DNA of 57,879 nucleotides from Clostridia bacterium (lineage in GTDB: Bacteria; Bacillota; Clostridia; Oscillospirales; CAG-272). The notes under the pieces were generated by a model. The model had not been told where the DNA came from and did not search any database. It saw only the letters and a list, made by a program, of their open reading frames with translations. The translations under genes and the position numbers were made by a program. Position 1 is the first letter of the stretch, and the number at the start of each line of letters is the position of its first letter. The DNA is taken from contig JAFUQP010000031.1 in NCBI GenBank assembly GCA_017472305.1, positions 1 through 57,879 on the forward strand, in the 5' to 3' direction. Shown here in pieces: positions 1 to 57,879 of the stretch.

Positions 1-357
1 GACATCGAGGAGTGGCTCAACCAGCCCGCACAGATTGTTAAGCTCCACCCCATGACCATTATGCAGAACTCCCTCAACGGTACCTTCGGTCAGTCGGGTG
101 ACATTGCAAACGTTCCCCCCTGCGCTGCAACCATCGGCCCGCTCGACGTAATGCGCGCAAAGGAGAGAATTGAGGTTCACGCACTTGCAACCTGCGGCAC
201 ATTCTCCTCTTGGCAGAGAATGACCAGCCGTCTTTGCACTCACGGTCCTATCACTCCTTACCTTCCTTCCACCATGCTCCAGACGAAGAAGACTCAGGTC
301 TACATCTCCGAGGAGCTTGCTGCTCCCTTCGAGTGCTGGGAGAAGGTTGGATATTAA
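1..357 (+). CDS. NagB-like sugar-phosphate isomerase/deaminase, C-terminal part (partial)
   Basis: An open frame enters from the left edge and runs 118 codons to a TAA at 355-357, so only the C-terminus is present. The text matches the C-terminal pattern I associate with clostridial glucosamine-6-phosphate deaminase/isomerase (NagB-fold) proteins: ANVPPCAATIGP, then HGPITPYLPSTMLQ and VYISEE near the end. The role would be interconversion of an amino-sugar phosphate and a ketose phosphate in the cytoplasm. The catalytic half lies outside the window, so the substrate cannot be judged. A strong intrinsic terminator follows 20 bp later, making this the last gene of its transcript. Family assignment is moderately sure. 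Confidence 0.6.
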   Translation, partial: DIEEWLNQPAQIVKLHPMTIMQNSLNGTFGQSGDIANVPPCAATIGPLDVMRAKERIEVHALATCGTFSSWQRMTSRLCTHGPITPYLPSTMLQTKKTQVYISEELAAPFECWEKVGY

Positions 358-377
358 TTTTTCCCCTTCAAACGCAA

Positions 378-410
378 AACGGCAGAGGCACAAAGCCTCT
401 GCCGTTATTT
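378..410. terminator. Bidirectional intrinsic terminator
   Basis: A perfect 12-bp inverted repeat (378-389 with 395-406) has a 5-nt loop and is followed by TTATTT. On the minus strand it is followed by TTTTGCGTTT, so it can also end the convergent MFS transcript. Confidence 0.85.
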
Positions 411-474
411 ATTATTCAGTATCACTTGATTACATGCATTATCGGGCGTTTTATGCATTTTTAATAACGCTTGT

Positions 475-1716
475 TTATTTAGCAACGCTTGCTTTTTTCT
501 TCTGTCTGTAAATAATGAGGAATACTACTATCGCACACAGCGGAAACAGCATACCGACGGAGAGACCCGCCTTCATTGACAGCTGCTCAACTCCAAGCCC
601 GAGCCCCTCGGCAACAGAGAGTGCAAGCTCGCTCGACATTACCGCATCGGTAACAACTCCGACAAGCTGCGGCGCAACCGATGCGCCGAGGTCGCCGCCC
701 GCCGCCATAAGCGCGTAGATTACTACCCCGCTCTCCGGGAATCTGTCCGAGGCAACGATAAGGCTGCCGGGCCAAAGCATAGCCGTCGAGAGACCTGTGA
801 GAGCGCAGGCTATAAGTCCGATTAGAGGTATAGGTGAAAGAATTGCTACAAGGTAGCATAGTGCTGCTCCCATAGCCGAGAGAAGGAGAACTCTTTCAAT
901 TCTCTTTCCGAATTTCGAATAAAGCGTTCTTCCGACACCGAGAGAAACCGAGAAGAGGGCTACGCCGAATATATCGCCGAAAATCTTCGGTATTCCGAGG
1001 GCTGCTTCAATGTAGCTTGACGCCCACTGCGACATCGTGCATTCCGATGCACCGCCGAGAAAAATAGCAATAATGCAGAGCCACACACCGCCGCGCGAGA
1101 GGAGCTTGAGGGTACCCGTCGCCTTCTCACCGACCGAGAGCGTCGGCAGCTTCGATACCGAAAACAGGACGGCAGAGCTTACGGGAACGAGGGTAAAAAT
1201 AAGCACGAGCCACTGCCAATACTCATCGCCGACAAAAAGAATAAAGAGCGTTGATAAAATAATAACCGCAACACTTCCCCACGCGAATACCGAGTGGAGC
1301 TTGCTCATTTCGTGCTCGGGGTTCTTCGAGGGAATTGCCGCAATTACAGGGCTTATCAGCACCTCGCCAAGACCCGCGCTCGCGGAAAAAAGCACAGTAC
1401 CGAGAACCAGTCCAAGATACACCGCATCAGCAAACATCACGGGTGCCGCGGCGTACATTATAAGTCCGAAGGCGAAGATAAAAGGCATTGCCCTGACGGT
1501 TAATTCAATATTGAACTTATGTGAGAAGAAGGAAAAGAGAAGGTCAACTATCAGCTGTGTCACAAAGCTCACAAGCACGAGAAGACCGAGAAGCGAGAAG
1601 GAGATGCCGTAGCTCTCCCTGAAGGTAAGAAACAGAAGCGGCGGAAGTGCGGAAACCACCGACATAGAAATATTTGAGGTATAGCAAGCAAGCTTTACCG
1701 TAGTGTAGTTTTTCAT
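475..1716 (-). CDS. MFS transporter (sugar/solute permease)
   Basis: A 413-residue very hydrophobic protein with about 12 predicted membrane segments and the two-halves layout of a major facilitator superfamily permease. The charged loop KFGKRIER after the seventh or eighth segment resembles the second MFS signature loop. The C-terminus is a basic cytoplasmic tail (RQKKK). A glycine-rich stretch (LMAAGGDLGASVAPQ) lies in the C-terminal half. The start is supported by AAGGACAGGG upstream of the ATG and a TTGATT-17-TATAAT promoter on the same strand. The GH2 glycosidase beyond the tRNA pair and the NagB-like gene suggest sugar uptake, but that is inference. No motif fixes the substrate. Confidence 0.8.
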   Translation of the reverse strand: MKNYTTVKLACYTSNISMSVVSALPPLLFLTFRESYGISFSLLGLLVLVSFVTQLIVDLLFSFFSHKFNIELTVRAMPFIFAFGLIMYAAAPVMFADAVYLGLVLGTVLFSASAGLGEVLISPVIAAIPSKNPEHEMSKLHSVFAWGSVAVIILSTLFILFVGDEYWQWLVLIFTLVPVSSAVLFSVSKLPTLSVGEKATGTLKLLSRGGVWLCIIAIFLGGASECTMSQWASSYIEAALGIPKIFGDIFGVALFSVSLGVGRTLYSKFGKRIERVLLLSAMGAALCYLVAILSPIPLIGLIACALTGLSTAMLWPGSLIVASDRFPESGVVIYALMAAGGDLGASVAPQLVGVVTDAVMSSELALSVAEGLGLGVEQLSMKAGLSVGMLFPLCAIVVFLIIYRQKKKASVAK

Positions 1717-1797
1717 AGTCCCTGTCCTTGTTGCAGTAAATGTTTTTCGTGGGGATAGATTTACAGTCTTTTAGAGTCCGAAAAATCCAACGGAAAA

Positions 1798-1826
1798 ATT
1801 ATAACACAAACGCTTTTATAAATCAA
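1798..1826 (-). promoter_or_regulatory. Sigma-A promoter of the MFS gene
   Basis: On the minus strand TTGATT (1826-1821), a 17-bp spacer and TATAAT (1803-1798), about 80 bp upstream of the start codon. Confidence 0.65.
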
Positions 1827-1904
1827 TAAAAAATTCAGACATTGCAGGTAAAAAGACAAAATTTTATTCCTATAAAAATATTTAAAAAACTTGACGAAAA
1901 ACAC

Positions 1905-1933
1905 TTGACAAAACGAAATAATTCTGTTATAAT
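1905..1933 (+). promoter_or_regulatory. Sigma-A promoter of the tRNA pair
   Basis: TTGACA (1905-1910), a 17-bp spacer and TATAAT (1928-1933): both hexamers are perfect. The tRNA-Arg begins 20 nt after the -10 element. Confidence 0.9.
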
Positions 1934-1952
1934 AATGGTCGTTGTCGAGTAT

Positions 1953-2029
1953 GTGCCTTTAGCTCAGCTGGATAGAGCAACTGCCTTCTAAGCAGTAGGT
2001 CGGGGGTTCGAGTCCCTCAAGGCACGCCA
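1953..2029 (+). tRNA. tRNA-Arg (anticodon TCT)
   Basis: A full cloverleaf is visible. The 7-bp acceptor pairs 1953-1959 with 2019-2025. The anticodon arm is ACTGC/GCAGT around loop CTTCTAA, giving anticodon TCT, which reads AGA/AGG. The T arm has GGTTCGAGTCC-type sequence. The CCA end is encoded at 2027-2029. It is first in a two-tRNA transcript. Confidence 0.96.
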
Positions 2030-2039
2030 GACACAATAC

Positions 2040-2117
2040 GGTGGGATTAGCTCAGTTGGTAGTAGCGCCAGGTTGTGGCCCTGGAGGTCGTGGGTTCGAG
2101 CCCCATATCTCACCCCA
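2040..2117 (+). tRNA. tRNA-His (anticodon GTG)
   Basis: The acceptor stem pairs 2041-2047 with 2107-2113. The extra G-1 typical of tRNA-His is at 2040 and faces C73 at 2114. The anticodon loop TTGTGGC gives GTG. CCA is encoded at 2115-2117. The D stem is weak: only three of four pairs form (C13 faces T22) and the loop has one extra base. Every other part is canonical, so the gene is probably functional. Confidence 0.95.
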
Positions 2118-2120
2118 AAA

Positions 2121-2153
2121 AAGCAAGCTTCAAACTTGAAGCTTGCTTTTTTT
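2121..2153 (+). terminator. Intrinsic terminator of the tRNA transcript
   Basis: A 12-bp perfect stem (2121-2132 with 2137-2148), a 4-nt loop and a run of T residues, starting 4 nt after the tRNA-His CCA. Confidence 0.9.
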
Positions 2154-2160
2154 ACTTTTT

Positions 2161-2188
2161 CACTCTTCACTATTCACTCTTCACTATT
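2161..2188. repeat. 14-bp tandem repeat, two perfect copies
   Basis: The unit CACTCTTCACTATT occurs at 2161-2174 and again at 2175-2188, followed by a partial third copy. Degenerate relatives (AGAGTGAA, AGTGAATAGG) occur on the opposite strand at 49,437-49,487. Confidence 0.85.
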
Positions 2189-2243
2189 CACTTAAAAATC
2201 GCTGTAGTCTTGTGTCAAATAACAGTAAAGAGATATCAAGCGT

Positions 2244-2273
2244 TGCTTTTTGCCGTGGCAAAAAGCATTTTTT
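2244..2273 (+). terminator. Hairpin between tRNA block and GH2 gene
   Basis: An 11-bp inverted repeat (2244-2254 with 2257-2267) is followed on the plus strand by TTTTTTATTA, like an intrinsic terminator. No plus-strand gene lies between it and the tRNAs, so it may be a backup terminator or the 3' hairpin of the GH2 transcript. Confidence 0.5.
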
Positions 2274-2274
2274 A

Positions 2275-5067
2275 TTAGTTCATTGTGATATCGTTCTTGT
2301 TCTGTGCCTCGTTTGAGTTTTTTTCTACTGTGATTTTCTCGGTGCCGAGAATTGTCGAAAGAGTAGATAGCGAAATTCTGTCCCTCGGGACAAATTCCGA
2401 GCCTATCGCATACTCGAGGATTTTTTTCTTCAGGTATGCTGCGAATGGGTCGGACTCTTTCAGATTAAGAGTACATACAAGAAGTCTGCCCTCGCCTACC
2501 CTATACTCAAAGAGCATAGCCTCTCTGTGCGCGTTCTTATAGGTTGAGGCAATATCAATTATCGGGTTGTGCGGAATATCCTTGATATCAAGCACCGCAG
2601 CCTCGCCGTCGGAAAGCATTTCGCGGAATTTAAGGTCGCAGTAGCCGTCGTTTGGAATATCGTAAAATATCGGGTGGTCGTCAACGGCGGTTGCAAGGTG
2701 TCCTGTCGTTCTGCCTGCTACCGAGAGCTGGAAGGTCGTAGGAAGGGTTGTAAACGGGCCCTTGCCAAAGAGAACAACGCTCTCGCCGCGCGACATACGT
2801 AGAAGAAGCTCCTCAGCGCTCGCATCGGTTAGCACCGTTATGCCGTGTGCCTTGAGTTTACGCGAGGAAATCTGCTCCTTCTCTCTCGGGAACGAATAGA
2901 GCGACCACTCGTTCTCTACGTCGGTATCGCCGCCGTAGAGCTGAACGCGGATTTTAATTTCCTCGGGACACTCGAAGCTCGGCAAGGTAAGATTTGCCGT
3001 ATAAAGAGGCGTAATTTCTCCCGCGGGAACCGAAAGAGCGCGAAGAGATTTTCTGTAAATCACTTTATCGCCTGCCCTGACGGTGACGTTAAGTGCCGCG
3101 CCCTCGAGTGCTTCACCGTAATTTGATACGAGTATCGGAAGCGAGAGCTTATCGCCCGAGTTGACGCTTCTACAGTACGGAAGGTCGCAAAGGAGCACCG
3201 TGTCGGAGTTGTAGGTCAGGACGTTTCGCACGCTCTCGCCTGCCTTCAGCTCATAGAACTCATTCATCATACCGACACAGTAGCCAAAGGTATGCCAGTG
3301 CGTGTCGATATCACCGAGGAAATCGTAGCCCGCAAAGCTCTCGCATCTGCGTACGTTCTCAAAGCAAATCTTTCGAAGCAGCATCTGCCACTTGACGGAA
3401 TTTTTATAATAAAGGCTTGCTTTATCGAGAATTCCAACGTCGGATAGGTGCTTTACAACCGAAGTCATAAATTCGGTATCGCCTATACGTGTGCCCTTGT
3501 ATCTATCTATCAGCGAGAGGTCGATATAGGTGCCCTGAATACAGATTTCGTGAGTTAAGAGGGGTCTGTCATATATCGAGTTGCGGTAGTCTAGAAGCTC
3601 GGGCGAGCCCTTGTCCGACGAGTAGCTCGTCTGTCCGAGAGAATATGTGTTATAGAGGTCGGAAAACTCCGAGAGTGCCGCAAGCCTCTTTGGATTATGG
3701 GGAAAAGGAGTGTCAACCTTGCAGTCGCCGTAGCTGTGGTATTCAATGCCGCGCATTGCCGACATAGGTGAAAACAGTGAGTCCGACTCACCGTGCACAA
3801 GCTCCGCCGCGGCGCGAAGATGCTCAATATAATCCTCGTCGATTACCATTTCGTTACCCGAGGAATAAGCGCACACAGAGGCGTACCGCCTCGTCGCAAT
3901 AACGATATCGCGCCACTCTGAGTAGGTGGTGTTATTCGGGGTTTCAACCTCAATAAGCATACCTAACTCGTCGGCTGCCTCCATATATTCGGGCATAGGA
4001 ACGTAGGTGTGGAACCTTATGGAGTTGAAGCCCAGCTCCTTAAGTGTTTTTAAGACGCGCCTGTAATATGCTTTTTCCCTTGTGGGGTGTACCGTTATAG
4101 GGTGATAGCAATGCTCGCAGGTGCCGCGGAAGAAATAGGGCTTGCCGTTGAGATAAAGCCTTTTGCCCTCTGAGGTGAGCCTTCTTATGCCGAAGCGGCA
4201 GTCAAGTGTCTGGTTTTCGGTAATAACGCGTGCGGTATAGAGCCTCGGACGCATAGGCGACCAGAATTCAAACCCGTCGGTCGGAATTTTCAGCGAGGTC
4301 TGTCCTTCGGGAATTTCCGCACCGAAAAGAAGCCTCTCTCCGTCGTAGATTTCAACCGACTTAAGAGCTGCCTCGCCGCCGACGGTATTGACGGTAAAGC
4401 TCTCTAAATCCTTCGCGGTCGATACCCACACGTCGGAAAGACCGTCGGGCATAAGTCTTATTTCAATATCGCCCCATACGCCGCCTGTGCACTCGTTTGC
4501 CGCGCGCGAGGTAAGTCCCGAAACGGGACGTCCCATATATCCCTCGAGGCGGTTATTGGATACCGCGAGGGTAATTCTGTTCTCACCGGATTTGAGCGCG
4601 CCTTCGGGAATATCAAGGGAAAACTCGCAGGAGTAGCCCTCGTGTCTGCCGATATATCTGCCGTTAATCCACGCCGAGAGTGTGTTCTGTACGCCGCCTA
4701 CGTAGAGCCTTGCGGGAGAGGAAAGCGCACACCCCGTGAGCGTAAAGCTTCTTACAAAGGCGAAGCAGCCGACAGGATTTGGAAGTGCCATATCGGGGCA
4801 GTAGCCTGTCTGCGGATAACGCTGAAGCGTGTAAAGAGGGTTCCAGGAGAGCTTTGTGTGCAGAGGGGTGCTTCTGAACAGGTCGAGAAGGTCCTCAAAG
4901 TAATTCGGGAGAGTTACCTTTGTGATGCAGTCGTTCTTCCCTGCCTCAAACAATTCGCAAAACAAATCTATATTGTCGGGCAGCGGCTCGACCTCGCTCC
5001 TATAGGGCTTATCGGATATGTAATCACAAAGCCAGCTGCCGTTAAGAGCTATAACGTTTCTTTCCAT
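2275..5067 (-). CDS. Glycoside hydrolase family 2 enzyme (beta-galactosidase/glucuronidase type)
   Basis: 930 residues with the GH2 domain order. The N-terminal jelly-roll sugar-binding domain spans roughly 1-210 (RLYVGGVQNTLSAWINGRYIG). An immunoglobulin-like domain follows, then the TIM barrel starting near residue 300 (RLYLNGKPYFFRGTCEHCYHP). The barrel holds the acid/base motif SSGNEM and a probable nucleophile glutamate in RPLLTHEICIQG. A further C-terminal beta-rich part of about 280 residues has no motif I recognise. There is no signal peptide, so it probably acts in the cytoplasm on imported oligosaccharides. Exact specificity (galactoside, glucuronide, mannoside) cannot be read from the text. 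GAGGAC sits upstream of the ATG. Confidence 0.82.
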   Translation of the reverse strand: MERNVIALNGSWLCDYISDKPYRSEVEPLPDNIDLFCELFEAGKNDCITKVTLPNYFEDLLDLFRSTPLHTKLSWNPLYTLQRYPQTGYCPDMALPNPVGCFAFVRSFTLTGCALSSPARLYVGGVQNTLSAWINGRYIGRHEGYSCEFSLDIPEGALKSGENRITLAVSNNRLEGYMGRPVSGLTSRAANECTGGVWGDIEIRLMPDGLSDVWVSTAKDLESFTVNTVGGEAALKSVEIYDGERLLFGAEIPEGQTSLKIPTDGFEFWSPMRPRLYTARVITENQTLDCRFGIRRLTSEGKRLYLNGKPYFFRGTCEHCYHPITVHPTREKAYYRRVLKTLKELGFNSIRFHTYVPMPEYMEAADELGMLIEVETPNNTTYSEWRDIVIATRRYASVCAYSSGNEMVIDEDYIEHLRAAAELVHGESDSLFSPMSAMRGIEYHSYGDCKVDTPFPHNPKRLAALSEFSDLYNTYSLGQTSYSSDKGSPELLDYRNSIYDRPLLTHEICIQGTYIDLSLIDRYKGTRIGDTEFMTSVVKHLSDVGILDKASLYYKNSVKWQMLLRKICFENVRRCESFAGYDFLGDIDTHWHTFGYCVGMMNEFYELKAGESVRNVLTYNSDTVLLCDLPYCRSVNSGDKLSLPILVSNYGEALEGAALNVTVRAGDKVIYRKSLRALSVPAGEITPLYTANLTLPSFECPEEIKIRVQLYGGDTDVENEWSLYSFPREKEQISSRKLKAHGITVLTDASAEELLLRMSRGESVVLFGKGPFTTLPTTFQLSVAGRTTGHLATAVDDHPIFYDIPNDGYCDLKFREMLSDGEAAVLDIKDIPHNPIIDIASTYKNAHREAMLFEYRVGEGRLLVCTLNLKESDPFAAYLKKKILEYAIGSEFVPRDRISLSTLSTILGTEKITVEKNSNEAQNKNDITMN

Positions 5068-5139
5068 ACGCGTGTCCTCGTATTCTCTTTGTCTGAATAG
5101 TTTTTTACACCTTTACTAAGTTGTATCGAAATAGCGGTC

Positions 5140-5613
5140 TTACTTATGCTTATTTCTATAAGTAATTTTGAAGGCGCGGAAAATATATCTCTTGATAAGT
5201 CCCTGCTTTCTGAACTCGTCGTAGAACATAAATCCGTCAAACACAACGAGAATAATCGGTATCGGTGATATTCCGCCGACGGCTATGCACTGATAAATGA
5301 AGAAGCCAAAAAGCAAAAGAAAGAGAAAATGATATATCGGAGCGGTTAAAATCACACCGAAAAGACGCGTTGTGCCGCACTTTTCCGAGATTTTTCCGAG
5401 AAAATACGTGCCCTCAAGAAAGCCGTTGTCCTTCGTCGCACGCTCGGTAAGCTCGCACTTGATTTTTATGGTGTTTCCCTTTTCTTTTATATGCATTCTG
5501 GGCTTTCCGCGGCGTGTATCAAATTTTTCTTCCTCGACAACAAGGTTATTGTCACGAAGCACAGAAAGAAGCTCTTCCTTTTCTGCTCCGATTTTATAGT
5601 TCAAAAATAGCAT
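5140..5613 (-). CDS. Hypothetical membrane protein, two transmembrane segments
   Basis: 157 residues with no family I recognise. The first ~85 residues are charged and soluble. Two hydrophobic segments follow (around LTAPIYHFLFLLLFGFF and GGISPIPIILVVFDGF), then a very basic C-terminus (KRYIFRAFKITYRNKHK). The ATG lies 3 bp beyond the mutS2 stop codon with GGGGTG just upstream, so it should be translated from the mutS2 transcript. The short spacing and sensible hydropathy support a real gene. No function is proposed. Confidence 0.65.
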   Translation of the reverse strand: MLFLNYKIGAEKEELLSVLRDNNLVVEEEKFDTRRGKPRMHIKEKGNTIKIKCELTERATKDNGFLEGTYFLGKISEKCGTTRLFGVILTAPIYHFLFLLLFGFFIYQCIAVGGISPIPIILVVFDGFMFYDEFRKQGLIKRYIFRAFKITYRNKHK

Positions 5614-5616
5614 TTT

Positions 5617-8013
5617 TCACCCCAAAGTGATTATTGTAACACCGGCATCACCTTCACCGTACTCGCCGTGACGGTATGCCTTAATACGTCTGTCGTTCTT
5701 GAAGTATTTCCAGAGTGCCGCGCGAAGCGCGCCTGTACCCTTACCGTGAATTATTCTGACGGTGGGAATACCTGCAAGAGTTGCGTCGTCAAGATATTTA
5801 TCAACGACAAACCACGCATCGTCGCCTATCATTCCGCGCACGTCAATTTCGGGCTTGAAGGTCGAAACGCTGCTCTTCTTTACCTTTCCCTCGCTGACTG
5901 TCGGCTTTTTTTCCTCTCTGTACTTGACGTTGCCCTCGATAAGGCGAAGCTTGTCCTCTGTGACCTTTGTTTTCAGAATTCCCGAGCTTACCGAGTACTG
6001 ACCCTTCTTATCAGCGAGTGCCGTAACCTCGCCCTCACGGCTGATTGTGGTAACGTACACCCTGTCGCCAACCTTCAAGGGACGCGGAAGCTTATAATTT
6101 TCGTCCTCGGCAATAACCCTGATATCGATTCCCGACATAAGGCTCTCGCTCTCGCGCATACGGCGCCTGACCTCTTCTCTTGCCGAAAGCATCATCTCGT
6201 TGCGCTTATCCTTGTCCTCTTGCTTACGCAACTCCTCAAGCTGACGGAATATAAATTCGCTTGAAGCGCGCGCACTTTCTAAAATCTGCCTTGCTTTAAG
6301 TGTCTGTTTTGCAATTTCTTCCTCGCTTCTTGCGATTTTGCGTTTGAGCTCCTCCTCAGCTTTTGCCTTGAAGCTCTCGTACTCGCGGCGAAGCCTCTCG
6401 GCGGTTTCTCTTTCTCGCTCCATCTCAATTCGGCTTGTATCAAGCCTGTCGATTACGTCCTCGAAGTGCTTGTTCTCGCTTTCAATCAAGCGCTCTGCTC
6501 TCTTGATAATTTCATCAGAAATACCAAGCTTCTCGGAAATAATAAAGGCATTTGACCTACCCGGAGTACCGACTATAAGACGGTAGGTCGGACGAAGCGT
6601 TTCCACGTCGAACTCGCAGGATGCGTTCTGAACTCTCGGAGTATCGAGCGCGTATGCCTTCAGCTCGGCGTAGTGCGTTGTTATTGCAGTCAAGGCACCA
6701 AGCTCTGCCGATTTTTCAAGTATCGCGGTAGCAAGAGCTGCGCCCTCAATCGGGTCTGTGCCCGAGCCAAGCTCGTCAAAGAGAACGAGAGAGCGTTTGC
6801 CTATTTTTTTAAGTATATCAGATACGTTGACGATATGCGATGAGAATGTTGAGAGTGAAGCCTCAATGCTCTGCTCGTCACCGATATCGACTAGCACCTC
6901 GGAAAATACTCCCATAACCGAGCCCTCGTCTGCCGGTATCTGTAATCCCGACTGCGTCATAAGGGCAAGAAGTCCCATAGTTTTAAGCGTTACAGTCTTA
7001 CCGCCTGTATTCGGGCCTGTAATTATCAGAGTGTCGAACTCATCGCCGACAGAAACGTCGATAGGCACAACCTTATCACGCGGTATAAGAGGGTGTCTTG
7101 CCCGTTTCAGGTTAATTATACGGCGCTCGGTAAGCTCGGGCCTCTCCGCCCTCATATTCATTGCAAGCGTTGCGGCACCGAAACAAAAGGCAAGCTCGGT
7201 GATATTATGATAGTTAAGCGAGATAACCGTGGACGCCTCGGCAGAGTCCGCCGAAAGAGAAGAAAGAATTCTCTCGATTTCCGACTCCTCCTCGGCTGCA
7301 AGGCTCTTGAGCTCATTGTTAGCCTCAACCACAGAAAGCGGCTCAACGAAGAGCGTAGCTCCCGAGGACGAGGTGTCGTGAACGAGGCCCTTCATCTCGT
7401 TACGGTATTCAGCCTTGACGGGCACGACGTACCTGCCGTTACGCATAGTTACTATGTTTTCCTGCAAATATTTGAGCCTTACACCGCCGACGTAGCTCTG
7501 AAGGGTGTCCTTTATTTTATTGTTCGCAAGACGGATTTTCCGTCTGATTTCGGCAAGCGTCTGGCTTGCCTCGTCTGCTATAAGCTCAGGCGAGATTATC
7601 GAGCGGAAAATTTTGTCCTCAAGCTCTCGCGCGGGCAGAAGCCTTGAAAAAACATGGTCTAGTGCGGTTTCAAACGGCTTATCCGTGTTGATATAATCAA
7701 GCACGAGCCTCGCAGAGCGAAGGAGCGCCGCAACGTCAAGAAGCTCCGCAGGCGAAAGAATTGCCCCCTTGTATGCCCTTTCGGCAGAGGCTACGACCCC
7801 CTCGGGAGCGGTAAAGGACGGATAGCCCTTTGCATTTATCAGCCTCTTTGCCGCGTCGGTGGACTCCTGTCTTGCCTTGACGGTGTCAAAATCGTCGCTC
7901 GGCATAAGACTGCGAGCGCGCGCCTTCGCTCCGTCGGTTGCACAGCACTCGGCAAGCATCTCGGTTATTTTATTATATTCAAGCGTTTCTAATGCTTTTT
8001 TCGAAAAATGCAT
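5617..8013 (-). CDS. mutS2: MutS2 / RqcU ATPase-endonuclease with Smr domain
   Basis: 798 residues, full length for the family. The lever/clamp region comes first. The MutS-type ATPase follows, with Walker A GPNTGGKT at about 333-340, DIGDEQSIEASLSTFSSH and the Walker B/signature segment LVLFDELGSGTDP. A charged coiled coil spans about 510-620. A C-terminal Smr domain starts near 722 with IDVRG and HGKGTGALR. MutS2 lacks the MutS mismatch-recognition domain. In Bacillus it acts on collided or stalled ribosomes and limits homologous recombination. GGAGGAG precedes the ATG. The small membrane-protein gene follows almost without a gap. Confidence 0.95.
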   Translation of the reverse strand: MHFSKKALETLEYNKITEMLAECCATDGAKARARSLMPSDDFDTVKARQESTDAAKRLINAKGYPSFTAPEGVVASAERAYKGAILSPAELLDVAALLRSARLVLDYINTDKPFETALDHVFSRLLPARELEDKIFRSIISPELIADEASQTLAEIRRKIRLANNKIKDTLQSYVGGVRLKYLQENIVTMRNGRYVVPVKAEYRNEMKGLVHDTSSSGATLFVEPLSVVEANNELKSLAAEEESEIERILSSLSADSAEASTVISLNYHNITELAFCFGAATLAMNMRAERPELTERRIINLKRARHPLIPRDKVVPIDVSVGDEFDTLIITGPNTGGKTVTLKTMGLLALMTQSGLQIPADEGSVMGVFSEVLVDIGDEQSIEASLSTFSSHIVNVSDILKKIGKRSLVLFDELGSGTDPIEGAALATAILEKSAELGALTAITTHYAELKAYALDTPRVQNASCEFDVETLRPTYRLIVGTPGRSNAFIISEKLGISDEIIKRAERLIESENKHFEDVIDRLDTSRIEMERERETAERLRREYESFKAKAEEELKRKIARSEEEIAKQTLKARQILESARASSEFIFRQLEELRKQEDKDKRNEMMLSAREEVRRRMRESESLMSGIDIRVIAEDENYKLPRPLKVGDRVYVTTISREGEVTALADKKGQYSVSSGILKTKVTEDKLRLIEGNVKYREEKKPTVSEGKVKKSSVSTFKPEIDVRGMIGDDAWFVVDKYLDDATLAGIPTVRIIHGKGTGALRAALWKYFKNDRRIKAYRHGEYGEGDAGVTIITLG

Positions 8014-8096
8014 TTAGCTCCTCCGTGTCAAATTTGCAAAAGCAGCCGCAGCACACCGCACAGCGGCGATTATTATTCAGCTGTATTGCTTCTATA

Positions 8097-8118
8097 AAAC
8101 CGCTTTACGGTTTGGTGA
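8097..8118 (-). terminator. Weak terminator after recO
   Basis: A 6-bp stem (8097-8102 with 8108-8113) has a 5-nt loop and is followed on the minus strand by TTTTAT. It lies just after the recO stop and could end the recO operon. The stem is short. Confidence 0.4.
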
Positions 8119-8120
8119 AA

Positions 8121-8900
8121 TCAGTCGCGAGCTACAGATTTGTAAAAATCAAGTGTTTTAAAGCCGTGACCGAGCTGGTTTAAGAGATACTCCTCGCCTG
8201 CCCTCGCGAACAGCTTCATATCGGCGTCGGATATATTAAACGAAAACAGTCTTTCAAGCGGCGAGTATATAGAATACGCAAGCGCGCTCTTTGCCCCCTC
8301 GGTCAGAATACATATTATGTGCGCCTCGTGCGGGTCGGGGTGCTCTTGGTGCTCCATAACACGCCTGTCGCGGCAGTCGGCACATTCGACGATGCCTCCC
8401 ATAATATCAAAGAAGAAGTCGCCCTCGCGTCTGTCGCATATATGGCAGGAAAGAACGTCGGGCATAAAGCCGAGTATTGTCGCGCATCTTATCTCGAACG
8501 CCGCCTTGATTTTCTCAAAGGAATATTTCTTTTTTGAGATTGCGTAAAGCGAATTCAAGGCGAGCCGCAAGAGGTCGCGCTCCGCCTCCTCAACAGCCAC
8601 GGCGGAAAGCACCTCGCAAATGTATCCCGCAAGCGCAAGTCCCTCTATACTGTCGCGGATTTCAAAGAAGCTCTCGATAAGCTCCGCCTCACGAACCTGG
8701 AATTTATCACCCTGCCCCCAAAGGACGAACGATGAATAGCAGAACTGCCCCGTCGAGGCAAGCTTTCGGCTCTTTAGCGAGCGAGCGCCTCTTGCAAGGG
8801 CGGTAACCGCCCCCATTTCCTCGGTAAAAACGGTAATCAGTCGGTCGGATTCCTTAAGGTCGACTGTTCTGATAACCAGCCCCTTAACCTCTGTCAGCAT
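8121..8900 (-). CDS. recO: DNA repair protein RecO
   Basis: 259 residues. The N-terminal OB fold includes GLVIRTVDLKESDRLITVF and ARGARSLKSRK. A helical domain follows, with a four-cysteine zinc site CHIC...CADC near residue 150-180. RecO loads RecA on SSB-coated single-stranded DNA in the RecFOR pathway. The ATG shares one base with the era stop (TGATG), so translation is probably coupled. It is the last gene of the operon. Gene order era-recO is typical of Bacillota. Confidence 0.93.
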   Translation of the reverse strand: MLTEVKGLVIRTVDLKESDRLITVFTEEMGAVTALARGARSLKSRKLASTGQFCYSSFVLWGQGDKFQVREAELIESFFEIRDSIEGLALAGYICEVLSAVAVEEAERDLLRLALNSLYAISKKKYSFEKIKAAFEIRCATILGFMPDVLSCHICDRREGDFFFDIMGGIVECADCRDRRVMEHQEHPDPHEAHIICILTEGAKSALAYSIYSPLERLFSFNISDADMKLFARAGEEYLLNQLGHGFKTLDFYKSVARD

Positions 8901-9787
8901 CAGAGCTCGTCCTTAAAGCCGAAGTCGGATATGTTGAAGCTCGAGTCACGCCAGTTCTCCTTAACCCTTACGTAGAGGTCAAGGAACACCTTCGTATCGA
9001 GCATTTTCTCGATATCCTCTCTTGCATAGGTGCCGATTTTCTTTATCGTCTGCGCGCCCTTGCCAATGATAATTCCCTTGTGCGATGCCTTCTCGCAGTA
9101 AATCTCGGCGCGGATAGATACTACGCCACTCCTCTCCTTCCACTCCTCGATTGTGACGGCGGTGCCGTGGGGTATCTCCTCCTCGAGCATACGCAGAAGC
9201 TTCTCGCGGATAATCTCGGCGGCAATCTGTCTTTCGGGCTGGTCTGTGACGATATCGTCGGGGAAGAACCAGTCGCCCTCATAAAGGAACTGCTCGCACT
9301 CCGAAATGACGGTATCAACGCCCTTACCGCTCTTTGCAGCAACCGGAATAACCGCCGCAAAATCGAACTCGGCGGCATAGGCGGCAATCGTCTTTGCGAT
9401 ATTTACCGGCCTTACGGTGTCTATTTTATTAATAACGAGTATCGCACGCATTTTGTCAGCCTTGAAGCGCTTTATAATCTGCGCCTCGATATCGCCGACC
9501 TCCTCACGCGCCTCAACGACTAAAATCGCAGTATCAACGCCGCCAAGAGTGTTTGATACAGTCTTAATCATAAAGTCACCGAGTCTGGTTCTCGGCTTGT
9601 GCATACCGGGGGTATCGAGAAATACGAACTGATTATCTCCGACCGTATGTATTCCGGTTATTCTGTTCCTTGTGGTCTGCGGCTTCTTCGATACAATCGC
9701 AACCTTCTCTCCGAGAATCGCGTTAAGAAGAGTTGATTTACCTACGTTCGGGCGGCCTACTATTGCAATAAATGCAGTTTTTTTCAT
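8900..9787 (-). CDS. era: GTPase Era, 16S rRNA maturation/30S assembly factor
   Basis: 295 residues from the chosen start. G1 GRPNVGKST, G3 DTPGMHKPR, G4 NKID and G5 are visible in order in the N-terminal GTPase domain. The C-terminal KH domain includes GIIIGKGAQTIKKIG. Era binds the 3' end of 16S rRNA during 30S maturation. The ATG at 9787 is preferred over the in-frame ATG at 9814 because AAAGGA lies 7 nt before it and the protein then opens with MKKTAF directly ahead of the G1 strand. It overlaps recO by one base. Confidence 0.96.
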   Translation of the reverse strand: MKKTAFIAIVGRPNVGKSTLLNAILGEKVAIVSKKPQTTRNRITGIHTVGDNQFVFLDTPGMHKPRTRLGDFMIKTVSNTLGGVDTAILVVEAREEVGDIEAQIIKRFKADKMRAILVINKIDTVRPVNIAKTIAAYAAEFDFAAVIPVAAKSGKGVDTVISECEQFLYEGDWFFPDDIVTDQPERQIAAEIIREKLLRMLEEEIPHGTAVTIEEWKERSGVVSIRAEIYCEKASHKGIIIGKGAQTIKKIGTYAREDIEKMLDTKVFLDLYVRVKENWRDSSFNISDFGFKDEL

Positions 9788-9891
9788 ATTTAAAGTCCTT
9801 TTCTTTGCCGTCATCGGAGAGCATTTTGCCTCGCTGACGGGTCGTAATCCTTTGTGGGTTGAGCGACGCGCTTTCTGTGCATCACCTATGT

Positions 9892-9937
9892 TTAAAGCTT
9901 ATCTGTATCTCGCCTTAAAGCTTATCTATATCTCGTC
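9892..9937. repeat. 23-bp tandem duplication between ybeY and era
   Basis: Two adjacent copies (9892-9914 and 9915-9937) sharing TTAAAGCTTATCT and differing at two positions. They lie in the 166-bp gap inside the operon. No other feature is visible in that gap. Confidence 0.85.
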
Positions 9938-9953
9938 TTTTGCGGTCTGCCTT

Positions 9954-10433
9954 CTAAATTTCGAGCGTTTCCTTTATCTCTCGCTGCACTCTGCACTGCT
10001 CCTCCTCGTCCTCCTTCGAGCGCTCGTGGTCGTAGCCGAGAAGATGGAGCGTTGAGTGTATGCAAAGGAAGGCAAGCTCCGAGAGAAATCCGTTTCCAAG
10101 CTCTGCCGCCTGCTCTTTTGTACGCTCGAGCGAAACGACTATATCGCCAAGCATTACAGCCTCATCGCCGAACACCTCGGGCTCGTCGCCTGAATAAAAA
10201 TCGTACATCGGGAAGGAGAGAACGTCGGTCGGCTTGTCCTTATTTCGGTATTTTGCGTTAAGCTCCTTAATATATGAGTTGTCGCAGAGGGTAACCGAAA
10301 GCTCGACGGGATAGTCGATATTCTCGTGCGAGAGCGTTTTCAGAATTGCCTGTCTGATTACCGATTTCAAAAGATAGTCGCACTCGGGAAAATCCTTCGT
10401 TTGAGAAAAATAAATCATAAGTCCTTGTGCCAT
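9954..10433 (-). CDS. ybeY: Endoribonuclease YbeY (rRNA maturation)
   Basis: 159 residues ending with the catalytic zinc motif HSTLHLLGYDHE (H-x3-H-x5-H) near residue 125-136. The conserved stretch KPTDVLSFPMYD lies before it. YbeY trims 16S rRNA and supports 70S quality control. The ATG lies 2 bp beyond the phoH stop, with AGAGG 10 nt upstream. A second in-frame ATG five codons later has AAGGA in front of it and is an alternative start. Its place between phoH and era is the standard Bacillota arrangement, although dgkA and cdd are absent here. Confidence 0.93.
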   Translation of the reverse strand: MAQGLMIYFSQTKDFPECDYLLKSVIRQAILKTLSHENIDYPVELSVTLCDNSYIKELNAKYRNKDKPTDVLSFPMYDFYSGDEPEVFGDEAVMLGDIVVSLERTKEQAAELGNGFLSELAFLCIHSTLHLLGYDHERSKEDEEEQCRVQREIKETLEI

Positions 10434-10435
10434 AA

Positions 10436-11449
10436 TTATCTGCCTCTTTTCTCCTCTGCCCTGAATTTCTTCGATTCGGCATCTCGCTCGTAGCTTTCGT
10501 ATGCCGAAATAATCTTGCGAACGAGATGGTGTCTTACGACGTCGCGCTCCGAGAAGCGGTAAATTCCTATTCCCTCAATGCCCTCGAGGATTTTCGAGGC
10601 AATCGAGAGTCCGCTCTTCTTACCGAACGGCAGGTCTGTCTGCGAAAGGTCGCCGGTTACTACCGCCTTTGAGTTATAGCCAAGTCGCGTTAAGAACATT
10701 TTCATCTGCTCGGGAGTCGTGTTCTGCGCCTCGTCGAGAATTATAAAGGAATCGTCAAGCGTTCTTCCTCTCATATAAGCAAGAGGCGCAATTTCTATAG
10801 TTCCCCGCTCCATATGCCTCTGATAATTCTCCGCTCCGAGCATTTCAAAAAGCGCGTCATAAAGCGGACGAAGATAGGGGTCAATCTTGCTCTGCAAGTC
10901 ACCCGGCAAAAATCCAAGCCTCTCGCCTGCCTCTACCGCGGGGCGAGTGAGAATAATTCTGTTGACGCTCTTATTGCGGAGAGCCTCAACCGCCATTGCG
11001 ACGGCAAGGAAGGTTTTACCCGTACCCGCAGGGCCGAGGCCGAGGACCACGGTATTTTTTCTTATCGTGTCGACGTACTTCTTCTGACCGAGAGTTTTTG
11101 CCTTGATTGGCTTTCCTCGATTTGTAACGCAGATAACGTCGCGCGAGAGGCTCTCGGGGTTTTCCTCGGAGTTATCCTTGACAAGCGCGATAACGTACTC
11201 AACGCTCTGCTCGCCGAGGGTTTCGCCTGCTCCGCTCATATGCTTTAGATATTCAAGAGTTCTTGCCGCGGCATCGGCGTTTTCCGCCTCACCCGTAACC
11301 ACGATAGCGTCACCGTCGGTGCTCTCGGTATTTCTGTTTGAGATACGCACGTCGAAGGCGCGCTCAATAATGCGGACGTTTGCGTCAAACGCGCCGAAAA
11401 TCGCGGCGGTCGCCTCGTCTGAATTTGTCATAACGATTTTCTCGGTCAT
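10436..11449 (-). CDS. phoH: PhoH-family ATPase
   Basis: 337 residues. Walker A is GPAGTGKTFLA near residue 135. Walker B is DDSFIILDEAQNTTPEQMK, followed by the conserved TRLGYNSKAVVTGDLSQTD. The N-terminal ~100 residues are variable and may hold the KH-like segment common in this family. PhoH proteins are putative RNA-linked ATPases of unclear cellular role and are almost always next to ybeY. GGAG precedes the ATG by a few bases. Confidence 0.93.
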   Translation of the reverse strand: MTEKIVMTNSDEATAAIFGAFDANVRIIERAFDVRISNRNTESTDGDAIVVTGEAENADAAARTLEYLKHMSGAGETLGEQSVEYVIALVKDNSEENPESLSRDVICVTNRGKPIKAKTLGQKKYVDTIRKNTVVLGLGPAGTGKTFLAVAMAVEALRNKSVNRIILTRPAVEAGERLGFLPGDLQSKIDPYLRPLYDALFEMLGAENYQRHMERGTIEIAPLAYMRGRTLDDSFIILDEAQNTTPEQMKMFLTRLGYNSKAVVTGDLSQTDLPFGKKSGLSIASKILEGIEGIGIYRFSERDVVRHHLVRKIISAYESYERDAESKKFRAEEKRGR

Positions 11450-11492
11450 ATTACTCCATTCCGTCGCACAGGCGACATAAAGCAGTTTATCC

Positions 11493-12662
11493 TTAAGGAA
11501 TTATTTCAATCTCGGTTTCCGTCCCCACCTCGGTAAGATACACGACGTCCGACGACATTCTGTAGCCCCGCTCGGTAAAGTGTCCGTAGGTTTTCCGCGA
11601 AAGCAGGTCGCAATCCGAAAGCATCACGGCAAGCCTTGCTTCGAGTCTGCCCGAAGCAACCGACACAAGCTCCGCGTCGGTATACTCACGCGGCTTTTCT
11701 GTCCTCTCGACAGAATACTTCTTTTCAATCTCGAACGGCAGCTTGCATTTGCCAATCAGCGAAAAGCCGTCTATTTCTTTTATTATATCACACTTTTCGG
11801 TGTCATTTCCATAAGTTTTAAAAATATTTATATTAAATTTTAAAAAATTCAGTGTTATATCGGTTAGCTTTCGCCTTTTTTCGACGGTTTGGAGCCCATA
11901 TCTGTCAACATCTTCCGAAAGTGTCGAATTAATCCTACCTACAACAGTCCCCTCCGCGCGGCACAGACCTCCGCCTGCCTCGGGCGGCAGAACACCCGAT
12001 ATAAGCACCTCGCCGCGCCTTACCGTATCACCGACCTTGACCTCACACCTTCCACGCTTAACGGTTATTGCCTCAATAACACAGTCGTACTCGGCTACAA
12101 TATTTGAGTATTCAATATGCGCCTTAGGCTCCTCTGTGTCCTCGGGCTGCATTTCAATAATTTCAACGTAGGCAACGCTGCCTCGCCTGTTAACGTTGAC
12201 CCACGATATTCCGTCCGACATTGATAACAGCTTCGCCTCAACTTCAGACAGGTCGGTGTTAAACCAAAGACTGCCTACGCCAAAGCCGCATTCAAGAAGC
12301 ATTTGTTCTACCGCGCTCTCGGGGATTTTGTCGTTTCCTCTTACTCTGACGTCCCAAACGGGCAGAGCGGCAAGTATAACGAGAATAAGCGAGCAAAGAA
12401 GCCCCGAAATAAGACCGCGCTTATACTGAAATCGGGAAAACGCACCGTAAAGCCCCAGAGGCTCTGAAATTTTTAATGAAGGAATTGTGGAGAGCAAGCG
12501 TTCGCAAATTTCAACGTCGCGCCCCTTAATCAAGAGGGTTTCCTCGTCAAAGATAAGGAGCGTAATTCCTTTTTGAAGAAGAATAGAGGCGGCACGGCTG
12601 ATTTCCCCCTTAGCGAGAGTTATTCTTCTATATCCGAAAACAAGAAAATCAATTCTTACCAT
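11493..12662 (-). CDS. yqfD: Sporulation protein YqfD
   Basis: 389 residues with the YqfD layout. A soluble N-terminus (to ~95) is followed by one membrane segment near residue 97-112 (LLCSLILVILAALPV). A large extracytoplasmic part follows, starting with VWDVRVRGNDKIPESAV, a POTRA-like opening seen in this family. In Bacillus subtilis yqfC and yqfD are SigE-controlled mother-cell genes. YqfD is required at stage IV. The gene overlaps yqfC by 14 bp, which argues for coupled translation. Its presence is good evidence that the organism makes endospores. Confidence 0.9.
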   Translation of the reverse strand: MVRIDFLVFGYRRITLAKGEISRAASILLQKGITLLIFDEETLLIKGRDVEICERLLSTIPSLKISEPLGLYGAFSRFQYKRGLISGLLCSLILVILAALPVWDVRVRGNDKIPESAVEQMLLECGFGVGSLWFNTDLSEVEAKLLSMSDGISWVNVNRRGSVAYVEIIEMQPEDTEEPKAHIEYSNIVAEYDCVIEAITVKRGRCEVKVGDTVRRGEVLISGVLPPEAGGGLCRAEGTVVGRINSTLSEDVDRYGLQTVEKRRKLTDITLNFLKFNINIFKTYGNDTEKCDIIKEIDGFSLIGKCKLPFEIEKKYSVERTEKPREYTDAELVSVASGRLEARLAVMLSDCDLLSRKTYGHFTERGYRMSSDVVYLTEVGTETEIEIIP

Positions 12663-12924
12663 AGGTAAACGAAATCTCCTCTATTCTTCCGAGAACTTCC
12701 ACAGTCCCTCCCTCGTATACCGAAAGTGAGAGCCGCCTTCCTGTCAGTATTACTCTGCCGCCGTGCGAGAGAAGCTCTATACGCTCCTTTGAATATTCCT
12801 TTATTGAAATTATTCTGCCAAAGGCAACCGACATTCCTCCGCCGCATCTCTTGCCGTCTATGAAAAAGCCAGACAGCTCGCGCCGCTTCGGCAGGGATTC
12901 CCCTTCGCGTGTTCTCTTTGTCAT
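12649..12924 (-). CDS. yqfC: Sporulation protein YqfC
   Basis: 91 residues, the normal size for YqfC, with the typical all-beta text RIELLSHGGRVILTGRRLSLSVYEGGTVEVLGRIEEISF. The start at 12924 was chosen because GAGGAA lies 7 nt upstream. An in-frame ATG at 13011 would add a hydrophobic leader of 29 residues running into the upstream region of ylbJ and is rejected. It is the first gene of the yqfC-yqfD-phoH-ybeY-era-recO operon. Confidence 0.88.
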   Translation of the reverse strand: MTKRTREGESLPKRRELSGFFIDGKRCGGGMSVAFGRIISIKEYSKERIELLSHGGRVILTGRRLSLSVYEGGTVEVLGRIEEISFTYGKN

Positions 12925-12937
12925 TTTAGCTTCCTCG

Positions 12938-12975
12938 CCTTCATAAAAATGTATTGCTAGTAAAATATATGAAGG
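12938..12975. repeat. 8-bp inverted repeat in the yqfC/ylbJ divergent region
   Basis: CCTTCATA (12938-12945) is the exact reverse complement of TATGAAGG (12968-12975), with 22 AT-rich bases between. Each arm carries the AAGG core near the ribosome binding site of the gene on its side, so mirror symmetry may be partly fortuitous. Both genes are SigE-type in relatives. No convincing SigE promoter pair could be placed by eye. Confidence 0.6.
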
Positions 12976-12987
12976 GGAAATTATAAA

Positions 12988-13929
12988 ATGACAAAAAGAG
13001 AGGCTATGCAAGTCCGTAAAGCAAATATCGGCAGGTATATTCCGCTGATTGTTTTCTTTTCGTTATCGGCGTTTATTATTATCTTTGCCTCTGCCGTTAC
13101 AGATGCGGTATCCTATGGCATACGGCTGTCGGTTCTTCGGGTGATTCCCTCGCTCTTTCCGTTTTTCATTCTTTCCGATTACTTTGTATCAACCGTTAAT
13201 ATTCCAAGTGACAGCCTGCCGTCGCGACTCTTTGAGAAAATTTTCGGAATAAGCTCTTCGGGACTCGGGGCATTCGTTATCGGAGCGGTCGGCGGCTTTC
13301 CTCTCGGGGTCAGGTGCGCTGCGGAAGAATACCGACGCGGAAATCTTACAAAAGAGGAGCTTGAGGGGATTGTCGGCATCGTTAATAACCCCTCGCCCGC
13401 CTTCGTTATAGTCAGTGTCGGTTGCCTTATGCTTGGAGATATCGGTCTTGGATTTATCTTATATCTGTCGATGCTGCTATCAGTTGTTATTACCGGCGCA
13501 CTGTTCAGGCAAAAACGGCATAAATCTTCATTTACAAGTGTTATTTCTAGGCAGAGCTTCGATTTATCTCGTTCAATCAAAGAGGCGGGCTACTCGTCGC
13601 TTGCGATTTCGTCATATATAATTTTCTTCTCAGCAGTAGTAGGTGCGCTTTCTGTAGTAATAAAAAGCGAAGCTGTGCTCGCTTTTCTCTCCGCGTTTTT
13701 TGAAATCGGAAATGCCACATCTCGCCTTGCCGTATCTCCCATAAGCCATTCTTTAAAGATAGCAATGATTGGGTTTGCGCTAGGCTTTTCGGGACTGTCG
13801 GTTCATATGCAGGCGTTCTCGCTGCTCGACACAGAGGTAAGAAAAGGAAAGTATATTATTATGAAGCTTTCGGAAGGCCTCTTATGCGCGGTTCTCTCGT
13901 TTGTCATTTTTTCCAAATTTGTTTTATAA
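12988..13929 (+). CDS. ylbJ: Sporulation integral membrane protein YlbJ
   Basis: 313 residues with about 8 membrane segments and the nucleoside-recognition (Gate-like) motifs of YlbJ: SLFPFFILSDYF, GAVGGFPLG, VNNPSPAFV and, near the end, ALGFSGLSVHMQ. It is shorter than the ~400 residues usual for Bacillus YlbJ, missing part of the C-terminus. YlbJ is a SigE-regulated spore membrane protein needed for heat-resistant spores. GAAGGGGAA precedes the ATG. It is transcribed divergently from yqfC. Confidence 0.85.
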   Translation: MTKREAMQVRKANIGRYIPLIVFFSLSAFIIIFASAVTDAVSYGIRLSVLRVIPSLFPFFILSDYFVSTVNIPSDSLPSRLFEKIFGISSSGLGAFVIGAVGGFPLGVRCAAEEYRRGNLTKEELEGIVGIVNNPSPAFVIVSVGCLMLGDIGLGFILYLSMLLSVVITGALFRQKRHKSSFTSVISRQSFDLSRSIKEAGYSSLAISSYIIFFSAVVGALSVVIKSEAVLAFLSAFFEIGNATSRLAVSPISHSLKIAMIGFALGFSGLSVHMQAFSLLDTEVRKGKYIIMKLSEGLLCAVLSFVIFSKFVL

Positions 13930-13994
13930 AGTACACCCTTCTCTTTATCATCAAAAGATAAAAGCCACGGTAATTTCTCATTTTCAGAAAACTG

Positions 13995-14023
13995 TTGCAA
14001 TCATACTTAAGTTATGTTAAAAT
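13995..14023 (+). promoter_or_regulatory. Sigma-A promoter of the beta-helix gene
   Basis: TTGCAA (13995-14000), a 17-bp spacer and TAAAAT (14018-14023), with TG just before the -10. The start codon is 45 bp downstream. Confidence 0.7.
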
Positions 14024-14067
14024 ATATAGGTAAAAGCATTTTGAAAACTTCGGAAAGGAGATAGGAT

Positions 14068-16281
14068 ATGCAAAAAACTGCGCGCAAAGTTATAATAAAG
14101 TCGGTTTCTGTTCTTCTTATTACCCTTATTGTTATTTGCATTCTTGCTTTTTCACTTAAGCCCTGCCTCCGATTCTTTTATTCCGGCTACATTGCTCCTA
14201 CGCCCACCTTCGCCCCTGCCGAGCATCAGAATGTAGATTTGCCAAGGGTATTTGATTTGTACGTTAGCACCGATGGCTGCGACTCGAATGACGGAACTAT
14301 TTCTTCCCCACTGCTCACCATTGAAGCTGCGGCAGAAAAAGCCGCACAGTTTAACGTTGAAGAAAGAACATCTATTAAAATCGGTGTATTGGAAGGTAAA
14401 TATTATTCCGAGGGCATATCTATTTCACGTGATATCCTCGGTGGAATATCCTGTCCTATAGAATTCTACGCTCTCGGTAACGTAACCTTAAGCGCAGGGC
14501 TCAATCTGTCAAAAATCAACTTCAGGTCTGCCTCGCTCTATCCCGATTTCGCTCTCACTCTGCGCGACGGAAGTGAAAACGATATTCTTGTATGCGACCT
14601 TTACGGCGATTACGGTCTTACTCCTTCGAGGATAGGCTCGCTCTCTCCTATCGGCACGTATAGCACGGCATCAATGCTTGATAATTATATTCCAATGCAC
14701 GCAGAGCTGTTTTTGGACGGAGAAAGACAAATGCTTGCGCGCTATCCGAACGAGGGCTATCTTTTTACCGAAGAGCCGCCCCAAAGCGACGCTTCCTCGA
14801 CACAAGAGAGAAAAACGATTTTCCTAGACAGCGCATCCTCTGATAGAGTTGCAGGCTGGAAAACAAAAGAGGGCGTATGGGCTTACGGCTTCTTTGGCTA
14901 CGATTGGGCAGACGAGTCCACCCCTATTGAGGAGTTTGATGCCGAAAAAGATATACTTACAACGAAGTACCCGAGCTTTTTCGGTGTAAAGGCAGGCGCG
15001 CCCTTCTATTTCTACAACTGTCCAGAGGAGCTTGACACATACGGAGAGTGGTATATAGACAGAGAGCGTGGATTGTTGGCAGTTTTCGCGCCCGACGGTA
15101 TTTTGTCAGAGGATATCACGCTTTCTCTTTCGACTGACAATACCGTCAGCATAGGCGCAGACAACGTATCTCTTATAGGCTTTAACATAGAGGGCTCTCG
15201 CGCCTCGGGCATTGAGGTTTACGGTAACGGCTGCAGCATAAAAAATTGCACTGTAAGAGGTGTCGGCGGAAACGGAATTGTGGTAAACGGCTATTCGAAC
15301 GAGGTTTCGGACTGCGAGGTATATAGCACGGGGCGCGGCGGAATTTCCGTAAGCGGCGGCGAGCGAGCTACTCTGGCACATTCTCAAAACCTCGTATACA
15401 ATAACCTTATCCACGACTTTGCAGAGGTTTACAAGACCTACCAGGCAGGCATCAGCCTTTTTGGTGTCGGAAACGTCGCTTCTCATAATGAAATACATAC
15501 CTCGCCCCACCTTGCTATAACCTATTCGGGCAATGAAAACGTCATAGAATACAATCTTATACACAGCGTTTGCCTTGAATCAGACGATACAGGCGCAATC
15601 TACGCGGGAAAATCGCTTTCCTCGTACGGAAACGAGATAAGATATAACTGCGTGTTCGATATCGGCGGTAACGGATTTTCACCGAACGGAATTTATCTCG
15701 ACGACGCACTTTCGGGACAGGCAGTCTATTCAAACCTTCTCGTAAATATCCCCGGATATGCTATTTTAGTAGGCGGCGGCAGAGATAACTCGATTTTGGA
15801 TAATATTATCGTCAACGCAAAAAAGGCGCCCCTATTCTACGATGCTCGCGCACGCGACGGCGCACTTCGGCAAACCTGGTTTTCCGAGGATATTCCCACG
15901 CTTCTCTCCGACCTCGAGGACTCGCCCTGGCAAAGTGACGTGTGGCAAGAGGCTTACCCCGAATACAGCGAACTGACCTTCGACAAGACAAGTTCGGACA
16001 CTCCGAGCTATTATGCCAATCCCGCAAACTCTACCGTGAGAGGTAATATAATATTTGACGACGATTTCACGTTAGGCGACGTTAACGGGGCTGTACGCGA
16101 GTACAGTAAGCTTGAGAGAAATCTTATCCTGCCTCTGTTCCTTGTGCCCGTGCTAATTCCCGATTACAGCGAGGGCTCGTATTCACCCGGGAATTTTCTT
16201 CTATGGCTTTCGGGCGCGGACATAGATTATTCGAAACTCAATCGCATAGGCTTGCTTTCAAAGAAAGAAAAACCGCAATAA
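14068..16281 (+). CDS. Membrane-anchored right-handed parallel beta-helix protein
   Basis: 737 residues. A basic start and one strong hydrophobic segment at about 12-32 form an uncleaved or cleavable export signal. A DLYVSTDGCDSNDGT-type opening at ~70 is the classic entry to secreted beta-helix enzymes. From ~370 to ~580 there are many helix rungs (NVSLIGFNIEGS, GCSIKNCTVRGV, NEVSDCEVYSTG, NVIEYNLIHSV, NEIRYNCVFDI). The layout resembles GH141-like or polysaccharide-lyase-like proteins acting on plant glycans outside the cell, but no catalytic residue can be assigned. GGAGATAG precedes the ATG. The gene is monocistronic between a promoter and a terminator. Confidence 0.82.
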   Translation: MQKTARKVIIKSVSVLLITLIVICILAFSLKPCLRFFYSGYIAPTPTFAPAEHQNVDLPRVFDLYVSTDGCDSNDGTISSPLLTIEAAAEKAAQFNVEERTSIKIGVLEGKYYSEGISISRDILGGISCPIEFYALGNVTLSAGLNLSKINFRSASLYPDFALTLRDGSENDILVCDLYGDYGLTPSRIGSLSPIGTYSTASMLDNYIPMHAELFLDGERQMLARYPNEGYLFTEEPPQSDASSTQERKTIFLDSASSDRVAGWKTKEGVWAYGFFGYDWADESTPIEEFDAEKDILTTKYPSFFGVKAGAPFYFYNCPEELDTYGEWYIDRERGLLAVFAPDGILSEDITLSLSTDNTVSIGADNVSLIGFNIEGSRASGIEVYGNGCSIKNCTVRGVGGNGIVVNGYSNEVSDCEVYSTGRGGISVSGGERATLAHSQNLVYNNLIHDFAEVYKTYQAGISLFGVGNVASHNEIHTSPHLAITYSGNENVIEYNLIHSVCLESDDTGAIYAGKSLSSYGNEIRYNCVFDIGGNGFSPNGIYLDDALSGQAVYSNLLVNIPGYAILVGGGRDNSILDNIIVNAKKAPLFYDARARDGALRQTWFSEDIPTLLSDLEDSPWQSDVWQEAYPEYSELTFDKTSSDTPSYYANPANSTVRGNIIFDDDFTLGDVNGAVREYSKLERNLILPLFLVPVLIPDYSEGSYSPGNFLLWLSGADIDYSKLNRIGLLSKKEKPQ

Positions 16282-16298
16282 TGTAAAATACTCTTTAC

Positions 16299-16342
16299 AA
16301 AAAACCGTACACAGTGCATTTTAAGCATTGCGTACGGTTTTA
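16299..16342. terminator. Bidirectional terminator between convergent genes
   Basis: A long imperfect stem: AAAACCGTAC (16301-16310) pairs with GTACGGTTTT (16332-16341), and TGCA/GCATTG extends it inward. Poly-A and poly-T flanks let it serve both the beta-helix gene and the convergent phosphatase-fold gene. Confidence 0.85.
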
Positions 16343-16343
16343 A

Positions 16344-17240
16344 TCATCTTACGGTTGTCTTAATATAAATTGAAGAATGGTCGCTTGAGTAGACTCCTTC
16401 GTGATTGTTATCAAGCACGTGATACTCGCTAACGTTAACGTCACCGCGACTGACGAGAATATAGTCGATTCTTTTCGCCACCTCGGCATTACCCCAGCCG
16501 TGGTAAGTCGGTGTATTCTCGGTCACGGGTGCTATTTTCGTTGAATCAAGGAAGTCCGAGAGAGTCGAGCGGATTGTTTCGCTATTCTCCGTTGCGTTAA
16601 GGTCGCCAAAAAGATACGCGGGAACGTCGCCAAGCTCCTTGATTTTGTCATGCACAACCTTAATTCCGTTGATTCGCGCCTCCTCGCTCTTGTTGTCAAG
16701 GTGAGTGTTAAATATCGCGAACTCCTTGCCCGTCGTTCTGTCGCGAAGAAGGACGTATACGGCAATTCTGTAATGCTCGCTTCCCCAGTCCTTGCTCATT
16801 TTCTCGGGAGTTTTGCTTAACCAGAACGAACCGCCGTCCAGCTTCTCAAATCTGTCGGCGCGGTAGAATATCGGACAACCCTCGCTCAAAACAAAATCGT
16901 CGCGGTAGGCATTGACCGACTCGTATCCCTTCATTATTTTTTCAAGATAACCGTAGTGAATAAAGGTAGATTCCTGAAAGCCAATAATATCGGGGCGCAC
17001 CGAGGATATATCCTCGGCAATTAGGTCGGCTCTGTAAAACCAGCTTTTCTTGAAGAAATCGAGAGGATTGTAAAACCGCACGTTAGTGCTCATTATCACG
17101 ATATCCTCGCCGTCCGCCTCGCGCGGTGTAACCTCGGCATCAGACGAGAGATACCTCGGCAGATAAAACAGCAACACAACAAGCAGAGCTAAAAACAAAG
17201 CCAGAAGCGCCGAAAGCGAAAGTTTTATTATCCTTTTCAT
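16344..17240 (-). CDS. Membrane-anchored endonuclease/exonuclease/phosphatase-fold hydrolase
   Basis: 298 residues. A hydrophobic segment at about 8-28 anchors or exports the protein. The rest is an EEP-superfamily fold with its metal and catalytic motifs in order: IVIMSTNVRFYN, IIGFQEST (metal Glu), IFNTHLDN, LFGDLNAT and YSSDHSSI (terminal Asp-His). Such proteins hydrolyse phosphodiesters or phosphomonoesters in nucleic acids, inositides or sphingomyelin. Being outside the membrane, scavenging of nucleic acid or lipid phosphate is possible. A perfect sigma-A promoter lies just upstream. Confidence 0.85.
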   Translation of the reverse strand: MKRIIKLSLSALLALFLALLVVLLFYLPRYLSSDAEVTPREADGEDIVIMSTNVRFYNPLDFFKKSWFYRADLIAEDISSVRPDIIGFQESTFIHYGYLEKIMKGYESVNAYRDDFVLSEGCPIFYRADRFEKLDGGSFWLSKTPEKMSKDWGSEHYRIAVYVLLRDRTTGKEFAIFNTHLDNKSEEARINGIKVVHDKIKELGDVPAYLFGDLNATENSETIRSTLSDFLDSTKIAPVTENTPTYHGWGNAEVAKRIDYILVSRGDVNVSEYHVLDNNHEGVYSSDHSSIYIKTTVR

Positions 17241-17288
17241 AACAACCTCATCAAATTTTACTTCTGTTTTCGCATCAATCTTTTTTTA

Positions 17289-17317
17289 ATTATATCATAA
17301 CGTTACTTTGATGTCAA
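17289..17317 (-). promoter_or_regulatory. Sigma-A promoter of the EEP-fold gene
   Basis: Minus strand TTGACA (17317-17312), a 17-bp spacer and TATAAT (17294-17289). Both hexamers are perfect. Confidence 0.88.
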
Positions 17318-17402
17318 CAACACACGAATGTAAATGTATGTACTTATGAGTTATTAATACGGATATACCTCAAAACAAAAGCAAAAGAGGTCCAGCAAAA
17401 GA

Positions 17403-17455
17403 GCGTTATTCTAAAGGACAGTTTTTGGTTCAATAGATATAGTACCTACCGACAG
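17403..17455 (+). repeat. Dispersed motif, copy A
   Basis: Contains AAGGACAGTTTT near its middle and TACCTACCGACAG at its end. Both blocks recur in the same order at 57,611-57,658. The text between the blocks differs in length and sequence. In both places an intrinsic terminator hairpin begins within about 10 nt of the ACCGACAG block. It may be part of a small RNA or the end of a mobile repeat. Confidence 0.75.
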
Positions 17456-17459
17456 GAAA

Positions 17460-17500
17460 AGGACAGAGAAAGCAACTGCAATCTCTGTCCTCTTTTCTTG
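17460..17500 (+). terminator. Intrinsic terminator after motif copy A
   Basis: A 10-bp stem (17460-17469 with 17482-17491) of GGACAGAGA type with a 12-nt loop, then TCTTTTCTT. No plus-strand protein gene precedes it, so it would end a non-coding transcript. Confidence 0.8.
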
Positions 17501-17540
17501 ACAAGCACTGCATCTGTGTTCACAGATGCTATTTTATTTG

Positions 17541-17721
17541 GCGATATGTTTGCTGTCGCAAACGCGATATATTTTCGCTCACGCTCAAATGCGATATAAC
17601 CTCCCTTGCGGTCGGTTGCGATATGATATAAATCCCTTCACGCCCGAAAGGGCATATCGCATCGAAGATATATCTCACGCGGCACGCGTATATCGCAAAT
17701 CCCGCAAGGGATTTATATCGC
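17541..17721. repeat. GCGATAT/ATATCGC palindromic repeat array
   Basis: Four direct GCGATAT heptamers (17541, 17564, 17591, 17618) are followed by inverted ATATCGC heptamers (17654, 17690, 17715) and a variant ATATCTC (17670). Short hairpins lie in the spacers, such as GCCC-GAAA-GGGC and AAATCCC-GCAA-GGGATTT. The whole block is a large imperfect palindrome. Immediately after it, GTAGTGTCC/GGGCACTAC forms another 9-bp hairpin (about 17726-17747). I know similar arrays from intergenic DNA of gut Clostridia, but I know no established function. Confidence 0.85.
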
Positions 17722-17769
17722 TACGTAGTGTCCTTATGGGCACTACGCTAAATCCAGACCTCTTTATTA

Positions 17770-17845
17770 GAGTTTATATTAAGTGGGAGGGGGTGGGAGT
17801 TGCACCCACCGGCAAATCGCCCGCGCAGCCCTTCCGTATAAACTC
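17770..17845. repeat. 76-nt element bounded by 9-bp inverted repeats
   Basis: GAGTTTATA (17770-17778) is exactly complementary to TATAAACTC (17837-17845). Inside, GGTGGG and CCCACC enclose a 7-nt loop (about 17796-17814). The size and closed stem recall a tRNA, but no D arm or anticodon arm fits on either strand, so it is not called a tRNA. It could be a small mobile repeat or a structured RNA. Confidence 0.6.
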
Positions 17846-17877
17846 ATTTTGTTTGCCGTAGGGCGAATTTCACTGAA

Positions 17878-17899
17878 AATAATTCGCAAACGAATTATT
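17878..17899. repeat. 9-bp perfect hairpin
   Basis: AATAATTCG (17878-17886) and CGAATTATT (17891-17899) around CAAA. On the minus strand it is followed by TTTTC, so it could be a weak terminator for the GGGtGRT operon. Confidence 0.6.
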
Positions 17900-17911
17900 T
17901 ATGTAAGTGAG

Positions 17912-18023
17912 TTTTGAATAGGTAGATTTGGAGATAGAAGCGTCGTTTGGCGACCGAAGCAATAGAAAGCTATTGCGAGCTTGTCGTAAAACGGCGGTTA
18001 TAGCCCAAAGATACCATTCAAAA
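17912..18023. repeat. Long inverted-repeat structure next to the GGGtGRT stop codon
   Basis: TTTTGAAT-A-GGTA (17912-17924) pairs with TACC-ATTCAAAA (18012-18023). Nested hairpins include GCAATAG/CTATTGC (about 17959-17976) and GTCG-TTTGG-CGAC. The outer arm ends 1 nt from the GGGtGRT stop codon, so on the minus strand it forms the 3' untranslated region. Confidence 0.6.
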
Positions 18024-18024
18024 A

Positions 18025-19023
18025 TTACTTGCTCGCTTCTTCAACTGCCACCGCTACCGCAACAGTCATACCAACCATGGGGTTGTTACCGGCTCCGATG
18101 AGTCCCATCATCTCTACGTGTGCGGGAACAGACGAGGAGCCTGCGAACTGTGCGTCGCCGTGCATTCTGCCCATTGTGTCGGTCATGCCGTAGGAAGCAG
18201 GGCCTGCTGCCATGTTATCGGGGTGAAGAGTACGGCCTGTGCCGCCGCCCGATGCAACCGAGAAGTACTTAACGCCGTTTTCGTTACACCACTTCTTGTA
18301 GGTTCCTGCAACGGGGTGCTGGAATCTTGTGGGGTTGGTGGAGTTACCGGTGATGGAAACGCCAACCTTCTCAAGCTTCATTATAGCAACGCCCTCGGGA
18401 ACAGAGTCAGCGCCGTAGCACTTAACCTTTGCTCTGTCGCCGTTAGAGTATGCGGTTTCCTTGATAACCTTTACACTCTCGGTGTAGGGGTCAAACTCGG
18501 TCTGCACGTAGGTGAAGCCGTTGATTCTCGAGATAATCATAGCCGCGTCCTTGCCAAGTCCGTTAAGTACTACGCGAAGGGGGTTATTTCTTACCTTGTT
18601 AGCGTTAAGAGCAATCTTGATTGCGCCCTCTGCTGCAGCAAACGACTCGTGTCCTGCAAGGAAGCAGAAGCACTCGGTGGAGTCGGAAAGAAGCATAGAG
18701 CCGAGGTTACCGTGGCCAAGACCAACCTGTCTGTTCTCGGCAACAGAGCCGGGGATACAGAAGGACTGAAGTCCGATACCGATAGCGGCAGCGGCGTCAG
18801 CAGCCTTGGTGCAGCCCTTCTTGATTGCGATTGCAGCACCTACGGTGTATGCCCAAACTGCGTTCTCAAAGCAGATAGGCTGTGTGCCTCTTACTATCTT
18901 ATCGCAGTCGATACCCTTTGCAAGGGTGATTTCCTTACACTCCTCGATAGAGGAAATGCCGTATTCCTTAAGAGTGGCGAGAATTTTAGCCTCGCGTCTT
19001 TCGTAGTTTTCAAATAAAGCCAT
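18025..19023 (-). CDS. GGGtGRT protein
   Basis: 332 residues carrying the family-naming motif SGGGTGRTLHPDN near residue 260. The family is named after this glycine-rich motif and has no established biochemical role that I know of. Other striking text is IGIGLQSFCIPGSVAENRQVGLGHGNLGS and a glycine- and methionine-rich C-terminus (GLIGAGNNPMVGMTVAVAVAVEE). No signal peptide or membrane segment is obvious. It starts 17 bp after the NifU-like scaffold gene with GAGAGGAG upstream. That pairing is the usual context of the family and suggests an iron-sulfur-linked function, which is inference. Confidence 0.9.
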   Translation of the reverse strand: MALFENYERREAKILATLKEYGISSIEECKEITLAKGIDCDKIVRGTQPICFENAVWAYTVGAAIAIKKGCTKAADAAAAIGIGLQSFCIPGSVAENRQVGLGHGNLGSMLLSDSTECFCFLAGHESFAAAEGAIKIALNANKVRNNPLRVVLNGLGKDAAMIISRINGFTYVQTEFDPYTESVKVIKETAYSNGDRAKVKCYGADSVPEGVAIMKLEKVGVSITGNSTNPTRFQHPVAGTYKKWCNENGVKYFSVASGGGTGRTLHPDNMAAGPASYGMTDTMGRMHGDAQFAGSSSVPAHVEMMGLIGAGNNPMVGMTVAVAVAVEEASK

Positions 19024-19040
19024 CTTTTCGCACTCCTCTC

Positions 19041-19751
19041 TTAATCTTTTCTCGGGTCTATGAACTTAACAGCGCCGTCCTCAGCAGTAAATCTGCCGTA
19101 GTGACCCATAGACTTGTTGTATGCGGTGGTGGGGTCGTCGCCCTTCTTGATAAAGTCGGTCATCTTGCCGAGGTTTACGAACTCATAGCCGATAACCTGG
19201 TCGTTCTCGTCAAGAGCCATTCTGGTAACGTAGCCCTCTGCCATCTCGAGGTAACGAACACCCTTTGCTACGGTGCCGTACATAGTACCTACCTGCGAGC
19301 GAGAGCCCTTACCGAGGTCCTCAAGACCTGCGCCGATTGTAAGACCGCCCTCGGAGAATGCGGACTGAGTACGTCCGTAAACAATCTGAAGGAAGAGCTC
19401 ACGCATAGCGGTGTTGATTGCATCACAAACAAGGTCGGTGTTAAGAGCCTCGAGAATAGTCTTGCCCTGAAGAATCTCCGCAGCCATTGCAGCCGAGTGA
19501 GTCATACCCGAGCAACCGATAGTCTCAACGAGAGCCTCCTGAATAACACCCTCCTTAACGTTGAGGGTAAGCTTGCACGCGCCCTGCTGAGGTGCACACC
19601 AGCCAATACCGTGAGTGAGACCGGAAATGTCCGAAATCTCCTTTGCCTTAACCCAAAGTCCCTCCTCGGGAATGGGTGCGGGACCGTGGTTAGGACCCTT
19701 GGCAACTACGCACATGTTCTGTACTTCATGTGAATAGATAAGTTCTGCCAT
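19041..19751 (-). CDS. NifU/IscU-like iron-sulfur scaffold paired with GGGtGRT
   Basis: 236 residues. An IscU-like core includes ALVETIGCSGMTHSAAMAAEILQGKTILEAL around residues 73-103. Cysteines sit at about 14, 52, 59, 80 and 109, providing cluster ligands. A C-terminal extension of about 100 residues is not part of standard IscU. IscU proteins assemble transient Fe-S clusters in the cytoplasm. No cysteine desulfurase lies nearby, so this is probably a specialised scaffold working with the GGGtGRT protein downstream. AAAGGAGAAC precedes the ATG. Confidence 0.88.
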   Translation of the reverse strand: MAELIYSHEVQNMCVVAKGPNHGPAPIPEEGLWVKAKEISDISGLTHGIGWCAPQQGACKLTLNVKEGVIQEALVETIGCSGMTHSAAMAAEILQGKTILEALNTDLVCDAINTAMRELFLQIVYGRTQSAFSEGGLTIGAGLEDLGKGSRSQVGTMYGTVAKGVRYLEMAEGYVTRMALDENDQVIGYEFVNLGKMTDFIKKGDDPTTAYNKSMGHYGRFTAEDGAVKFIDPRKD

Positions 19752-19813
19752 TTTTATGTTCTCCTTTAATTAAATTATACAAGTGAAATTATAGCGAAGC
19801 CGCCGTACTTCTC

Positions 19814-20437
19814 TTACTTTGCAAGAAGGGGCTCTACAGCCTTTGCGTAGCACTCGCCGATAAAGCGGGAGCCGTTCTCGTTCGGGTGTACTCCGTCATC
19901 AGAGTAGTAAAGAGGCTCGGGCTGGCACTTAACAGCCTCCTCAAAGAGGTCGTCAAGCGGAATAAACACGTCAGCAAACTCCTCTGCAAGCGCTCTCACG
20001 ATAGGACGGACGGTCTTAAGGTCCTCGCGAAGGTAGTCCTTCGAGGGGTGGTCGAGAACGTAGGGAGCAATCATAACGATTTTCGCATTCGTTTCGTTCT
20101 TAAGACGCTCGAGAATTGCGCGATAGTTGGTTTCAATCTGCTTGTCGGTGGTAAGTATCTTCGAGCCGAAATCGTGTCTGTGCCAGATATCGTTAATTCC
20201 GATAAGAACGGAAACTACGTCGGGCTGGAATTCGATACAGTCCTTATAAAGGCGGTCAAAGAGCTGCGATGTTCTGTTGCCGCTTATTCCGAAGTTGATA
20301 AACTCAAAATCGCAGTCGGGGTGGTTCTCCTTGATAAGCTCCGAGGCATACTTCGGGTATCCTCTTCCCATATCGTGGTAGTTGCGGTGGTCTCTGCCTG
20401 CGTCTGTTATGCTATCGCCCTGAAAGAGTATTTTCAT
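19814..20437 (-). CDS. SGNH/GDSL-family hydrolase (esterase type)
   Basis: 207 residues with all SGNH blocks. Block I is FQGDSITDAG with the nucleophile serine at residue 10. Block II glycine lies in NFGISGNRT, block III is IGINDIW, and block V is DDGVHPNENG with the catalytic Asp and His. There is no signal peptide. Likely role: removing acetyl or other acyl groups from sugars inside the cell, in line with the plant-glycan enzymes elsewhere in the window. The gene starts 16 bp after pduL, so the two are likely cotranscribed. Confidence 0.9.
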   Translation of the reverse strand: MKILFQGDSITDAGRDHRNYHDMGRGYPKYASELIKENHPDCDFEFINFGISGNRTSQLFDRLYKDCIEFQPDVVSVLIGINDIWHRHDFGSKILTTDKQIETNYRAILERLKNETNAKIVMIAPYVLDHPSKDYLREDLKTVRPIVRALAEEFADVFIPLDDLFEEAVKCQPEPLYYSDDGVHPNENGSRFIGECYAKAVEPLLAK

Positions 20438-20453
20438 TTTACTACCTCAAAAA

Positions 20454-21026
20454 TTACTTAACGATTTCTCCGAAAATCTGACCGAAAGCACAAGCAGCGT
20501 TAGCCTCGTCGGTGTCAATGTGCATAGCGGGAGCGAAGTTCTTGTTAACTCTTACTACAACGTCACCGAATACAACGGAGCGCTCGGAATTAATCTTAAC
20601 AGAAACAATCTCCTTGTCTGCAACGCCCATCTCGGCAGCAGCCTCGGGAGTGAGGTGAATGTGACGCTTTGCAGCGATTACGCCCTCGGTAAGCTCAACC
20701 TCTGCGCCGTTCTCGGGGTTAACGAGCTTGCATGCGCCGCTTCCCGCGATATCACCGCTCTCACGGATAGGAGCAGCAATTCCGACTGTACGTGCGTCGG
20801 TAAGCGAAAGCTCAACCTGGCTTGCAGGACGGGTAGGACCGAGAATGGAAGCCTTGATAGTACCCTTGGGGCCTACTACAACGAGTTTCTCCTCGCATGC
20901 GTACTGACCGGGCTGGCTGAGGTCCTTCTTCTTCTTGAGCTCGTATCCCTGACCAAAGAGGGTATCTACTGCCTCACGGGAGAGGTGAATGTGTCTTGCG
21001 GAAGTTTCAACGATTACCTGTTTCAT
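20454..21026 (-). CDS. pduL: Phosphate propanoyltransferase/phosphotransacylase PduL
   Basis: 190 residues with both PduL halves and the histidine zinc-site motifs: SARHIHLS near residue 9-16, AAKRHIHLTPE near 118-128 and AMHIDTDEANA near the C-terminus. PduL interconverts acyl-CoA and acyl-phosphate with phosphate. The protein begins directly at the catalytic domain, without the N-terminal encapsulation peptide of microcompartment PduL. No shell or aldehyde-dehydrogenase gene is near, so it probably serves as a housekeeping phosphotransacetylase for acetate formation. It is first gene of the block pduL-SGNH-NifU-like-GGGtGRT. Confidence 0.93.
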   Translation of the reverse strand: MKQVIVETSARHIHLSREAVDTLFGQGYELKKKKDLSQPGQYACEEKLVVVGPKGTIKASILGPTRPASQVELSLTDARTVGIAAPIRESGDIAGSGACKLVNPENGAEVELTEGVIAAKRHIHLTPEAAAEMGVADKEIVSVKINSERSVVFGDVVVRVNKNFAPAMHIDTDEANAACAFGQIFGEIVK

Positions 21027-21136
21027 TTTTGTATCTCCTTAAATGTTTCTTTTACGCGGGATTTTTACCGAGACAAGAGAGAAAAGATTGAGTTTATCTT
21101 TCCCGACCGGTGTCACCCCGCAGTATTCCACATAAC

Positions 21137-21165
21137 ATTATATCATAAAGGAACTCGAAAATCAA
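21137..21165 (-). promoter_or_regulatory. Sigma-A promoter of pduL
   Basis: Minus strand TTGATT (21165-21160), a 17-bp spacer and TATAAT (21142-21137). The transcript would have a leader of about 100 nt. Confidence 0.75.
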
Positions 21166-21248
21166 TGCATAAAAGAAAAGATTATCGAAAAAAATAATTA
21201 AAATATGCCTCGAGGCAGTTCTCGGACGGCAAAAATGAGGAGATAAAA

Positions 21249-21935
21249 ATGAGCGAGAAGGAAAAAAGCGTAATAACGGCAGAGGCTGAAATGATTAAAG
21301 AGGGCGGCGCTGTGGTTGAGGGGGCGTCGGGGTCGCTCTTTTGCCTTTCTGTTATTGGACAGATTGAGGGGCATTACGTGCTTGACAGCACCCAGAAAAC
21401 GACGAAATACGACCACGTAATCCCTACCCTCGTGGCTCTAGAGGAAAGCGAGCGTGTGGACGGAATAATAATTCTCATTAACACCCTCGGCGGCGACGTT
21501 GAGGCAGGGCTTGCCATTGCCGAGGTAATTGCAAGTCTGACGAAGCCTACCGCCTCTATCGTTCTGGGCGGCGGTCACTCTATCGGCGTACCTCTTGCGG
21601 TAAGCGCAAACCGCTCGTTTATAGTCCCGAGCGCAACTATGACAATTCACCCCGTAAGAACGAACGGACTTGTGCTAGGTGTGCCGCAGGCGTTCGATTA
21701 TCTTGAGAAGATGCAGAACAGAATTATCGACTTTATAGTCAGACATTCCTCGGTCAGCGAGGAGCATTTCCGAAGTCTTATGAACAGGACAGATATACTC
21801 GTTAACGACATCGGCTCAATACTCGACGGCTACGGTGCAGTTGACGCGGGGCTTATAGACGAGGTCGGCGGTATAAAGGAAGCAATAGCCTATTTAAGAG
21901 AAAAAATAACGTCGAAAAAGAAAAAAGAAAAATAA
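21249..21935 (+). CDS. tepA: ClpP-family protease, TepA/YmfB-like
   Basis: 228 residues of the ClpP/crotonase fold. The serine region is VLGGGHSIGVPLAVSA and the histidine region is TMTIHPVRTNG, which fit the TepA (translocation-enhancing protein, YmfB) branch rather than housekeeping ClpP, present separately at 38.3 kb. IILINTLGGDVEAGLAIAE is the oxyanion-strand region. The C-terminus is lysine-rich (KITSKKKKEK). TepA lies next to ftsK/spoIIIE in Bacillus, but not here. GAGGAGATAAAA precedes the ATG. The gene symbol is by similarity only. Confidence 0.82.
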   Translation: MSEKEKSVITAEAEMIKEGGAVVEGASGSLFCLSVIGQIEGHYVLDSTQKTTKYDHVIPTLVALEESERVDGIIILINTLGGDVEAGLAIAEVIASLTKPTASIVLGGGHSIGVPLAVSANRSFIVPSATMTIHPVRTNGLVLGVPQAFDYLEKMQNRIIDFIVRHSSVSEEHFRSLMNRTDILVNDIGSILDGYGAVDAGLIDEVGGIKEAIAYLREKITSKKKKEK

Positions 21936-21943
21936 AAAAGGGA

Positions 21944-21972
21944 TTGAAAGTTCTGTAAATTTATGTTACAAT
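21944..21972 (+). promoter_or_regulatory. Sigma-A promoter of the YegP-domain gene
   Basis: TTGAAA (21944-21949), a 17-bp spacer and TACAAT (21967-21972). Transcription would start near 21979, which rules out the in-frame ATG at 21980 as the translation start. Confidence 0.78.
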
Positions 21973-22012
21973 ATATTTAATGATTTTAAACTGTGAAAGG
22001 TTGGACAATAGA

Positions 22013-22906
22013 ATGGGATTTTTATGGTTTGGCAAGAAAAAGAAAAAGGAAGTAAAGGTATCGGTGCTTGAGTTTGGCGACAAGCTCGAGGTTAAGCCCG
22101 TAGAAGAAAAGGCGGCACCCGCTCCCGAGGCAAAGCCCGCAGAGGTAAAGGCTGCTCCCGCTCCCGAGGCAAAGCCCGCAGAGGCAAAGGCTGCTCCCGC
22201 TCCCGAGGCAAAGCCCGCAGAGGTAAAGGCTGCTCCTGCTCCCGAGGCAAAGCCCGCAGAGGAAAAGAAGCCTGCCGCAAAGAAGGCTGCGCCTAAGGCT
22301 AAGCCTGCCGAAAAGAAGGAAGAGGCAGAGCCCGAGAAGAAGGAAGAGGCAAAGGCTCCCGCAAAGAAGGCAGCACCCGCCGAGGAGAAGAAGCCTGCGG
22401 CAAAGAAGGCAGAGCCGAAGCCCGCAGAAGAGGCACCGAAGCCCGTAGAGCCCGACGACGAGCCCGAGTTTGACGACGAGAGCGCTGAAACCGTTACCGA
22501 GAGCAAATCTCACGTTACGTACGGCACCTTCGACATCAAGAAGGCAAAGGACGGCAGATACGTATTCAATCTTTATGCGGCGAACAAGGTTATGGTAGCG
22601 ACCTCGCAGATATACTCCTCGTCGCAGAGCGCAATGACCGGAGTCAAGTCTGTTATGGCTAACGCCGCAAACGCTCCCATTGAGGACAGCACCCTCAAGA
22701 ATCCGACGGTATATCCCTTCCCCAAGTGGGAGGTTTATATGGACCGTGCGGGCGAGTACCGCTTCAGGCTCTATGCAACCAACGGTAACTGCATTTGCCA
22801 CGCGAAGAAGGGCTACTCAACGAAGTCCAACTGTAAAAGAGGTATTGAAAGCATTATAAGATTTGTCAGCGAGGCAAACATTGACAAATCATATCTTGCA
22901 AAGTAA
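22013..22906 (+). CDS. Ala/Pro/Lys/Glu-repeat protein with two YegP-like (DUF1508) domains
   Basis: 297 residues from the ATG preceded by AAAGGTTGG. The opening MGFLWFGKKKKKE is short and basic. Residues ~30-160 are low complexity, first four exact-register 13-residue repeats (APAPEAKPAE core), then EEKKPAAKKA-type text. An acidic linker (DDEPEFDDES) follows. The C-terminus holds two DUF1508/YegP-like modules: GTFDIKKAKDGRYVFNLYAANK and WEVYMDRAGEYRFRLYATNG. YegP modules are small beta-rich domains of unknown role. The gene lies 5 bp upstream of manA and likely shares its transcript. Confidence 0.85.
   Translation: MGFLWFGKKKKKEVKVSVLEFGDKLEVKPVEEKAAPAPEAKPAEVKAAPAPEAKPAEAKAAPAPEAKPAEVKAAPAPEAKPAEEKKPAAKKAAPKAKPAEKKEEAEPEKKEEAKAPAKKAAPAEEKKPAAKKAEPKPAEEAPKPVEPDDEPEFDDESAETVTESKSHVTYGTFDIKKAKDGRYVFNLYAANKVMVATSQIYSSSQSAMTGVKSVMANAANAPIEDSTLKNPTVYPFPKWEVYMDRAGEYRFRLYATNGNCICHAKKGYSTKSNCKRGIESIIRFVSEANIDKSYLAK
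22112..22267 (+). repeat. Four tandem 39-bp coding repeats
   Basis: Units at 22112, 22151, 22190 and 22229, each encoding 13 residues with the APAPEAKPAE core. They are nearly identical at DNA level, so recent expansion or copy-number change by slippage is likely. Confidence 0.92.
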
Positions 22907-22911
22907 TTAAG

Positions 22912-23973
22912 ATGCAGGTAGAAAAGCTAATTCCCGAAATAAAAGACAATATCTGGGGCGGCGTGCGCCTCATTGAAAAATACGGCAAGGTGACCGACAA
23001 GCGCCCCTGCGCTGAGTCCTGGGAGCTTTCGCTACATAAGGACGGCGAGTCGAGGCTTACAAGCGGTGAGCCGCTTTCCTCTGTTCTTGATAAGAAGGCT
23101 CTCGGTGAGAACGCATCGGACTTTGAGTTCTTCCCTATGCTCATAAAGTTTATCGACGCAAGGGATAACCTTTCGGTGCAGGTTCACCCCTCTGACAGCT
23201 ACGCGCTGAAAAATGAGAACAGCTACGGAAAAACCGAGATGTGGTATATCGTTGACTGTGACGAGGGCGCGGGTATTTATCTCGGCTTCTCACGCGACGT
23301 TACCGAGGACGAGGTGTGCGCTGCTATCGAAGACAATTCCCTTACCTCTCTTATGAATTTCTTCCCCGTAAAGTCAGGTGAATGCTACTTCATTCCCTCG
23401 GGTACTATTCACGCGATAGGCGCGGGAGTGCTGATTCTCGAAATTCAGCAGAACAGTAACCTTACCTACAGAGTTTACGACTACGGCAGGCTCGACAAAA
23501 ACGGAAAGCCTCGCGAGCTTCACGTAGAAAAGGCTCTCAAGGTTTTAAATTACAAGAAGTACACGAAAAGAGCCCTTTCGGGAAACCTTCTCGGTATCAG
23601 CAAGTATTTCGCGGTTACCCGTCACACGGTTTCGGGTGAAACGCACTTCCCTCTCGACTCAAGGACCTTCCGTTCGCTCTCGGTCACCGAAGGCTCGGGA
23701 ACGCTCAACGGTATACCCGTGTCGGCAGGCGACAGCTATTTTATCCCCGCTACCGAAAAGAGCTTCACACTTGATGGAAATCTCACCGCGGTTATTGCCG
23801 AGGTAAGAAAGTATTCGCTTACCGTTCAGAGCACCGAGAACGCGCACCGCGTTACGGTTGACGACGACCTCGGCAGAAGGATTTATTCGGCTTACGGAGA
23901 ATCTCCCGAAATTCTTTCGAGAGAGGCGCTCGAGGCACTCAATCTCACAGAGTCCGACGTTACCTTCAAGTAA
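22912..23973 (+). CDS. manA: Mannose-6-phosphate isomerase, class I
   Basis: 353 residues with the cupin zinc ligands of type I phosphomannose isomerase: SVQVHPSD, then EMWY and PSGTIHAIG, and the active-site text QQNSNLTYRVYDYGR. The enzyme interconverts mannose-6-phosphate and fructose-6-phosphate. It is longer than the ~315 residues of the Bacillus enzymes because of an extra C-terminal beta region. It follows the YegP-domain gene by 5 bp and ends before a bidirectional terminator. Confidence 0.95.
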   Translation: MQVEKLIPEIKDNIWGGVRLIEKYGKVTDKRPCAESWELSLHKDGESRLTSGEPLSSVLDKKALGENASDFEFFPMLIKFIDARDNLSVQVHPSDSYALKNENSYGKTEMWYIVDCDEGAGIYLGFSRDVTEDEVCAAIEDNSLTSLMNFFPVKSGECYFIPSGTIHAIGAGVLILEIQQNSNLTYRVYDYGRLDKNGKPRELHVEKALKVLNYKKYTKRALSGNLLGISKYFAVTRHTVSGETHFPLDSRTFRSLSVTEGSGTLNGIPVSAGDSYFIPATEKSFTLDGNLTAVIAEVRKYSLTVQSTENAHRVTVDDDLGRRIYSAYGESPEILSREALEALNLTESDVTFK

Positions 23974-24022
23974 TGTGATTTCCTGAGGCGTACCTGTCAT
24001 ACAAAACCGAATACAATAAAAA

Positions 24023-24061
24023 GAGCAAACACAAGGCAATTTACGCCTTTCGTGCTTGCTC
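24023..24061. terminator. Bidirectional terminator after manA
   Basis: GAGCAA (24023-24028) pairs with TTGCTC (24056-24061), with an inner AAGGC/GCCTT stem. A-rich and T-rich flanks serve manA and the convergent small gene. Confidence 0.75.
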
Positions 24062-24096
24062 CTTTCTGTTTGTATAAGGCCTTGAGTATTTTTCTC

Positions 24097-24327
24097 TTAT
24101 GCCTTTTCAAGGAATTCCTTCGCGGTCTTTTCGGACATACGCTTGATGTCTTCCTTCTTGTACTTCGACTCAGCGCCGCCGTTTACGTAAAGGAAGTAGC
24201 TGCCGCCCTCGGTAACGTAGAGGGTTTCCTCATATCCGTCGGCATCGCCGAAATTACCGAAGGTAACCTTTCTTACAACCGACGAGGTATCGGTATCGTA
24301 TTCCTTCTTGCAAATAATCTTTTTCAT
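24097..24327 (-). CDS. Small conserved-looking hypothetical protein
   Basis: 76 residues: a beta-rich start (MKKIICKKEYDTDTSSVV), a central EETLYVTEGGSYFLYVNGG and a helical charged end (YKKEDIKRMSEKTAKEFLEK). GGAGAAAAAG precedes the ATG, and a terminator lies on the far side. The text recalls small clostridial proteins of unknown function that I have seen with the same YxKEDI-end, but I cannot name a family. No signal peptide or membrane segment. Confidence 0.7.
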   Translation of the reverse strand: MKKIICKKEYDTDTSSVVRKVTFGNFGDADGYEETLYVTEGGSYFLYVNGGAESKYKKEDIKRMSEKTAKEFLEKA

Positions 24328-24362
24328 TCTTTTTCTCCTTTATTATTATTTTTTAATTCAAT

Positions 24363-25634
24363 TCAGTGTCCTGCGCTCGGGTCCTCTGTAAAGCTGACGT
24401 TCTCGAGGCGAAGCCCTCGTACGCCATCAGAGGTCATACAGGTCCTTGCTGTCATAGTGATATCCTTGAAGATGAAGTTTTCCATCTCGCCGCCGGGAAC
24501 GTTGTCAATTGAAATTCCCGTTCCGACGCTGTCAGAGGTGATATTCTCAAAGAAAATATTCCTCACTTTCGGCATATGAACTCCCTTCTCCTTCGGGTCG
24601 TCGTTTGCCTCGCAGCTGTAGCGGAAGGAAACGTTGATGCCTCTGTCACCGAGAGCAATATGCATATTTCGAAAATCGACGTTCTCGACAAGTCCCCCGC
24701 GTCCGTCCTTGGACTTTATACGAATACAGTTGACGTTATCGGCAAAATCGCAGTCCTCGGCAAGAATATTGTATACTCCCGCGCTCATCTCGCTGCCTAT
24801 AACTATTCCGCCGCTTTTTGACCGGCCGAGTGAGCGGCACCTGCGGATAACTACGTTTTGGCACGGAATACCAACGTCCCAGGCGTCCTCGTTTCTTCCC
24901 GCCTTAAGACAGTACATATCGTCACCTGTGGTAACGACCGTGCAATCCTCGACGAGCGCGCGGTTACAGGACTCAATATTGACTCCGTCGGTATTCGGCG
25001 ATACGCTCGGGTTTTCGACTGTAATGCCTCTTACCGCAACGTCCTCGCACCATACGGGGTGAACGGTCCAGCAAGGCGAATTATGAAGCGTGATACCCTC
25101 TATAAGAACGTTCTTGCTGTTTAGTATCTGTAAGAACATCGGTCGGAGTGCAAGCTCCGGGGTCGCGTAAATTCTCTCCTCTATGGGACGGCGGTCAAAG
25201 TAAAGAATATCCCTGCCCGTAAGGTTCTTCGCCCATTTCCACCACTCGGGGCCGTTGCCCTCGAGGTATCCGTTACCCGTTATCGCAACGCTTGTAAGAC
25301 CGTTTCCGTAAATCAGGGGCGAGTAGTTATAGCACCTGATACCCTCATAGACGGTAAGCACAGCAGGAAGATAAAGCTCGGGGTTCGGGTCAAAGGAAAG
25401 ATGCGCTCCGTCCTCAAAGTGAAGGTCAACGTAGCTTTGAAGGCGTATAGCTCCCGTAGTCCATTTTCCCGCGGGAATTACAACGTGTCCTCCGCCTGCC
25501 TTCGATACCCTGTCAATTGCTCCGTTGATTATATCGGTAGAGAGGCTACCCTCTGAGGCGCCTAGCTCGCGGATATTCAGAGTATAGCTCGGAAAGGTTG
25601 GGTCAGATGGAAGTGGGAATTCTTTAAAAAACAT
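24363..25634 (-). CDS. Glycoside hydrolase family 28 (polygalacturonase-like)
   Basis: 423 residues with the four GH28 blocks in order. They are SPNTDGV (catalytic Asp), TTGDDMYCLKAG (catalytic Asp pair), SKSGGIVIGSE in place of the usual G-H-G block, and IRIKSKDGRGG (substrate-binding Arg-Lys). It should hydrolyse galacturonan or rhamnogalacturonan oligomers from pectin. No signal peptide is present, so imported oligomers are the likely substrate. The start at 25634 was chosen because AAGGAG lies 7 nt upstream. The in-frame ATG at 25658 has no ribosome binding site. Confidence 0.9.
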   Translation of the reverse strand: MFFKEFPLPSDPTFPSYTLNIRELGASEGSLSTDIINGAIDRVSKAGGGHVVIPAGKWTTGAIRLQSYVDLHFEDGAHLSFDPNPELYLPAVLTVYEGIRCYNYSPLIYGNGLTSVAITGNGYLEGNGPEWWKWAKNLTGRDILYFDRRPIEERIYATPELALRPMFLQILNSKNVLIEGITLHNSPCWTVHPVWCEDVAVRGITVENPSVSPNTDGVNIESCNRALVEDCTVVTTGDDMYCLKAGRNEDAWDVGIPCQNVVIRRCRSLGRSKSGGIVIGSEMSAGVYNILAEDCDFADNVNCIRIKSKDGRGGLVENVDFRNMHIALGDRGINVSFRYSCEANDDPKEKGVHMPKVRNIFFENITSDSVGTGISIDNVPGGEMENFIFKDITMTARTCMTSDGVRGLRLENVSFTEDPSAGH

Positions 25635-25689
25635 TTTTTTCTCCTTAACTTTAGCCATAAAAATTCATAGAGAATAGAATTACTTTAAT

Positions 25690-25718
25690 ATTGTAGCATA
25701 AAAGAAGGCTTATTTCAA
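25690..25718 (-). promoter_or_regulatory. Sigma-A promoter of the GH28 gene
   Basis: Minus strand TTGAAA (25718-25713), a 17-bp spacer and TACAAT (25695-25690). Confidence 0.75.
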
Positions 25719-25891
25719 GCCGTAAAAGAGCTTTTCTTATTACTTTTTAATAAATATTTTGGTAAACCGAGTAAGTATTTTCAAAAAATTCCGATTGTTA
25801 CCACATCAAAGGATTCTCATATACTGTTTAATAGAAAAAAGGCGCGACGTACTGCTTACTGCTGCACAGCGCCGAAGGAACGGAGATACGT

Positions 25892-27022
25892 ATGAGAATA
25901 CATACTGTAAAAGAGGGCGAGGCGCTGAGCGATATTGCAAAGCTTTATTCGGTTGATAAGGAAACGATAGTTAAAAACAACGGGCTGGGCAATCGCGCAC
26001 CGCGGGCGGGCGAGGAGCTGCTCGTGCTTATACCAACAAGAACCTACAGGGTTCAGAAAAACGACACCCTCGAACGAATAGCCCTTCGCTTCGGGCTTAA
26101 AAGGTCGGAGTTGCTTGCAGCAAATCCCGAGGCGGCAGGAGGGATAAAAGAAGGAGAGCTGCTGGTTCTGCGCTACGGCGACAGGACCTTTGGTATGGCG
26201 GCAACCCTCGGCACGCTTTACTCGGGATACGGAAGGGAGAGGCTGATTTCTTTAATGCCGCACCTTACCTACGTCTCCCTCGGCGCTTGTATGTTTGACG
26301 GCAAGAATATGGCGAGGATATTTGACACGCGCGAAGCTATGGATATTATCCTGTCGTTTGGCAAAATTCCGCTTCTGCGAGTCTACTGCGCCCCATCCTC
26401 TGCCCTGTCTGACGTAGAGCTTGACGGCTTTACCGAGCTGCTTGCCCGTGCTGCAAGGGACGGGGGTTATAAAGGGATTTTACTTGCGGGTGCCGAGAGG
26501 CTTGGAGATAATGACGAAAGGACCGTCAGCCTTATACGCGAAAGGCTTCTCGGACGGGAGCTTATACTTATAAGCGAGCTTTCGGGAAAAACAAGTCCAA
26601 AGCTCCCCCTCTACTCCGACGGCGCGCTTATTCCCTGCCCGATAAGCCCTGACAGCAGCTGTGTCGGCACCGAAAAAGAAAGACATAGCGAGGAGTTAAA
26701 TTCTATAGCCGACGCGGCAAAGTGCTTTATCGAGCTACCCTCGTTTGCAAAGGAGCAAAGAGGAAACAGGGGCGCTTATCTGCCAATTGACGGCGCGCGT
26801 GATGCTATTCGCTCGGCAAGGGACAGCGTTTCGGTTTCGGCAAACGGATTTACGAGCATCTGGGACTTGGGCGGCAAAAAATACGAGCTTCCCACCCTTA
26901 ACGCAGTAAAGGAAATTCTCGAAAGTGCGCCTCGGCTCGGCTTTATGGGCTTCGCATTTGACGTTATGAGATGCCCGATAAGCTATATAATGATGTTCAA
27001 CTCCTATTTCAAGGCTCTGTAA
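25892..27022 (+). CDS. Twin-LysM protein with degenerate GH18-like domain
   Basis: 376 residues. Two LysM modules span residues 1-50 (MRIHTVKEGEALSDIAKLYSV) and 51-95 (RTYRVQKNDTLERIALRFGL). They bind peptidoglycan. The rest aligns in layout with the GH18 barrel of spore cortex-associated YaaH/SleL proteins. The place where a DxxDxDxE motif should lie reads GGYKGILLAGAERLG, with no such acidic pattern, so hydrolase activity is doubtful. There is no signal peptide, as in several spore-coat LysM proteins. GGAGATACGT precedes the ATG. A spore-coat or cortex role is inference. Confidence 0.72.
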   Translation: MRIHTVKEGEALSDIAKLYSVDKETIVKNNGLGNRAPRAGEELLVLIPTRTYRVQKNDTLERIALRFGLKRSELLAANPEAAGGIKEGELLVLRYGDRTFGMAATLGTLYSGYGRERLISLMPHLTYVSLGACMFDGKNMARIFDTREAMDIILSFGKIPLLRVYCAPSSALSDVELDGFTELLARAARDGGYKGILLAGAERLGDNDERTVSLIRERLLGRELILISELSGKTSPKLPLYSDGALIPCPISPDSSCVGTEKERHSEELNSIADAAKCFIELPSFAKEQRGNRGAYLPIDGARDAIRSARDSVSVSANGFTSIWDLGGKKYELPTLNAVKEILESAPRLGFMGFAFDVMRCPISYIMMFNSYFKAL

Positions 27023-27031
27023 ACAAAGAGA

Positions 27032-27090
27032 GCAGTAGATAACGCAATACTCCTAAAGGAATATTCACGGTGTCTACTGCCTTTTTCTTT
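27032..27090 (+). terminator. Intrinsic terminator after the LysM gene
   Basis: GCAGTAGA (27032-27039) pairs with TCTACTGC (27073-27080), with a second inner stem AATACTCC/GGAATATT, and a CTTTTTCTTT tail. Confidence 0.85.
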
Positions 27091-27140
27091 AAGCAATGTT
27101 ATATTTTTATGCTGACGGCTTTGTTTTACTAAGCTGTCGC

Positions 27141-27764
27141 TTATTCGCTCTTGCCTATGTACTCGCGGACGCGGAGCGGCACGCCGCATTCTTTGGAAAT
27201 CCTTTTACACTCCGAAATTTCCTCGGCTGTGAGATATTCGCCTACGACCGAGAAGCGAGTGTCGGGGACGTAGCGCCTGACGTTCCTTGCGAAGGCGAGA
27301 ATTGCGTCGAAGGCAGATATGCCAAAGCGCGGCTTGCAAATTTCGGCATAGCCCTCAGCCCTCGGGGAGTTCAGGCTCACCGACACGGTATCAAATACCG
27401 AATAGTCCTTCGACGTGTCCCTGCCGAAAATAAGGTCGGACTGTCCGTTTGTGTTAATTCGCACCTTCGTGTCGGGGTACTTCTCCTTCACAAGAGAGGT
27501 AACCTTCACGGCATCGTCAAGGCGGTAGCTGGGCTCTCCGTATCCGCAGAAAACAAGCTCGGAATAGTTCTTAAGGTCGTGAGATAGCACCGCCTCGCAA
27601 ATCTCGGAAAGCGTAGGCTCGCGTTCAAGCCAGAGGCTATCCGAGCCATACGCGCCGTCGCCGTTGTTTCTTATGCAGAAGGAGCAACGGTTTGAGCAGC
27701 GGTTTGTCATATTAACGTAGAGCGCGCCGTCAACCTCGTAGGTTATGCACATTCCCTTTTTCAC
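27141..27764 (-). CDS. TatD-linked radical SAM protein
   Basis: 207 residues. The radical SAM cluster motif CSNRCSFC (C-x3-C-x2-C) lies about 20-27 residues in. FCGYGEPSYRLDD is the GGE-like SAM-binding region. The family travels with tatD in Clostridia and its substrate is unknown. A GTG at 27764 is preferred as start because it overlaps the tatD stop as GTGA and follows AAGGAGG by 11 nt. ATG codons at 27752 and 27809 are in frame but worse placed. Proximity suggests a task shared with TatD, possibly nucleic-acid or nucleotide repair (inference). Confidence 0.85.
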   Translation of the reverse strand: MKKGMCITYEVDGALYVNMTNRCSNRCSFCIRNNGDGAYGSDSLWLEREPTLSEICEAVLSHDLKNYSELVFCGYGEPSYRLDDAVKVTSLVKEKYPDTKVRINTNGQSDLIFGRDTSKDYSVFDTVSVSLNSPRAEGYAEICKPRFGISAFDAILAFARNVRRYVPDTRFSVVGEYLTAEEISECKRISKECGVPLRVREYIGKSE

Positions 27765-28546
27765 AGTCCGAAGAACCTCCTTGCGTTGTTTTCCGTCAGA
27801 CGGGCGCACTCCTCCTCACTAATCCCAAGTATTCCCGCAAGAGTGGCGCACGTGTATTTTAGATTGCCCGAGTGATTAAGCGTTCCGCGAAGCGGGTGAG
27901 GCGCAAGATAGGGGCAGTCGGTTTCAATGAGCATTCTATCGGGCGGTACTGTCGCGGCTACCTCTCGGGGCTTTCTCGCGTTCGTAAAGGTTAGCGTTCC
28001 CGAGAAGGATATCATATATCCGAGCGTGACAAGCTCCGCCGCCATCTCGGGCGAGCCCGAAAAGCTGTGAAGCACTCCCCTGACAGAGGGAAACTCGCGG
28101 ATAATTTCCATAAGGTCGCCGTGGGCTTCTCTGTCGTGTATGCAAACAGGTATCGAAAGCCTGTCGGCAAGCTTCATTTGCTCACGGAAAAATACCGCCT
28201 GACGCTCTTTATCGGTATCGGGATAGTGATAGTCAAGACCTATCTCGCCAAGACAGACGCATTTTGAGGATTTGTCGAGTATCAAAGCCTCAATATCCGA
28301 GAGCGCTGAATCGATGTCGGTAATAAAGCGCGAGTCCGATGGGTGAATTCCCACGGCGGTATACATATTTGCAAATTTTTTCGCCTGTGCTATTGCGGCA
28401 CGGGAGGTTTCGGGAGAGGTGCCTATATTTATGATACAGGAAACCTCTTTTTCAAGAAGGGTGCCGATAAGATTATCGACACCCTCCTCGCATTCAACAC
28501 CGAACCTATCGTCATAGTAATGGGCGTGTGAATCAAAGTATTTCAT
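27761..28546 (-). CDS. tatD: TatD family metal-dependent hydrolase/DNase
   Basis: 261 residues. Metal-binding FDSHAHYYD lies at the N-terminus. LGEIGLDYH (metal Glu), PVCIHDREAHGD, LHSFSG and ETDCPYLAPHP appear in order, which is the complete TatD pattern. TatD proteins are 3'-5' exonucleases or D-aminoacyl-type hydrolases. The ATG shares one base with the metG stop (TGATG), and the radical SAM gene overlaps its end, giving a tight metG-tatD-radical SAM operon. Confidence 0.93.
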   Translation of the reverse strand: MKYFDSHAHYYDDRFGVECEEGVDNLIGTLLEKEVSCIINIGTSPETSRAAIAQAKKFANMYTAVGIHPSDSRFITDIDSALSDIEALILDKSSKCVCLGEIGLDYHYPDTDKERQAVFFREQMKLADRLSIPVCIHDREAHGDLMEIIREFPSVRGVLHSFSGSPEMAAELVTLGYMISFSGTLTFTNARKPREVAATVPPDRMLIETDCPYLAPHPLRGTLNHSGNLKYTCATLAGILGISEEECARLTENNARRFFGL

Positions 28547-30495
28547 CAGTGAATTCTGTCTCCTACCTTTGCGCCCTCGTCAAGGAACACGACCTTAACG
28601 TCGTCCTCTCCCGAGGCAAGGAGCATACCGTAGCTGTCAACTCCGCAGAGCTTTGCGGGCTTGAGGTTTGTAACGAGTATAACCTTCTTTCCGATAAGCT
28701 CGTTTGGGGTGTAGAACTTGGCAATTCCCGAAACAACCTGGCGCTTCTCGTAGCCGAGGTCAACCTGAAGCTTAAGGAGCTTTTTCGCCTTCGGGACGGG
28801 CTCGCACTCGAGAATTTTCGCAACGCGAAGCTCCACGGCTCCAAACGCCTCTATACCGATTTCGAGCTCATGCTCGGGTTCTGCCTCGATTTTTTCCGCG
28901 TTTTCCGCATTTTTTATCGCTTCAAGCCTTGCCTTCTCCATTTCCTCGAGGAACTTCTTCTCGTCAATTCTCGCGAAGAGAGTGAACGCCTCGCCGAGCG
29001 GCTCGCCCGACTTCAGCGAGCCGAATTTCTTCGCACTCTCAAACTCGGTAACGTCGGTTCCGAGCTGACTGAAAATGCTCTTTGCGGTCGAGGGAATATA
29101 AGGGTAAAGAAGCACCGCGGCAACTCTTATAACCTCAAGAAGGTTGTAAATTACGGTTGCAAGGCGAGACCTATTCTCCTCGGATTTCGCAAGTGCCCAG
29201 GGCATAGTTTCGTCAATATACTTGTTAGCGCGGCGGAGCATTGTGAATATCTCGTCAAGAGAATCCGCAACGTGATAGGAATCCATAAGCCTTACCGACT
29301 CGCGCACGGCACGCTCCACGGCAGCCTTCAAATCAAGGTCAATTTTCTCTGTCTTCTCGGGTGCGGGAACAATGCCGCCAAAATACTTTTTCGTCATAGC
29401 GTGGGTACGGCTGACGAGGTTACCGAGGTTGTTTGCAAGGTCATTATTGTATCTTGTGATAACACTCTCATAGGTTATCGAGCCGTCCTGGCTATAGGGC
29501 ATCTCGGAGAGCGCGTAGTAGCGTACAGCGTCAACACCGAAGGTGCTTGCAAGCTCGTCGGCAAATACTACGTTGCCCTTGGACTTTGACATCTTGTCGT
29601 TACCGAAATTGAACCAGGGGTGACCGAACACCTTCTTTGGCAGAGGCAGTCCTAGCGCCATAAGGAATATCGGCCAATATATAGTATGGAAGCGAAGTAT
29701 ATCCTTACCGATAATATGAACGTCGCAGGGCCAGTAGTGCTTGAATTTCTCGCACTGCTCCTCATAGGACTTGTCGGGGTCGTAGCCGAGGGCGGTTATA
29801 TAGTTCGTAAGAGCGTCGAGCCATACGTAAACGACGTGTCTGTCGTCAAAGTCAACGGGAATTCCCCACTTGAACGAGGTACGGGACACGCAGAGGTCCT
29901 GTAGGCCCGCCTTTAAGAAGTTATTAACCATTTCCTTCTTACGGCTCTCGGGCTCGATAAACTCGGGGTTGTCCTCTATATGCTTGATAAGGCGGTCAAC
30001 GTAGTTCGACATCTTGACGAAGTATGCCTCTTCCCTTGCCTGCGATACAGGTCTGCCACAGTCGGGGCACTTGCCGTCTACAACCTGCGTTGCGGTAAAG
30101 AAGGACTCACAGGGGGTGCAGTACCAGCCCTCGTAGAAGCCCTTGTAAATATCGCCCTGCTCGTAGAATTTCTTGAATATCTTTTTAACAGCGTCAACGT
30201 GATAGCCGTCGGTGGTGCGGATAAAGTGGTCGTACTGAACGCCCATAAGGTCCCAGATGCCCTTAATCTCGCCCGCAACTCCGTCTACGTACTTCTGCGG
30301 AGTAATTCCCGCCTCGTTTGCAAGGTTTTCAATCTTCTGACCGTGCTCGTCAGTACCCGTGCAAAGGAATACGTCCTTGCCCATTCTTCTCTGGAAGCGC
30401 GCGAAGGCATCTGCCATAATAATCTCGTAGGTGTTTCCAAAGTGGGGCTTACGAGAGGCGTATGCTATTGCCGTTGTGATATAAAACTTTTCCAT
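28546..30495 (-). CDS. metG: Methionyl-tRNA synthetase
   Basis: 649 residues. The class I catalytic core opens with YITTAIAYASRKPHFGNTY, where the HIGH box reads HFGN. HIGN forms occur in clostridial relatives I know, so the final Asn is not alarming. A zinc finger CTPCESFF...CPDCGRP follows, then KMSKSKGN. An anticodon-binding helical domain and a C-terminal OB-fold tRNA-binding domain (from ~545, VAKILECEPVPKAKKLLKLQVDLG) complete it. It charges tRNA-Met. GGAGAATAT precedes the ATG. It is the first gene of the operon. Confidence 0.96.
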   Translation of the reverse strand: MEKFYITTAIAYASRKPHFGNTYEIIMADAFARFQRRMGKDVFLCTGTDEHGQKIENLANEAGITPQKYVDGVAGEIKGIWDLMGVQYDHFIRTTDGYHVDAVKKIFKKFYEQGDIYKGFYEGWYCTPCESFFTATQVVDGKCPDCGRPVSQAREEAYFVKMSNYVDRLIKHIEDNPEFIEPESRKKEMVNNFLKAGLQDLCVSRTSFKWGIPVDFDDRHVVYVWLDALTNYITALGYDPDKSYEEQCEKFKHYWPCDVHIIGKDILRFHTIYWPIFLMALGLPLPKKVFGHPWFNFGNDKMSKSKGNVVFADELASTFGVDAVRYYALSEMPYSQDGSITYESVITRYNNDLANNLGNLVSRTHAMTKKYFGGIVPAPEKTEKIDLDLKAAVERAVRESVRLMDSYHVADSLDEIFTMLRRANKYIDETMPWALAKSEENRSRLATVIYNLLEVIRVAAVLLYPYIPSTAKSIFSQLGTDVTEFESAKKFGSLKSGEPLGEAFTLFARIDEKKFLEEMEKARLEAIKNAENAEKIEAEPEHELEIGIEAFGAVELRVAKILECEPVPKAKKLLKLQVDLGYEKRQVVSGIAKFYTPNELIGKKVILVTNLKPAKLCGVDSYGMLLASGEDDVKVVFLDEGAKVGDRIH

Positions 30496-30551
30496 TTATA
30501 TTCTCCTTGAATCCATACAGGCTAATGGAACCTGCATTATTTCATTTTTAT

Positions 30552-30580
30552 ATTGTAGCATAACTCTCCCGAAAATACAA
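30552..30580 (-). promoter_or_regulatory. Sigma-A promoter of metG
   Basis: Minus strand TTGTAT (30580-30575), a 17-bp spacer and TACAAT (30557-30552). No T-box leader fits in the short distance to the start codon. Confidence 0.7.
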
Positions 30581-30595
30581 GGGATTAGGCAAAAA

Positions 30596-30620
30596 TTCTT
30601 CATTCTTCATTTCTTCATTT
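30596..30620. repeat. TTCTTCAT low-complexity repeat
   Basis: Three overlapping TTCTTCAT(T) units in the metG/lepB divergent region. Confidence 0.7.
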
Positions 30621-30712
30621 GATAAAAAAGCGAGATGACTTTAGCTTTCAGACTATTTAATATTTTGATAGTGCATTATAGATAACAAAAATAAAAAATT
30701 AACTAAACGGTA

Positions 30713-30741
30713 TTGTTTTTTTTGCATTTTTATGATAAAAT
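30713..30741 (+). promoter_or_regulatory. Sigma-A promoter of lepB
   Basis: TTGTTT (30713-30718), a 17-bp spacer and TAAAAT (30736-30741). The expected transcription start near 30748 rules out the in-frame ATG at 30732. Confidence 0.7.
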
Positions 30742-30776
30742 ATTATGTGTATTATTTTACGAAAGGCGGTGTGGAT

Positions 30777-32000
30777 ATGGAAAAGGAAACTTCCGAGGTC
30801 TTACCCGTTGAAAATATGAATACAGACTCGGGTGCGGATGTGACTGCCCTAGAAGAGGTCACCGAGCCTCTTACCAAGAAGCCCCGCCGAGGCTCCAAAG
30901 TAAAGGGCGAGGCGAGCTCCCGAAAGAGAAAAGCCACGGCGGTTACGCTCGACGTTGATGCGAGTGAGGACAAGGCTCCCGAATTCTCTACCGTCGAAAT
31001 CGACGAGAGCGAGGCACAAAGGCTCGAGGACGAGGCTATCGCCGCGCTTCCGCATGCAGAGTCGCTTGACTCGCTTATTTACGACTCCTACGATGACACC
31101 GACTCTCACGAGAGCTCAGAGGAAAAAGAGAGCTACGAGAGCTTCCTTGCCGACTATAAGAGGCTTATCTCCGAGGCTCTGACCTATTCGTCGGATAAGG
31201 ACACCGACAAAGCAGACACCGCCGACACCGAGCCTAAATCCGAGGACGAGAGCCCGAGCGAGGACGGAGGCGAGCAGAACGATGAAGCACCCGAAAGTAT
31301 AGACGAGGGCGAGTGTGCACCTGCCGACACCGAAAAGACCGATGCCGAGGGAGAAGACGAGCCTGCTGATATGGGTGTCGAGCAGCTCGAAATGGAGCTT
31401 GAGCTCCCCGAGAAAAAGGAAGCTGCCTCCCCCGACGACGCCGAAATCCCACCCGAGGAGGAGAACGAGCCCGAGTACAATCCCGAGAAGCCGAGAAAAA
31501 TCGACTCTGTATTTGATTTCGTCGAGCTTTTCGTCTTTACGCTTCTTGCGGTTATGGTTCTTACCTCGTTCTTCTTCAGAAACTCGATTGTTGACGGAGA
31601 TTCAATGAACGGAACGCTGAAGGACGGCGAGCATCTTATAATTACAGACGTATTTTACACCCCCGAGCGCGGTGATATTATCGTGTTCGAGGACTTCACG
31701 ATAGATACGACCGAGCCTCTTGTCAAGAGAGTTATCGCCGTAGAGGGCGATATGATAAGGGTCACGGGCGGCAATGTGTACGTAAACGAGGAGCTTATTA
31801 CCGAGCCCTACGTTTCCTCGCTTGAAACCCGCAAGGACGTTCCTCTTATGACGGTTCCCGAGGGCGAGGTGTTCGTTATGGGTGACAACCGCGGCGACTC
31901 TCACGACTCGAGGGACTTCGGTACTGTCAGCGTAGACAGTATTCTCGGTAAGGTTATACTCCGCTTTTACCCCTTCGATAAATTCGGAAAGGTAGAATAA
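30777..32000 (+). CDS. lepB: Signal peptidase I with ~245-residue acidic N-terminal extension
   Basis: 407 residues from the ATG preceded by AAAGGCGG. Residues 1-245 are low complexity and mostly acidic (many Glu/Asp with Ser, Pro, Ala), with one basic patch around 34-52 (KKPRRGSKVKG). A membrane segment lies at about 247-265. The S26 catalytic region has Ser276 in VDGDSMNGTL and Lys317 in LVKRVIAVEGD. The conserved MGDNRGDSHDSRDFG lies near the end. It cleaves signal peptides outside the membrane, so the extension should be cytoplasmic. Such a long tail is unusual for signal peptidases, normally ~180 residues. ylqF follows by 1 bp. Confidence 0.92.
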   Translation: MEKETSEVLPVENMNTDSGADVTALEEVTEPLTKKPRRGSKVKGEASSRKRKATAVTLDVDASEDKAPEFSTVEIDESEAQRLEDEAIAALPHAESLDSLIYDSYDDTDSHESSEEKESYESFLADYKRLISEALTYSSDKDTDKADTADTEPKSEDESPSEDGGEQNDEAPESIDEGECAPADTEKTDAEGEDEPADMGVEQLEMELELPEKKEAASPDDAEIPPEEENEPEYNPEKPRKIDSVFDFVELFVFTLLAVMVLTSFFFRNSIVDGDSMNGTLKDGEHLIITDVFYTPERGDIIVFEDFTIDTTEPLVKRVIAVEGDMIRVTGGNVYVNEELITEPYVSSLETRKDVPLMTVPEGEVFVMGDNRGDSHDSRDFGTVSVDSILGKVILRFYPFDKFGKVE

Positions 32001-32001
32001 A

Positions 32002-32868
32002 ATGGCAAATCCCATACAGTGGTTCCCCGGGCATATGGCGAAAACCAAGCGCATAATGCGCGAGTGCCTGCCCGAGGTTGACGTTATACTCGAGCTTCTC
32101 GACGCGAGAATTCCCTACAGCTCGAAAAACCCCGAAATAGACGGCCTTATCGGTGAAAAGCCGAAGGTCACGGTTATGACTAAGGCTTCGCTTGCCAACC
32201 CCGAAATCTCGCGCGCGTGGGTTGCATACTACCGCGAGCGAAAGGTCCCTGCCGTTCTGATTGATTCAACGACCGGCGAGGGTATTCAGGTGCTCTCGGC
32301 GGCGGTGCGCGAGGTGCTTCGCGAGAAGCTTATGCGCTACGAGGCAAAGGGTATGCACGGCAGACGAATAAAGGCTATGATTGTCGGTATTCCGAACGTC
32401 GGAAAATCCTCGCTTATAAACCGCCTTGCAGGCGCGAAGAAGGCAAAGGTTGAGGACCGCCCCGGCGTTACGCTTGCAAAGCAGTGGATTCCTACCGATA
32501 TCGGCTTCGACCTGCTTGATATGCCGGGTGTTCTCTGGCCGAAGTTCGAGGACGAGAGAGTCGGACAAAACCTTGCTATGACGGGTGCTATCCGCGACCA
32601 GATACTCGACACCGAGGAGATTGCAATGCTCCTTTGCTCGAGGCTGCTTTCGGTAGCGCCGAAGGAATTCCTTTCGCGCTACAAGCTCACCCCCGAGGAC
32701 ACCGAGGGGCTTGACAGCTACGACCTCTTTGAGCTTATAGGAAGGCGGCGCGGGCTTCTCGTCAGCGGCGGAGAGGTCAATCACGCAAGATGCGCCGAGA
32801 TGCTTCTCGACGAGTTCCGAGGCGGTAAGATAGGCAGAATATCTCTTGAAGCTCCGAAGGAAAAATAA
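32002..32868 (+). CDS. ylqF: Ribosome biogenesis GTPase YlqF (RbgA)
   Basis: 288 residues with the circularly permuted GTPase order. G4-like MTKAS comes first, then G1 [10 protein letters not shown] and G3 DMPGVLWPK. The N-terminus [11 protein letters not shown] is the family signature. RbgA acts in late 50S subunit assembly. It lies 1 bp after lepB and 1 bp before rnhB, matching the Bacillus lepB-ylqF-rnhB order. Confidence 0.95.
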
Positions 32869-32869
32869 T

Positions 32870-33469
32870 ATGCCAACATTCGAATACGAAAACATAAAAT
32901 ATGCCGAGGGCTATACCGCGGTCTGCGGCTGCGACGAGGCAGGCAGAGGCCCTCTTTGCGGTCCTGTCGTTGCGGCGGCGGTTATACTGCCGAGGGATAT
33001 TGATATTCCCGGACTTAACGACTCGAAGAAGCTTACCGAGAAGAAGCGCGAGGCTCTCTTTGAGGTTATCAAGGAAAAGGCAATTGCCTACGCAATAGCC
33101 GAGGCGAGTCCTGAGGAGATTGATGAAATCAACATTTTAAACGCCTCTATGCTTGCTATGAGGAGAGCGGTTGAGGCACTTTCCGTGCCAGCGGATTTTG
33201 CGCTTATTGACGGCAACTGCTCGCGCGGATTCAGTATTCCTACCGAAACGGTTGTCAAGGGTGACTCGCTATCAATGTCGATTGCCGCGGCTTCAATTCT
33301 GGCAAAGGTCACGCGTGACAGAGGCTGCGCCGAGCTTGATAGACTCTATCCCGAATACGGAATCGCAAAGCACAAGGGCTATCCGACAAAGGACCACATG
33401 GACGCGGTGAGAGCTTACGGCCCTTCCCCGATACATAGAAAAACCTTCCTTAAATTTCTTGACAAATGA
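32870..33469 (+). CDS. rnhB: Ribonuclease HII
   Basis: 199 residues. The catalytic acidic residues appear in [10 protein letters not shown] (Asp-Glu), [10 protein letters not shown] and later [26 protein letters not shown] is the conserved second block. RNase HII removes ribonucleotides and RNA primers from DNA. The start at 32870 is preferred because AAGGAA precedes it and it abuts ylqF. An in-frame ATG at 32846 would overlap ylqF. Confidence 0.95.
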
Positions 33470-33885
33470 AAATTCTGAAGCTGAAAACCGAAAGGCGAAG
33501 GCTTGGCAACCTCGGCGAGAGGAGAGCCGCACTGTATCTCTTTTTGCACGGATACAGAATTCTTGAGAGAAATTACGTGTCGGGCGACGCCGAGATTGAT
33601 ATTATCGCGCGGCGAGGCAAGATATGCGCCTTCGTTGAGGTAAAAACGAGGACTTTGGGACACGAAAGCTTAAAGGAGCCCCGCCCTGCCTCATCGGTTA
33701 CACCCGAAAAGCAGAGGAAAATTATAAGGTGCGCGCGCGATTACAGATACAAGCACCCCTTTTCCGCAAAGATGCGCTTTGACATAATCGAGGTGCTTGT
33801 CCGCGATGACGGAAGAAAACCGAAAATACAAAGAATCGAGCATCTGATTTCAGCCTTCGATGCCGACTCGGCAAGACGGGTCTGA
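33466..33885 (+). CDS. yraN: YraN family (UPF0102) nuclease-like protein
   Basis: 139 residues with the family pattern [25 protein letters not shown], then [12 protein letters not shown] and FVEVKTRT, which is a PD-(D/E)XK-type active-site layout (Asp, Glu-x-Lys). The biological role is unsettled. The ATG overlaps the rnhB stop as ATGA, so translation is coupled. This neighbourhood with rnhB is the family's standard context. Confidence 0.92.
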
Positions 33886-34012
33886 AGGCTTGTACACAAT
33901 TAATCAAAACAGATTGGCAAAGCTGGGAGCAAGGCTTTTCTCCTTAGCTGAGAACGCATATAACATATCAATGAAACCGCCGTACGGGGTACGGCAACGA
34001 AAGGAGATAAAA

Positions 34013-35497
34013 ATGAAATTTATCAGCACGAGAGGAGCCTCTCCCGAGGGAGTGAGCTCGGCATACGCAATCAAGACGGGTCTTGCCTCTGACGGCGGAC
34101 TTTTTATGCCCGAGAGTATTCCCGAAATCGACCTTGACTTTATAAAGGAGCTCGTACCGCTTTCCTATCCCGAGAGGGCGGCAAGGGTGCTCTCTTTATT
34201 CCTTACCGACTACAGCTACGAGGAGCTTCTCGAGGACGCCGAGGCCGCTTACGGAAACGGCAAGTTCAACCCTTCCCCTGCCCCTGTAAGCTCACTTGGC
34301 GGCGGTAAGTATATGCTCGAGCTTTGGCACGGTCCTACCTCTGCCTTCAAGGATATGGCACTGCAGATTATGCCGAGGCTGTTCGTCCGCGCACTCCGCA
34401 AATGCGACGAGGAGCGCACGGCTCTTATACTCGTTGCGACCTCGGGCGACACAGGCAAGGCTGCCCTTGAGGGCTACCGCGACGTACCGGGCACGAAAAT
34501 AAAGGTATTCTACCCTATCGACGGTGTCAGCCGCGTACAGAAGCTGCAGATGCAGACGCAAGAGGGCGAAAACGTTTCTGTCGTTGGTATCCGCGGCAAC
34601 TTTGACGACGCGCAGACCGGCGTTAAAAAGATTTTCTCCGACGGAGAATTTGCAGAGAAGCTTAACGAGGGCGGCGTATTCCTCTCCAGCGCAAACTCTA
34701 TTAACTGGGGCAGGCTCGTTCCGCAGATTGTTTACTATATTTCGGCATACTGCGATATGTACGCACAGGGCAGCCTCGCGCTCGGCGAGCCGCTCGACGT
34801 ATGCGTTCCGACGGGTAACTTCGGCAATATCTTTGCGGCATATATCGCAAAGCTGATGGGCGCGCCTGTTGGCAAGCTTATCTGCGCCTCAAACGAGAAC
34901 AACGTTCTTACAGAGTTTCTCGCTTGCGGAAGATACAATAAGAACAGAGCCTTCCGCACCACGATGTCCCCCTCTATGGATATCCTTATTTCCTCGAACC
35001 TTGAGCGTCTTCTTTATACCGTTGTCGGTGCTGAAAAAACCGCAGAATATATGAAGAGGCTTTCAGCCGACGGCGAGTACACGCTCACATCTTCCGAGTT
35101 CTTGAAAATAGCCGAGAATTTCGTCGGTTACTACACAAGCGAGGACGAGTGCCGCGCTACGGTAAAGAGGATTTACGAAAAAGAGGGCTGCCTCATCGAC
35201 ACTCACACAGCGGTAGCCGTTTCTGCGGCAGAGCGCTATATAAATGACGGCAAGGCAGCCGCAAGGGTGCTTGTCGTATCGACGGCATCGCCCTACAAGT
35301 TTGCAGGCGACGTGCTTCTCTCGCTTACGGGTGAAAAGCCTTCTGACGACCTTCTTGCGCCCGCCCGTCTTCTTGAACACACCGGCGTTGAGATTCCCGC
35401 GCCGCTTTCGGCGACACTCTCAAAGGCTCCCGTGCATCTTGACGTAATCGACAGGGAGGCTATGCCCTCGTCGGTGCTTGAATTCGCACTTGACTGA
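34013..35497 (+). CDS. thrC: Threonine synthase
   Basis: 494 residues. The pyridoxal-phosphate lysine lies in ELWHGPTSAFKDMALQ, and phosphate-binding text is ILVATSGDTGKAALEG. PTGNFGNIFAAYIAKLMG and a C-terminal GEKPSDD segment also match. It converts O-phosphohomoserine to threonine. AAGGAGATAAAA precedes the ATG at 34013. In-frame upstream ATGs lack ribosome binding sites. A short hairpin (GCCGTA/TACGGC, 33979-33995) lies just before the ribosome binding site and could tune translation. Confidence 0.95.
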   Translation: MKFISTRGASPEGVSSAYAIKTGLASDGGLFMPESIPEIDLDFIKELVPLSYPERAARVLSLFLTDYSYEELLEDAEAAYGNGKFNPSPAPVSSLGGGKYMLELWHGPTSAFKDMALQIMPRLFVRALRKCDEERTALILVATSGDTGKAALEGYRDVPGTKIKVFYPIDGVSRVQKLQMQTQEGENVSVVGIRGNFDDAQTGVKKIFSDGEFAEKLNEGGVFLSSANSINWGRLVPQIVYYISAYCDMYAQGSLALGEPLDVCVPTGNFGNIFAAYIAKLMGAPVGKLICASNENNVLTEFLACGRYNKNRAFRTTMSPSMDILISSNLERLLYTVVGAEKTAEYMKRLSADGEYTLTSSEFLKIAENFVGYYTSEDECRATVKRIYEKEGCLIDTHTAVAVSAAERYINDGKAAARVLVVSTASPYKFAGDVLLSLTGEKPSDDLLAPARLLEHTGVEIPAPLSATLSKAPVHLDVIDREAMPSSVLEFALD

Positions 35498-35582
35498 AGA
35501 TATATTAATACTGTTCCCCTCTGACGTTCAGGCGGCAGCTCGCCGCTTACCCGAAACGCGGAAAATGCACCCTACCCCGAAA

Positions 35583-35780
35583 TCAGCACTCCGACTTCGG
35601 CTTGAAGGTTGCGCAATTGGTGTTTGCGGAGCAATTAGCCTCTCTCGGACCTACCGAGATAGTGCCTGCGTAGCAATGATTTTCACCTGCGTGGTATGCA
35701 CAGTTCTTTACGTCGCATACTATACCCTTGATGCACTTCGATGCATCGCACTTACAGTCGTTTTTCATTTTCTCGTCCAT
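35583..35780 (-). CDS. DUF1540 cysteine-rich small protein
   Basis: 65 residues with nine cysteines: CKCDASKCIKGIVCDVKNC, then HCYAGTISVG and CSANTNCATF. The C-x-A-x-x-I-x-V and T-x-C-x-T-F ends are typical of DUF1540, a small putative metal-binding family common in Clostridia. The function is unknown. The start at 35780 is preferred because AAGGAAGG lies 7 nt upstream. It is convergent with thrC. Confidence 0.85.
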   Translation of the reverse strand: MDEKMKNDCKCDASKCIKGIVCDVKNCAYHAGENHCYAGTISVGPREANCSANTNCATFKPKSEC

Positions 35781-35902
35781 TTTTTCGCCTTCCTTATCTG
35801 TTTTCTTCCCTGCACCTGTGGTCAAAAAACTCACCCAGCCTGCACGGACGAAGCTATTATTTGCAAATTCCGGCGTTTTTATTCTTACGAAAGGAGCTAC
35901 CT

Positions 35903-36628
35903 ATGGCACTGTATACTATAGCCGACCTGCATCTCTCGACTCTCGAGAGCACAAACAAGTCAATGGAAGTCTTCGGAAGCTCCTGGCAGAATTATATGAG
36001 GCGCATTGAGGATAGCTGGAAAAGGCTTGTGACCGAGGCTGACACCGTCGTTATTCCCGGGGATATTTCCTGGGCTCTGTCGCTTGATGAGGCGCTCTCC
36101 GACCTTAAATTTCTCGACTCGCTTCCGGGTCGCAAGATTTTAGGCAAGGGTAACCACGATTTCTGGTGGGCTACTATGAAAAAGCACAAAGAGTTCTTTG
36201 ATAAAAACGGAATTACAACCGTTTCCTTCCTATTTAATAACGCACACGCGTGCGACGGCTTTATCATTGCGGGAACGCGCGGCTGGTATAACGACGAGGA
36301 CGGGGGTGCCGCAAAGACGAATGCCGATTTTGAGAAGCTGACAAACAGAGAGGCTCTGCGGCTTGAGTTAAGCCTTTCCGAGGCGGAAGCGCTCCGCGAG
36401 AAGGGCGAGGGCGAGGAGATTGTAGTATTTATGCACTTCCCCCCATACTGGAACGGAAAGGCGTCGGAGTCGCTTATAGAAATACTTAAGGCGCACTCGG
36501 TAAAGAGAGTATATTACGGACATATTCACGGCAACTACACAGTGCCTCCGACCTTTGAATACGAGGGCATCAGTATGAGCATTGTGTCGGCAGATTATCT
36601 TAAGTTCACACCAAAAATAGTGAAATAA
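35903..36628 (+). CDS. Calcineurin-like metallophosphoesterase
   Basis: 241 residues with the complete metallophosphoesterase pattern: IADLHLS, VIPGDISWA, GKGNHDFWW, MHFPPYW and YGHIHGN in order, providing two metal sites. It belongs to the COG1768-like cytosolic branch. The natural substrate is unknown. The ATG at 35903 follows AAAGGAG. No signal peptide or membrane segment is present. Confidence 0.9.
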   Translation: MALYTIADLHLSTLESTNKSMEVFGSSWQNYMRRIEDSWKRLVTEADTVVIPGDISWALSLDEALSDLKFLDSLPGRKILGKGNHDFWWATMKKHKEFFDKNGITTVSFLFNNAHACDGFIIAGTRGWYNDEDGGAAKTNADFEKLTNREALRLELSLSEAEALREKGEGEEIVVFMHFPPYWNGKASESLIEILKAHSVKRVYYGHIHGNYTVPPTFEYEGISMSIVSADYLKFTPKIVK

Positions 36629-36669
36629 TAACGAAAAATCACAAAATCTCTAAAAAGTTGCAAGATGTC

Positions 36670-36698
36670 TTGACAAATTCTTCTTTTTGTTGTAAAAT
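36670..36698 (+). promoter_or_regulatory. Sigma-A promoter of tig-clpP-clpX
   Basis: TTGACA (36670-36675), a 17-bp spacer and TAAAAT (36693-36698), with TG immediately before the -10. No CtsR or CIRCE-like operator is visible around it. Confidence 0.85.
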
Positions 36699-36749
36699 AA
36701 TGGAGTTAAATTATATAATAAACTATTTTTATTTCCCGGAGGAAAAGAA

Positions 36750-38207
36750 ATGAGCCTTATTAAAAAGGAACTTACGGAAAAGTCCGGCTTCACTATGGAG
36801 TTCTCCGTAAGCAAGGAAACTTACGCAAAGGCAGAAAACGAAGCATATAAGAAGAACGTTAAGTCTATAAACGTTCCCGGCTTCAGAAAGGGCAAGGCTC
36901 CCAAGGCTATTATCGAGAGATACTACGGCAAGGGCATCTTCTTTGAGGACGCTATCAACGCTTGTATCCCCGAGGCTTTCGAGGAGGCTGTTAAGGAAGC
37001 AGGTCTTGATATTGTCGGCGCTCCCCAGTTCGACGTAGTATCCACCGACGGTGATATCGTTCTCAAGGCTGTCGGCTTCGTTAAGCCCGACCCCACCATC
37101 GAGGGCTACAAGGGCATCGAGGTTAAGAAGAAGGTTGACTCGGTTAAGGTTGCAGACGTTAACGCTGAAATCGAGAACGCAAGAAAGAGAAACGCAAGAG
37201 TTGTTGAGGTTACCGACAGAGCTGCAAAGCTTGACGATATAGCAGTTATCGACTACGAGGGCTCGGTTGATGGTGTTCCCTTCGACGGCGGTAAGGGTGA
37301 AAACCACGAGCTTAAGCTCGGCTCGGGCAGCTTCATTCCCGGCTTTGAGGACCAGATTGTAGGTAAGAATATCGGTGAGGAGTTCGACGTAAACGTAACC
37401 TTCCCCGAGGAGTACCACGCAAAGGAGCTTGCCGGCAAGGCTGCTGTATTCAAGACCAAGCTCAACGCTATCAAGTTCGAGGAGCTTCCCGCGCTTGACG
37501 ACGAGTTTGCAAAGGACGTTTCGGAATTTGATACCCTTGCTGAATATAAGGCTGACATCAAGGCTAAAATGGTAAAGAGAAACGAGGAGAAGGCTGAGGC
37601 AGAGGTTGACAATGCACTTGCTGAGGCTCTTATGGAGAAGCTCGTTTGCGATATTCCCGAGCCTATGTTCGCAGCTGAAACCGAGAACTACGTTCGCGAC
37701 TACGATAACAGACTCCGTCAGAGCGGACTTGACCTTAACACCTACTTCAAGTACACCGGACTTACCCTTGACGCGCTCCGCGCGCAGATGCGTCCCCAGG
37801 CTGAAAAGCAGGTTAAAGTAAGACTCGCACTTGAGAAGATTGCATCTCTTGAGGCTCTCACCGTTTCCGATGAGGAAATCGAGGCTGAATACAAGAGAAT
37901 TTCCGAGGCCTATAACGTAGCACTCGACGAGGTTAAGAAGATGATTGCCGCAGAGGACATCAAGGCTGACCTTCTCGTTGGCGCTGCTATGAAGCTCGTT
38001 AAGGAAAACGCGAAGATTACCTCGGGCGCAAAGAAGAAGGCCGCTGCCGCAGAGGGCGAGGCTGCTCCCGCAGAGGAGAAGAAGCCCGCGGCAAAGAAGA
38101 CCACCACCGCAAAGAAGACTGCCGCAAAGGCAGCTGACGGTGAGGAAAAGCCCGCTGCTAAAAAGACCACTACCAAGAAGACTGCTGCAAAGAAGTCTGA
38201 GGAGTAA
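36750..38207 (+). CDS. tig: Trigger factor with lysine/alanine-rich tail
   Basis: 485 residues. The ribosome-binding loop NVPGFRKGKAP lies at about 42-52. The FKBP-type isomerase domain (DIAVIDYEGSVDGVPFDGG to FPEEYHAKELAGK) spans ~160-240. The helical chaperone arms extend to about 425. Then come ~60 residues not found in standard trigger factor: EEKKPAAKKTTTAKKTAAK and similar, like a histone-H1 tail. Trigger factor binds ribosomes and folds nascent chains. GGAGGAAAAG precedes the ATG. The first gene of tig-clpP-clpX. Confidence 0.95.
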   Translation: MSLIKKELTEKSGFTMEFSVSKETYAKAENEAYKKNVKSINVPGFRKGKAPKAIIERYYGKGIFFEDAINACIPEAFEEAVKEAGLDIVGAPQFDVVSTDGDIVLKAVGFVKPDPTIEGYKGIEVKKKVDSVKVADVNAEIENARKRNARVVEVTDRAAKLDDIAVIDYEGSVDGVPFDGGKGENHELKLGSGSFIPGFEDQIVGKNIGEEFDVNVTFPEEYHAKELAGKAAVFKTKLNAIKFEELPALDDEFAKDVSEFDTLAEYKADIKAKMVKRNEEKAEAEVDNALAEALMEKLVCDIPEPMFAAETENYVRDYDNRLRQSGLDLNTYFKYTGLTLDALRAQMRPQAEKQVKVRLALEKIASLEALTVSDEEIEAEYKRISEAYNVALDEVKKMIAAEDIKADLLVGAAMKLVKENAKITSGAKKKAAAAEGEAAPAEEKKPAAKKTTTAKKTAAKAADGEEKPAAKKTTTKKTAAKKSEE

Positions 38208-38221
38208 TCATCTAAAAATTT

Positions 38222-38255
38222 CAGCCGACGGTTGGCTTAACTGTCGGCTGTTATT
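38222..38255 (+). terminator. Hairpin between tig and clpP, possible partial terminator
   Basis: CAGCCGAC (38222-38229) pairs with GTCGGCTG (38243-38250), followed by TTATTAAAA. The U-run is imperfect, so partial read-through into clpP-clpX is expected. Confidence 0.6.
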
Positions 38256-38314
38256 AAAATATAAGGAATTTTCAACAAATTCCGATAAATTTTTACCAGA
38301 AAGGCGGAAATTTT

Positions 38315-38902
38315 ATGGCACTCGTTCCGGTTGTCGTTGAGCAGACCTCGAGAGGCGAACGCTCCTACGACATTTATTCCAGACTCTTAAACGACAGAAT
38401 TATTTTTCTTTCCGATGAAGTCAACGACGTTACTGCTTCCCTCGTTGTAGCACAGCTCCTTTATCTTGAGGCACAGGACCCCGATAAGGATATATATCTT
38501 TACATCAACAGCCCCGGCGGCTCTATCTCCGCAGGTATGGCAATATACGACACTATGAACTACATCAAGTGCGACGTATCTACTATTTGCGTAGGTATGG
38601 CGGCTTCTATGGGTGCTTTCCTTCTCTCGAGCGGAGCGAAGGGCAAGAGATTTGCTCTCCCCAACGCAGAGGTTATGATACACCAGCCTCTCGGCGGTAT
38701 GAAGGGTCAGGCGTCGGATATCAAAATTCACGCAGACCACATCATAAGAATAAGAGCAAAGCTTAACAAGCTTCTCTCCGAGCAGACCGGCAAGCCTCTC
38801 AAGACTATCGAGAAGGACACCGAGCGCGACAACTTTATGACTGCTGCCGAGGCTTGTGCTTACGGCCTTGTTGACAAGGTTATCACCAAAAAGGAGCTTT
38901 AA
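38315..38902 (+). CDS. clpP: ATP-dependent Clp protease proteolytic subunit
   Basis: 195 residues, normal length. The N-terminal [25 protein letters not shown] is typical. The catalytic serine lies in [14 protein letters not shown] and the histidine in MIHQPLGG. It forms the 14-mer protease chamber fed by ClpX encoded 5 bp downstream. GGCGG precedes the ATG. Confidence 0.97.
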
Positions 38903-38907
38903 TCTAA

Positions 38908-40221
38908 ATGTCGGATACTGAAAACAGAGCTCCGCGCAGATGCGCCTTTTGCACAAGGGGCGAGGACGCAGTGCGTTTCCTTATTCCCGCAAGGGACGGC
39001 AAGACCTATATCTGCGACGACTGCATCAGCCTTTGCTCGGAGTTTATCGAGGAGCATCTTGCGGCTATGGAGGGCGAGGCTGACGGCGACAAGCTTTCCT
39101 TTGCTACCCTTCCCCGTCCGAAGGAAATCAAGGCAATGCTCGACGAGCACGTAATCGGTCAGGAGGCGGCAAAGCTTGCACTGTCGGTTGCGGTTTATAA
39201 CCACTATAAGAGAATACTCACGCTCGAGGAAAAGTCCGATGAGGACGACGGAGTTGAGATACAGAAGTCAAACGTTCTGCTTCTCGGCCCTACGGGTGTC
39301 GGTAAGACCTATATTGCCGAAACTCTTGCAAAGAGCTTCAAGGTTCCTTTCGCAATAGCCGATGCTACCACCCTTACCGAGGCAGGATACGTCGGAGAGG
39401 ACGTCGAGAACATTCTTCTCCGTCTTATTCAGGCGGCAGACTATGACGTAGAGCGCGCTGAGCACGGAATTATCTACATTGACGAGATTGACAAGATTGC
39501 AAGAAAGGGCGAGAACCGCTCTATTACCCGTGACGTATCGGGCGAGGGCGTTCAGCAGGCACTTCTTAAAATTCTCGAGGGCACGGTTGCAAACGTTCCC
39601 CCGCAGGGCGGAAGAAAGCACCCGAACCAGGAGTTTATCCAGATTAACACAAGGAATATTCTCTTTATCTGCGGCGGCGCATTCGACGGAATAGAGGGAA
39701 TTATCGAGCAGAGGCGCGGTAATCAGCAGATTGGCTTCAATACCGAAAAGGCTACCGCGAAGGAGAAGGCAAAGCGCGGAGTTTACAAGGACGTTATCGC
39801 GCACGACGTTGTCAAGTACGGTATTATCCCCGAGCTTGTCGGCAGACTTCCCGTCATTGTTGCGCTCGACAATCTTGACGAGGACGCACTCGTCAGAATA
39901 ATCAAAGAGCCAAAGAACGCGCTTATCAAGCAGTATAAGAAGCTTCTTTCGCTTGACGGAATTGAGCTTGAATTCGAGGAAGAGGCACTTCGATCAATAG
40001 CACATCTCGCAATTGAGAGAAACACAGGTGCAAGAGGCCTGCGCTCAATACTCGAGGGGCTTATGACAAAGCCGATGTACGAGCTTCCGTCAGAGGAAAA
40101 CGTGGCTTCCGTTCTCGTTACCGAGAAATTCGTCAAGGGACTTGAGCCGCTGAAGGTTACAAAGGCTGCACCGCTTCTTGCCGAAAAGGATAGAACGCTT
40201 CCCCTCCCCGAGGCGAAATAA
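38908..40221 (+). CDS. clpX: ATP-dependent Clp protease ATPase subunit ClpX
   Basis: 437 residues. The N-terminal zinc-binding domain has CAFC...CDDC at about 12-40. AAA+ motifs are Walker [16 protein letters not shown], Walker [12 protein letters not shown], and RPEL-type pore/sensor text further on. It unfolds proteins for ClpP. It is the last gene of the operon, ending before a strong terminator. Confidence 0.97.
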
Positions 40222-40242
40222 GCAAATATAAAGAAATTTTTT

Positions 40243-40277
40243 AAAGGCTTCCGAGTTGTTTCGGAAGCCTTTCTTCT
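40243..40277 (+). terminator. Intrinsic terminator after clpX
   Basis: A 12-bp stem AAAGGCTTCCGA (40243-40254) with TCGGAAGCCTTT (40261-40272) and a T-rich tail. The same stem arms are used after rpsR at 54,138-54,166. Confidence 0.93.
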
Positions 40278-40444
40278 TTGCTTGCGGATTAAATTCTGTA
40301 TTTTTTCGGTGTCAAGGAAGCAAATTCCAACTTCAAAAGAAGGGTTTTTGTTTATTTTTTATGCACAAGGGCGCTGAATTTATGCATATTGCACAACATA
40401 CTGAAAAATTTTCAAAAAAAATTGGTGTTTTTTAAAAATTCCTA

Positions 40445-40473
40445 TTGACAAATAAATAACAATATGGTATATT
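40445..40473 (+). promoter_or_regulatory. Sigma-A promoter of the large non-coding RNA
   Basis: TTGACA (40445-40450), an exact 17-bp spacer and TATATT (40468-40473). Nothing coding lies downstream for 650 bp on this strand. Confidence 0.85.
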
Positions 40474-40479
40474 AAAGGT

Positions 40480-41023
40480 GCAAAGAGGTTAAAGCCAACC
40501 GGGGAGCCTTCGATAAGAACCGAAACGCTACCCGATTATATAGACTTTAAGCCTATAGGATTATTAAAGGCGGACATTGCCGATGCAGAATTACGAAGAA
40601 CCCTTCCACTTTAGCGGCTGCCGCTATGAGAATGGCAAAATGGCGCGTATTTTGTGCATAGCGGCAGTCAGATAAAGAATTTCAGAGTGCTGAATAAAAC
40701 AGCCTGACCGATAGATGCGGTATGATATTCGGGATAAATGTAATTGACTGTCCGAAAACGGGGCAAATGTGACTTGGGCGACGGTACCCTATACCGTAAG
40801 ATTGAAGCCTAAAGTATCATATCTGTAAATCAAAATTGAATAGCGGTTTATAAACAAGTAAATTTGACTATCCTACCCTACCGAGGAGGACGGCAGGCGG
40901 ATATAAATAGATTGTAATTATGAAAACTACGACAAGAGGCGACGACGCCGAAAAATGATTTAGTTAATTAATTAAACCGTATAAAAAATCAGCTGACATA
41001 AAAAATCAGCTGATTTTATTTTT
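40480..41023 (+). ncRNA. Candidate large structured non-coding RNA (~540 nt)
   Basis: The stretch 40,222-41,128 holds no open frame of 60 codons on either strand but has a strong promoter and a strong terminator. Between them many helices are visible. The best is CTGCCGCTATG (40618-40628) with CATAGCGGCAG (40657-40667), capped by CAAAAT/ATTTTG. Others are: GTATGATATT (40720-40729) with AGTATCATAT (40813-40822), closing a branched domain that contains ACGGTA/TACCGT (40781-40797); GGTT/AACC near the 5' end; GGCG-ACGA-CGCC (about 40938-40949); and CGGTTTA (40844-40850) with TAAACCG (40973-40979). The terminator is a 12-bp stem (40985-40996 with 41006-41017) and ATTTTT. It lacks RNase P and tmRNA signatures. 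A large ornate RNA class (OLE-, ROOL- or GOLLD-like) or a new class is possible. Confidence 0.75.
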
Positions 41024-41083
41024 GAGCCTCTTAAGGTCAGGTCTCTGAGGCTCTTGGTATTAACGTCGGAAGCTATTCACTCC

Positions 41084-41157
41084 TTGAAATATCAAAGCCT
41101 TGCGTTCTTTCTGTAAATCATTGCAATATCAAAGCTTCGCGTTTTTTCTGTATGCGA
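41084..41157. repeat. Duplicated 3' end of the AraC-family gene
   Basis: The last ~26 bp of the regulator gene including its stop (ATATCAAAGC...GCGTT...TTTCTGTA on the plus strand, 41126-41152) recur as a diverged copy directly downstream of the stop (41088-41115). Confidence 0.75.
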
Positions 41158-41965
41158 GGGGGCTTGTGTTCATATATTGCTTGAAAATCTTGTGGAAGTA
41201 GTTGGTATTCGAGAAGCCTATTGACTCGGCAATCTCGTTTATCGGGGTGTCGCTTCCCGAGAGGAGCGCCAATGCCCTGTTAATTCTGATACCGTTTATA
41301 TAGTCAATAGGAGTTTTTCCAATACTGTCCTTGAACATCTTAGTGAAATAGTCAGGGGATACGGTTATCATATCGGCAAGCGTTTCGATATAAATCTTCT
41401 CCCCGAAGTGCTCCTCAATATAGCTGATTACGGGACGAAGCCTCATAACGTTATGGTAAATCATACGGTCAAGCTCGTCCTTCGAACCGCAGTAGTAGCG
41501 AAGAAGCGCTGTCATAATGAGATAAATATTAGCCCTAATCGGGAGCTTGTAGCAGACGTCGCGCGACACGTATTCGTCGTAGGACTCGGTCATAGAGAAG
41601 GCAAGGCTCTCATATATTGGATGCTCTGCCCTGAAAACGGTTATTCTGTTACGCGACTGGACGTAGAACATATAGAGAATTTCGGTATCGAAGTTCTCCA
41701 TATTTGACTCGATTATCTCACGGTCAAATACGAGCGAGCGCACACCTGCCTCGCCTTCGCCGGCATCAAGCCTGAAAACGAGTCCCGAGGGAACAAGGAC
41801 GAAGTCGCCTGACTCGGCATCGAGCGTTTCCGTGCCTATCTGCATAGTAAGGCTGCCGAAGGTTACCTCGATTATCTCCATTGCGGTAGGGTTATAGCCT
41901 GTGTGTATGATACCTCTGCCGTGTGACGAGTACATTCTGAATTTACTTTTGGTTTCCTCGGACAT
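41129..41965 (-). CDS. AraC-family transcriptional regulator
   Basis: 278 residues. An N-terminal cupin-type sensor domain (IIEVTFGSLTMQIGTETLDAESGDFVLVPSG) is followed by a C-terminal double helix-turn-helix. The latter has IETLADMITVSPDYFTKMFKDSIGKTPIDYI and the AraC signature INEIAESIGFSNTNYFHKIFKQYMNTSPLAYR. It probably senses a sugar or related ligand and activates transport or glycan genes. Its target is not evident from the neighbours, which are an ABC exporter and a non-coding RNA. The start at 41965 is chosen for GGAGG 5 nt upstream. The ATG at 41980 overlaps that site. Confidence 0.9.
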   Translation of the reverse strand: MSEETKSKFRMYSSHGRGIIHTGYNPTAMEIIEVTFGSLTMQIGTETLDAESGDFVLVPSGLVFRLDAGEGEAGVRSLVFDREIIESNMENFDTEILYMFYVQSRNRITVFRAEHPIYESLAFSMTESYDEYVSRDVCYKLPIRANIYLIMTALLRYYCGSKDELDRMIYHNVMRLRPVISYIEEHFGEKIYIETLADMITVSPDYFTKMFKDSIGKTPIDYINGIRINRALALLSGSDTPINEIAESIGFSNTNYFHKIFKQYMNTSPLAYRKNAKL

Positions 41966-42016
41966 ATTTACCTCCGCCATCTAAAAGTTTTTGCCTCTAT
42001 GTTATCCTATAATTCA

Positions 42017-42045
42017 ATTATAACAGAAAGGATTGCTTTTGTAAA
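42017..42045 (-). promoter_or_regulatory. Sigma-A promoter of the AraC-family gene
   Basis: Minus strand TTTACA (42045-42040), a 17-bp spacer and TATAAT (42022-42017). The -10 sits in a partial dyad, ATTCAATTATAAC. Confidence 0.75.
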
Positions 42046-42079
42046 GAGGAAATCACGGAATATTATAAATTTTTGTTAT

Positions 42080-42115
42080 AAAAGCCACGAAATACATCAA
42101 AATTTCGTGGCTTTT
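42080..42115 (-). terminator. Intrinsic terminator of the ABC exporter operon
   Basis: A stem of 13-14 bp (AAAAGCCACGAAAT, 42080-42093, with ATTTCGTGGCTTTT, 42102-42115), followed on the minus strand by TATAACAAAAATTT. Confidence 0.85.
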
Positions 42116-42124
42116 TATATTTTT

Positions 42125-43954
42125 CTAAATTTCAAACTGTGCAGAATACAGCTCGCTGTAAAAGCCTCCCTGTGAAAGCAGCTCCGCGTGCGTGCCCTGC
42201 TCTACAACGTCGCCGTCCTTGACAACGAGAATTTTGTCCGCCGAAACGACGGTTGAAAGCCTATGAGCGATAACGAACACCGTCTTGTCCTTCATAAGGC
42301 TTATCATTGCCTCGGAGATGTCACGCTCGGTCTTTGAGTCGACGTTCGAGGTTGCCTCGTCGAGAATAAGCATACTCGAGTCTATAAGCATCGCGCGGGC
42401 TATGGTGAGCAGCTGCTTTTGCCCCTTTGAGATATTCTTCGCTGCCTCGGAGAGGGGTGTATCGTATCCCTCGGGCAGACTAATAATGAAGTTATGAATT
42501 TTTGCCGCGCGGCAGACTCTTTCGACCTCCTCGCGGCTCGCGCCCTCCGAACCGTAGGCAACGTTTTCGTATATTGTACCTCTGAAGAGCCAGGTGTCCT
42601 GAAGCACCATAGTAAATGCGCGGCGAAGCGAGTCGCGGCGAAGACTGTAAATGCTCACGCCGTCGATTGTGATACTGCCGCTGTCTATATCGTAAAAGCG
42701 CATAAGGAGATTGATAACCGTGGTTTTGCCTGCTCCCGTAGGTCCGACAATCGCGGTAACGCTTCCCGGCTCGGCGCGGAGCGAGAGTCCTTTGAGGACG
42801 GGCTTATCCTTCCCGTAACCGAAACTGACGTCGGAAAGCTCCACCAAACCGCTCGTGACGGTAAGCTCCCCTGCCCCCTCGGAGTCCAAAACCTCCTCCT
42901 CTTCGTCAAGAAGGTGGAAAACGCGCTCAGATGCGGCAAGAGATGACTGAATGTCGGCATAAATGTTCGCTATCTGATTTATCGGACCTGAGAATTTTCT
43001 CGAAAGCAGGACGAACTTTGAAAGTCCCGTCAGTGTAAGTATACCGCCGCCCATATAGAGCAGAGCGCCAAAGAGGTTGACGAGTGCGAGTGAGAGGTTG
43101 TTGATAAGGTTGACGGTGGGGCCTGTCATTGTGCCGTTCGCCTCGGCTACGGTGTATGCCGCGCGCGCCGCCTCGTTCTTCTCCTCAAATCCCGAGAGAA
43201 CCTCGTCCTCTCTGCCGTAAATCCTTATGGTTTTATGCCCTGCTATCATTTCCTCGACGTAGCCGTTCATCTCGCCGAGGGCGGCGCTTCTCTTACGGAA
43301 AAGCGGTCTTACGCGGCGGCTGATAAACCTTGTAAAGAGGAGCGAGCAAGGTATCGTCACAACGAAAACGAGTATCAGAACAGGCGATACGGTGAGCATA
43401 AGCACAAAGGAATAAACCACGGTAACAAGGCTTGAAACTATCTGAATAAAGTCGGTCGAGAGCGACTCGTTGACGGTGTTTATATCATAGGTTACTGTGC
43501 TGACAATTTCACCCGTTTGTTTTTTGTCGAAGAAGGAAACAGGCAGTTTTAGCAGCTTATTGTAAACATCTGTTCGCATTTTGCATGCCATTTTATGCGA
43601 AATTGATACCATCATCACCGACAGCAGGTAAGAAATCACGGTAGATGCGGTATAGCAAATCACCATAAGAATCAGGTAGTAATATACCGAGCCCTCGCTC
43701 TCCCCCGCAATCGCTCCGATTGCCTCGCCTGCAAGGGCGGTGCCGTTAATTCCGAGCGTACCCGAGAGAACCGTGAGTGTCAGTGCAAGAATCAAGGTCC
43801 ACCTGTGGTAGGAGAGATATTTCCAAAGGCGCAGGTATACGTATTTGTAGTCCCTCGGTCTTGCCTTCGCAGCACTTGTATTTGTAGTGCTTGTATTTGC
43901 AGTGCTTGCATTTGCAGTGCTTGTCGGGTGCGAGGTCTTTGCCGTGTTCTTCAT
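42125..43954 (-). CDS. ABC exporter half-transporter, subunit with degenerate signature motif
   Basis: 609 residues. A 30-residue Ala/Ser/Thr/Asn-rich leader (TANASTANTSTTNTS), encoded by 15-nt repeats, precedes a six-helix exporter membrane domain (~65-345). The ATPase domain follows: Walker A GPTGAGKTTV, Q-loop VLQDTWLF, signature ISKGQ instead of LSGGQ, Walker B MLILDEATSNVD with the catalytic Glu, and H-loop VIAHRLST. It pairs with the subunit encoded just upstream in an asymmetric heterodimer of BmrCD/TM287-288 type, exporting drugs or lipids. The start at 43954 follows AAGGGAG. An in-frame ATG at 44092 would overlap the upstream gene. Confidence 0.92.
   Translation of the reverse strand: MKNTAKTSHPTSTANASTANTSTTNTSAAKARPRDYKYVYLRLWKYLSYHRWTLILALTLTVLSGTLGINGTALAGEAIGAIAGESEGSVYYYLILMVICYTASTVISYLLSVMMVSISHKMACKMRTDVYNKLLKLPVSFFDKKQTGEIVSTVTYDINTVNESLSTDFIQIVSSLVTVVYSFVLMLTVSPVLILVFVVTIPCSLLFTRFISRRVRPLFRKRSAALGEMNGYVEEMIAGHKTIRIYGREDEVLSGFEEKNEAARAAYTVAEANGTMTGPTVNLINNLSLALVNLFGALLYMGGGILTLTGLSKFVLLSRKFSGPINQIANIYADIQSSLAASERVFHLLDEEEEVLDSEGAGELTVTSGLVELSDVSFGYGKDKPVLKGLSLRAEPGSVTAIVGPTGAGKTTVINLLMRFYDIDSGSITIDGVSIYSLRRDSLRRAFTMVLQDTWLFRGTIYENVAYGSEGASREEVERVCRAAKIHNFIISLPEGYDTPLSEAAKNISKGQKQLLTIARAMLIDSSMLILDEATSNVDSKTERDISEAMISLMKDKTVFVIAHRLSTVVSADKILVVKDGDVVEQGTHAELLSQGGFYSELYSAQFEI
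43871..43925. repeat. 15-nt coding repeat near the ABC subunit start
   Basis: About 3.6 units of AGTGCTTGTATTTGC (plus strand) in frame, encoding the Ser/Thr/Asn/Ala leader. In-frame length variation by slippage would only change leader length. Confidence 0.85.
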
Positions 43955-43997
43955 ATCTTCTCCCTTCCCGCCCTTGTGCGGCGATATTTTAATTAAG

Positions 43998-45704
43998 CTA
44001 TATTTGCTGAACGCTTGCGATATCGCGGTAGATTTCGGATTTTTCAAGCAGCTCGCTGTGAGTTCCGACGTCGGTAATTCTTCCGCCGTCAATTACAAGT
44101 ATTTTGTCGGCGCCCATAACCGAAGCAATTCTCTGCGAAACAATTACGGTCGTAGTGCCGACCCTCTCGCGCAGCGCCGCGCGAAGTGCCTTGTCGGTCT
44201 TATAGTCGAGGGCGCTTGAGGAGTCGTCAAGAATTACGATTTCGGGATTGCCGAGAAGCGCGCGCGAAATCAGGAGCCTCTGCTTCTGACCGCCCGAGAG
44301 GTTTGTGCCTCTTGTTGTTGCCATACGCAGAGGCCCCTCGTCGGTGTCAAGTACAAATTCCCTCGCCTTTGCAGTATTGATTGCCGCTTCGATATCCGAG
44401 AGGTCCGCCTCGCGGAAGAAGGTGATATTATCCTTCAGCGTTCCCGAGAAAATAAAGTCGTTCTGAAGCGCCACGCCGAAGATTGAGTAAAGCTCCTCTC
44501 GGGGTATTTCCCCTATTTCTCTGCCGCCTATGTAAATATTGCCCGAGGTGGGCTTGTACAGACCGAGAAGAAGGCTTATAAGGGTAGTTTTACCCGAGCC
44601 TGTCGCACCGATTATGCCGAGCACCTCGCCTCGCTCGAGGGTGAAGCTGATATTCTCAAGCGCGGGCTTTCCGCTACCGTAGGAAAACGTAACGTCATCA
44701 AAAACGATATACGAGTCCGATTCGGAGCGTTTTGCAAGCTCACACGGCTCGGATTTTTCAGTCGGGATAAGCAGCACCTCTTCAATTCTCGCGGCACTAG
44801 CCATAGCGCGCGATGCCTGTACAAAAATTCTCGTCATCATAATCATATTATTGAGTATGACGGTAAAGTAGGTCATAAAAGCAAGCAGCTTACCCGAGGC
44901 TGCCTCGCCGTCGGTCTTTGCCATACACGCTCCGACGACGATAACAAGACAAAGCCCCATATAGAAAATAAAGTCGTTTATCGGCTTTGTCAGCGACGTA
45001 AGCCTTCCAGCCTCGATTTCCTTGTCGGAGAGGGCTTTTGCAGAGGCTGAAAACTTACGCTTCTCGTAATTTTCCTTCGAGAGAGCCTTGATTACTCTTA
45101 TACCCGATGCTGTTTCGTCTATGCGTGATACGATTTCGTCCTGCCTTTGTTGCTGTGAGTTGTAAATCGGCACCGAGCGGCGTGTTATAATATACACAGT
45201 CAGCGCTACGAGCGGAAGGACTGCAATCAGTATAAGGGCGAGCCTATAGTCGATTGTGAGGGTGATTATTATTCCGCCTATAAGCATAAGCGGCGCCTTC
45301 ATACCGAGTCTGATAATTCTAGCAAAGAAATTGGTGATATTATAGGAGTCGGCGGTAAGGCGTGAGGTCAGGGACGAGAGTCCTATTCTGTCGGTGTCAC
45401 AAGCCTCAAGAGAAAGAGTTTTCTTAAAGAGGTCGGAGCGCAAATCTCTGGCAATCCACCCCGTTACGTGCGCCGAGGCGCGGTTACCGATTACGTTAAA
45501 CAAAAAGGTGAGAACGGCAAAGAGGAGCATAAGAGCGCCGTTCTGAAGCACGGCTTCCATATCTCCCTTCGGGACGTTCTCATCTATGATTATTGCAAGC
45601 ATTTTCGGTATTGCAAGCTCCGAAAATACCGATACTGCCTTGATAATAAGCGCAAAGAGAGCGGTAAAAAGATATGGTTTTACATACTTTATAACCGTTC
45701 TCAT
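43998..45704 (-). CDS. ABC exporter half-transporter, subunit with degenerate Walker B
   Basis: 568 residues with a six-helix exporter membrane domain and an ATPase domain. Walker A is GATGSGKTTLIS, the Q-loop is ALQNDFIF, the signature is the standard LSGGQKQR, and Walker B reads IVILDDSSSALD with Asp in place of the catalytic Glu. The switch is VSQRIAS with Gln for His. Together with the other subunit this makes one degenerate and one active ATP site. The start at 45704 follows GGAG at 7 nt. It is the first gene of the two-gene operon. Confidence 0.92.
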   Translation of the reverse strand: MRTVIKYVKPYLFTALFALIIKAVSVFSELAIPKMLAIIIDENVPKGDMEAVLQNGALMLLFAVLTFLFNVIGNRASAHVTGWIARDLRSDLFKKTLSLEACDTDRIGLSSLTSRLTADSYNITNFFARIIRLGMKAPLMLIGGIIITLTIDYRLALILIAVLPLVALTVYIITRRSVPIYNSQQQRQDEIVSRIDETASGIRVIKALSKENYEKRKFSASAKALSDKEIEAGRLTSLTKPINDFIFYMGLCLVIVVGACMAKTDGEAASGKLLAFMTYFTVILNNMIMMTRIFVQASRAMASAARIEEVLLIPTEKSEPCELAKRSESDSYIVFDDVTFSYGSGKPALENISFTLERGEVLGIIGATGSGKTTLISLLLGLYKPTSGNIYIGGREIGEIPREELYSIFGVALQNDFIFSGTLKDNITFFREADLSDIEAAINTAKAREFVLDTDEGPLRMATTRGTNLSGGQKQRLLISRALLGNPEIVILDDSSSALDYKTDKALRAALRERVGTTTVIVSQRIASVMGADKILVIDGGRITDVGTHSELLEKSEIYRDIASVQQI

Positions 45705-45817
45705 AGTCTTCTCCATTCTGCCGCGCGGCGGCACGTCGGGTTTTGTGATGCATTGCGACTTAAACAAGCGTTATGCATCTATTGGTGCTTTCAGGTGAAA
45801 AGCAACCGCTATTTCAA

Positions 45818-45863
45818 TTAATGGAAGGTTGCAAAAATTACAACGTTTAATAGAAGGTTGCAA
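45818..45863. repeat. Duplicated 3' end of the G3E-DUF1980 gene
   Basis: A 17-bp segment containing the last codons and stop of the GTPase gene (45847-45863) recurs with one mismatch just past the stop (45818-45834). Both copies keep an in-register stop. Confidence 0.8.
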
Positions 45864-46788
45864 CCTCTTTTTCGGGCTTCTCGGCTCTCTTAATGTCGGT
45901 AACGGTGAGGACGGGACCTCTGCCTCTGTATATCGGCGAGTAGCCCTCGGAGAGCTTACCCTCAAGGATTACCCAGTCGCGTGTTGCAAGCTTCAGCGCG
46001 CCCGTGCCGTTTGCAACGACACCGCGATAAGCAATATCGTCGGCGCAGCATACCATAATATGTCTGCCTACGGCAAACTGTCCCTTGGGGAGCGATGAGT
46101 CGAGCGCGACTATTCCCTTAAAGCGCACAGTCTTACCGTCATACTTTGCAAAGTCCTCTGTAAGGTCGCGGTAGAACAAGGCAAAATCGTCGTCCGAAAT
46201 CTCGATTACCGGAGCGCCTATATCAAAAGGAAGGGGGTCCTCGAACTCGTCAAACTCGACCTCGCCCGAGGTATCCTCGTAGCAGATATTAGCCTTGCGG
46301 CTGACGCCTCTTACAAGCTTGTGAAGCTCCATTTTATCGGTTTCGGGGGTTACTCTGTTAAAGACAACCATCTCGCAGCTTGTGAGCTTGTCTACCATAA
46401 GCTGGCGCATATTCGCGTTATAGGTCAGTGCTGTCGTGCTGTCAACGACGAGTATCTCCTGATAAACGAGAAAGCTCTCGGGAATTGCGTTATAGAAGGA
46501 GTCGAGCTTCCACATTCCGTTGTACTCCACTACAACGATATCCGCGCCGGCGCGCTTCTGCATTGCGGAAAGCCTGTCGGTTGTGATTAGCTGCTCGTCC
46601 GAGAAGCTGGCAAAGGAAACGTTGTCACCGAAGTCCTCGGGATTATACTCCTCTTCTCCGTCCTCGCACATAATTATAAGGTATTTCTTCTTTCCGTCGT
46701 TGAAGTTCGGGTCCTTCATAGTTTCGGCTATAAAGCTCGTTTTACCTGCCTCGAGAAAGCCCGTAAACAAATATACAGGAATATCCAT
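45847..46788 (-). CDS. G3E (CobW/COG0523) GTPase fused to a YcgQ/DUF1980-like domain
   Basis: 313 residues. The N-terminal P-loop is FTGFLEAGKTSF (residues 8-19), with VVVEYNGMWKL in place of the usual IEPSG segment and VFNRV as the NKxD-like block. The CxCC metal site of classic COG0523 proteins is missing: the spot reads IMCEDGEEEY. From about 215 to 295 the text GKTVRFKGIVALD...GQFAVGRHIMVCCADDIAYRGVV and WVILEGKLSEG resembles the C-terminal DUF1980 domain of YcgQ-type proteins. In Bacillus these are zinc-linked neighbours of a COG0523 gene. A role in metal delivery or sensing is likely. It starts 1 bp after the His-rich GTPase gene. Confidence 0.8.
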   Translation of the reverse strand: MDIPVYLFTGFLEAGKTSFIAETMKDPNFNDGKKKYLIIMCEDGEEEYNPEDFGDNVSFASFSDEQLITTDRLSAMQKRAGADIVVVEYNGMWKLDSFYNAIPESFLVYQEILVVDSTTALTYNANMRQLMVDKLTSCEMVVFNRVTPETDKMELHKLVRGVSRKANICYEDTSGEVEFDEFEDPLPFDIGAPVIEISDDDFALFYRDLTEDFAKYDGKTVRFKGIVALDSSLPKGQFAVGRHIMVCCADDIAYRGVVANGTGALKLATRDWVILEGKLSEGYSPIYRGRGPVLTVTDIKRAEKPEKEVATFY

Positions 46789-46789
46789 T

Positions 46790-48061
46790 TTAAATACCGA
46801 ACAGCTCCTTTATTCTGACATTGTCGAGCCCTGAGCCGATAACGCAGAGTCTGCCGATTATTCCCGCGCTGCCTACTCTTACGTCGCCCTCACCGGGTAC
46901 GTAGTCAAAGTGAAGCCAGCTGCCGCACTCGCACTCAACGATACCCTTGGCGCGGAGTATCATACCGTACTCGTCGCTCTCGGAGAAGGTGTCGAGTATC
47001 TCCTCGAGCCTCTCCCTTGTGAATTTCTTTGTGGTTTCCGCGCCGAAGGACGAGAACACCTCGTCGGCGTGGTGATGGTGATGTCCGTGACCGCCGCAGC
47101 CGCAGGAGCACTCCTCGTCATGGTCGTGGTGATGCTCGTGGTGGCACTCCTCGTCATGGTCGTGGTGGTGCTCGTGGCAGTGGCACTCCTCGCCGTGGTC
47201 GTGGTGGTGCTCGTGGTGGCAGTCCTCATCATGGTCGTGATGGTGCTCATGGCAATGGCACTCCTCGTCATGGTCGTGGTGGTGCTCGTGACAGTGGCAC
47301 TCCTCGTCATGGTCGTGATGGTGCTCGTGACAATGGCACTCCTCGCCGTGTTCGTGGTGATGCTCGTGGCAGTGGCACTCCTCGTCGTGGTCGTGGTGGT
47401 GCTCGTGATGATGCTCGTGGTGGTGCTTATGCTCCTCTTCAAGCCTTGCCAGAGCGTCCTCGAGTGTATCGCGCTTCTCCATTGCGGCGAGGATATCCTT
47501 GCCGTCGAGCTTGTCCCAGGGGGTTGTAACGATAGTTGCCTCGGGGTTATGCTCGCGAAGGAGCGCTACGGTTTCGGCAATTTTAGCATCGTTTGCGCTC
47601 TGCGTGTGCGAGAGGACTATACAGGAAGCGTTCGCTATCTGGTCGTTATAGAACTCGCCGAAGTTCTTCATATACATTTTGCACTTCTTGACGTCTGCAA
47701 CGGTGGTGAAGGCGTTAAGCTGTGCCTTATCGGACTCCACCTTCTTTGCCGCGCGGATAACGTCGGAGAGCTTTCCGACGCCCGAGGGCTCGATAATAAT
47801 TCTGTCGGGGCTATACTCGACTATAACCTTTTCAAGCGCCTTTGTAAAATCACCGACAAGCGAGCAGCAGATGCAGCCCGAGTTCATCTCGGTAATCTCA
47901 ATTCCCGCGTCGGCAAGGAATCCGCCGTCAATTCCGATTTCACCGAACTCGTTCTCGATAAGCACAACGCGCTCGCCCGAGTACGCCTCGGTAATAAGCT
48001 TTTTGATTAAAGTGGTCTTTCCCGCACCGAGAAATCCCGAGAAAATATCTATTTTCGTCAT
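46790..48061 (-). CDS. G3E (CobW/COG0523) GTPase with large His-rich metal-binding insert
   Basis: 423 residues. GTPase motifs: GFLGAGKTTL (G1), the metal-binding GCICC at residues 62-66 and IIEPSGVGK. An inserted region at 211-331 is about half histidine and is built from HEHHHDHDEECHC-type repeats, ending with CGCGGHGHHHHH. The C-terminal CobW domain resumes at ~332 and runs to 423. COG0523 GTPases deliver zinc, cobalt or nickel to client enzymes. The insert should bind many divalent ions. The start at 48061 follows AAGGAG. An ATG at 48109 is in frame but poorly placed. A perfect promoter lies upstream. No Zur-like operator was recognised. Confidence 0.92.
   Translation of the reverse strand: MTKIDIFSGFLGAGKTTLIKKLITEAYSGERVVLIENEFGEIGIDGGFLADAGIEITEMNSGCICCSLVGDFTKALEKVIVEYSPDRIIIEPSGVGKLSDVIRAAKKVESDKAQLNAFTTVADVKKCKMYMKNFGEFYNDQIANASCIVLSHTQSANDAKIAETVALLREHNPEATIVTTPWDKLDGKDILAAMEKRDTLEDALARLEEEHKHHHEHHHEHHHDHDEECHCHEHHHEHGEECHCHEHHHDHDEECHCHEHHHDHDEECHCHEHHHDHDEDCHHEHHHDHGEECHCHEHHHDHDEECHHEHHHDHDEECSCGCGGHGHHHHHADEVFSSFGAETTKKFTRERLEEILDTFSESDEYGMILRAKGIVECECGSWLHFDYVPGEGDVRVGSAGIIGRLCVIGSGLDNVRIKELFGI
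47069..47431 (-). repeat. Tandem His/Cys/Asp/Glu-coding repeats
   Basis: About nine imperfect units of 30-39 bp encode the His-rich insert. The DNA is a near-continuous run of CAT/CAC/GAG/GAC triplets, so several long open frames on the other strand here are by-products. Confidence 0.9.
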
Positions 48062-48070
48062 AATACTCCT

Positions 48071-48086
48071 TGCCGCAATTGCGGCA
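48071..48086. repeat. 16-bp perfect palindrome in the leader of the His-rich GTPase gene
   Basis: TGCCGCAATTGCGGCA. In the transcript it forms a 6-bp GC-rich hairpin lying between two copies of AAGGAGT. The second copy is the ribosome binding site, so the hairpin abuts it. It could be an operator or a translational control hairpin. Confidence 0.75.
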
Positions 48087-48117
48087 CTCCTTAAATATTT
48101 ATAATTCAAACATAATT

Positions 48118-48146
48118 ATTATACTCCGCGCCGCCCGAATTGTCAA
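48118..48146 (-). promoter_or_regulatory. Sigma-A promoter of the G3E GTPase pair
   Basis: Minus strand TTGACA (48146-48141), a 17-bp GC-rich spacer and TATAAT (48123-48118), both hexamers perfect. Confidence 0.88.
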
Positions 48147-48203
48147 GTTTTTATTAATATTTTACAATCAGGAAAAAACTCGCGATTTTCTTTTAAAAAC
48201 CAC

Positions 48204-48232
48204 TTGACAAGCCATAACACTATGTGTTAAAA
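48204..48232 (+). promoter_or_regulatory. Sigma-A promoter of the lysine operon
   Basis: TTGACA (48204-48209), a 17-bp spacer and TTAAAA (48227-48232) with an upstream TG. It drives the riboswitch leader. Confidence 0.8.
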
Positions 48233-48251
48233 TCTCTTATCCCCTGTGGGG

Positions 48252-48396
48252 ATAGGAAGATAGAGGCGCACTGCACGAAGATTACCGCACCGAAAAAAGC
48301 CGCCGAGGCTGTGTGGGAAAGGCGTGGGTGCCGAAGCGGATACCGTGGCGGGTATCTTGGCTGGCAGCTCGGATAATATCCGTTCTGCTGTCGCAT
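48252..48396 (+). promoter_or_regulatory. Lysine riboswitch (L box)
   Basis: Conserved L-box blocks appear in order: GAAGATAGAGGCGC near 48256, GGGAAAGG near 48317, GGGTGCCGAAGCGGATA near 48327, TGGCTGGCAG near 48359, TATCCG near 48377 and CTGCTGTCGC at 48385-48394. A small hairpin ATCCCC/GGGGAT lies just before it. Lysine binding should cause early termination and shut off dapA-dapB-ddh-lysA. The gene content downstream fits exactly. Confidence 0.93.
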
Positions 48397-48415
48397 TGAT
48401 TTGCGAAGGGCTATC

Positions 48416-48436
48416 ACAGAAAAGGTCTGTTTTTTG
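48416..48436 (+). terminator. Riboswitch expression-platform terminator
   Basis: ACAGA (48416-48420) and TCTGT (48426-48430) followed by TTTTTTG. The stem is short. The exact alternative pairing with the aptamer was not worked out. Confidence 0.55.
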
Positions 48437-48544
48437 TCTTTTTTGTTGAGGTAGTCGTCGCTCGGCTATCTTTTTTATTTGATGGGATTATCCCAATTAC
48501 AACATTTCCGCAGGGATTTGCGGTAAAAATCGGAGGATACGGTT

Positions 48545-49429
48545 ATGAAGGACACGGTTTTCACAGGAGTTGCAACGGCTATAGTTACACCCCTTACAAA
48601 GGACGGAATTGATTACGAGCAGTTCGGAAGGCTCATTGAGTGGCAGATTGCCGAGGGTGTTAACGCGATAGTCGCGGTCGGCACGACGGGCGAGGGCTCA
48701 ACCCTCTCCGATGCTGAGCATAAAGAGGCTATAAAATTCTGCGTTGACAAGGTTGCGGGCAGAGTTCCGGTTATCGCAGGCACAGGCTCTAACGATACCG
48801 CATACGCTATAGAGCTGACAAAGTTCTCCTGCGAGGTCGGCGCTGACGCTATGCTCCTCGTTACCCCCTACTATAACAAGGCAACCCAGAAGGGCCTCGT
48901 TGCTTCCTTCAAGGCAATTGCCGACGCCTCGACAAAGCCCTGTATTCTTTACAACGTTCCCTCGAGAACAGGCTGTAATCTGCTCCCCTCGACGGTACTC
49001 GAGCTATGCGAGCACCCGAATATCGTTGGAATTAAGGAAGCGTCGGGAAATATTTCTCAGGTTGCCGAGCTTTGCGCTCTTGTCGGTGATAAGATTGCCG
49101 TTTACTCGGGCAACGACGACCAGATTGTTCCTCTTCTCTCGCTCGGTGCACAGGGCGTAATTTCGGTGCTCTCGAACATTATGCCGAGAGCTACAGTAAA
49201 GATGTGCGACGACTTCTTCGCGGGCGACGTCGCCTCGTCGAGAAAGCTCCAGCTCGAGCTTCTTCCGCTTATCAACGCGCTCTTCTGTGAGGTTAACCCC
49301 ATTCCCGTAAAGGCTGCCGTTGCAGCTATGGGCTACTGCGAAAACTACCTTCGTCTGCCTCTTACTCCTATGGAGAAGAAAAACGAGGAGAAGCTTCTCT
49401 CTCTTATGAAGGCAGAAGGACTTATTTAA
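48545..49429 (+). CDS. dapA: 4-hydroxy-tetrahydrodipicolinate synthase
   Basis: 294 residues. Schiff-base lysine lies in VGIKEASGN near residue 162, the tyrosine in LYNVPSRTG, and the substrate loop in VGTTGEGSTLS. It condenses pyruvate with aspartate semialdehyde, first step of the lysine branch. GGAGGATACGGTT precedes the ATG. It is the first gene after the lysine riboswitch. Confidence 0.96.
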   Translation: MKDTVFTGVATAIVTPLTKDGIDYEQFGRLIEWQIAEGVNAIVAVGTTGEGSTLSDAEHKEAIKFCVDKVAGRVPVIAGTGSNDTAYAIELTKFSCEVGADAMLLVTPYYNKATQKGLVASFKAIADASTKPCILYNVPSRTGCNLLPSTVLELCEHPNIVGIKEASGNISQVAELCALVGDKIAVYSGNDDQIVPLLSLGAQGVISVLSNIMPRATVKMCDDFFAGDVASSRKLQLELLPLINALFCEVNPIPVKAAVAAMGYCENYLRLPLTPMEKKNEEKLLSLMKAEGLI

Positions 49430-49435
49430 GTAATA

Positions 49436-49487
49436 GGTAAGAGTGAAAAGTGAATAGGTAAAAGTAAAAGCGAATAGGTAAATTAAG
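49436..49487. repeat. Degenerate AGTGAATAGGTAAA repeats between dapA and dapB
   Basis: About two 20-bp imperfect units (GTGAATAGGTAAAAGTAAAA and GCGAATAGGTAAA). They resemble the reverse complement of the 14-bp repeat at 2161-2188. Confidence 0.65.
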
Positions 49488-49500
49488 GGATTGATTTGAT

Positions 49501-50292
49501 ATGAAAATTCTACTTAACGGAATTTCGGGATATATGGGCCGTGAGGTGGCAAAGCTCTGCAACGCAGGATACAGAGGCACCGAGCTTTCGGTCGGTGTTG
49601 ACCCAAGCGCTGTGGGAGATGAGGCTCCCGCAGTTTATACAAGCCTTAACGAGGTGACGGACACCTCGGGAGTTGACTGCATCGTTGACTTCTCGCATCA
49701 CGCGGTAACCGAGGCGCTTACCTCGTTTGCGGTAAGCCGCAGGCTTCCTCTTGTGGTGGCTACCACAGGACACACCGAGGAGGAGCTTCAGATGATACGC
49801 GAGGCGGCAAAGTGTGTGCCCGTGTTCCATTCGGGAAATATGTCGCTCGGTATTGCACTGCTCGTTGAGCTTGCAAAGATTACGGCGCTCGCCCTTCCCG
49901 AGGCTGAAATAGAGATAATAGAAAAGCACCATAACAGAAAAATCGACGCTCCGAGCGGCACGGCACTTATGCTTGCCAACTCTATACGCGATATCCGTCC
50001 CGAGGCTACCTACAACCTCGGCAGGAGCGGTCATGGCAAGCGCGCTCCCGAGGAAATCGGTATTCATTCAATCAGAATGGGTAACATAGTTGGTGAGCAC
50101 GAGGTTATAATCGGCACACCTAACCAGACGATAACCCTCAAGCACGAGGCTCACGACAGAGCCCTCTTTGCCGAGGGTGCGCTCGCGGCGGCGGCGTTTC
50201 TTGTGTCCTGTCCACCCGGTATGTACGATATGCAGAGCCTTATCTCTTCCGAGGACGGAGCTGAAAGCGATTTCTCTGCCGTTATAGGTTAA
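49501..50292 (+). CDS. dapB: 4-hydroxy-tetrahydrodipicolinate reductase
   Basis: 263 residues. The nucleotide-binding start is LLNGISGYMGREV, then CIVDFSH, VVATTGHTEEEL and the catalytic segment IEIIEKHHNRKIDAPSGTAL. It produces tetrahydrodipicolinate with NAD(P)H. It follows dapA by 71 bp of repeat-containing DNA in the riboswitch-controlled operon. The ribosome binding site is weak (AAGGGATTGATTTGAT). Confidence 0.96.
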   Translation: MKILLNGISGYMGREVAKLCNAGYRGTELSVGVDPSAVGDEAPAVYTSLNEVTDTSGVDCIVDFSHHAVTEALTSFAVSRRLPLVVATTGHTEEELQMIREAAKCVPVFHSGNMSLGIALLVELAKITALALPEAEIEIIEKHHNRKIDAPSGTALMLANSIRDIRPEATYNLGRSGHGKRAPEEIGIHSIRMGNIVGEHEVIIGTPNQTITLKHEAHDRALFAEGALAAAAFLVSCPPGMYDMQSLISSEDGAESDFSAVIG

Positions 50293-50340
50293 ACCTGAAA
50301 TCAAGCGAATTTTATACTGCAAATGCAGTTTTGGAGTTAT

Positions 50341-51318
50341 ATGAAAATAGCAATTTACGGATACGGAAATCTCGGCCGCGGAGTTGAGGCGGCAATAGCT
50401 TACCACACAGACTGCGAGCTTGTCGGTGTATTCACAAGGCGCTCTCCCGAATCGGTTAAGACGGTAAGCGGCGCTCCCGTTTATTCTGCCGCGGATATAG
50501 GAGATTTCAAGGATAAAATCGACGTTTTAATTCTTTGCGGCGGAAGCGCTACCGACCTTCCCGAGGCTACGCCGATGCTTAGTGCCGACTTCAACGTCGT
50601 TGACAGCTTCGACACTCACGCGAAAATCCCCGAGCATTTCGAGAAGGTGAACAATGCGGCACTAAAGTCAGGACACGTCGCCTTGATTTCGGCGGGCTGG
50701 GACCCCGGGCTCTTCTCTATAGCGAGGCTTTATGCCTCGGCAGCCCTCCCCTCGGGTAAGGACTATACCTTCTGGGGCAGAGGCGTAAGCCAGGGACATT
50801 CCGACGCTATCAGGCGCATTGAGGGCGTTGTTGATGCAAGACAGTATACAGTTCCCGTCCCCGAGGCGCTCGAGGCTGTAAGGGACGGCGGCACTCCCAC
50901 GCTCACCACAGGACAAAAGCACAGGCGCGAGTGCTACGTTGCGGTAGAGGAGTCGGCAGACAAGGCACTTATCGAAGAAAAAATCAAGACTATGCCAAAC
51001 TACTTTGCCGACTACGAAACGACGGTTAACTTCGTGTCGGTCGAGGAGCTTCGCACAAATCACAGCGGTATGCCACACGGTGGCTCGGTCATAAGAAACG
51101 GCGTTACCGGTGAGGGCGGCAGGAACACTCATACCATTGAGTTTTCGCTCAGGCTCGACTCCAACCCCGAGTTTACCGCGAGCGTTCTGGTCAGCTCGGC
51201 AAGGGCGGTTTACAGAATGGCGGAGCGCGGTGATTTTGGTTGCAAGACACTCTTTGATATTGCTCCGCGCGACCTCTCGCCCCTCTCTCCCGAGGAGCAA
51301 AGAAGGCTTCTTCTTTAA
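50341..51318 (+). CDS. ddh: meso-Diaminopimelate dehydrogenase
   Basis: 325 residues. The dinucleotide-binding start IAIYGYGNLGRGVE is followed by VFTRRSPESV, LCGGSATDLP, NVVDSFDTHAKIPEH and SAGWDPGLFS, which are the diaminopimelate dehydrogenase signatures. The enzyme makes meso-diaminopimelate from tetrahydrodipicolinate in one step, so the succinylase or acetylase genes are not needed. The start at 50341 follows TTGGAG at 6 nt. A second ATG at 50323 is in frame but lacks a site. Confidence 0.95.
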   Translation: MKIAIYGYGNLGRGVEAAIAYHTDCELVGVFTRRSPESVKTVSGAPVYSAADIGDFKDKIDVLILCGGSATDLPEATPMLSADFNVVDSFDTHAKIPEHFEKVNNAALKSGHVALISAGWDPGLFSIARLYASAALPSGKDYTFWGRGVSQGHSDAIRRIEGVVDARQYTVPVPEALEAVRDGGTPTLTTGQKHRRECYVAVEESADKALIEEKIKTMPNYFADYETTVNFVSVEELRTNHSGMPHGGSVIRNGVTGEGGRNTHTIEFSLRLDSNPEFTASVLVSSARAVYRMAERGDFGCKTLFDIAPRDLSPLSPEEQRRLLL

Positions 51319-51344
51319 AAATATTTTTACGCGAGGATAAGTAA

Positions 51345-52667
51345 TTGCTTATTACCGAGAACACGAGAGATTTTATTTGTGATAATATAGACAGACTTGA
51401 GGACGGAGAGCTTACCTTCAGAGGTCAGAGGCTGACGAGCCTTGCCAAAAAATACGGCACTCCCCTCTATCTCTACGACGAGGAGAAGATAAGAGAAAAG
51501 TGCCGCGCCTACCTCGGTGCGGTAAAAGCAGGCTTCGGCTCACGGGCAAAGGTCCTCTATGCCTCGAAGGCGGCTTCATTCAAGCGGCTCTACGAGATTA
51601 TGCGTGAGGAGGGTATGGGAATCGACGTCGTTTCGCGCGGCGAGATTTACACCGCGCACCGCGCGGGCTTCGACCTTCAGAACGCCTATTTCCACTCGAA
51701 CAACAAGACCGACGAGGACATTGAATACGCAATTGATAAGGGCGTCGGATATTTCGTTGCCGACAACGCAGAGGAGCTATACGCTATAGAGCGTATTGCA
51801 GGCGCGAAGGACAAGGCTTGCCGCGTGCTTCTCCGTATTACCCCCGGTATAGACCCGCATACCTATGCGGCTGTTGCTACCGGTAAGGTTGACTCCAAGT
51901 TCGGCTCGGCAATCGAGACGGGACAGGCTATGGAGATAACAAAGGTTGCGCTTTCGCTTCCCCACGTTACCCTCCGCGGCTTCCACTGCCACGTCGGCTC
52001 GCAGATTTTTGATGCGGAAATATACCTTATGACGAGCAGAGTTATGCTTGATTTCGTCAAAGATGTATACGAGAGTCTTGGGTATCTGGCTGACGAGCTT
52101 GACCTCGGCGGCGGCCTTGGCGTCAGATACATAGAGAGCCAGCCGACGCTGGATATTGCCTCTGTTATTCTCTCGGTTTCCGATGCGCTGAAGGCGCACG
52201 CCGACGAGCTTGGTATTACGCTTCCCGTGATTTGCTTTGAGCCCGGAAGAAGCATAGTTGCCGATGCGGGACTTACACTCTACACCGTCGGAACGGTTAA
52301 GGATATCCCCGGATATAAAACCTACGTTTCTGTTGACGGCGGTATGACGGATAATCCGAGATACGCGCTCTACGGCTCGCCCTACACTATTCTGCCGGTT
52401 ATTGCCTCGGAGTCAGAGGACAGAGAGGTTTCGGTTGTCGGCAGGTGCTGTGAGAGCGGAGATATTCTTCAAGAGGGGGTTATGCTCCCGTCGGATACGA
52501 AGAGAGGCGACCTTCTCGCCTGCCTTACTACAGGCGCATATCACTACTCTATGGCATCGAATTATAACAGAATTCCAAGACCGCCCGTGGTTATCCTGAC
52601 AAAGGACTCGGATTACCTTGCGGTAAGGCGCGAGAGCGTTGAGGACGTAGCCTCGCTCGACCTGTAA
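51345..52667 (+). CDS. lysA: Diaminopimelate decarboxylase
   Basis: 440 residues. The pyridoxal-phosphate lysine lies in VLYASKAAS, then GFHCHVGSQI, LDLGGGLGVRY, CFEPGRSIV and GRCCESGD, the complete fold-III decarboxylase pattern. It makes L-lysine from meso-diaminopimelate. The start codon is TTG at 51345, supported by GAGGATAA upstream and the absence of a better ATG before LITENTRDF. Use of TTG may lower its level relative to ddh, sparing diaminopimelate for the cell wall (inference). Last gene of the operon. Confidence 0.95.
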   Translation: MLITENTRDFICDNIDRLEDGELTFRGQRLTSLAKKYGTPLYLYDEEKIREKCRAYLGAVKAGFGSRAKVLYASKAASFKRLYEIMREEGMGIDVVSRGEIYTAHRAGFDLQNAYFHSNNKTDEDIEYAIDKGVGYFVADNAEELYAIERIAGAKDKACRVLLRITPGIDPHTYAAVATGKVDSKFGSAIETGQAMEITKVALSLPHVTLRGFHCHVGSQIFDAEIYLMTSRVMLDFVKDVYESLGYLADELDLGGGLGVRYIESQPTLDIASVILSVSDALKAHADELGITLPVICFEPGRSIVADAGLTLYTVGTVKDIPGYKTYVSVDGGMTDNPRYALYGSPYTILPVIASESEDREVSVVGRCCESGDILQEGVMLPSDTKRGDLLACLTTGAYHYSMASNYNRIPRPPVVILTKDSDYLAVRRESVEDVASLDL

Positions 52668-52678
52668 AAACAAATAAC

Positions 52679-52738
52679 GCGGTACTGTAAGCCCAAGGAC
52701 GTGCTTCCTATGAAAAGCTTTACAGTGCCGCATTTTTG
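52679..52738 (+). terminator. Intrinsic terminator of the lysine operon
   Basis: GCGGTACTGTAA (52679-52690) pairs with TTACAGTGCCGC (52720-52731), with one G-T pair, followed by ATTTTTG. The loop is long (29 nt). Confidence 0.85.
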
Positions 52739-52827
52739 TTTCCGTGCATTTTTTGCTTTTCCGCAACCCCCCGCCCTTACATATATACATATATGTATTT
52801 ATTTAACGAAATAATTTTACAAACCCC

Positions 52828-52856
52828 TTGACAAATGGCAATTTTTATGTTATAAT
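52828..52856 (+). promoter_or_regulatory. Sigma-A promoter of rpsF-ssb-rpsR
   Basis: TTGACA (52828-52833), a 17-bp spacer and TATAAT (52851-52856). Both hexamers are perfect. Confidence 0.92.
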
Positions 52857-52867
52857 TCTTCGGTAGT

Positions 52868-52905
52868 TTGGAAAAATTCCAACCCCTTGCTGTCAGTTTG
52901 ACAGC
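52868..52905 (+). promoter_or_regulatory. Hairpins in the rpsF leader
   Basis: TTGGAA/TTCCAA (52868-52882) and GCTGTCA/TGACAGC (52889-52905) lie between the promoter and the rpsF ribosome binding site. They could be an S6:S18-type autoregulatory leader, but the consensus was not checked. Confidence 0.5.
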
Positions 52906-52933
52906 CAAAAGTCCAAAAGGAGGTAAAATTAAG

Positions 52934-53290
52934 ATGGAAAAGAAGATTTGTTCTTACGAGACTCTCTTTGCAGTAAGCGGCAACCTCGGTGAAGAGGATA
53001 GCAAGGCTCTCATTGAGAAGTTCGTAACGCTCATCAACGACAACGCATCTGACGTTGAGGTTAATGAGTGGGGCAAGCGCAGATTCGCATATCCTATCAA
53101 CTACGTAACTGAGGGATATTACGTGCTTGTTTCCTATAAGAGCGAACCCAGCTTCCCTCTTGAGCTTGACCGTGTGTTCGGTATCACTGAAGGCGTACTT
53201 CGTTACATGACCACCACCAAGTGCGAGAAGGCAGCTAAGTCCGAGGCTGTTGCCGAGGAGACCGTCGAGGCTAACGAAGCCGAGGCATAA
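52934..53290 (+). CDS. rpsF: 30S ribosomal protein S6
   Basis: 118 residues: KKICSYETLFAVSGNL, then NEWGKRRFAYPINYVTEGYYVLVSY and DRVFGITEGVLRYMTT, as expected for S6. The acidic C-terminal tail (EAVAEETVEANEAEA) is common. The start at 52934 follows AAAGGAGG. An earlier ATG at 52868 lies inside the leader hairpins. First of the rpsF-ssb-rpsR operon. Confidence 0.96.
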   Translation: MEKKICSYETLFAVSGNLGEEDSKALIEKFVTLINDNASDVEVNEWGKRRFAYPINYVTEGYYVLVSYKSEPSFPLELDRVFGITEGVLRYMTTTKCEKAAKSEAVAEETVEANEAEA

Positions 53291-53314
53291 AACAAAAATA
53301 CAGGAGGCGGAACT

Positions 53315-53782
53315 ATGGCAGACTTAAACAAGGTCATTCTTATGGGCCATATGACGGCAGACCCCGAGCTCAAGCAGACTACCAGCGGTATTTCGGTTTG
53401 TAGCTTCTCTATCGGTGTTAACCGCCGTTATTCCAAGGCGGACCAGTCTCAGCAGTCGGTTGACTTCATCAACATTGTTTGTTGGCGTCAGCAGGCAGAG
53501 TTTGTTTCGCGTTACTTTAAAAAAGGCAGCAGCATAGTAGTATGCGGTAGCTTACAGACCAGAAACTGGACCGACAACCAGGGTCAGAAGAGATACGTGA
53601 CCGAGGTTGTGGCAGACGAAGTAAGCTTCGGCGCTCCCGCTGCAAATCAGGGTGCTAACGTGGCAGCCGACAAGCCCCAGGGACAGGCTTATACCCCCCA
53701 GGCGTACGGCAACCCCTCGTTCAACAACGCTCCCGCTGCTAATTTTGAAGAATATCCCGGTGACGAGAGCCTTCCCTTCTGA
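53315..53782 (+). CDS. ssb: Single-stranded DNA-binding protein
   Basis: 155 residues. The OB fold spans 1-~108 (MADLNKVILMGHMTADPELKQT, then VDFINIVCWRQQAEFVSRYFKKGS). A glycine/alanine/glutamine-rich linker follows. The acidic tip GDESLPF recruits partner proteins. It lies between rpsF and rpsR, as in other Bacillota. GGAGGCGG precedes the ATG. Confidence 0.96.
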   Translation: MADLNKVILMGHMTADPELKQTTSGISVCSFSIGVNRRYSKADQSQQSVDFINIVCWRQQAEFVSRYFKKGSSIVVCGSLQTRNWTDNQGQKRYVTEVVADEVSFGAPAANQGANVAADKPQGQAYTPQAYGNPSFNNAPAANFEEYPGDESLPF

Positions 53783-53874
53783 TAAGAGAACAGCTCTCAA
53801 CCCTCCCATAGCTAGGCTCACTGCCGTGGGAGCAATATAGAAATCGTGAGTCGGAAAGGTTTGTGTATATCATA

Positions 53875-54126
53875 ATGGATAGAAACGATACTCAGCGTCC
53901 CGCATACCGTCAGAACCACAGAAGAAAGAAGGTTTGCATCTTCTGCCAGGACAAGGTTGACGGCATCGACTACAAGGATATTGCTAAGCTCAGAAAGTTC
54001 ATTTCCGAGAGAGCAAAGATTCTCCCCAGACGAGTTTCCGGCAACTGCGCTCTTCACCAGAGACAGCTTACCACCGCTATCAAGAGAGCTCGTCAGATGG
54101 CGCTTCTTCCCTACGTATCCAACTAA
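53875..54126 (+). CDS. rpsR: 30S ribosomal protein S18
   Basis: 83 residues with [18 protein letters not shown], then [24 protein letters not shown], typical of S18. The C-x2-C and C-x2-H pairs keep the zinc-binding form. Two starts are possible. The ATG at 53875 gives the usual MDRND-RP opening but lies 14 nt from GGAAAGG. A GTG at 53863 is too close (2 nt). The ATG is preferred. Confidence 0.95.
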
Positions 54127-54136
54127 TACGTTAAAT

Positions 54137-54169
54137 AAAAAGGCTTCCGAAATTCGGAAGCCTTTTTTA
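54137..54169 (+). terminator. Intrinsic terminator after rpsR
   Basis: A 13-bp stem with a 3-nt loop and TTTTTTAT tail. The arms are the same as those of the clpX terminator. Confidence 0.93.
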
Positions 54170-54260
54170 TGCTTTGCGGACGGAAATCTTCATAATAGAA
54201 AAACCGTTTTGTTTAGATAAGCCGCAAAACATATTGGAATAAGCGGCAAGATAACGCCCG

Positions 54261-55532
54261 TCAGCGGTCAAAGATATTGAGCTGCGCTATCATACCGTCG
54301 TAGAGGTCGTCAACGCTTCCCTCAAGGCGCTCGAAATATCCGTGATACTTGATATCCATATTGCTCTCGGGGAAAAGATAGTTAAAGAGCTCGGTGCAGT
54401 AGTCGTCGGTCATAGAGGCGATATAGTCCACGACAATCTGATTCGGCTCGGTTTCAATATACGGCTTATCCGCCGCGTAGTGGTTAGCCGTAACGAAATC
54501 TACGTGGTGCTCGAAGATGGGAGAGGTGCGCTTTCCCTCGCGAAGGTCGGAGAGAAGCTTATAGTAGAGTCTTTGTATCATAGGCTTGACGGTTTCGTCA
54601 AGGACTCTCGACACCTTCTCGTTTCTGTATATCTGCTCGTAATTATCGCGCTTTGCGGCTCTCATTCCCTGATAATGCTCGGAGTCAAGCATTATATAGG
54701 GCTTTCCGTAGCTGTTTTCGATAATATTAACCATAAGGTTGTTAATGATTTCAGCGTTGATTGTGCCTATACCCGCATCACCGAGGGCGGTGTCGGAGTC
54801 AACAATCTTCGCGCGCTTTGCGTCCTGTCTGTCCTTGCCCAGATATGCAATAATATCGCAGACTCTTACGACGCAGCCTTCAAGCGTTGAGGGAATAATG
54901 TGAAGAATATTTCCCTCGTCGACGTAGCAGCTCTCGACCATTCTGTCAAAGGTGTCAAAATCGGGCATTGTCGAGGGGTAATACTCATGCATTTCAAACT
55001 CGCCGTTATGCGAGATAATTCCGTCGAGAGTATCAAGGGTTATATTAAGCGGAAAAATTCCGTCAAGTACTCTTACACTGTGAACGTTGTGGTTGAAATA
55101 CCTGCCGGTTTCGGCGTGATAAACCTCTGAAAGATAGCGCTCGCCTGCGTGACCGAAGGGCGTGTGTCCTATATCGTGACCGAGGGCAATTGCCTCGATA
55201 AGGTCGAGGTTGAGATTAAGCACCGAGCCAATCGAGCGCGCTATACGCGATACGAGCTGAACGTGAAGTGCGCGACGGGTGATATCGTCGTGCTTATAGA
55301 AGGAAAACACCTGCGTCTTATCGGTATAGCGATTGTAGTAGGGGCTGTGCATAATCTTATCAACGTCACGCACGTACGCAGGCCTCCAGATGGACTCCTT
55401 ATCGAAGCTCTGATTTCTTCTGATAGCATTCGCACCCTTCGCAGCAAAATTCGGGCGCGTGTTATTCTCTATATCCTGCCTTATTCTCTCGGAAATCTCG
55501 GGAGAGAGCTTTTCATAATTTCTCTTGTTCAT
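54261..55532 (-). CDS. dgt: Deoxyguanosinetriphosphate triphosphohydrolase-like HD protein
   Basis: 423 residues of the HD-domain dNTPase family: RRALHVQLVSRIARSIGSVL, then the metal-binding ALGHDIGHTPFGHAGE near residue 120 and RVCDIIAYLGKD. These enzymes hydrolyse dGTP or other dNTPs to nucleoside and triphosphate and control dNTP pools. It is monocistronic with its own promoter. A 14-residue acidic motif is not evident, so true substrate preference is open. Confidence 0.9.
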   Translation of the reverse strand: MNKRNYEKLSPEISERIRQDIENNTRPNFAAKGANAIRRNQSFDKESIWRPAYVRDVDKIMHSPYYNRYTDKTQVFSFYKHDDITRRALHVQLVSRIARSIGSVLNLNLDLIEAIALGHDIGHTPFGHAGERYLSEVYHAETGRYFNHNVHSVRVLDGIFPLNITLDTLDGIISHNGEFEMHEYYPSTMPDFDTFDRMVESCYVDEGNILHIIPSTLEGCVVRVCDIIAYLGKDRQDAKRAKIVDSDTALGDAGIGTINAEIINNLMVNIIENSYGKPYIMLDSEHYQGMRAAKRDNYEQIYRNEKVSRVLDETVKPMIQRLYYKLLSDLREGKRTSPIFEHHVDFVTANHYAADKPYIETEPNQIVVDYIASMTDDYCTELFNYLFPESNMDIKYHGYFERLEGSVDDLYDGMIAQLNIFDR

Positions 55533-55560
55533 ATTTACTCCGATAATTTTTTCTATAATT

Positions 55561-55589
55561 ATTTTATCATAAATATATTAGCAAGTCAA
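55561..55589 (-). promoter_or_regulatory. Sigma-A promoter of dgt
   Basis: Minus strand TTGACT (55589-55584), a 17-bp spacer and TAAAAT (55566-55561). Confidence 0.8.
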
Positions 55590-55608
55590 GAAAAGAATAC
55601 CTATATAA

Positions 55609-55643
55609 TAAAAAATAAAAGCCTGCCGGGTTAGTGCAGGCTT
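55609..55643 (-). terminator. Intrinsic terminator of rpsT
   Basis: AAGCCTGC (55619-55626) pairs with GCAGGCTT (55636-55643). The minus-strand tail is TTTTATTTTTTATT. Confidence 0.88.
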
Positions 55644-55656
55644 TATTATTTCGGCA

Positions 55657-55920
55657 TTATGCCATTGCGTTAAACTTTTTGGTGAATTCAGACTTCTTGT
55701 GAGCTGCGTTGTTCTTGTGAAGAATGCCGTGAGCAACTGCCTGGTCAACCTTCTTAACAGCGAGTCTGTAGAGCTCAGATGCTGCGGTCTTGTCACCTGC
55801 ATCAACTGCTGCGTTGAACTTCTTGATAATAGTCTTAAGCTGGCTCTTAACCATCTGGTTCTGGAGTGCCTTTGCCTGGTTTACAAGAATACGCTTTTTA
55901 GCAGACTTAATGTTAGCCAT
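55657..55920 (-). CDS. rpsT: 30S ribosomal protein S20
   Basis: 87 residues: MANIKSAKKRILVNQAKA, basic helices and AVKKVDQAVAHGILHKNNAAHKKS, typical of S20. The start at 55920 follows GGAGAAC. An in-frame ATG at 56043 lies upstream of the promoter's likely start site and is rejected. Single-gene transcript. Confidence 0.96.
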   Translation of the reverse strand: MANIKSAKKRILVNQAKALQNQMVKSQLKTIIKKFNAAVDAGDKTAASELYRLAVKKVDQAVAHGILHKNNAAHKKSEFTKKFNAMA

Positions 55921-56024
55921 TTTTGTTCTCCTTATAATTTTAGATAATCCCGCGGTACTTGCAAAATGCGGCTGAGAGGGTCCACAGATGCAATACTTCA
56001 GGCGATTATTTTTAATACCGATAT

Positions 56025-56053
56025 ATTTTATCACACTTTTCATAGAAAATCAA
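56025..56053 (-). promoter_or_regulatory. Sigma-A promoter of rpsT
   Basis: Minus strand TTGATT (56053-56048), a 17-bp spacer and TAAAAT (56030-56025). The leader of about 100 nt before rpsT has no obvious hairpin. Confidence 0.75.
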
Positions 56054-56107
56054 GAGGTATTTCAAAAAAAGAGCAAATATTTTTAAATATTTTTTGAAAT
56101 TTGCTAA

Positions 56108-56134
56108 AAAAGCTCGAATGAAGAGCTTTTTATT
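56108..56134. terminator. Orphan hairpin between rpsT and the YwaF gene
   Basis: AAAAGCTC (56108-56115) pairs with GAGCTTTT (56123-56130) and is flanked by A and T runs. It lies between divergent promoters, so it ends no visible gene transcript. Confidence 0.5.
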
Positions 56135-56137
56135 AAT

Positions 56138-56160
56138 TTAATATTATTTAATAATATTAA
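56138..56160. repeat. AT-only palindrome
   Basis: TTAATATTA (56138-56146) and TAATATTAA (56152-56160) around TTTAA, directly upstream of the YwaF promoter. Possible regulator site, or chance in AT-rich DNA. Confidence 0.5.
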
Positions 56161-56176
56161 GGATTATTAAAAGTGC

Positions 56177-56205
56177 TTGAACTCTCGGAACTTTAGTGCT
56201 ATAGT
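56177..56205 (+). promoter_or_regulatory. Sigma-A promoter of the YwaF-like gene
   Basis: TTGAAC (56177-56182), a 17-bp spacer and TATAGT (56200-56205), 35 bp before the chosen ATG. Confidence 0.7.
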
Positions 56206-56239
56206 ATATTCAAAAAAAGTAAAGGTGAGTCTTTTCTCA

Positions 56240-57580
56240 ATGTTTCCTACCATCGTTTTTGTTCTATCGGCAGCAATTGTTATCGCACTCTATCTGACTT
56301 TAAAGAAGAACAAGCCCGACACCTTTATAAAGGTTCTGAAGGTTCTTGCCGTTATCTACCCCATAATAGGCATTCTTCGTTTCCTTCTTTCCGACTCCTT
56401 CGTTGAGCTTGTATTCAACATGGCAGACGGATACGAGAGCTATATCAGGTGGGCGTACTATATAGGCTACGCCGTACTTCCCTGCTCGGTATTTTTCGAC
56501 GTCAGACTTTATCGCAATATCGCGTCCTTCTTCTCTCTCCCCGTTGCGATAGTATACACCGTGACATTTGAGCACTCAATGTCGCACTTTCTTGCAGAGG
56601 GCGGCGGCGGAATAATGCTCCCCGTACCGTTAAGATATATCTATCATATAATAGAGCTTACACTCGCGCTGGTTATACCCGTGCTTATGATTATGGCTAC
56701 CCGTCACCGTATGAAGCTTGACTCGGCAAAGGAGCCCTTGACGGCACTCTTGTCAATACCCTTCATTATGCTTATTATGATGCCGTCTTATATTCCGCAG
56801 TCCACAGTCGGCTTCACCTCAATTCCCTCAGGCTCCTTCTCGGTGCTTCACTTCTCCTGGATAGCGCTTCTTATTCTCGCAATAGTTGCGGTTTATTTCT
56901 TCTACAGAAAGCGCTCTATTGAAGATAAGTACGCGCTTCTTGTATTTCTGACTATAGCGCAGCTGTTCCACACAAATTCAATTTTCCTTCGCGGATTTAC
57001 ACTCTCGAGAATGCCGCTTCAGCTTTGCAGCATTGCTGCCTTCTTCTACTTTGTGGCTATAATATTCAAAAAGCAGAAGATTTTCGATTTCTGCTATCTT
57101 GTAAACATAGTCGGCGGTGCTGTGGCAATAGTGCTTGCGGATTTCGGCTCTGATGCATTCTCGTTCTGGAACCTGCACTACATATACGAGCATACCTTCG
57201 TTATGATGGTGCCTATTCTCGGACTTTCTCTCGGAGTATTCCCGAGAGTTGACAAGAAGTCCTTAAAGCACGCGCTTATAATATTTGCGATTTATTTCGT
57301 ATCAAGCTTTATTCTCGGAAGCGTGATAAACGCGGTTTCTCCCGAGGAAGGATATCCCGTAAACTTCTTCTATATGTTCGACCTTGAACGCGCGCTCGAC
57401 TACGTGCCCTTCGTCGGCTTCACAGGAGCAATCCATATCCTTTGGGGCGAGTTTGAGATGTACCCGCTTCTTGTCGGAACAATATACGTAATTTTCAATC
57501 TTCTCATAATCGGCTTCTACTATATGACAAGAGGCATTTACCGCATCAGGGATAGAAAATGCGCGAAAGTTGAAGAATAA
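56240..57580 (+). CDS. YwaF/TMEM164-like multispanning membrane protein
   Basis: 446 residues with about 12 membrane segments. The second half shows the YwaF/TMEM164 pattern: RMPLQLCSIAAFFYF, then CYLVNIVGGAVAIVLADFG and LHYIYEHTFVMMVPI, with a conserved histidine in a membrane segment. The human homologue family has been described as acyltransferase-like. No bacterial function is settled. The first half looks like a divergent duplicate or a separate six-helix module, making it about twice the size of YwaF. The start at 56240 follows AAAGGTGAG. An in-frame TTG at 56177 coincides with the -35 element and is rejected. Confidence 0.78.
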   Translation: MFPTIVFVLSAAIVIALYLTLKKNKPDTFIKVLKVLAVIYPIIGILRFLLSDSFVELVFNMADGYESYIRWAYYIGYAVLPCSVFFDVRLYRNIASFFSLPVAIVYTVTFEHSMSHFLAEGGGGIMLPVPLRYIYHIIELTLALVIPVLMIMATRHRMKLDSAKEPLTALLSIPFIMLIMMPSYIPQSTVGFTSIPSGSFSVLHFSWIALLILAIVAVYFFYRKRSIEDKYALLVFLTIAQLFHTNSIFLRGFTLSRMPLQLCSIAAFFYFVAIIFKKQKIFDFCYLVNIVGGAVAIVLADFGSDAFSFWNLHYIYEHTFVMMVPILGLSLGVFPRVDKKSLKHALIIFAIYFVSSFILGSVINAVSPEEGYPVNFFYMFDLERALDYVPFVGFTGAIHILWGEFEMYPLLVGTIYVIFNLLIIGFYYMTRGIYRIRDRKCAKVEE

Positions 57581-57610
57581 AACTAAAAAAAGCAAAAAAC
57601 CGAGCCAAAT

Positions 57611-57658
57611 GGGACGTACTCTTAAGGACAGTTTTGAGAGTACATTACCTACCGACAG
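57611..57658 (+). repeat. Dispersed motif, copy B
   Basis: GTACTCT and AGAGTAC (57616-57622 with 57637-57643) form a 7-bp stem whose loop carries TTAAGGACAGTTTTG. TTACCTACCGACAG follows at once. The same two blocks occur at 17403-17455. It begins 31 bp after the YwaF-like gene stop, so it would lie in that transcript's 3' untranslated region. Confidence 0.75.
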
Positions 57659-57665
57659 AACACAG

Positions 57666-57694
57666 AAACCGCAGATTGCTTTTCTGCGGTTTTT
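57666..57694 (+). terminator. Intrinsic terminator after motif copy B
   Basis: AAACCGCAGA (57666-57675) with TCTGCGGTTT (57683-57692) and a T run. It overlaps the -35 element of the next promoter. Confidence 0.8.
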
Positions 57695-57704
57695 GTGTTA
57701 TAAT
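57676..57704 (+). promoter_or_regulatory. Promoter of the methyltransferase-like gene
   Basis: TTGCTT (57676-57681), a 17-bp spacer and TATAAT (57699-57704) with TG just before it. The -35 lies in the loop of the preceding terminator hairpin. Confidence 0.65.
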
Positions 57705-57741
57705 AAAAGCAATCATTTTAATGAGAACAAGGAAGATACTT

Positions 57742-57879
57742 ATGAGAGAAGTGATTGAACATTATAACAAGCTAATTGACGAAAACAATGACCCTGCTCG
57801 CGATCCTAAACCATTGAGAGATTATATGGACAAGTGGGACGGAGATAAGTTTATCGAGAGTATGCAGCTTGATAAAAGC
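57742..57879 (+). CDS. Probable SAM-dependent methyltransferase, N-terminus (partial)
   Basis: 46 codons run off the right edge. The start MREVIEHYNKLIDENNDPA and the text LRDYMDKWDGDKFIESMQLDKS match the opening I recall for small clostridial class I SAM-dependent methyltransferases, where a GxGxG motif follows soon after. That motif is outside the window, so the call is tentative. AAGGAAG precedes the ATG at 57742. An in-frame ATG at 57721 is too close to the likely transcription start. Confidence 0.55.
   Translation, partial: MREVIEHYNKLIDENNDPARDPKPLRDYMDKWDGDKFIESMQLDKS

Follow-up and report, generated by a model that had tools for sequence, protein, structure and literature searches.

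What is made from the stretch of DNA that follows clpX in this draft genome: a folded RNA, a small protein, or both? The window (the whole stretch of 57,879 nt analyzed here, contig C13 of genome G000, which is 86% complete) holds the single copy of the unit found in the genome. When read from the letters of the window alone, the locus had been taken for an RNA in the manner of OLE, ROOL, or GOLLD, devoid of an open frame. Comparison with relatives gives another picture: conservation is highest in a 30-codon ORF that shows a coding signal, and this ORF is folded into a hairpin. We propose that the locus may be a lineage-restricted, dual-function small RNA gene, both coding and structured, a reading on which our confidence and our doubt are about evenly balanced. 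The family is conserved and narrow, belongs to no RNA class known to Rfam, and is probably not noncoding.

A predicted transcription unit downstream of clpX

The predicted unit, 40445 to 41017 (~510 to 540 nt), is bounded by its own promoter and terminator (Table 1). It is flanked by what we take, from the translations, to be clpX (38908 to 40221, plus strand) and a gene for an AraC-type regulator (41129 to 41980, other strand). A terminator-like stem 3' of clpX, at 40243 to 40272, makes it unlikely that the unit is the 3' end of clpX. The promoter proposed in the sequence-only reading is present, and both of its hexamers and the 17-nt length of its spacer are identical in 11/11 members of the family (the window's copy and ten relatives). 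The region holds 4 promoter-like sites versus 2.7 +/- 1.7 in shuffles, a count not above chance; the weight given to the promoter thus comes from the hexamers and spacer kept in every member and not from the number of sites. The 12-bp terminator is also there, although a consensus scanner did not report it, given that the scanner stops at loops of 8 nt and this loop has 9. The relatives have terminators of different sequence: a script placed one behind ORF2 or the minigenes described below in 10/11 members, the window included, and that of G051 was identified by eye. The comparison supports an autonomous transcription unit, with a promoter conserved in the family and a terminator of its own. 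The segment from 40478 to 41015 folds at -137.1 kcal/mol (z = -3.07), and 1/100 shuffles folds as well.

Table 1. Predicted features of the unit, by position in the window
Feature	Position	Strand	Basis
Possible operator, TATGCATATTGCACA in the window, TTTGTGCAAAATGCACA in G030	40381-40395	.	By eye in 11 upstream regions
Promoter TTGACA-17-TATATT, TG before the -10, A/T-rich tracts upstream	40445-40473	+	11/12 consensus positions
Ribosome-binding site and spacer of ORF1, GGCGGACATTGCCG	40569-40582	+	Comparison of 11 members
ORF1, 30 codons, MQNYEEPFHFSGCRYENGKMARILCIAAVR, then stop	40583-40675	+	Open in 11/11 members, 28-35 codons
Two-part hairpin within ORF1: outer helix 40616-40628/40657-40669, inner helix 40635-40642/40648-40655, loop GCGCG	40616-40669	+	
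Central domain closed by helix 40720-40729/40813-40822	40720-40822	+	Window letters
Central-domain hairpin ACGGUA-CCCUA-UACCGU	40781-40797	+	7/11 members
ORF2, 12 codons, MKTTTRGDDAEK, then stop	40920-40958	+	In 11/11 members
Terminator: 12-bp stem AAAATCAGCTGA / TCAGCTGATTTT, 9-nt loop, T-rich tail	40985-40996 / 41006-41017	+	

Upstream of the unit, ~50 bp before the -35, there is an imperfect palindrome like TGTGCA-N3-TGCACA that is recognizable in several members, not all; it is possibly a site for some regulator.

Could the unit be a divergent copy of a known RNA? The sequence-only reading had left room for a known class, and none was found. At the gathering score, Rfam 15 places no family in the window's unit. 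At E <=10, the interval 40300 to 41100 yields 12 matches of 13.6 to 20.4 bits (best E, 0.096), all below the family cut-off and treated as chance, and OLE, ROOL, GOLLD, tmRNA, and RNase P are not among them. In the loci of the ten relatives, the sole match is a tRNA in L006 that lies outside the element. The genome's tmRNA lies elsewhere, on C23 (tag DNNKVALAA), as does a class A RNase P over the cut-off, on C31; the earlier failure to match the unit to either of these is borne out. More broadly, tmRNA scored above the cut-off in 15/17 genomes searched and in 10/11 carriers (not in G051, which is 76% complete), and of the 4 tags checked, three read DNNKVALAA and one DNSKVALAA; class A RNase P was found in 3/3 genomes searched. 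Size and folding are what would recommend a degenerate tmRNA, RNase P, OLE, ROOL, or GOLLD; given the absence of these families among the 12 matches, and a tmRNA and an RNase P in their own places, we find this reading scarcely credible. The unit does resemble OLE, ROOL, and GOLLD in being a folded RNA of several hundred nucleotides, but it differs from them in its conserved short ORFs and the lack of a covariance-model match. According to PMC12286853, phages, prophages, and tRNA islands are the typical settings of ROOL and GOLLD; the neighbors here are instead clpX and the regulator gene, and the window has no tRNAs except those at 1953 to 2117.

The AGGA found in small loops ahead of the start codons also brought a sponge for CsrA into consideration; it was dropped, as the loops are inconsistent by eye and CsrA (PF02599) was found in 0/17 genomes, 11 of them carriers. 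These are drafts, 56 to 98% complete, so that each single absence proves little and the 17 together more; the same search finds PF02599 in 3/14 control genomes. With tmRNA and RNase P elsewhere and CsrA in none of the 17 genomes, both a degenerate housekeeping RNA and a CsrA sponge are unlikely. Among the literature titles retrieved, none names this RNA, which is weak evidence that it is unpublished, the search having been little aimed at its position.

Three side observations belong with these searches. ARAGORN reports two tRNAs only in the window, and adjacent tRNA-Arg and tRNA-His genes lie at 1953 to 2117 on the plus strand. A lysine riboswitch (80.6 bits) lies at 48253 to 48421, also on the plus strand. 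In G038, two tmRNA matches over the cut-off (C97, 3574 to 3939 and 4948 to 5313; 163 and 129 bits) are ~1 kb apart, possibly a duplicate or an assembly effect.

A reading frame and a hairpin on the same stretch

The statement that the unit has no open frame holds for frames of at least 40 codons, of which there are none on either strand, but it overlooks the conserved 30-codon ORF1 and 12-codon ORF2, both of which fell below a 60-codon cut-off. The case is a caution, in that such a cut-off turns a small-protein gene into a supposed noncoding RNA.

In 11/11 members, ORF1 begins with ATG preceded by a ribosome-binding site and ends at a stop codon. The site is GGAGGA (8) or GAGGA (2) in the ten relatives and is weaker in the window, which has GGCGG where they have GGAGG or GAGG. 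The consensus of the predicted peptide is MQNxEEPFHFxxCRxxxxKIARILCxAAG. Over the 27 codons after the start, the mean BLOSUM score of changed codon pairs is 0.68 versus -0.61 +/- 0.5 in column shuffles that do not model the tree, and 0/300 shuffles score as high; in the other two frames, 191/300 and 291/300 do, which is no coding signal. Stops across the members number 0 in the ORF1 frame versus 14 and 18 in the others, and G012 has a deletion of 6 nt that keeps the frame. This is the pattern of an ORF under protein-level selection. Variation at codon positions 1, 2, and 3 is 0.30, 0.26, and 0.38, a mild tilt of the kind expected if RNA structure also constrains third positions. The 4/11 peptides scanned against Pfam and NCBIfam match no family at E <=1, and so the ORF1 peptide may represent a new small-protein family.

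The GGAGGA..CCAATG style of the ORF1 start also occurs upstream of other genes in the carrier genomes, presumably genes for pyruvate:ferredoxin oxidoreductase-, PPDK-, and ferredoxin-like proteins (named from the translated starts). Does the RNA mimic the ribosome-binding site of another gene? In the 11 carriers, the exact pattern has 7 matches, each at the unit's own locus, and target mimicry was dropped. Among 14 one-mismatch sites that were translated, 9 lead into frames of at least 56 codons and 5 do not, which suggests a general ribosome-binding style and no special target.

The 11-bp stem that the sequence-only reading placed at 40618-40628/40657-40667 exists and, with the 6-bp stem that caps it, lies within ORF1, as part of the two-part hairpin of Table 1. 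In the 11-sequence alignment, 12 of the hairpin's 21 pairs are changed on both sides and 92.2% of cells are paired, a percentage that leans toward the structure because the latter was taken from the consensus of 8 of the same 11 sequences. None of 500 shuffles, again without a model of the tree, reaches this pairing; with the hairpin slid by 1 to 3 columns, 32 to 47% of cells are paired and 2 to 5 pairs are changed on both sides. The changes in G047 and G254 are free of the lean, since neither is among the eight: two pairs in G047 and one in G254 are changed on both sides, at the price of Cys-to-Arg, Ala-to-Met, and Arg-to-Cys replacements. In these two members, pairing in the RNA is preserved while the amino acid is given up. 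The loop GCG is identical in 11/11 members at a four-fold site. ORF1 also folds, on average, better than its synonymous recodings (mean z, -1.3, from members that are related, so that the scores are not independent): 6/11 natural ORFs are equaled only 1 to 14 times in 300 recodings, whereas those of G050, G030, G038, G002, and G047 are equaled or surpassed 61 to 276 times in 300, and ORF1 of G030 is less stable than its recodings (z = +1.3).

In total, the same stretch seems to be selected both as peptide and as RNA. Two overlapping constraints that can be tested separately, one on the peptide and one on the hairpin, would make the locus a compact model of a short sequence that serves coding and structure at once. 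Two other readings were weighed. In the first, the unit would be a plain mRNA for small proteins, with the peptides as its sole products, a hairpin that shields the message or delays ribosomes, and a remainder that is untranslated. The coding signal of ORF1 fits, as do the conserved, consensus-like promoter and a ribosome-binding style shared with metabolic genes of a usually strongly expressed kind. A 21-pair hairpin kept at the cost of amino acids, however, exceeds what the peptide needs, the loop is invariant where the code would let it vary, and 7/11 members have further structure in the middle region; we consider this reading unlikely, if the most plausible of the alternatives. In the second, a purely structured noncoding RNA would carry the short ORFs as by-products of conserved RNA sequence. 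Hairpin covariation, the weak ribosome-binding site of the window's copy, and invariant third codon positions in the ORF1 loop and at the 3' end of ORF2 are all to be expected of such an RNA; a start codon kept in 11/11 members behind a good ribosome-binding site in ten relatives, codon-wise conservation confined to one frame, in-frame indels, and a frame with no internal stop in any of the 11 copies are not, and we think it quite unlikely. The earlier notion of an independent structured RNA is supported by promoter, terminator, and covarying hairpin; that of an RNA with no open frame is not supported.

The 3' parts of the unit and a possible mode of action

Behind ORF1, conservation is uneven; the middle of the unit, like its 5' region, is poorly conserved among the members. 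The helix at 40720-40729/40813-40822 was correctly called, and potential closing helices of different sequence, taken with no null model, are listed for G050, G030, G021, and G012 and appear in the fold of G038. The hairpin inside this domain has a loop that in the relatives is mostly CUUUA, or else CCCUA, CUUAA, or CUUUU; its outer pairs vary, and 3/5 inner pairs vary on both sides by eye, in matches to a search pattern drawn from the same sequences and used with no null. The long-range pair 40844-40850/40973-40979 of the sequence-only reading exists as letters, but no counterpart was seen by eye in the relatives.

Near the 3' end, before the terminator, comparison points to a second conserved mini-ORF. 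ORF2 has the consensus MKxxxRGxDAEK and a stop, in nearly invariant DNA, and its last 12 nt, GCCGAAAAATGA, are identical in 11/11 members. From ATG to stop, the distance is divisible by 3 in every member (39 nt in 6 members, 36 in 4, and 24 in 1). Codons are kept as well: GCC for Ala, GAA for Glu, AAA for Lys, and the TGA stop in 11/11; GGC for Gly in all 10 that have it, G012 being without the RGx part; and GAC for Asp in 9, with GAG in G051 and TAC in G012. A purine run precedes the ORF2 start in three members (G002, G047, and G254), and 8/11 have no purine-rich ribosome-binding site by eye. Translational attenuation between the end of ORF1 and the start of ORF2 was tried and dropped: an 11-bp pairing tops the lists for G038 and G051 and was not seen in the window.

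In G001 (by eye), G002, G047, and G254, minigenes of 3 to 5 codons follow ORF2, each a ribosome-binding site, ATGTACA, and a stop, with a terminator after them. G002 (L117, 644 to 856) has four in tandem at a spacing of 49 to 50 nt, with the stop after three codons; two of its copies start ATGCAGA or GTGTACA, the latter a GTG start. The axe-txe minigene is reportedly a minigene-bearing leader, and it shares with these four members very short ORFs behind ribosome-binding sites; unlike in that leader, the minigenes here close off a small RNA at its 3' end, where as many as four stand in tandem before a terminator.

How might such an RNA act? SR1 of Bacillus subtilis is said to be a dual-function sRNA. 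VcdRP of Vibrio cholerae is another, whose VcdP has 29 residues (PMC8672173), and at least ~10% of bacterial sRNAs are estimated to hold a coding ORF (PMC5521070). The dual-function reading is modeled on VcdRP and on this estimate. Like VcdRP and SR1, the unit would be an independent small transcript, here a predicted one, with a short ORF plus a feature at the level of RNA. Unlike in them, this feature is a covarying hairpin within the ORF, and the unit also has a second mini-ORF, joined in four members by minigenes. In our model, the transcript would be made in abundance and its translation would give a peptide of ~30 residues, while the hairpins would confer a separate regulatory role, through pairing with a target RNA or contact with a protein. 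Any ribosome that translates ORF1 has to open the hairpin, which is within the coding part, so that a given molecule could either be making peptide or be in its RNA-active fold, not both at once. We speculate, at what is the least supported step of the model, that this couples the two functions, with the RNA active at low translation of ORF1 and the peptide produced at high translation.

The same features could be read in other ways. The unit could be an RNA that senses translation, a decoy message under very strong transcription that buffers or measures initiation capacity and does not act via its peptide; the short ORFs and, in some lineages, the tandem 3-codon minigenes with their good ribosome-binding sites would capture initiating ribosomes, and the hairpin in ORF1 would report their passage. 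We regard this as improbable. Could the hairpin instead serve ribosome rescue? An ArfA- or BrfA-like factor would be made from a truncated message, the hairpin being cut and the nonstop product normally tagged by tmRNA and destroyed by ClpXP. PMC8012679 describes a stem-loop/RNase III mechanism for arfA and a terminator mechanism for brfA, with 72 residues encoded in both cases and a C-terminal KH motif in both proteins. The unit has a conserved hairpin in a short ORF adjoining clpX, in a cell with tmRNA and ClpX. ORF1, on the other hand, encodes 28 to 35 residues with no KH, as against those 72 codons and the KH end (PMC8012679), so that it does not qualify as an ArfA or BrfA; it is closed by a stop codon in 11/11 members, ~235 to 590 nt more RNA lie behind the hairpin, and the adjacency to clpX may reflect shared descent only. 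We judge a rescue factor of this kind to be very improbable indeed.

Carriers and near matches

The sequence-only reading had proposed a covariance search for homologues with compensating base changes, and these were found, in 11/69 genomes of the genus, the changes being those of the ORF1 hairpin. A DNA search matched the unit in 8/60 genus genomes, its own included, and a covariance model (R1) was built from those 8 sequences. Against the 69 genomes, R1 gave 12 matches at E <=0.01, of which 11 (own included) scored 88 to 113 bits (E <=2.4e-17); the 12th, in G004, was dropped at 24.8 bits as far below the carriers. R1 matched 5/246 genomes of a family sample, two of them known carriers and three at 25.5 to 27.7 bits, dropped on the same ground, and 2/394 of an order sample at E 0.001, both known carriers; the R1 searches of genus, family, and order used Infernal's stricter filters, with which diverged relatives can be missed. 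G004 and the three weak family genomes had E values of 5.6e-5 to 2.7e-4 in a small search, and no such unit was seen in the 250 nt of each that were read. A DNA search of the family sample matched 13/196 genomes, namely, two known carriers and 11 with short matches (20 to 44 nt, E 4.7e-4 to 0.0084), which were dropped; 0/11 of these loci (L013 to L023) match R1 at E <=1. Outside the genus, then, the family and order samples hold no convincing copy, and only one narrow clade appears to carry the unit.

Exact motifs give a similar list. A 14-mer occurs in 13 genomes, of which 10 are carriers; in G057, G011, and G031, it sits in unrelated DNA with no R1 match. Across a collection covering 84,980 species, the exact ORF2 motif occurs in 10 records. 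Nine are carriers (drafts named Clostridia or Oscillospiraceae bacterium), and the tenth, from Paenibacillus, was set aside, since the motif lies within a 1024-codon open frame and R1 finds no match. This search missed G012 and the window, whose record is perhaps not in the collection. Deer, yak, or goat gut is the source of 8/9 carriers with named records. Plasmid and phage records hold no similar DNA, and viral contigs have 0 matches to the ORF2 motif.

In 11/11 carriers, the unit is downstream of clpX on the same contig, with one other ORF in between in G051 and a clpX fragment at the contig end in G021. The DNA downstream of clpX in 17 noncarriers matches R1 in 0/17 at E <=1. By eye, some carriers and some noncarriers alike have the presumed gene for an AraC-type regulator behind clpX in convergent orientation, and the unit may thus have been gained or lost between two old neighbors.

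Two further loci drew attention. In G038, a repeated stretch around GCGGGAAATGTCG...AACGATTGAT lies downstream of the unit (L006, ~1905 to 2140). In G122, of another genus, the weak R1 match of 27.7 bits (L036, ~1501 to 1570) could encode NEEPTRFHACRETGR, which is like the EEPFHF..CR of ORF1, probably by chance.
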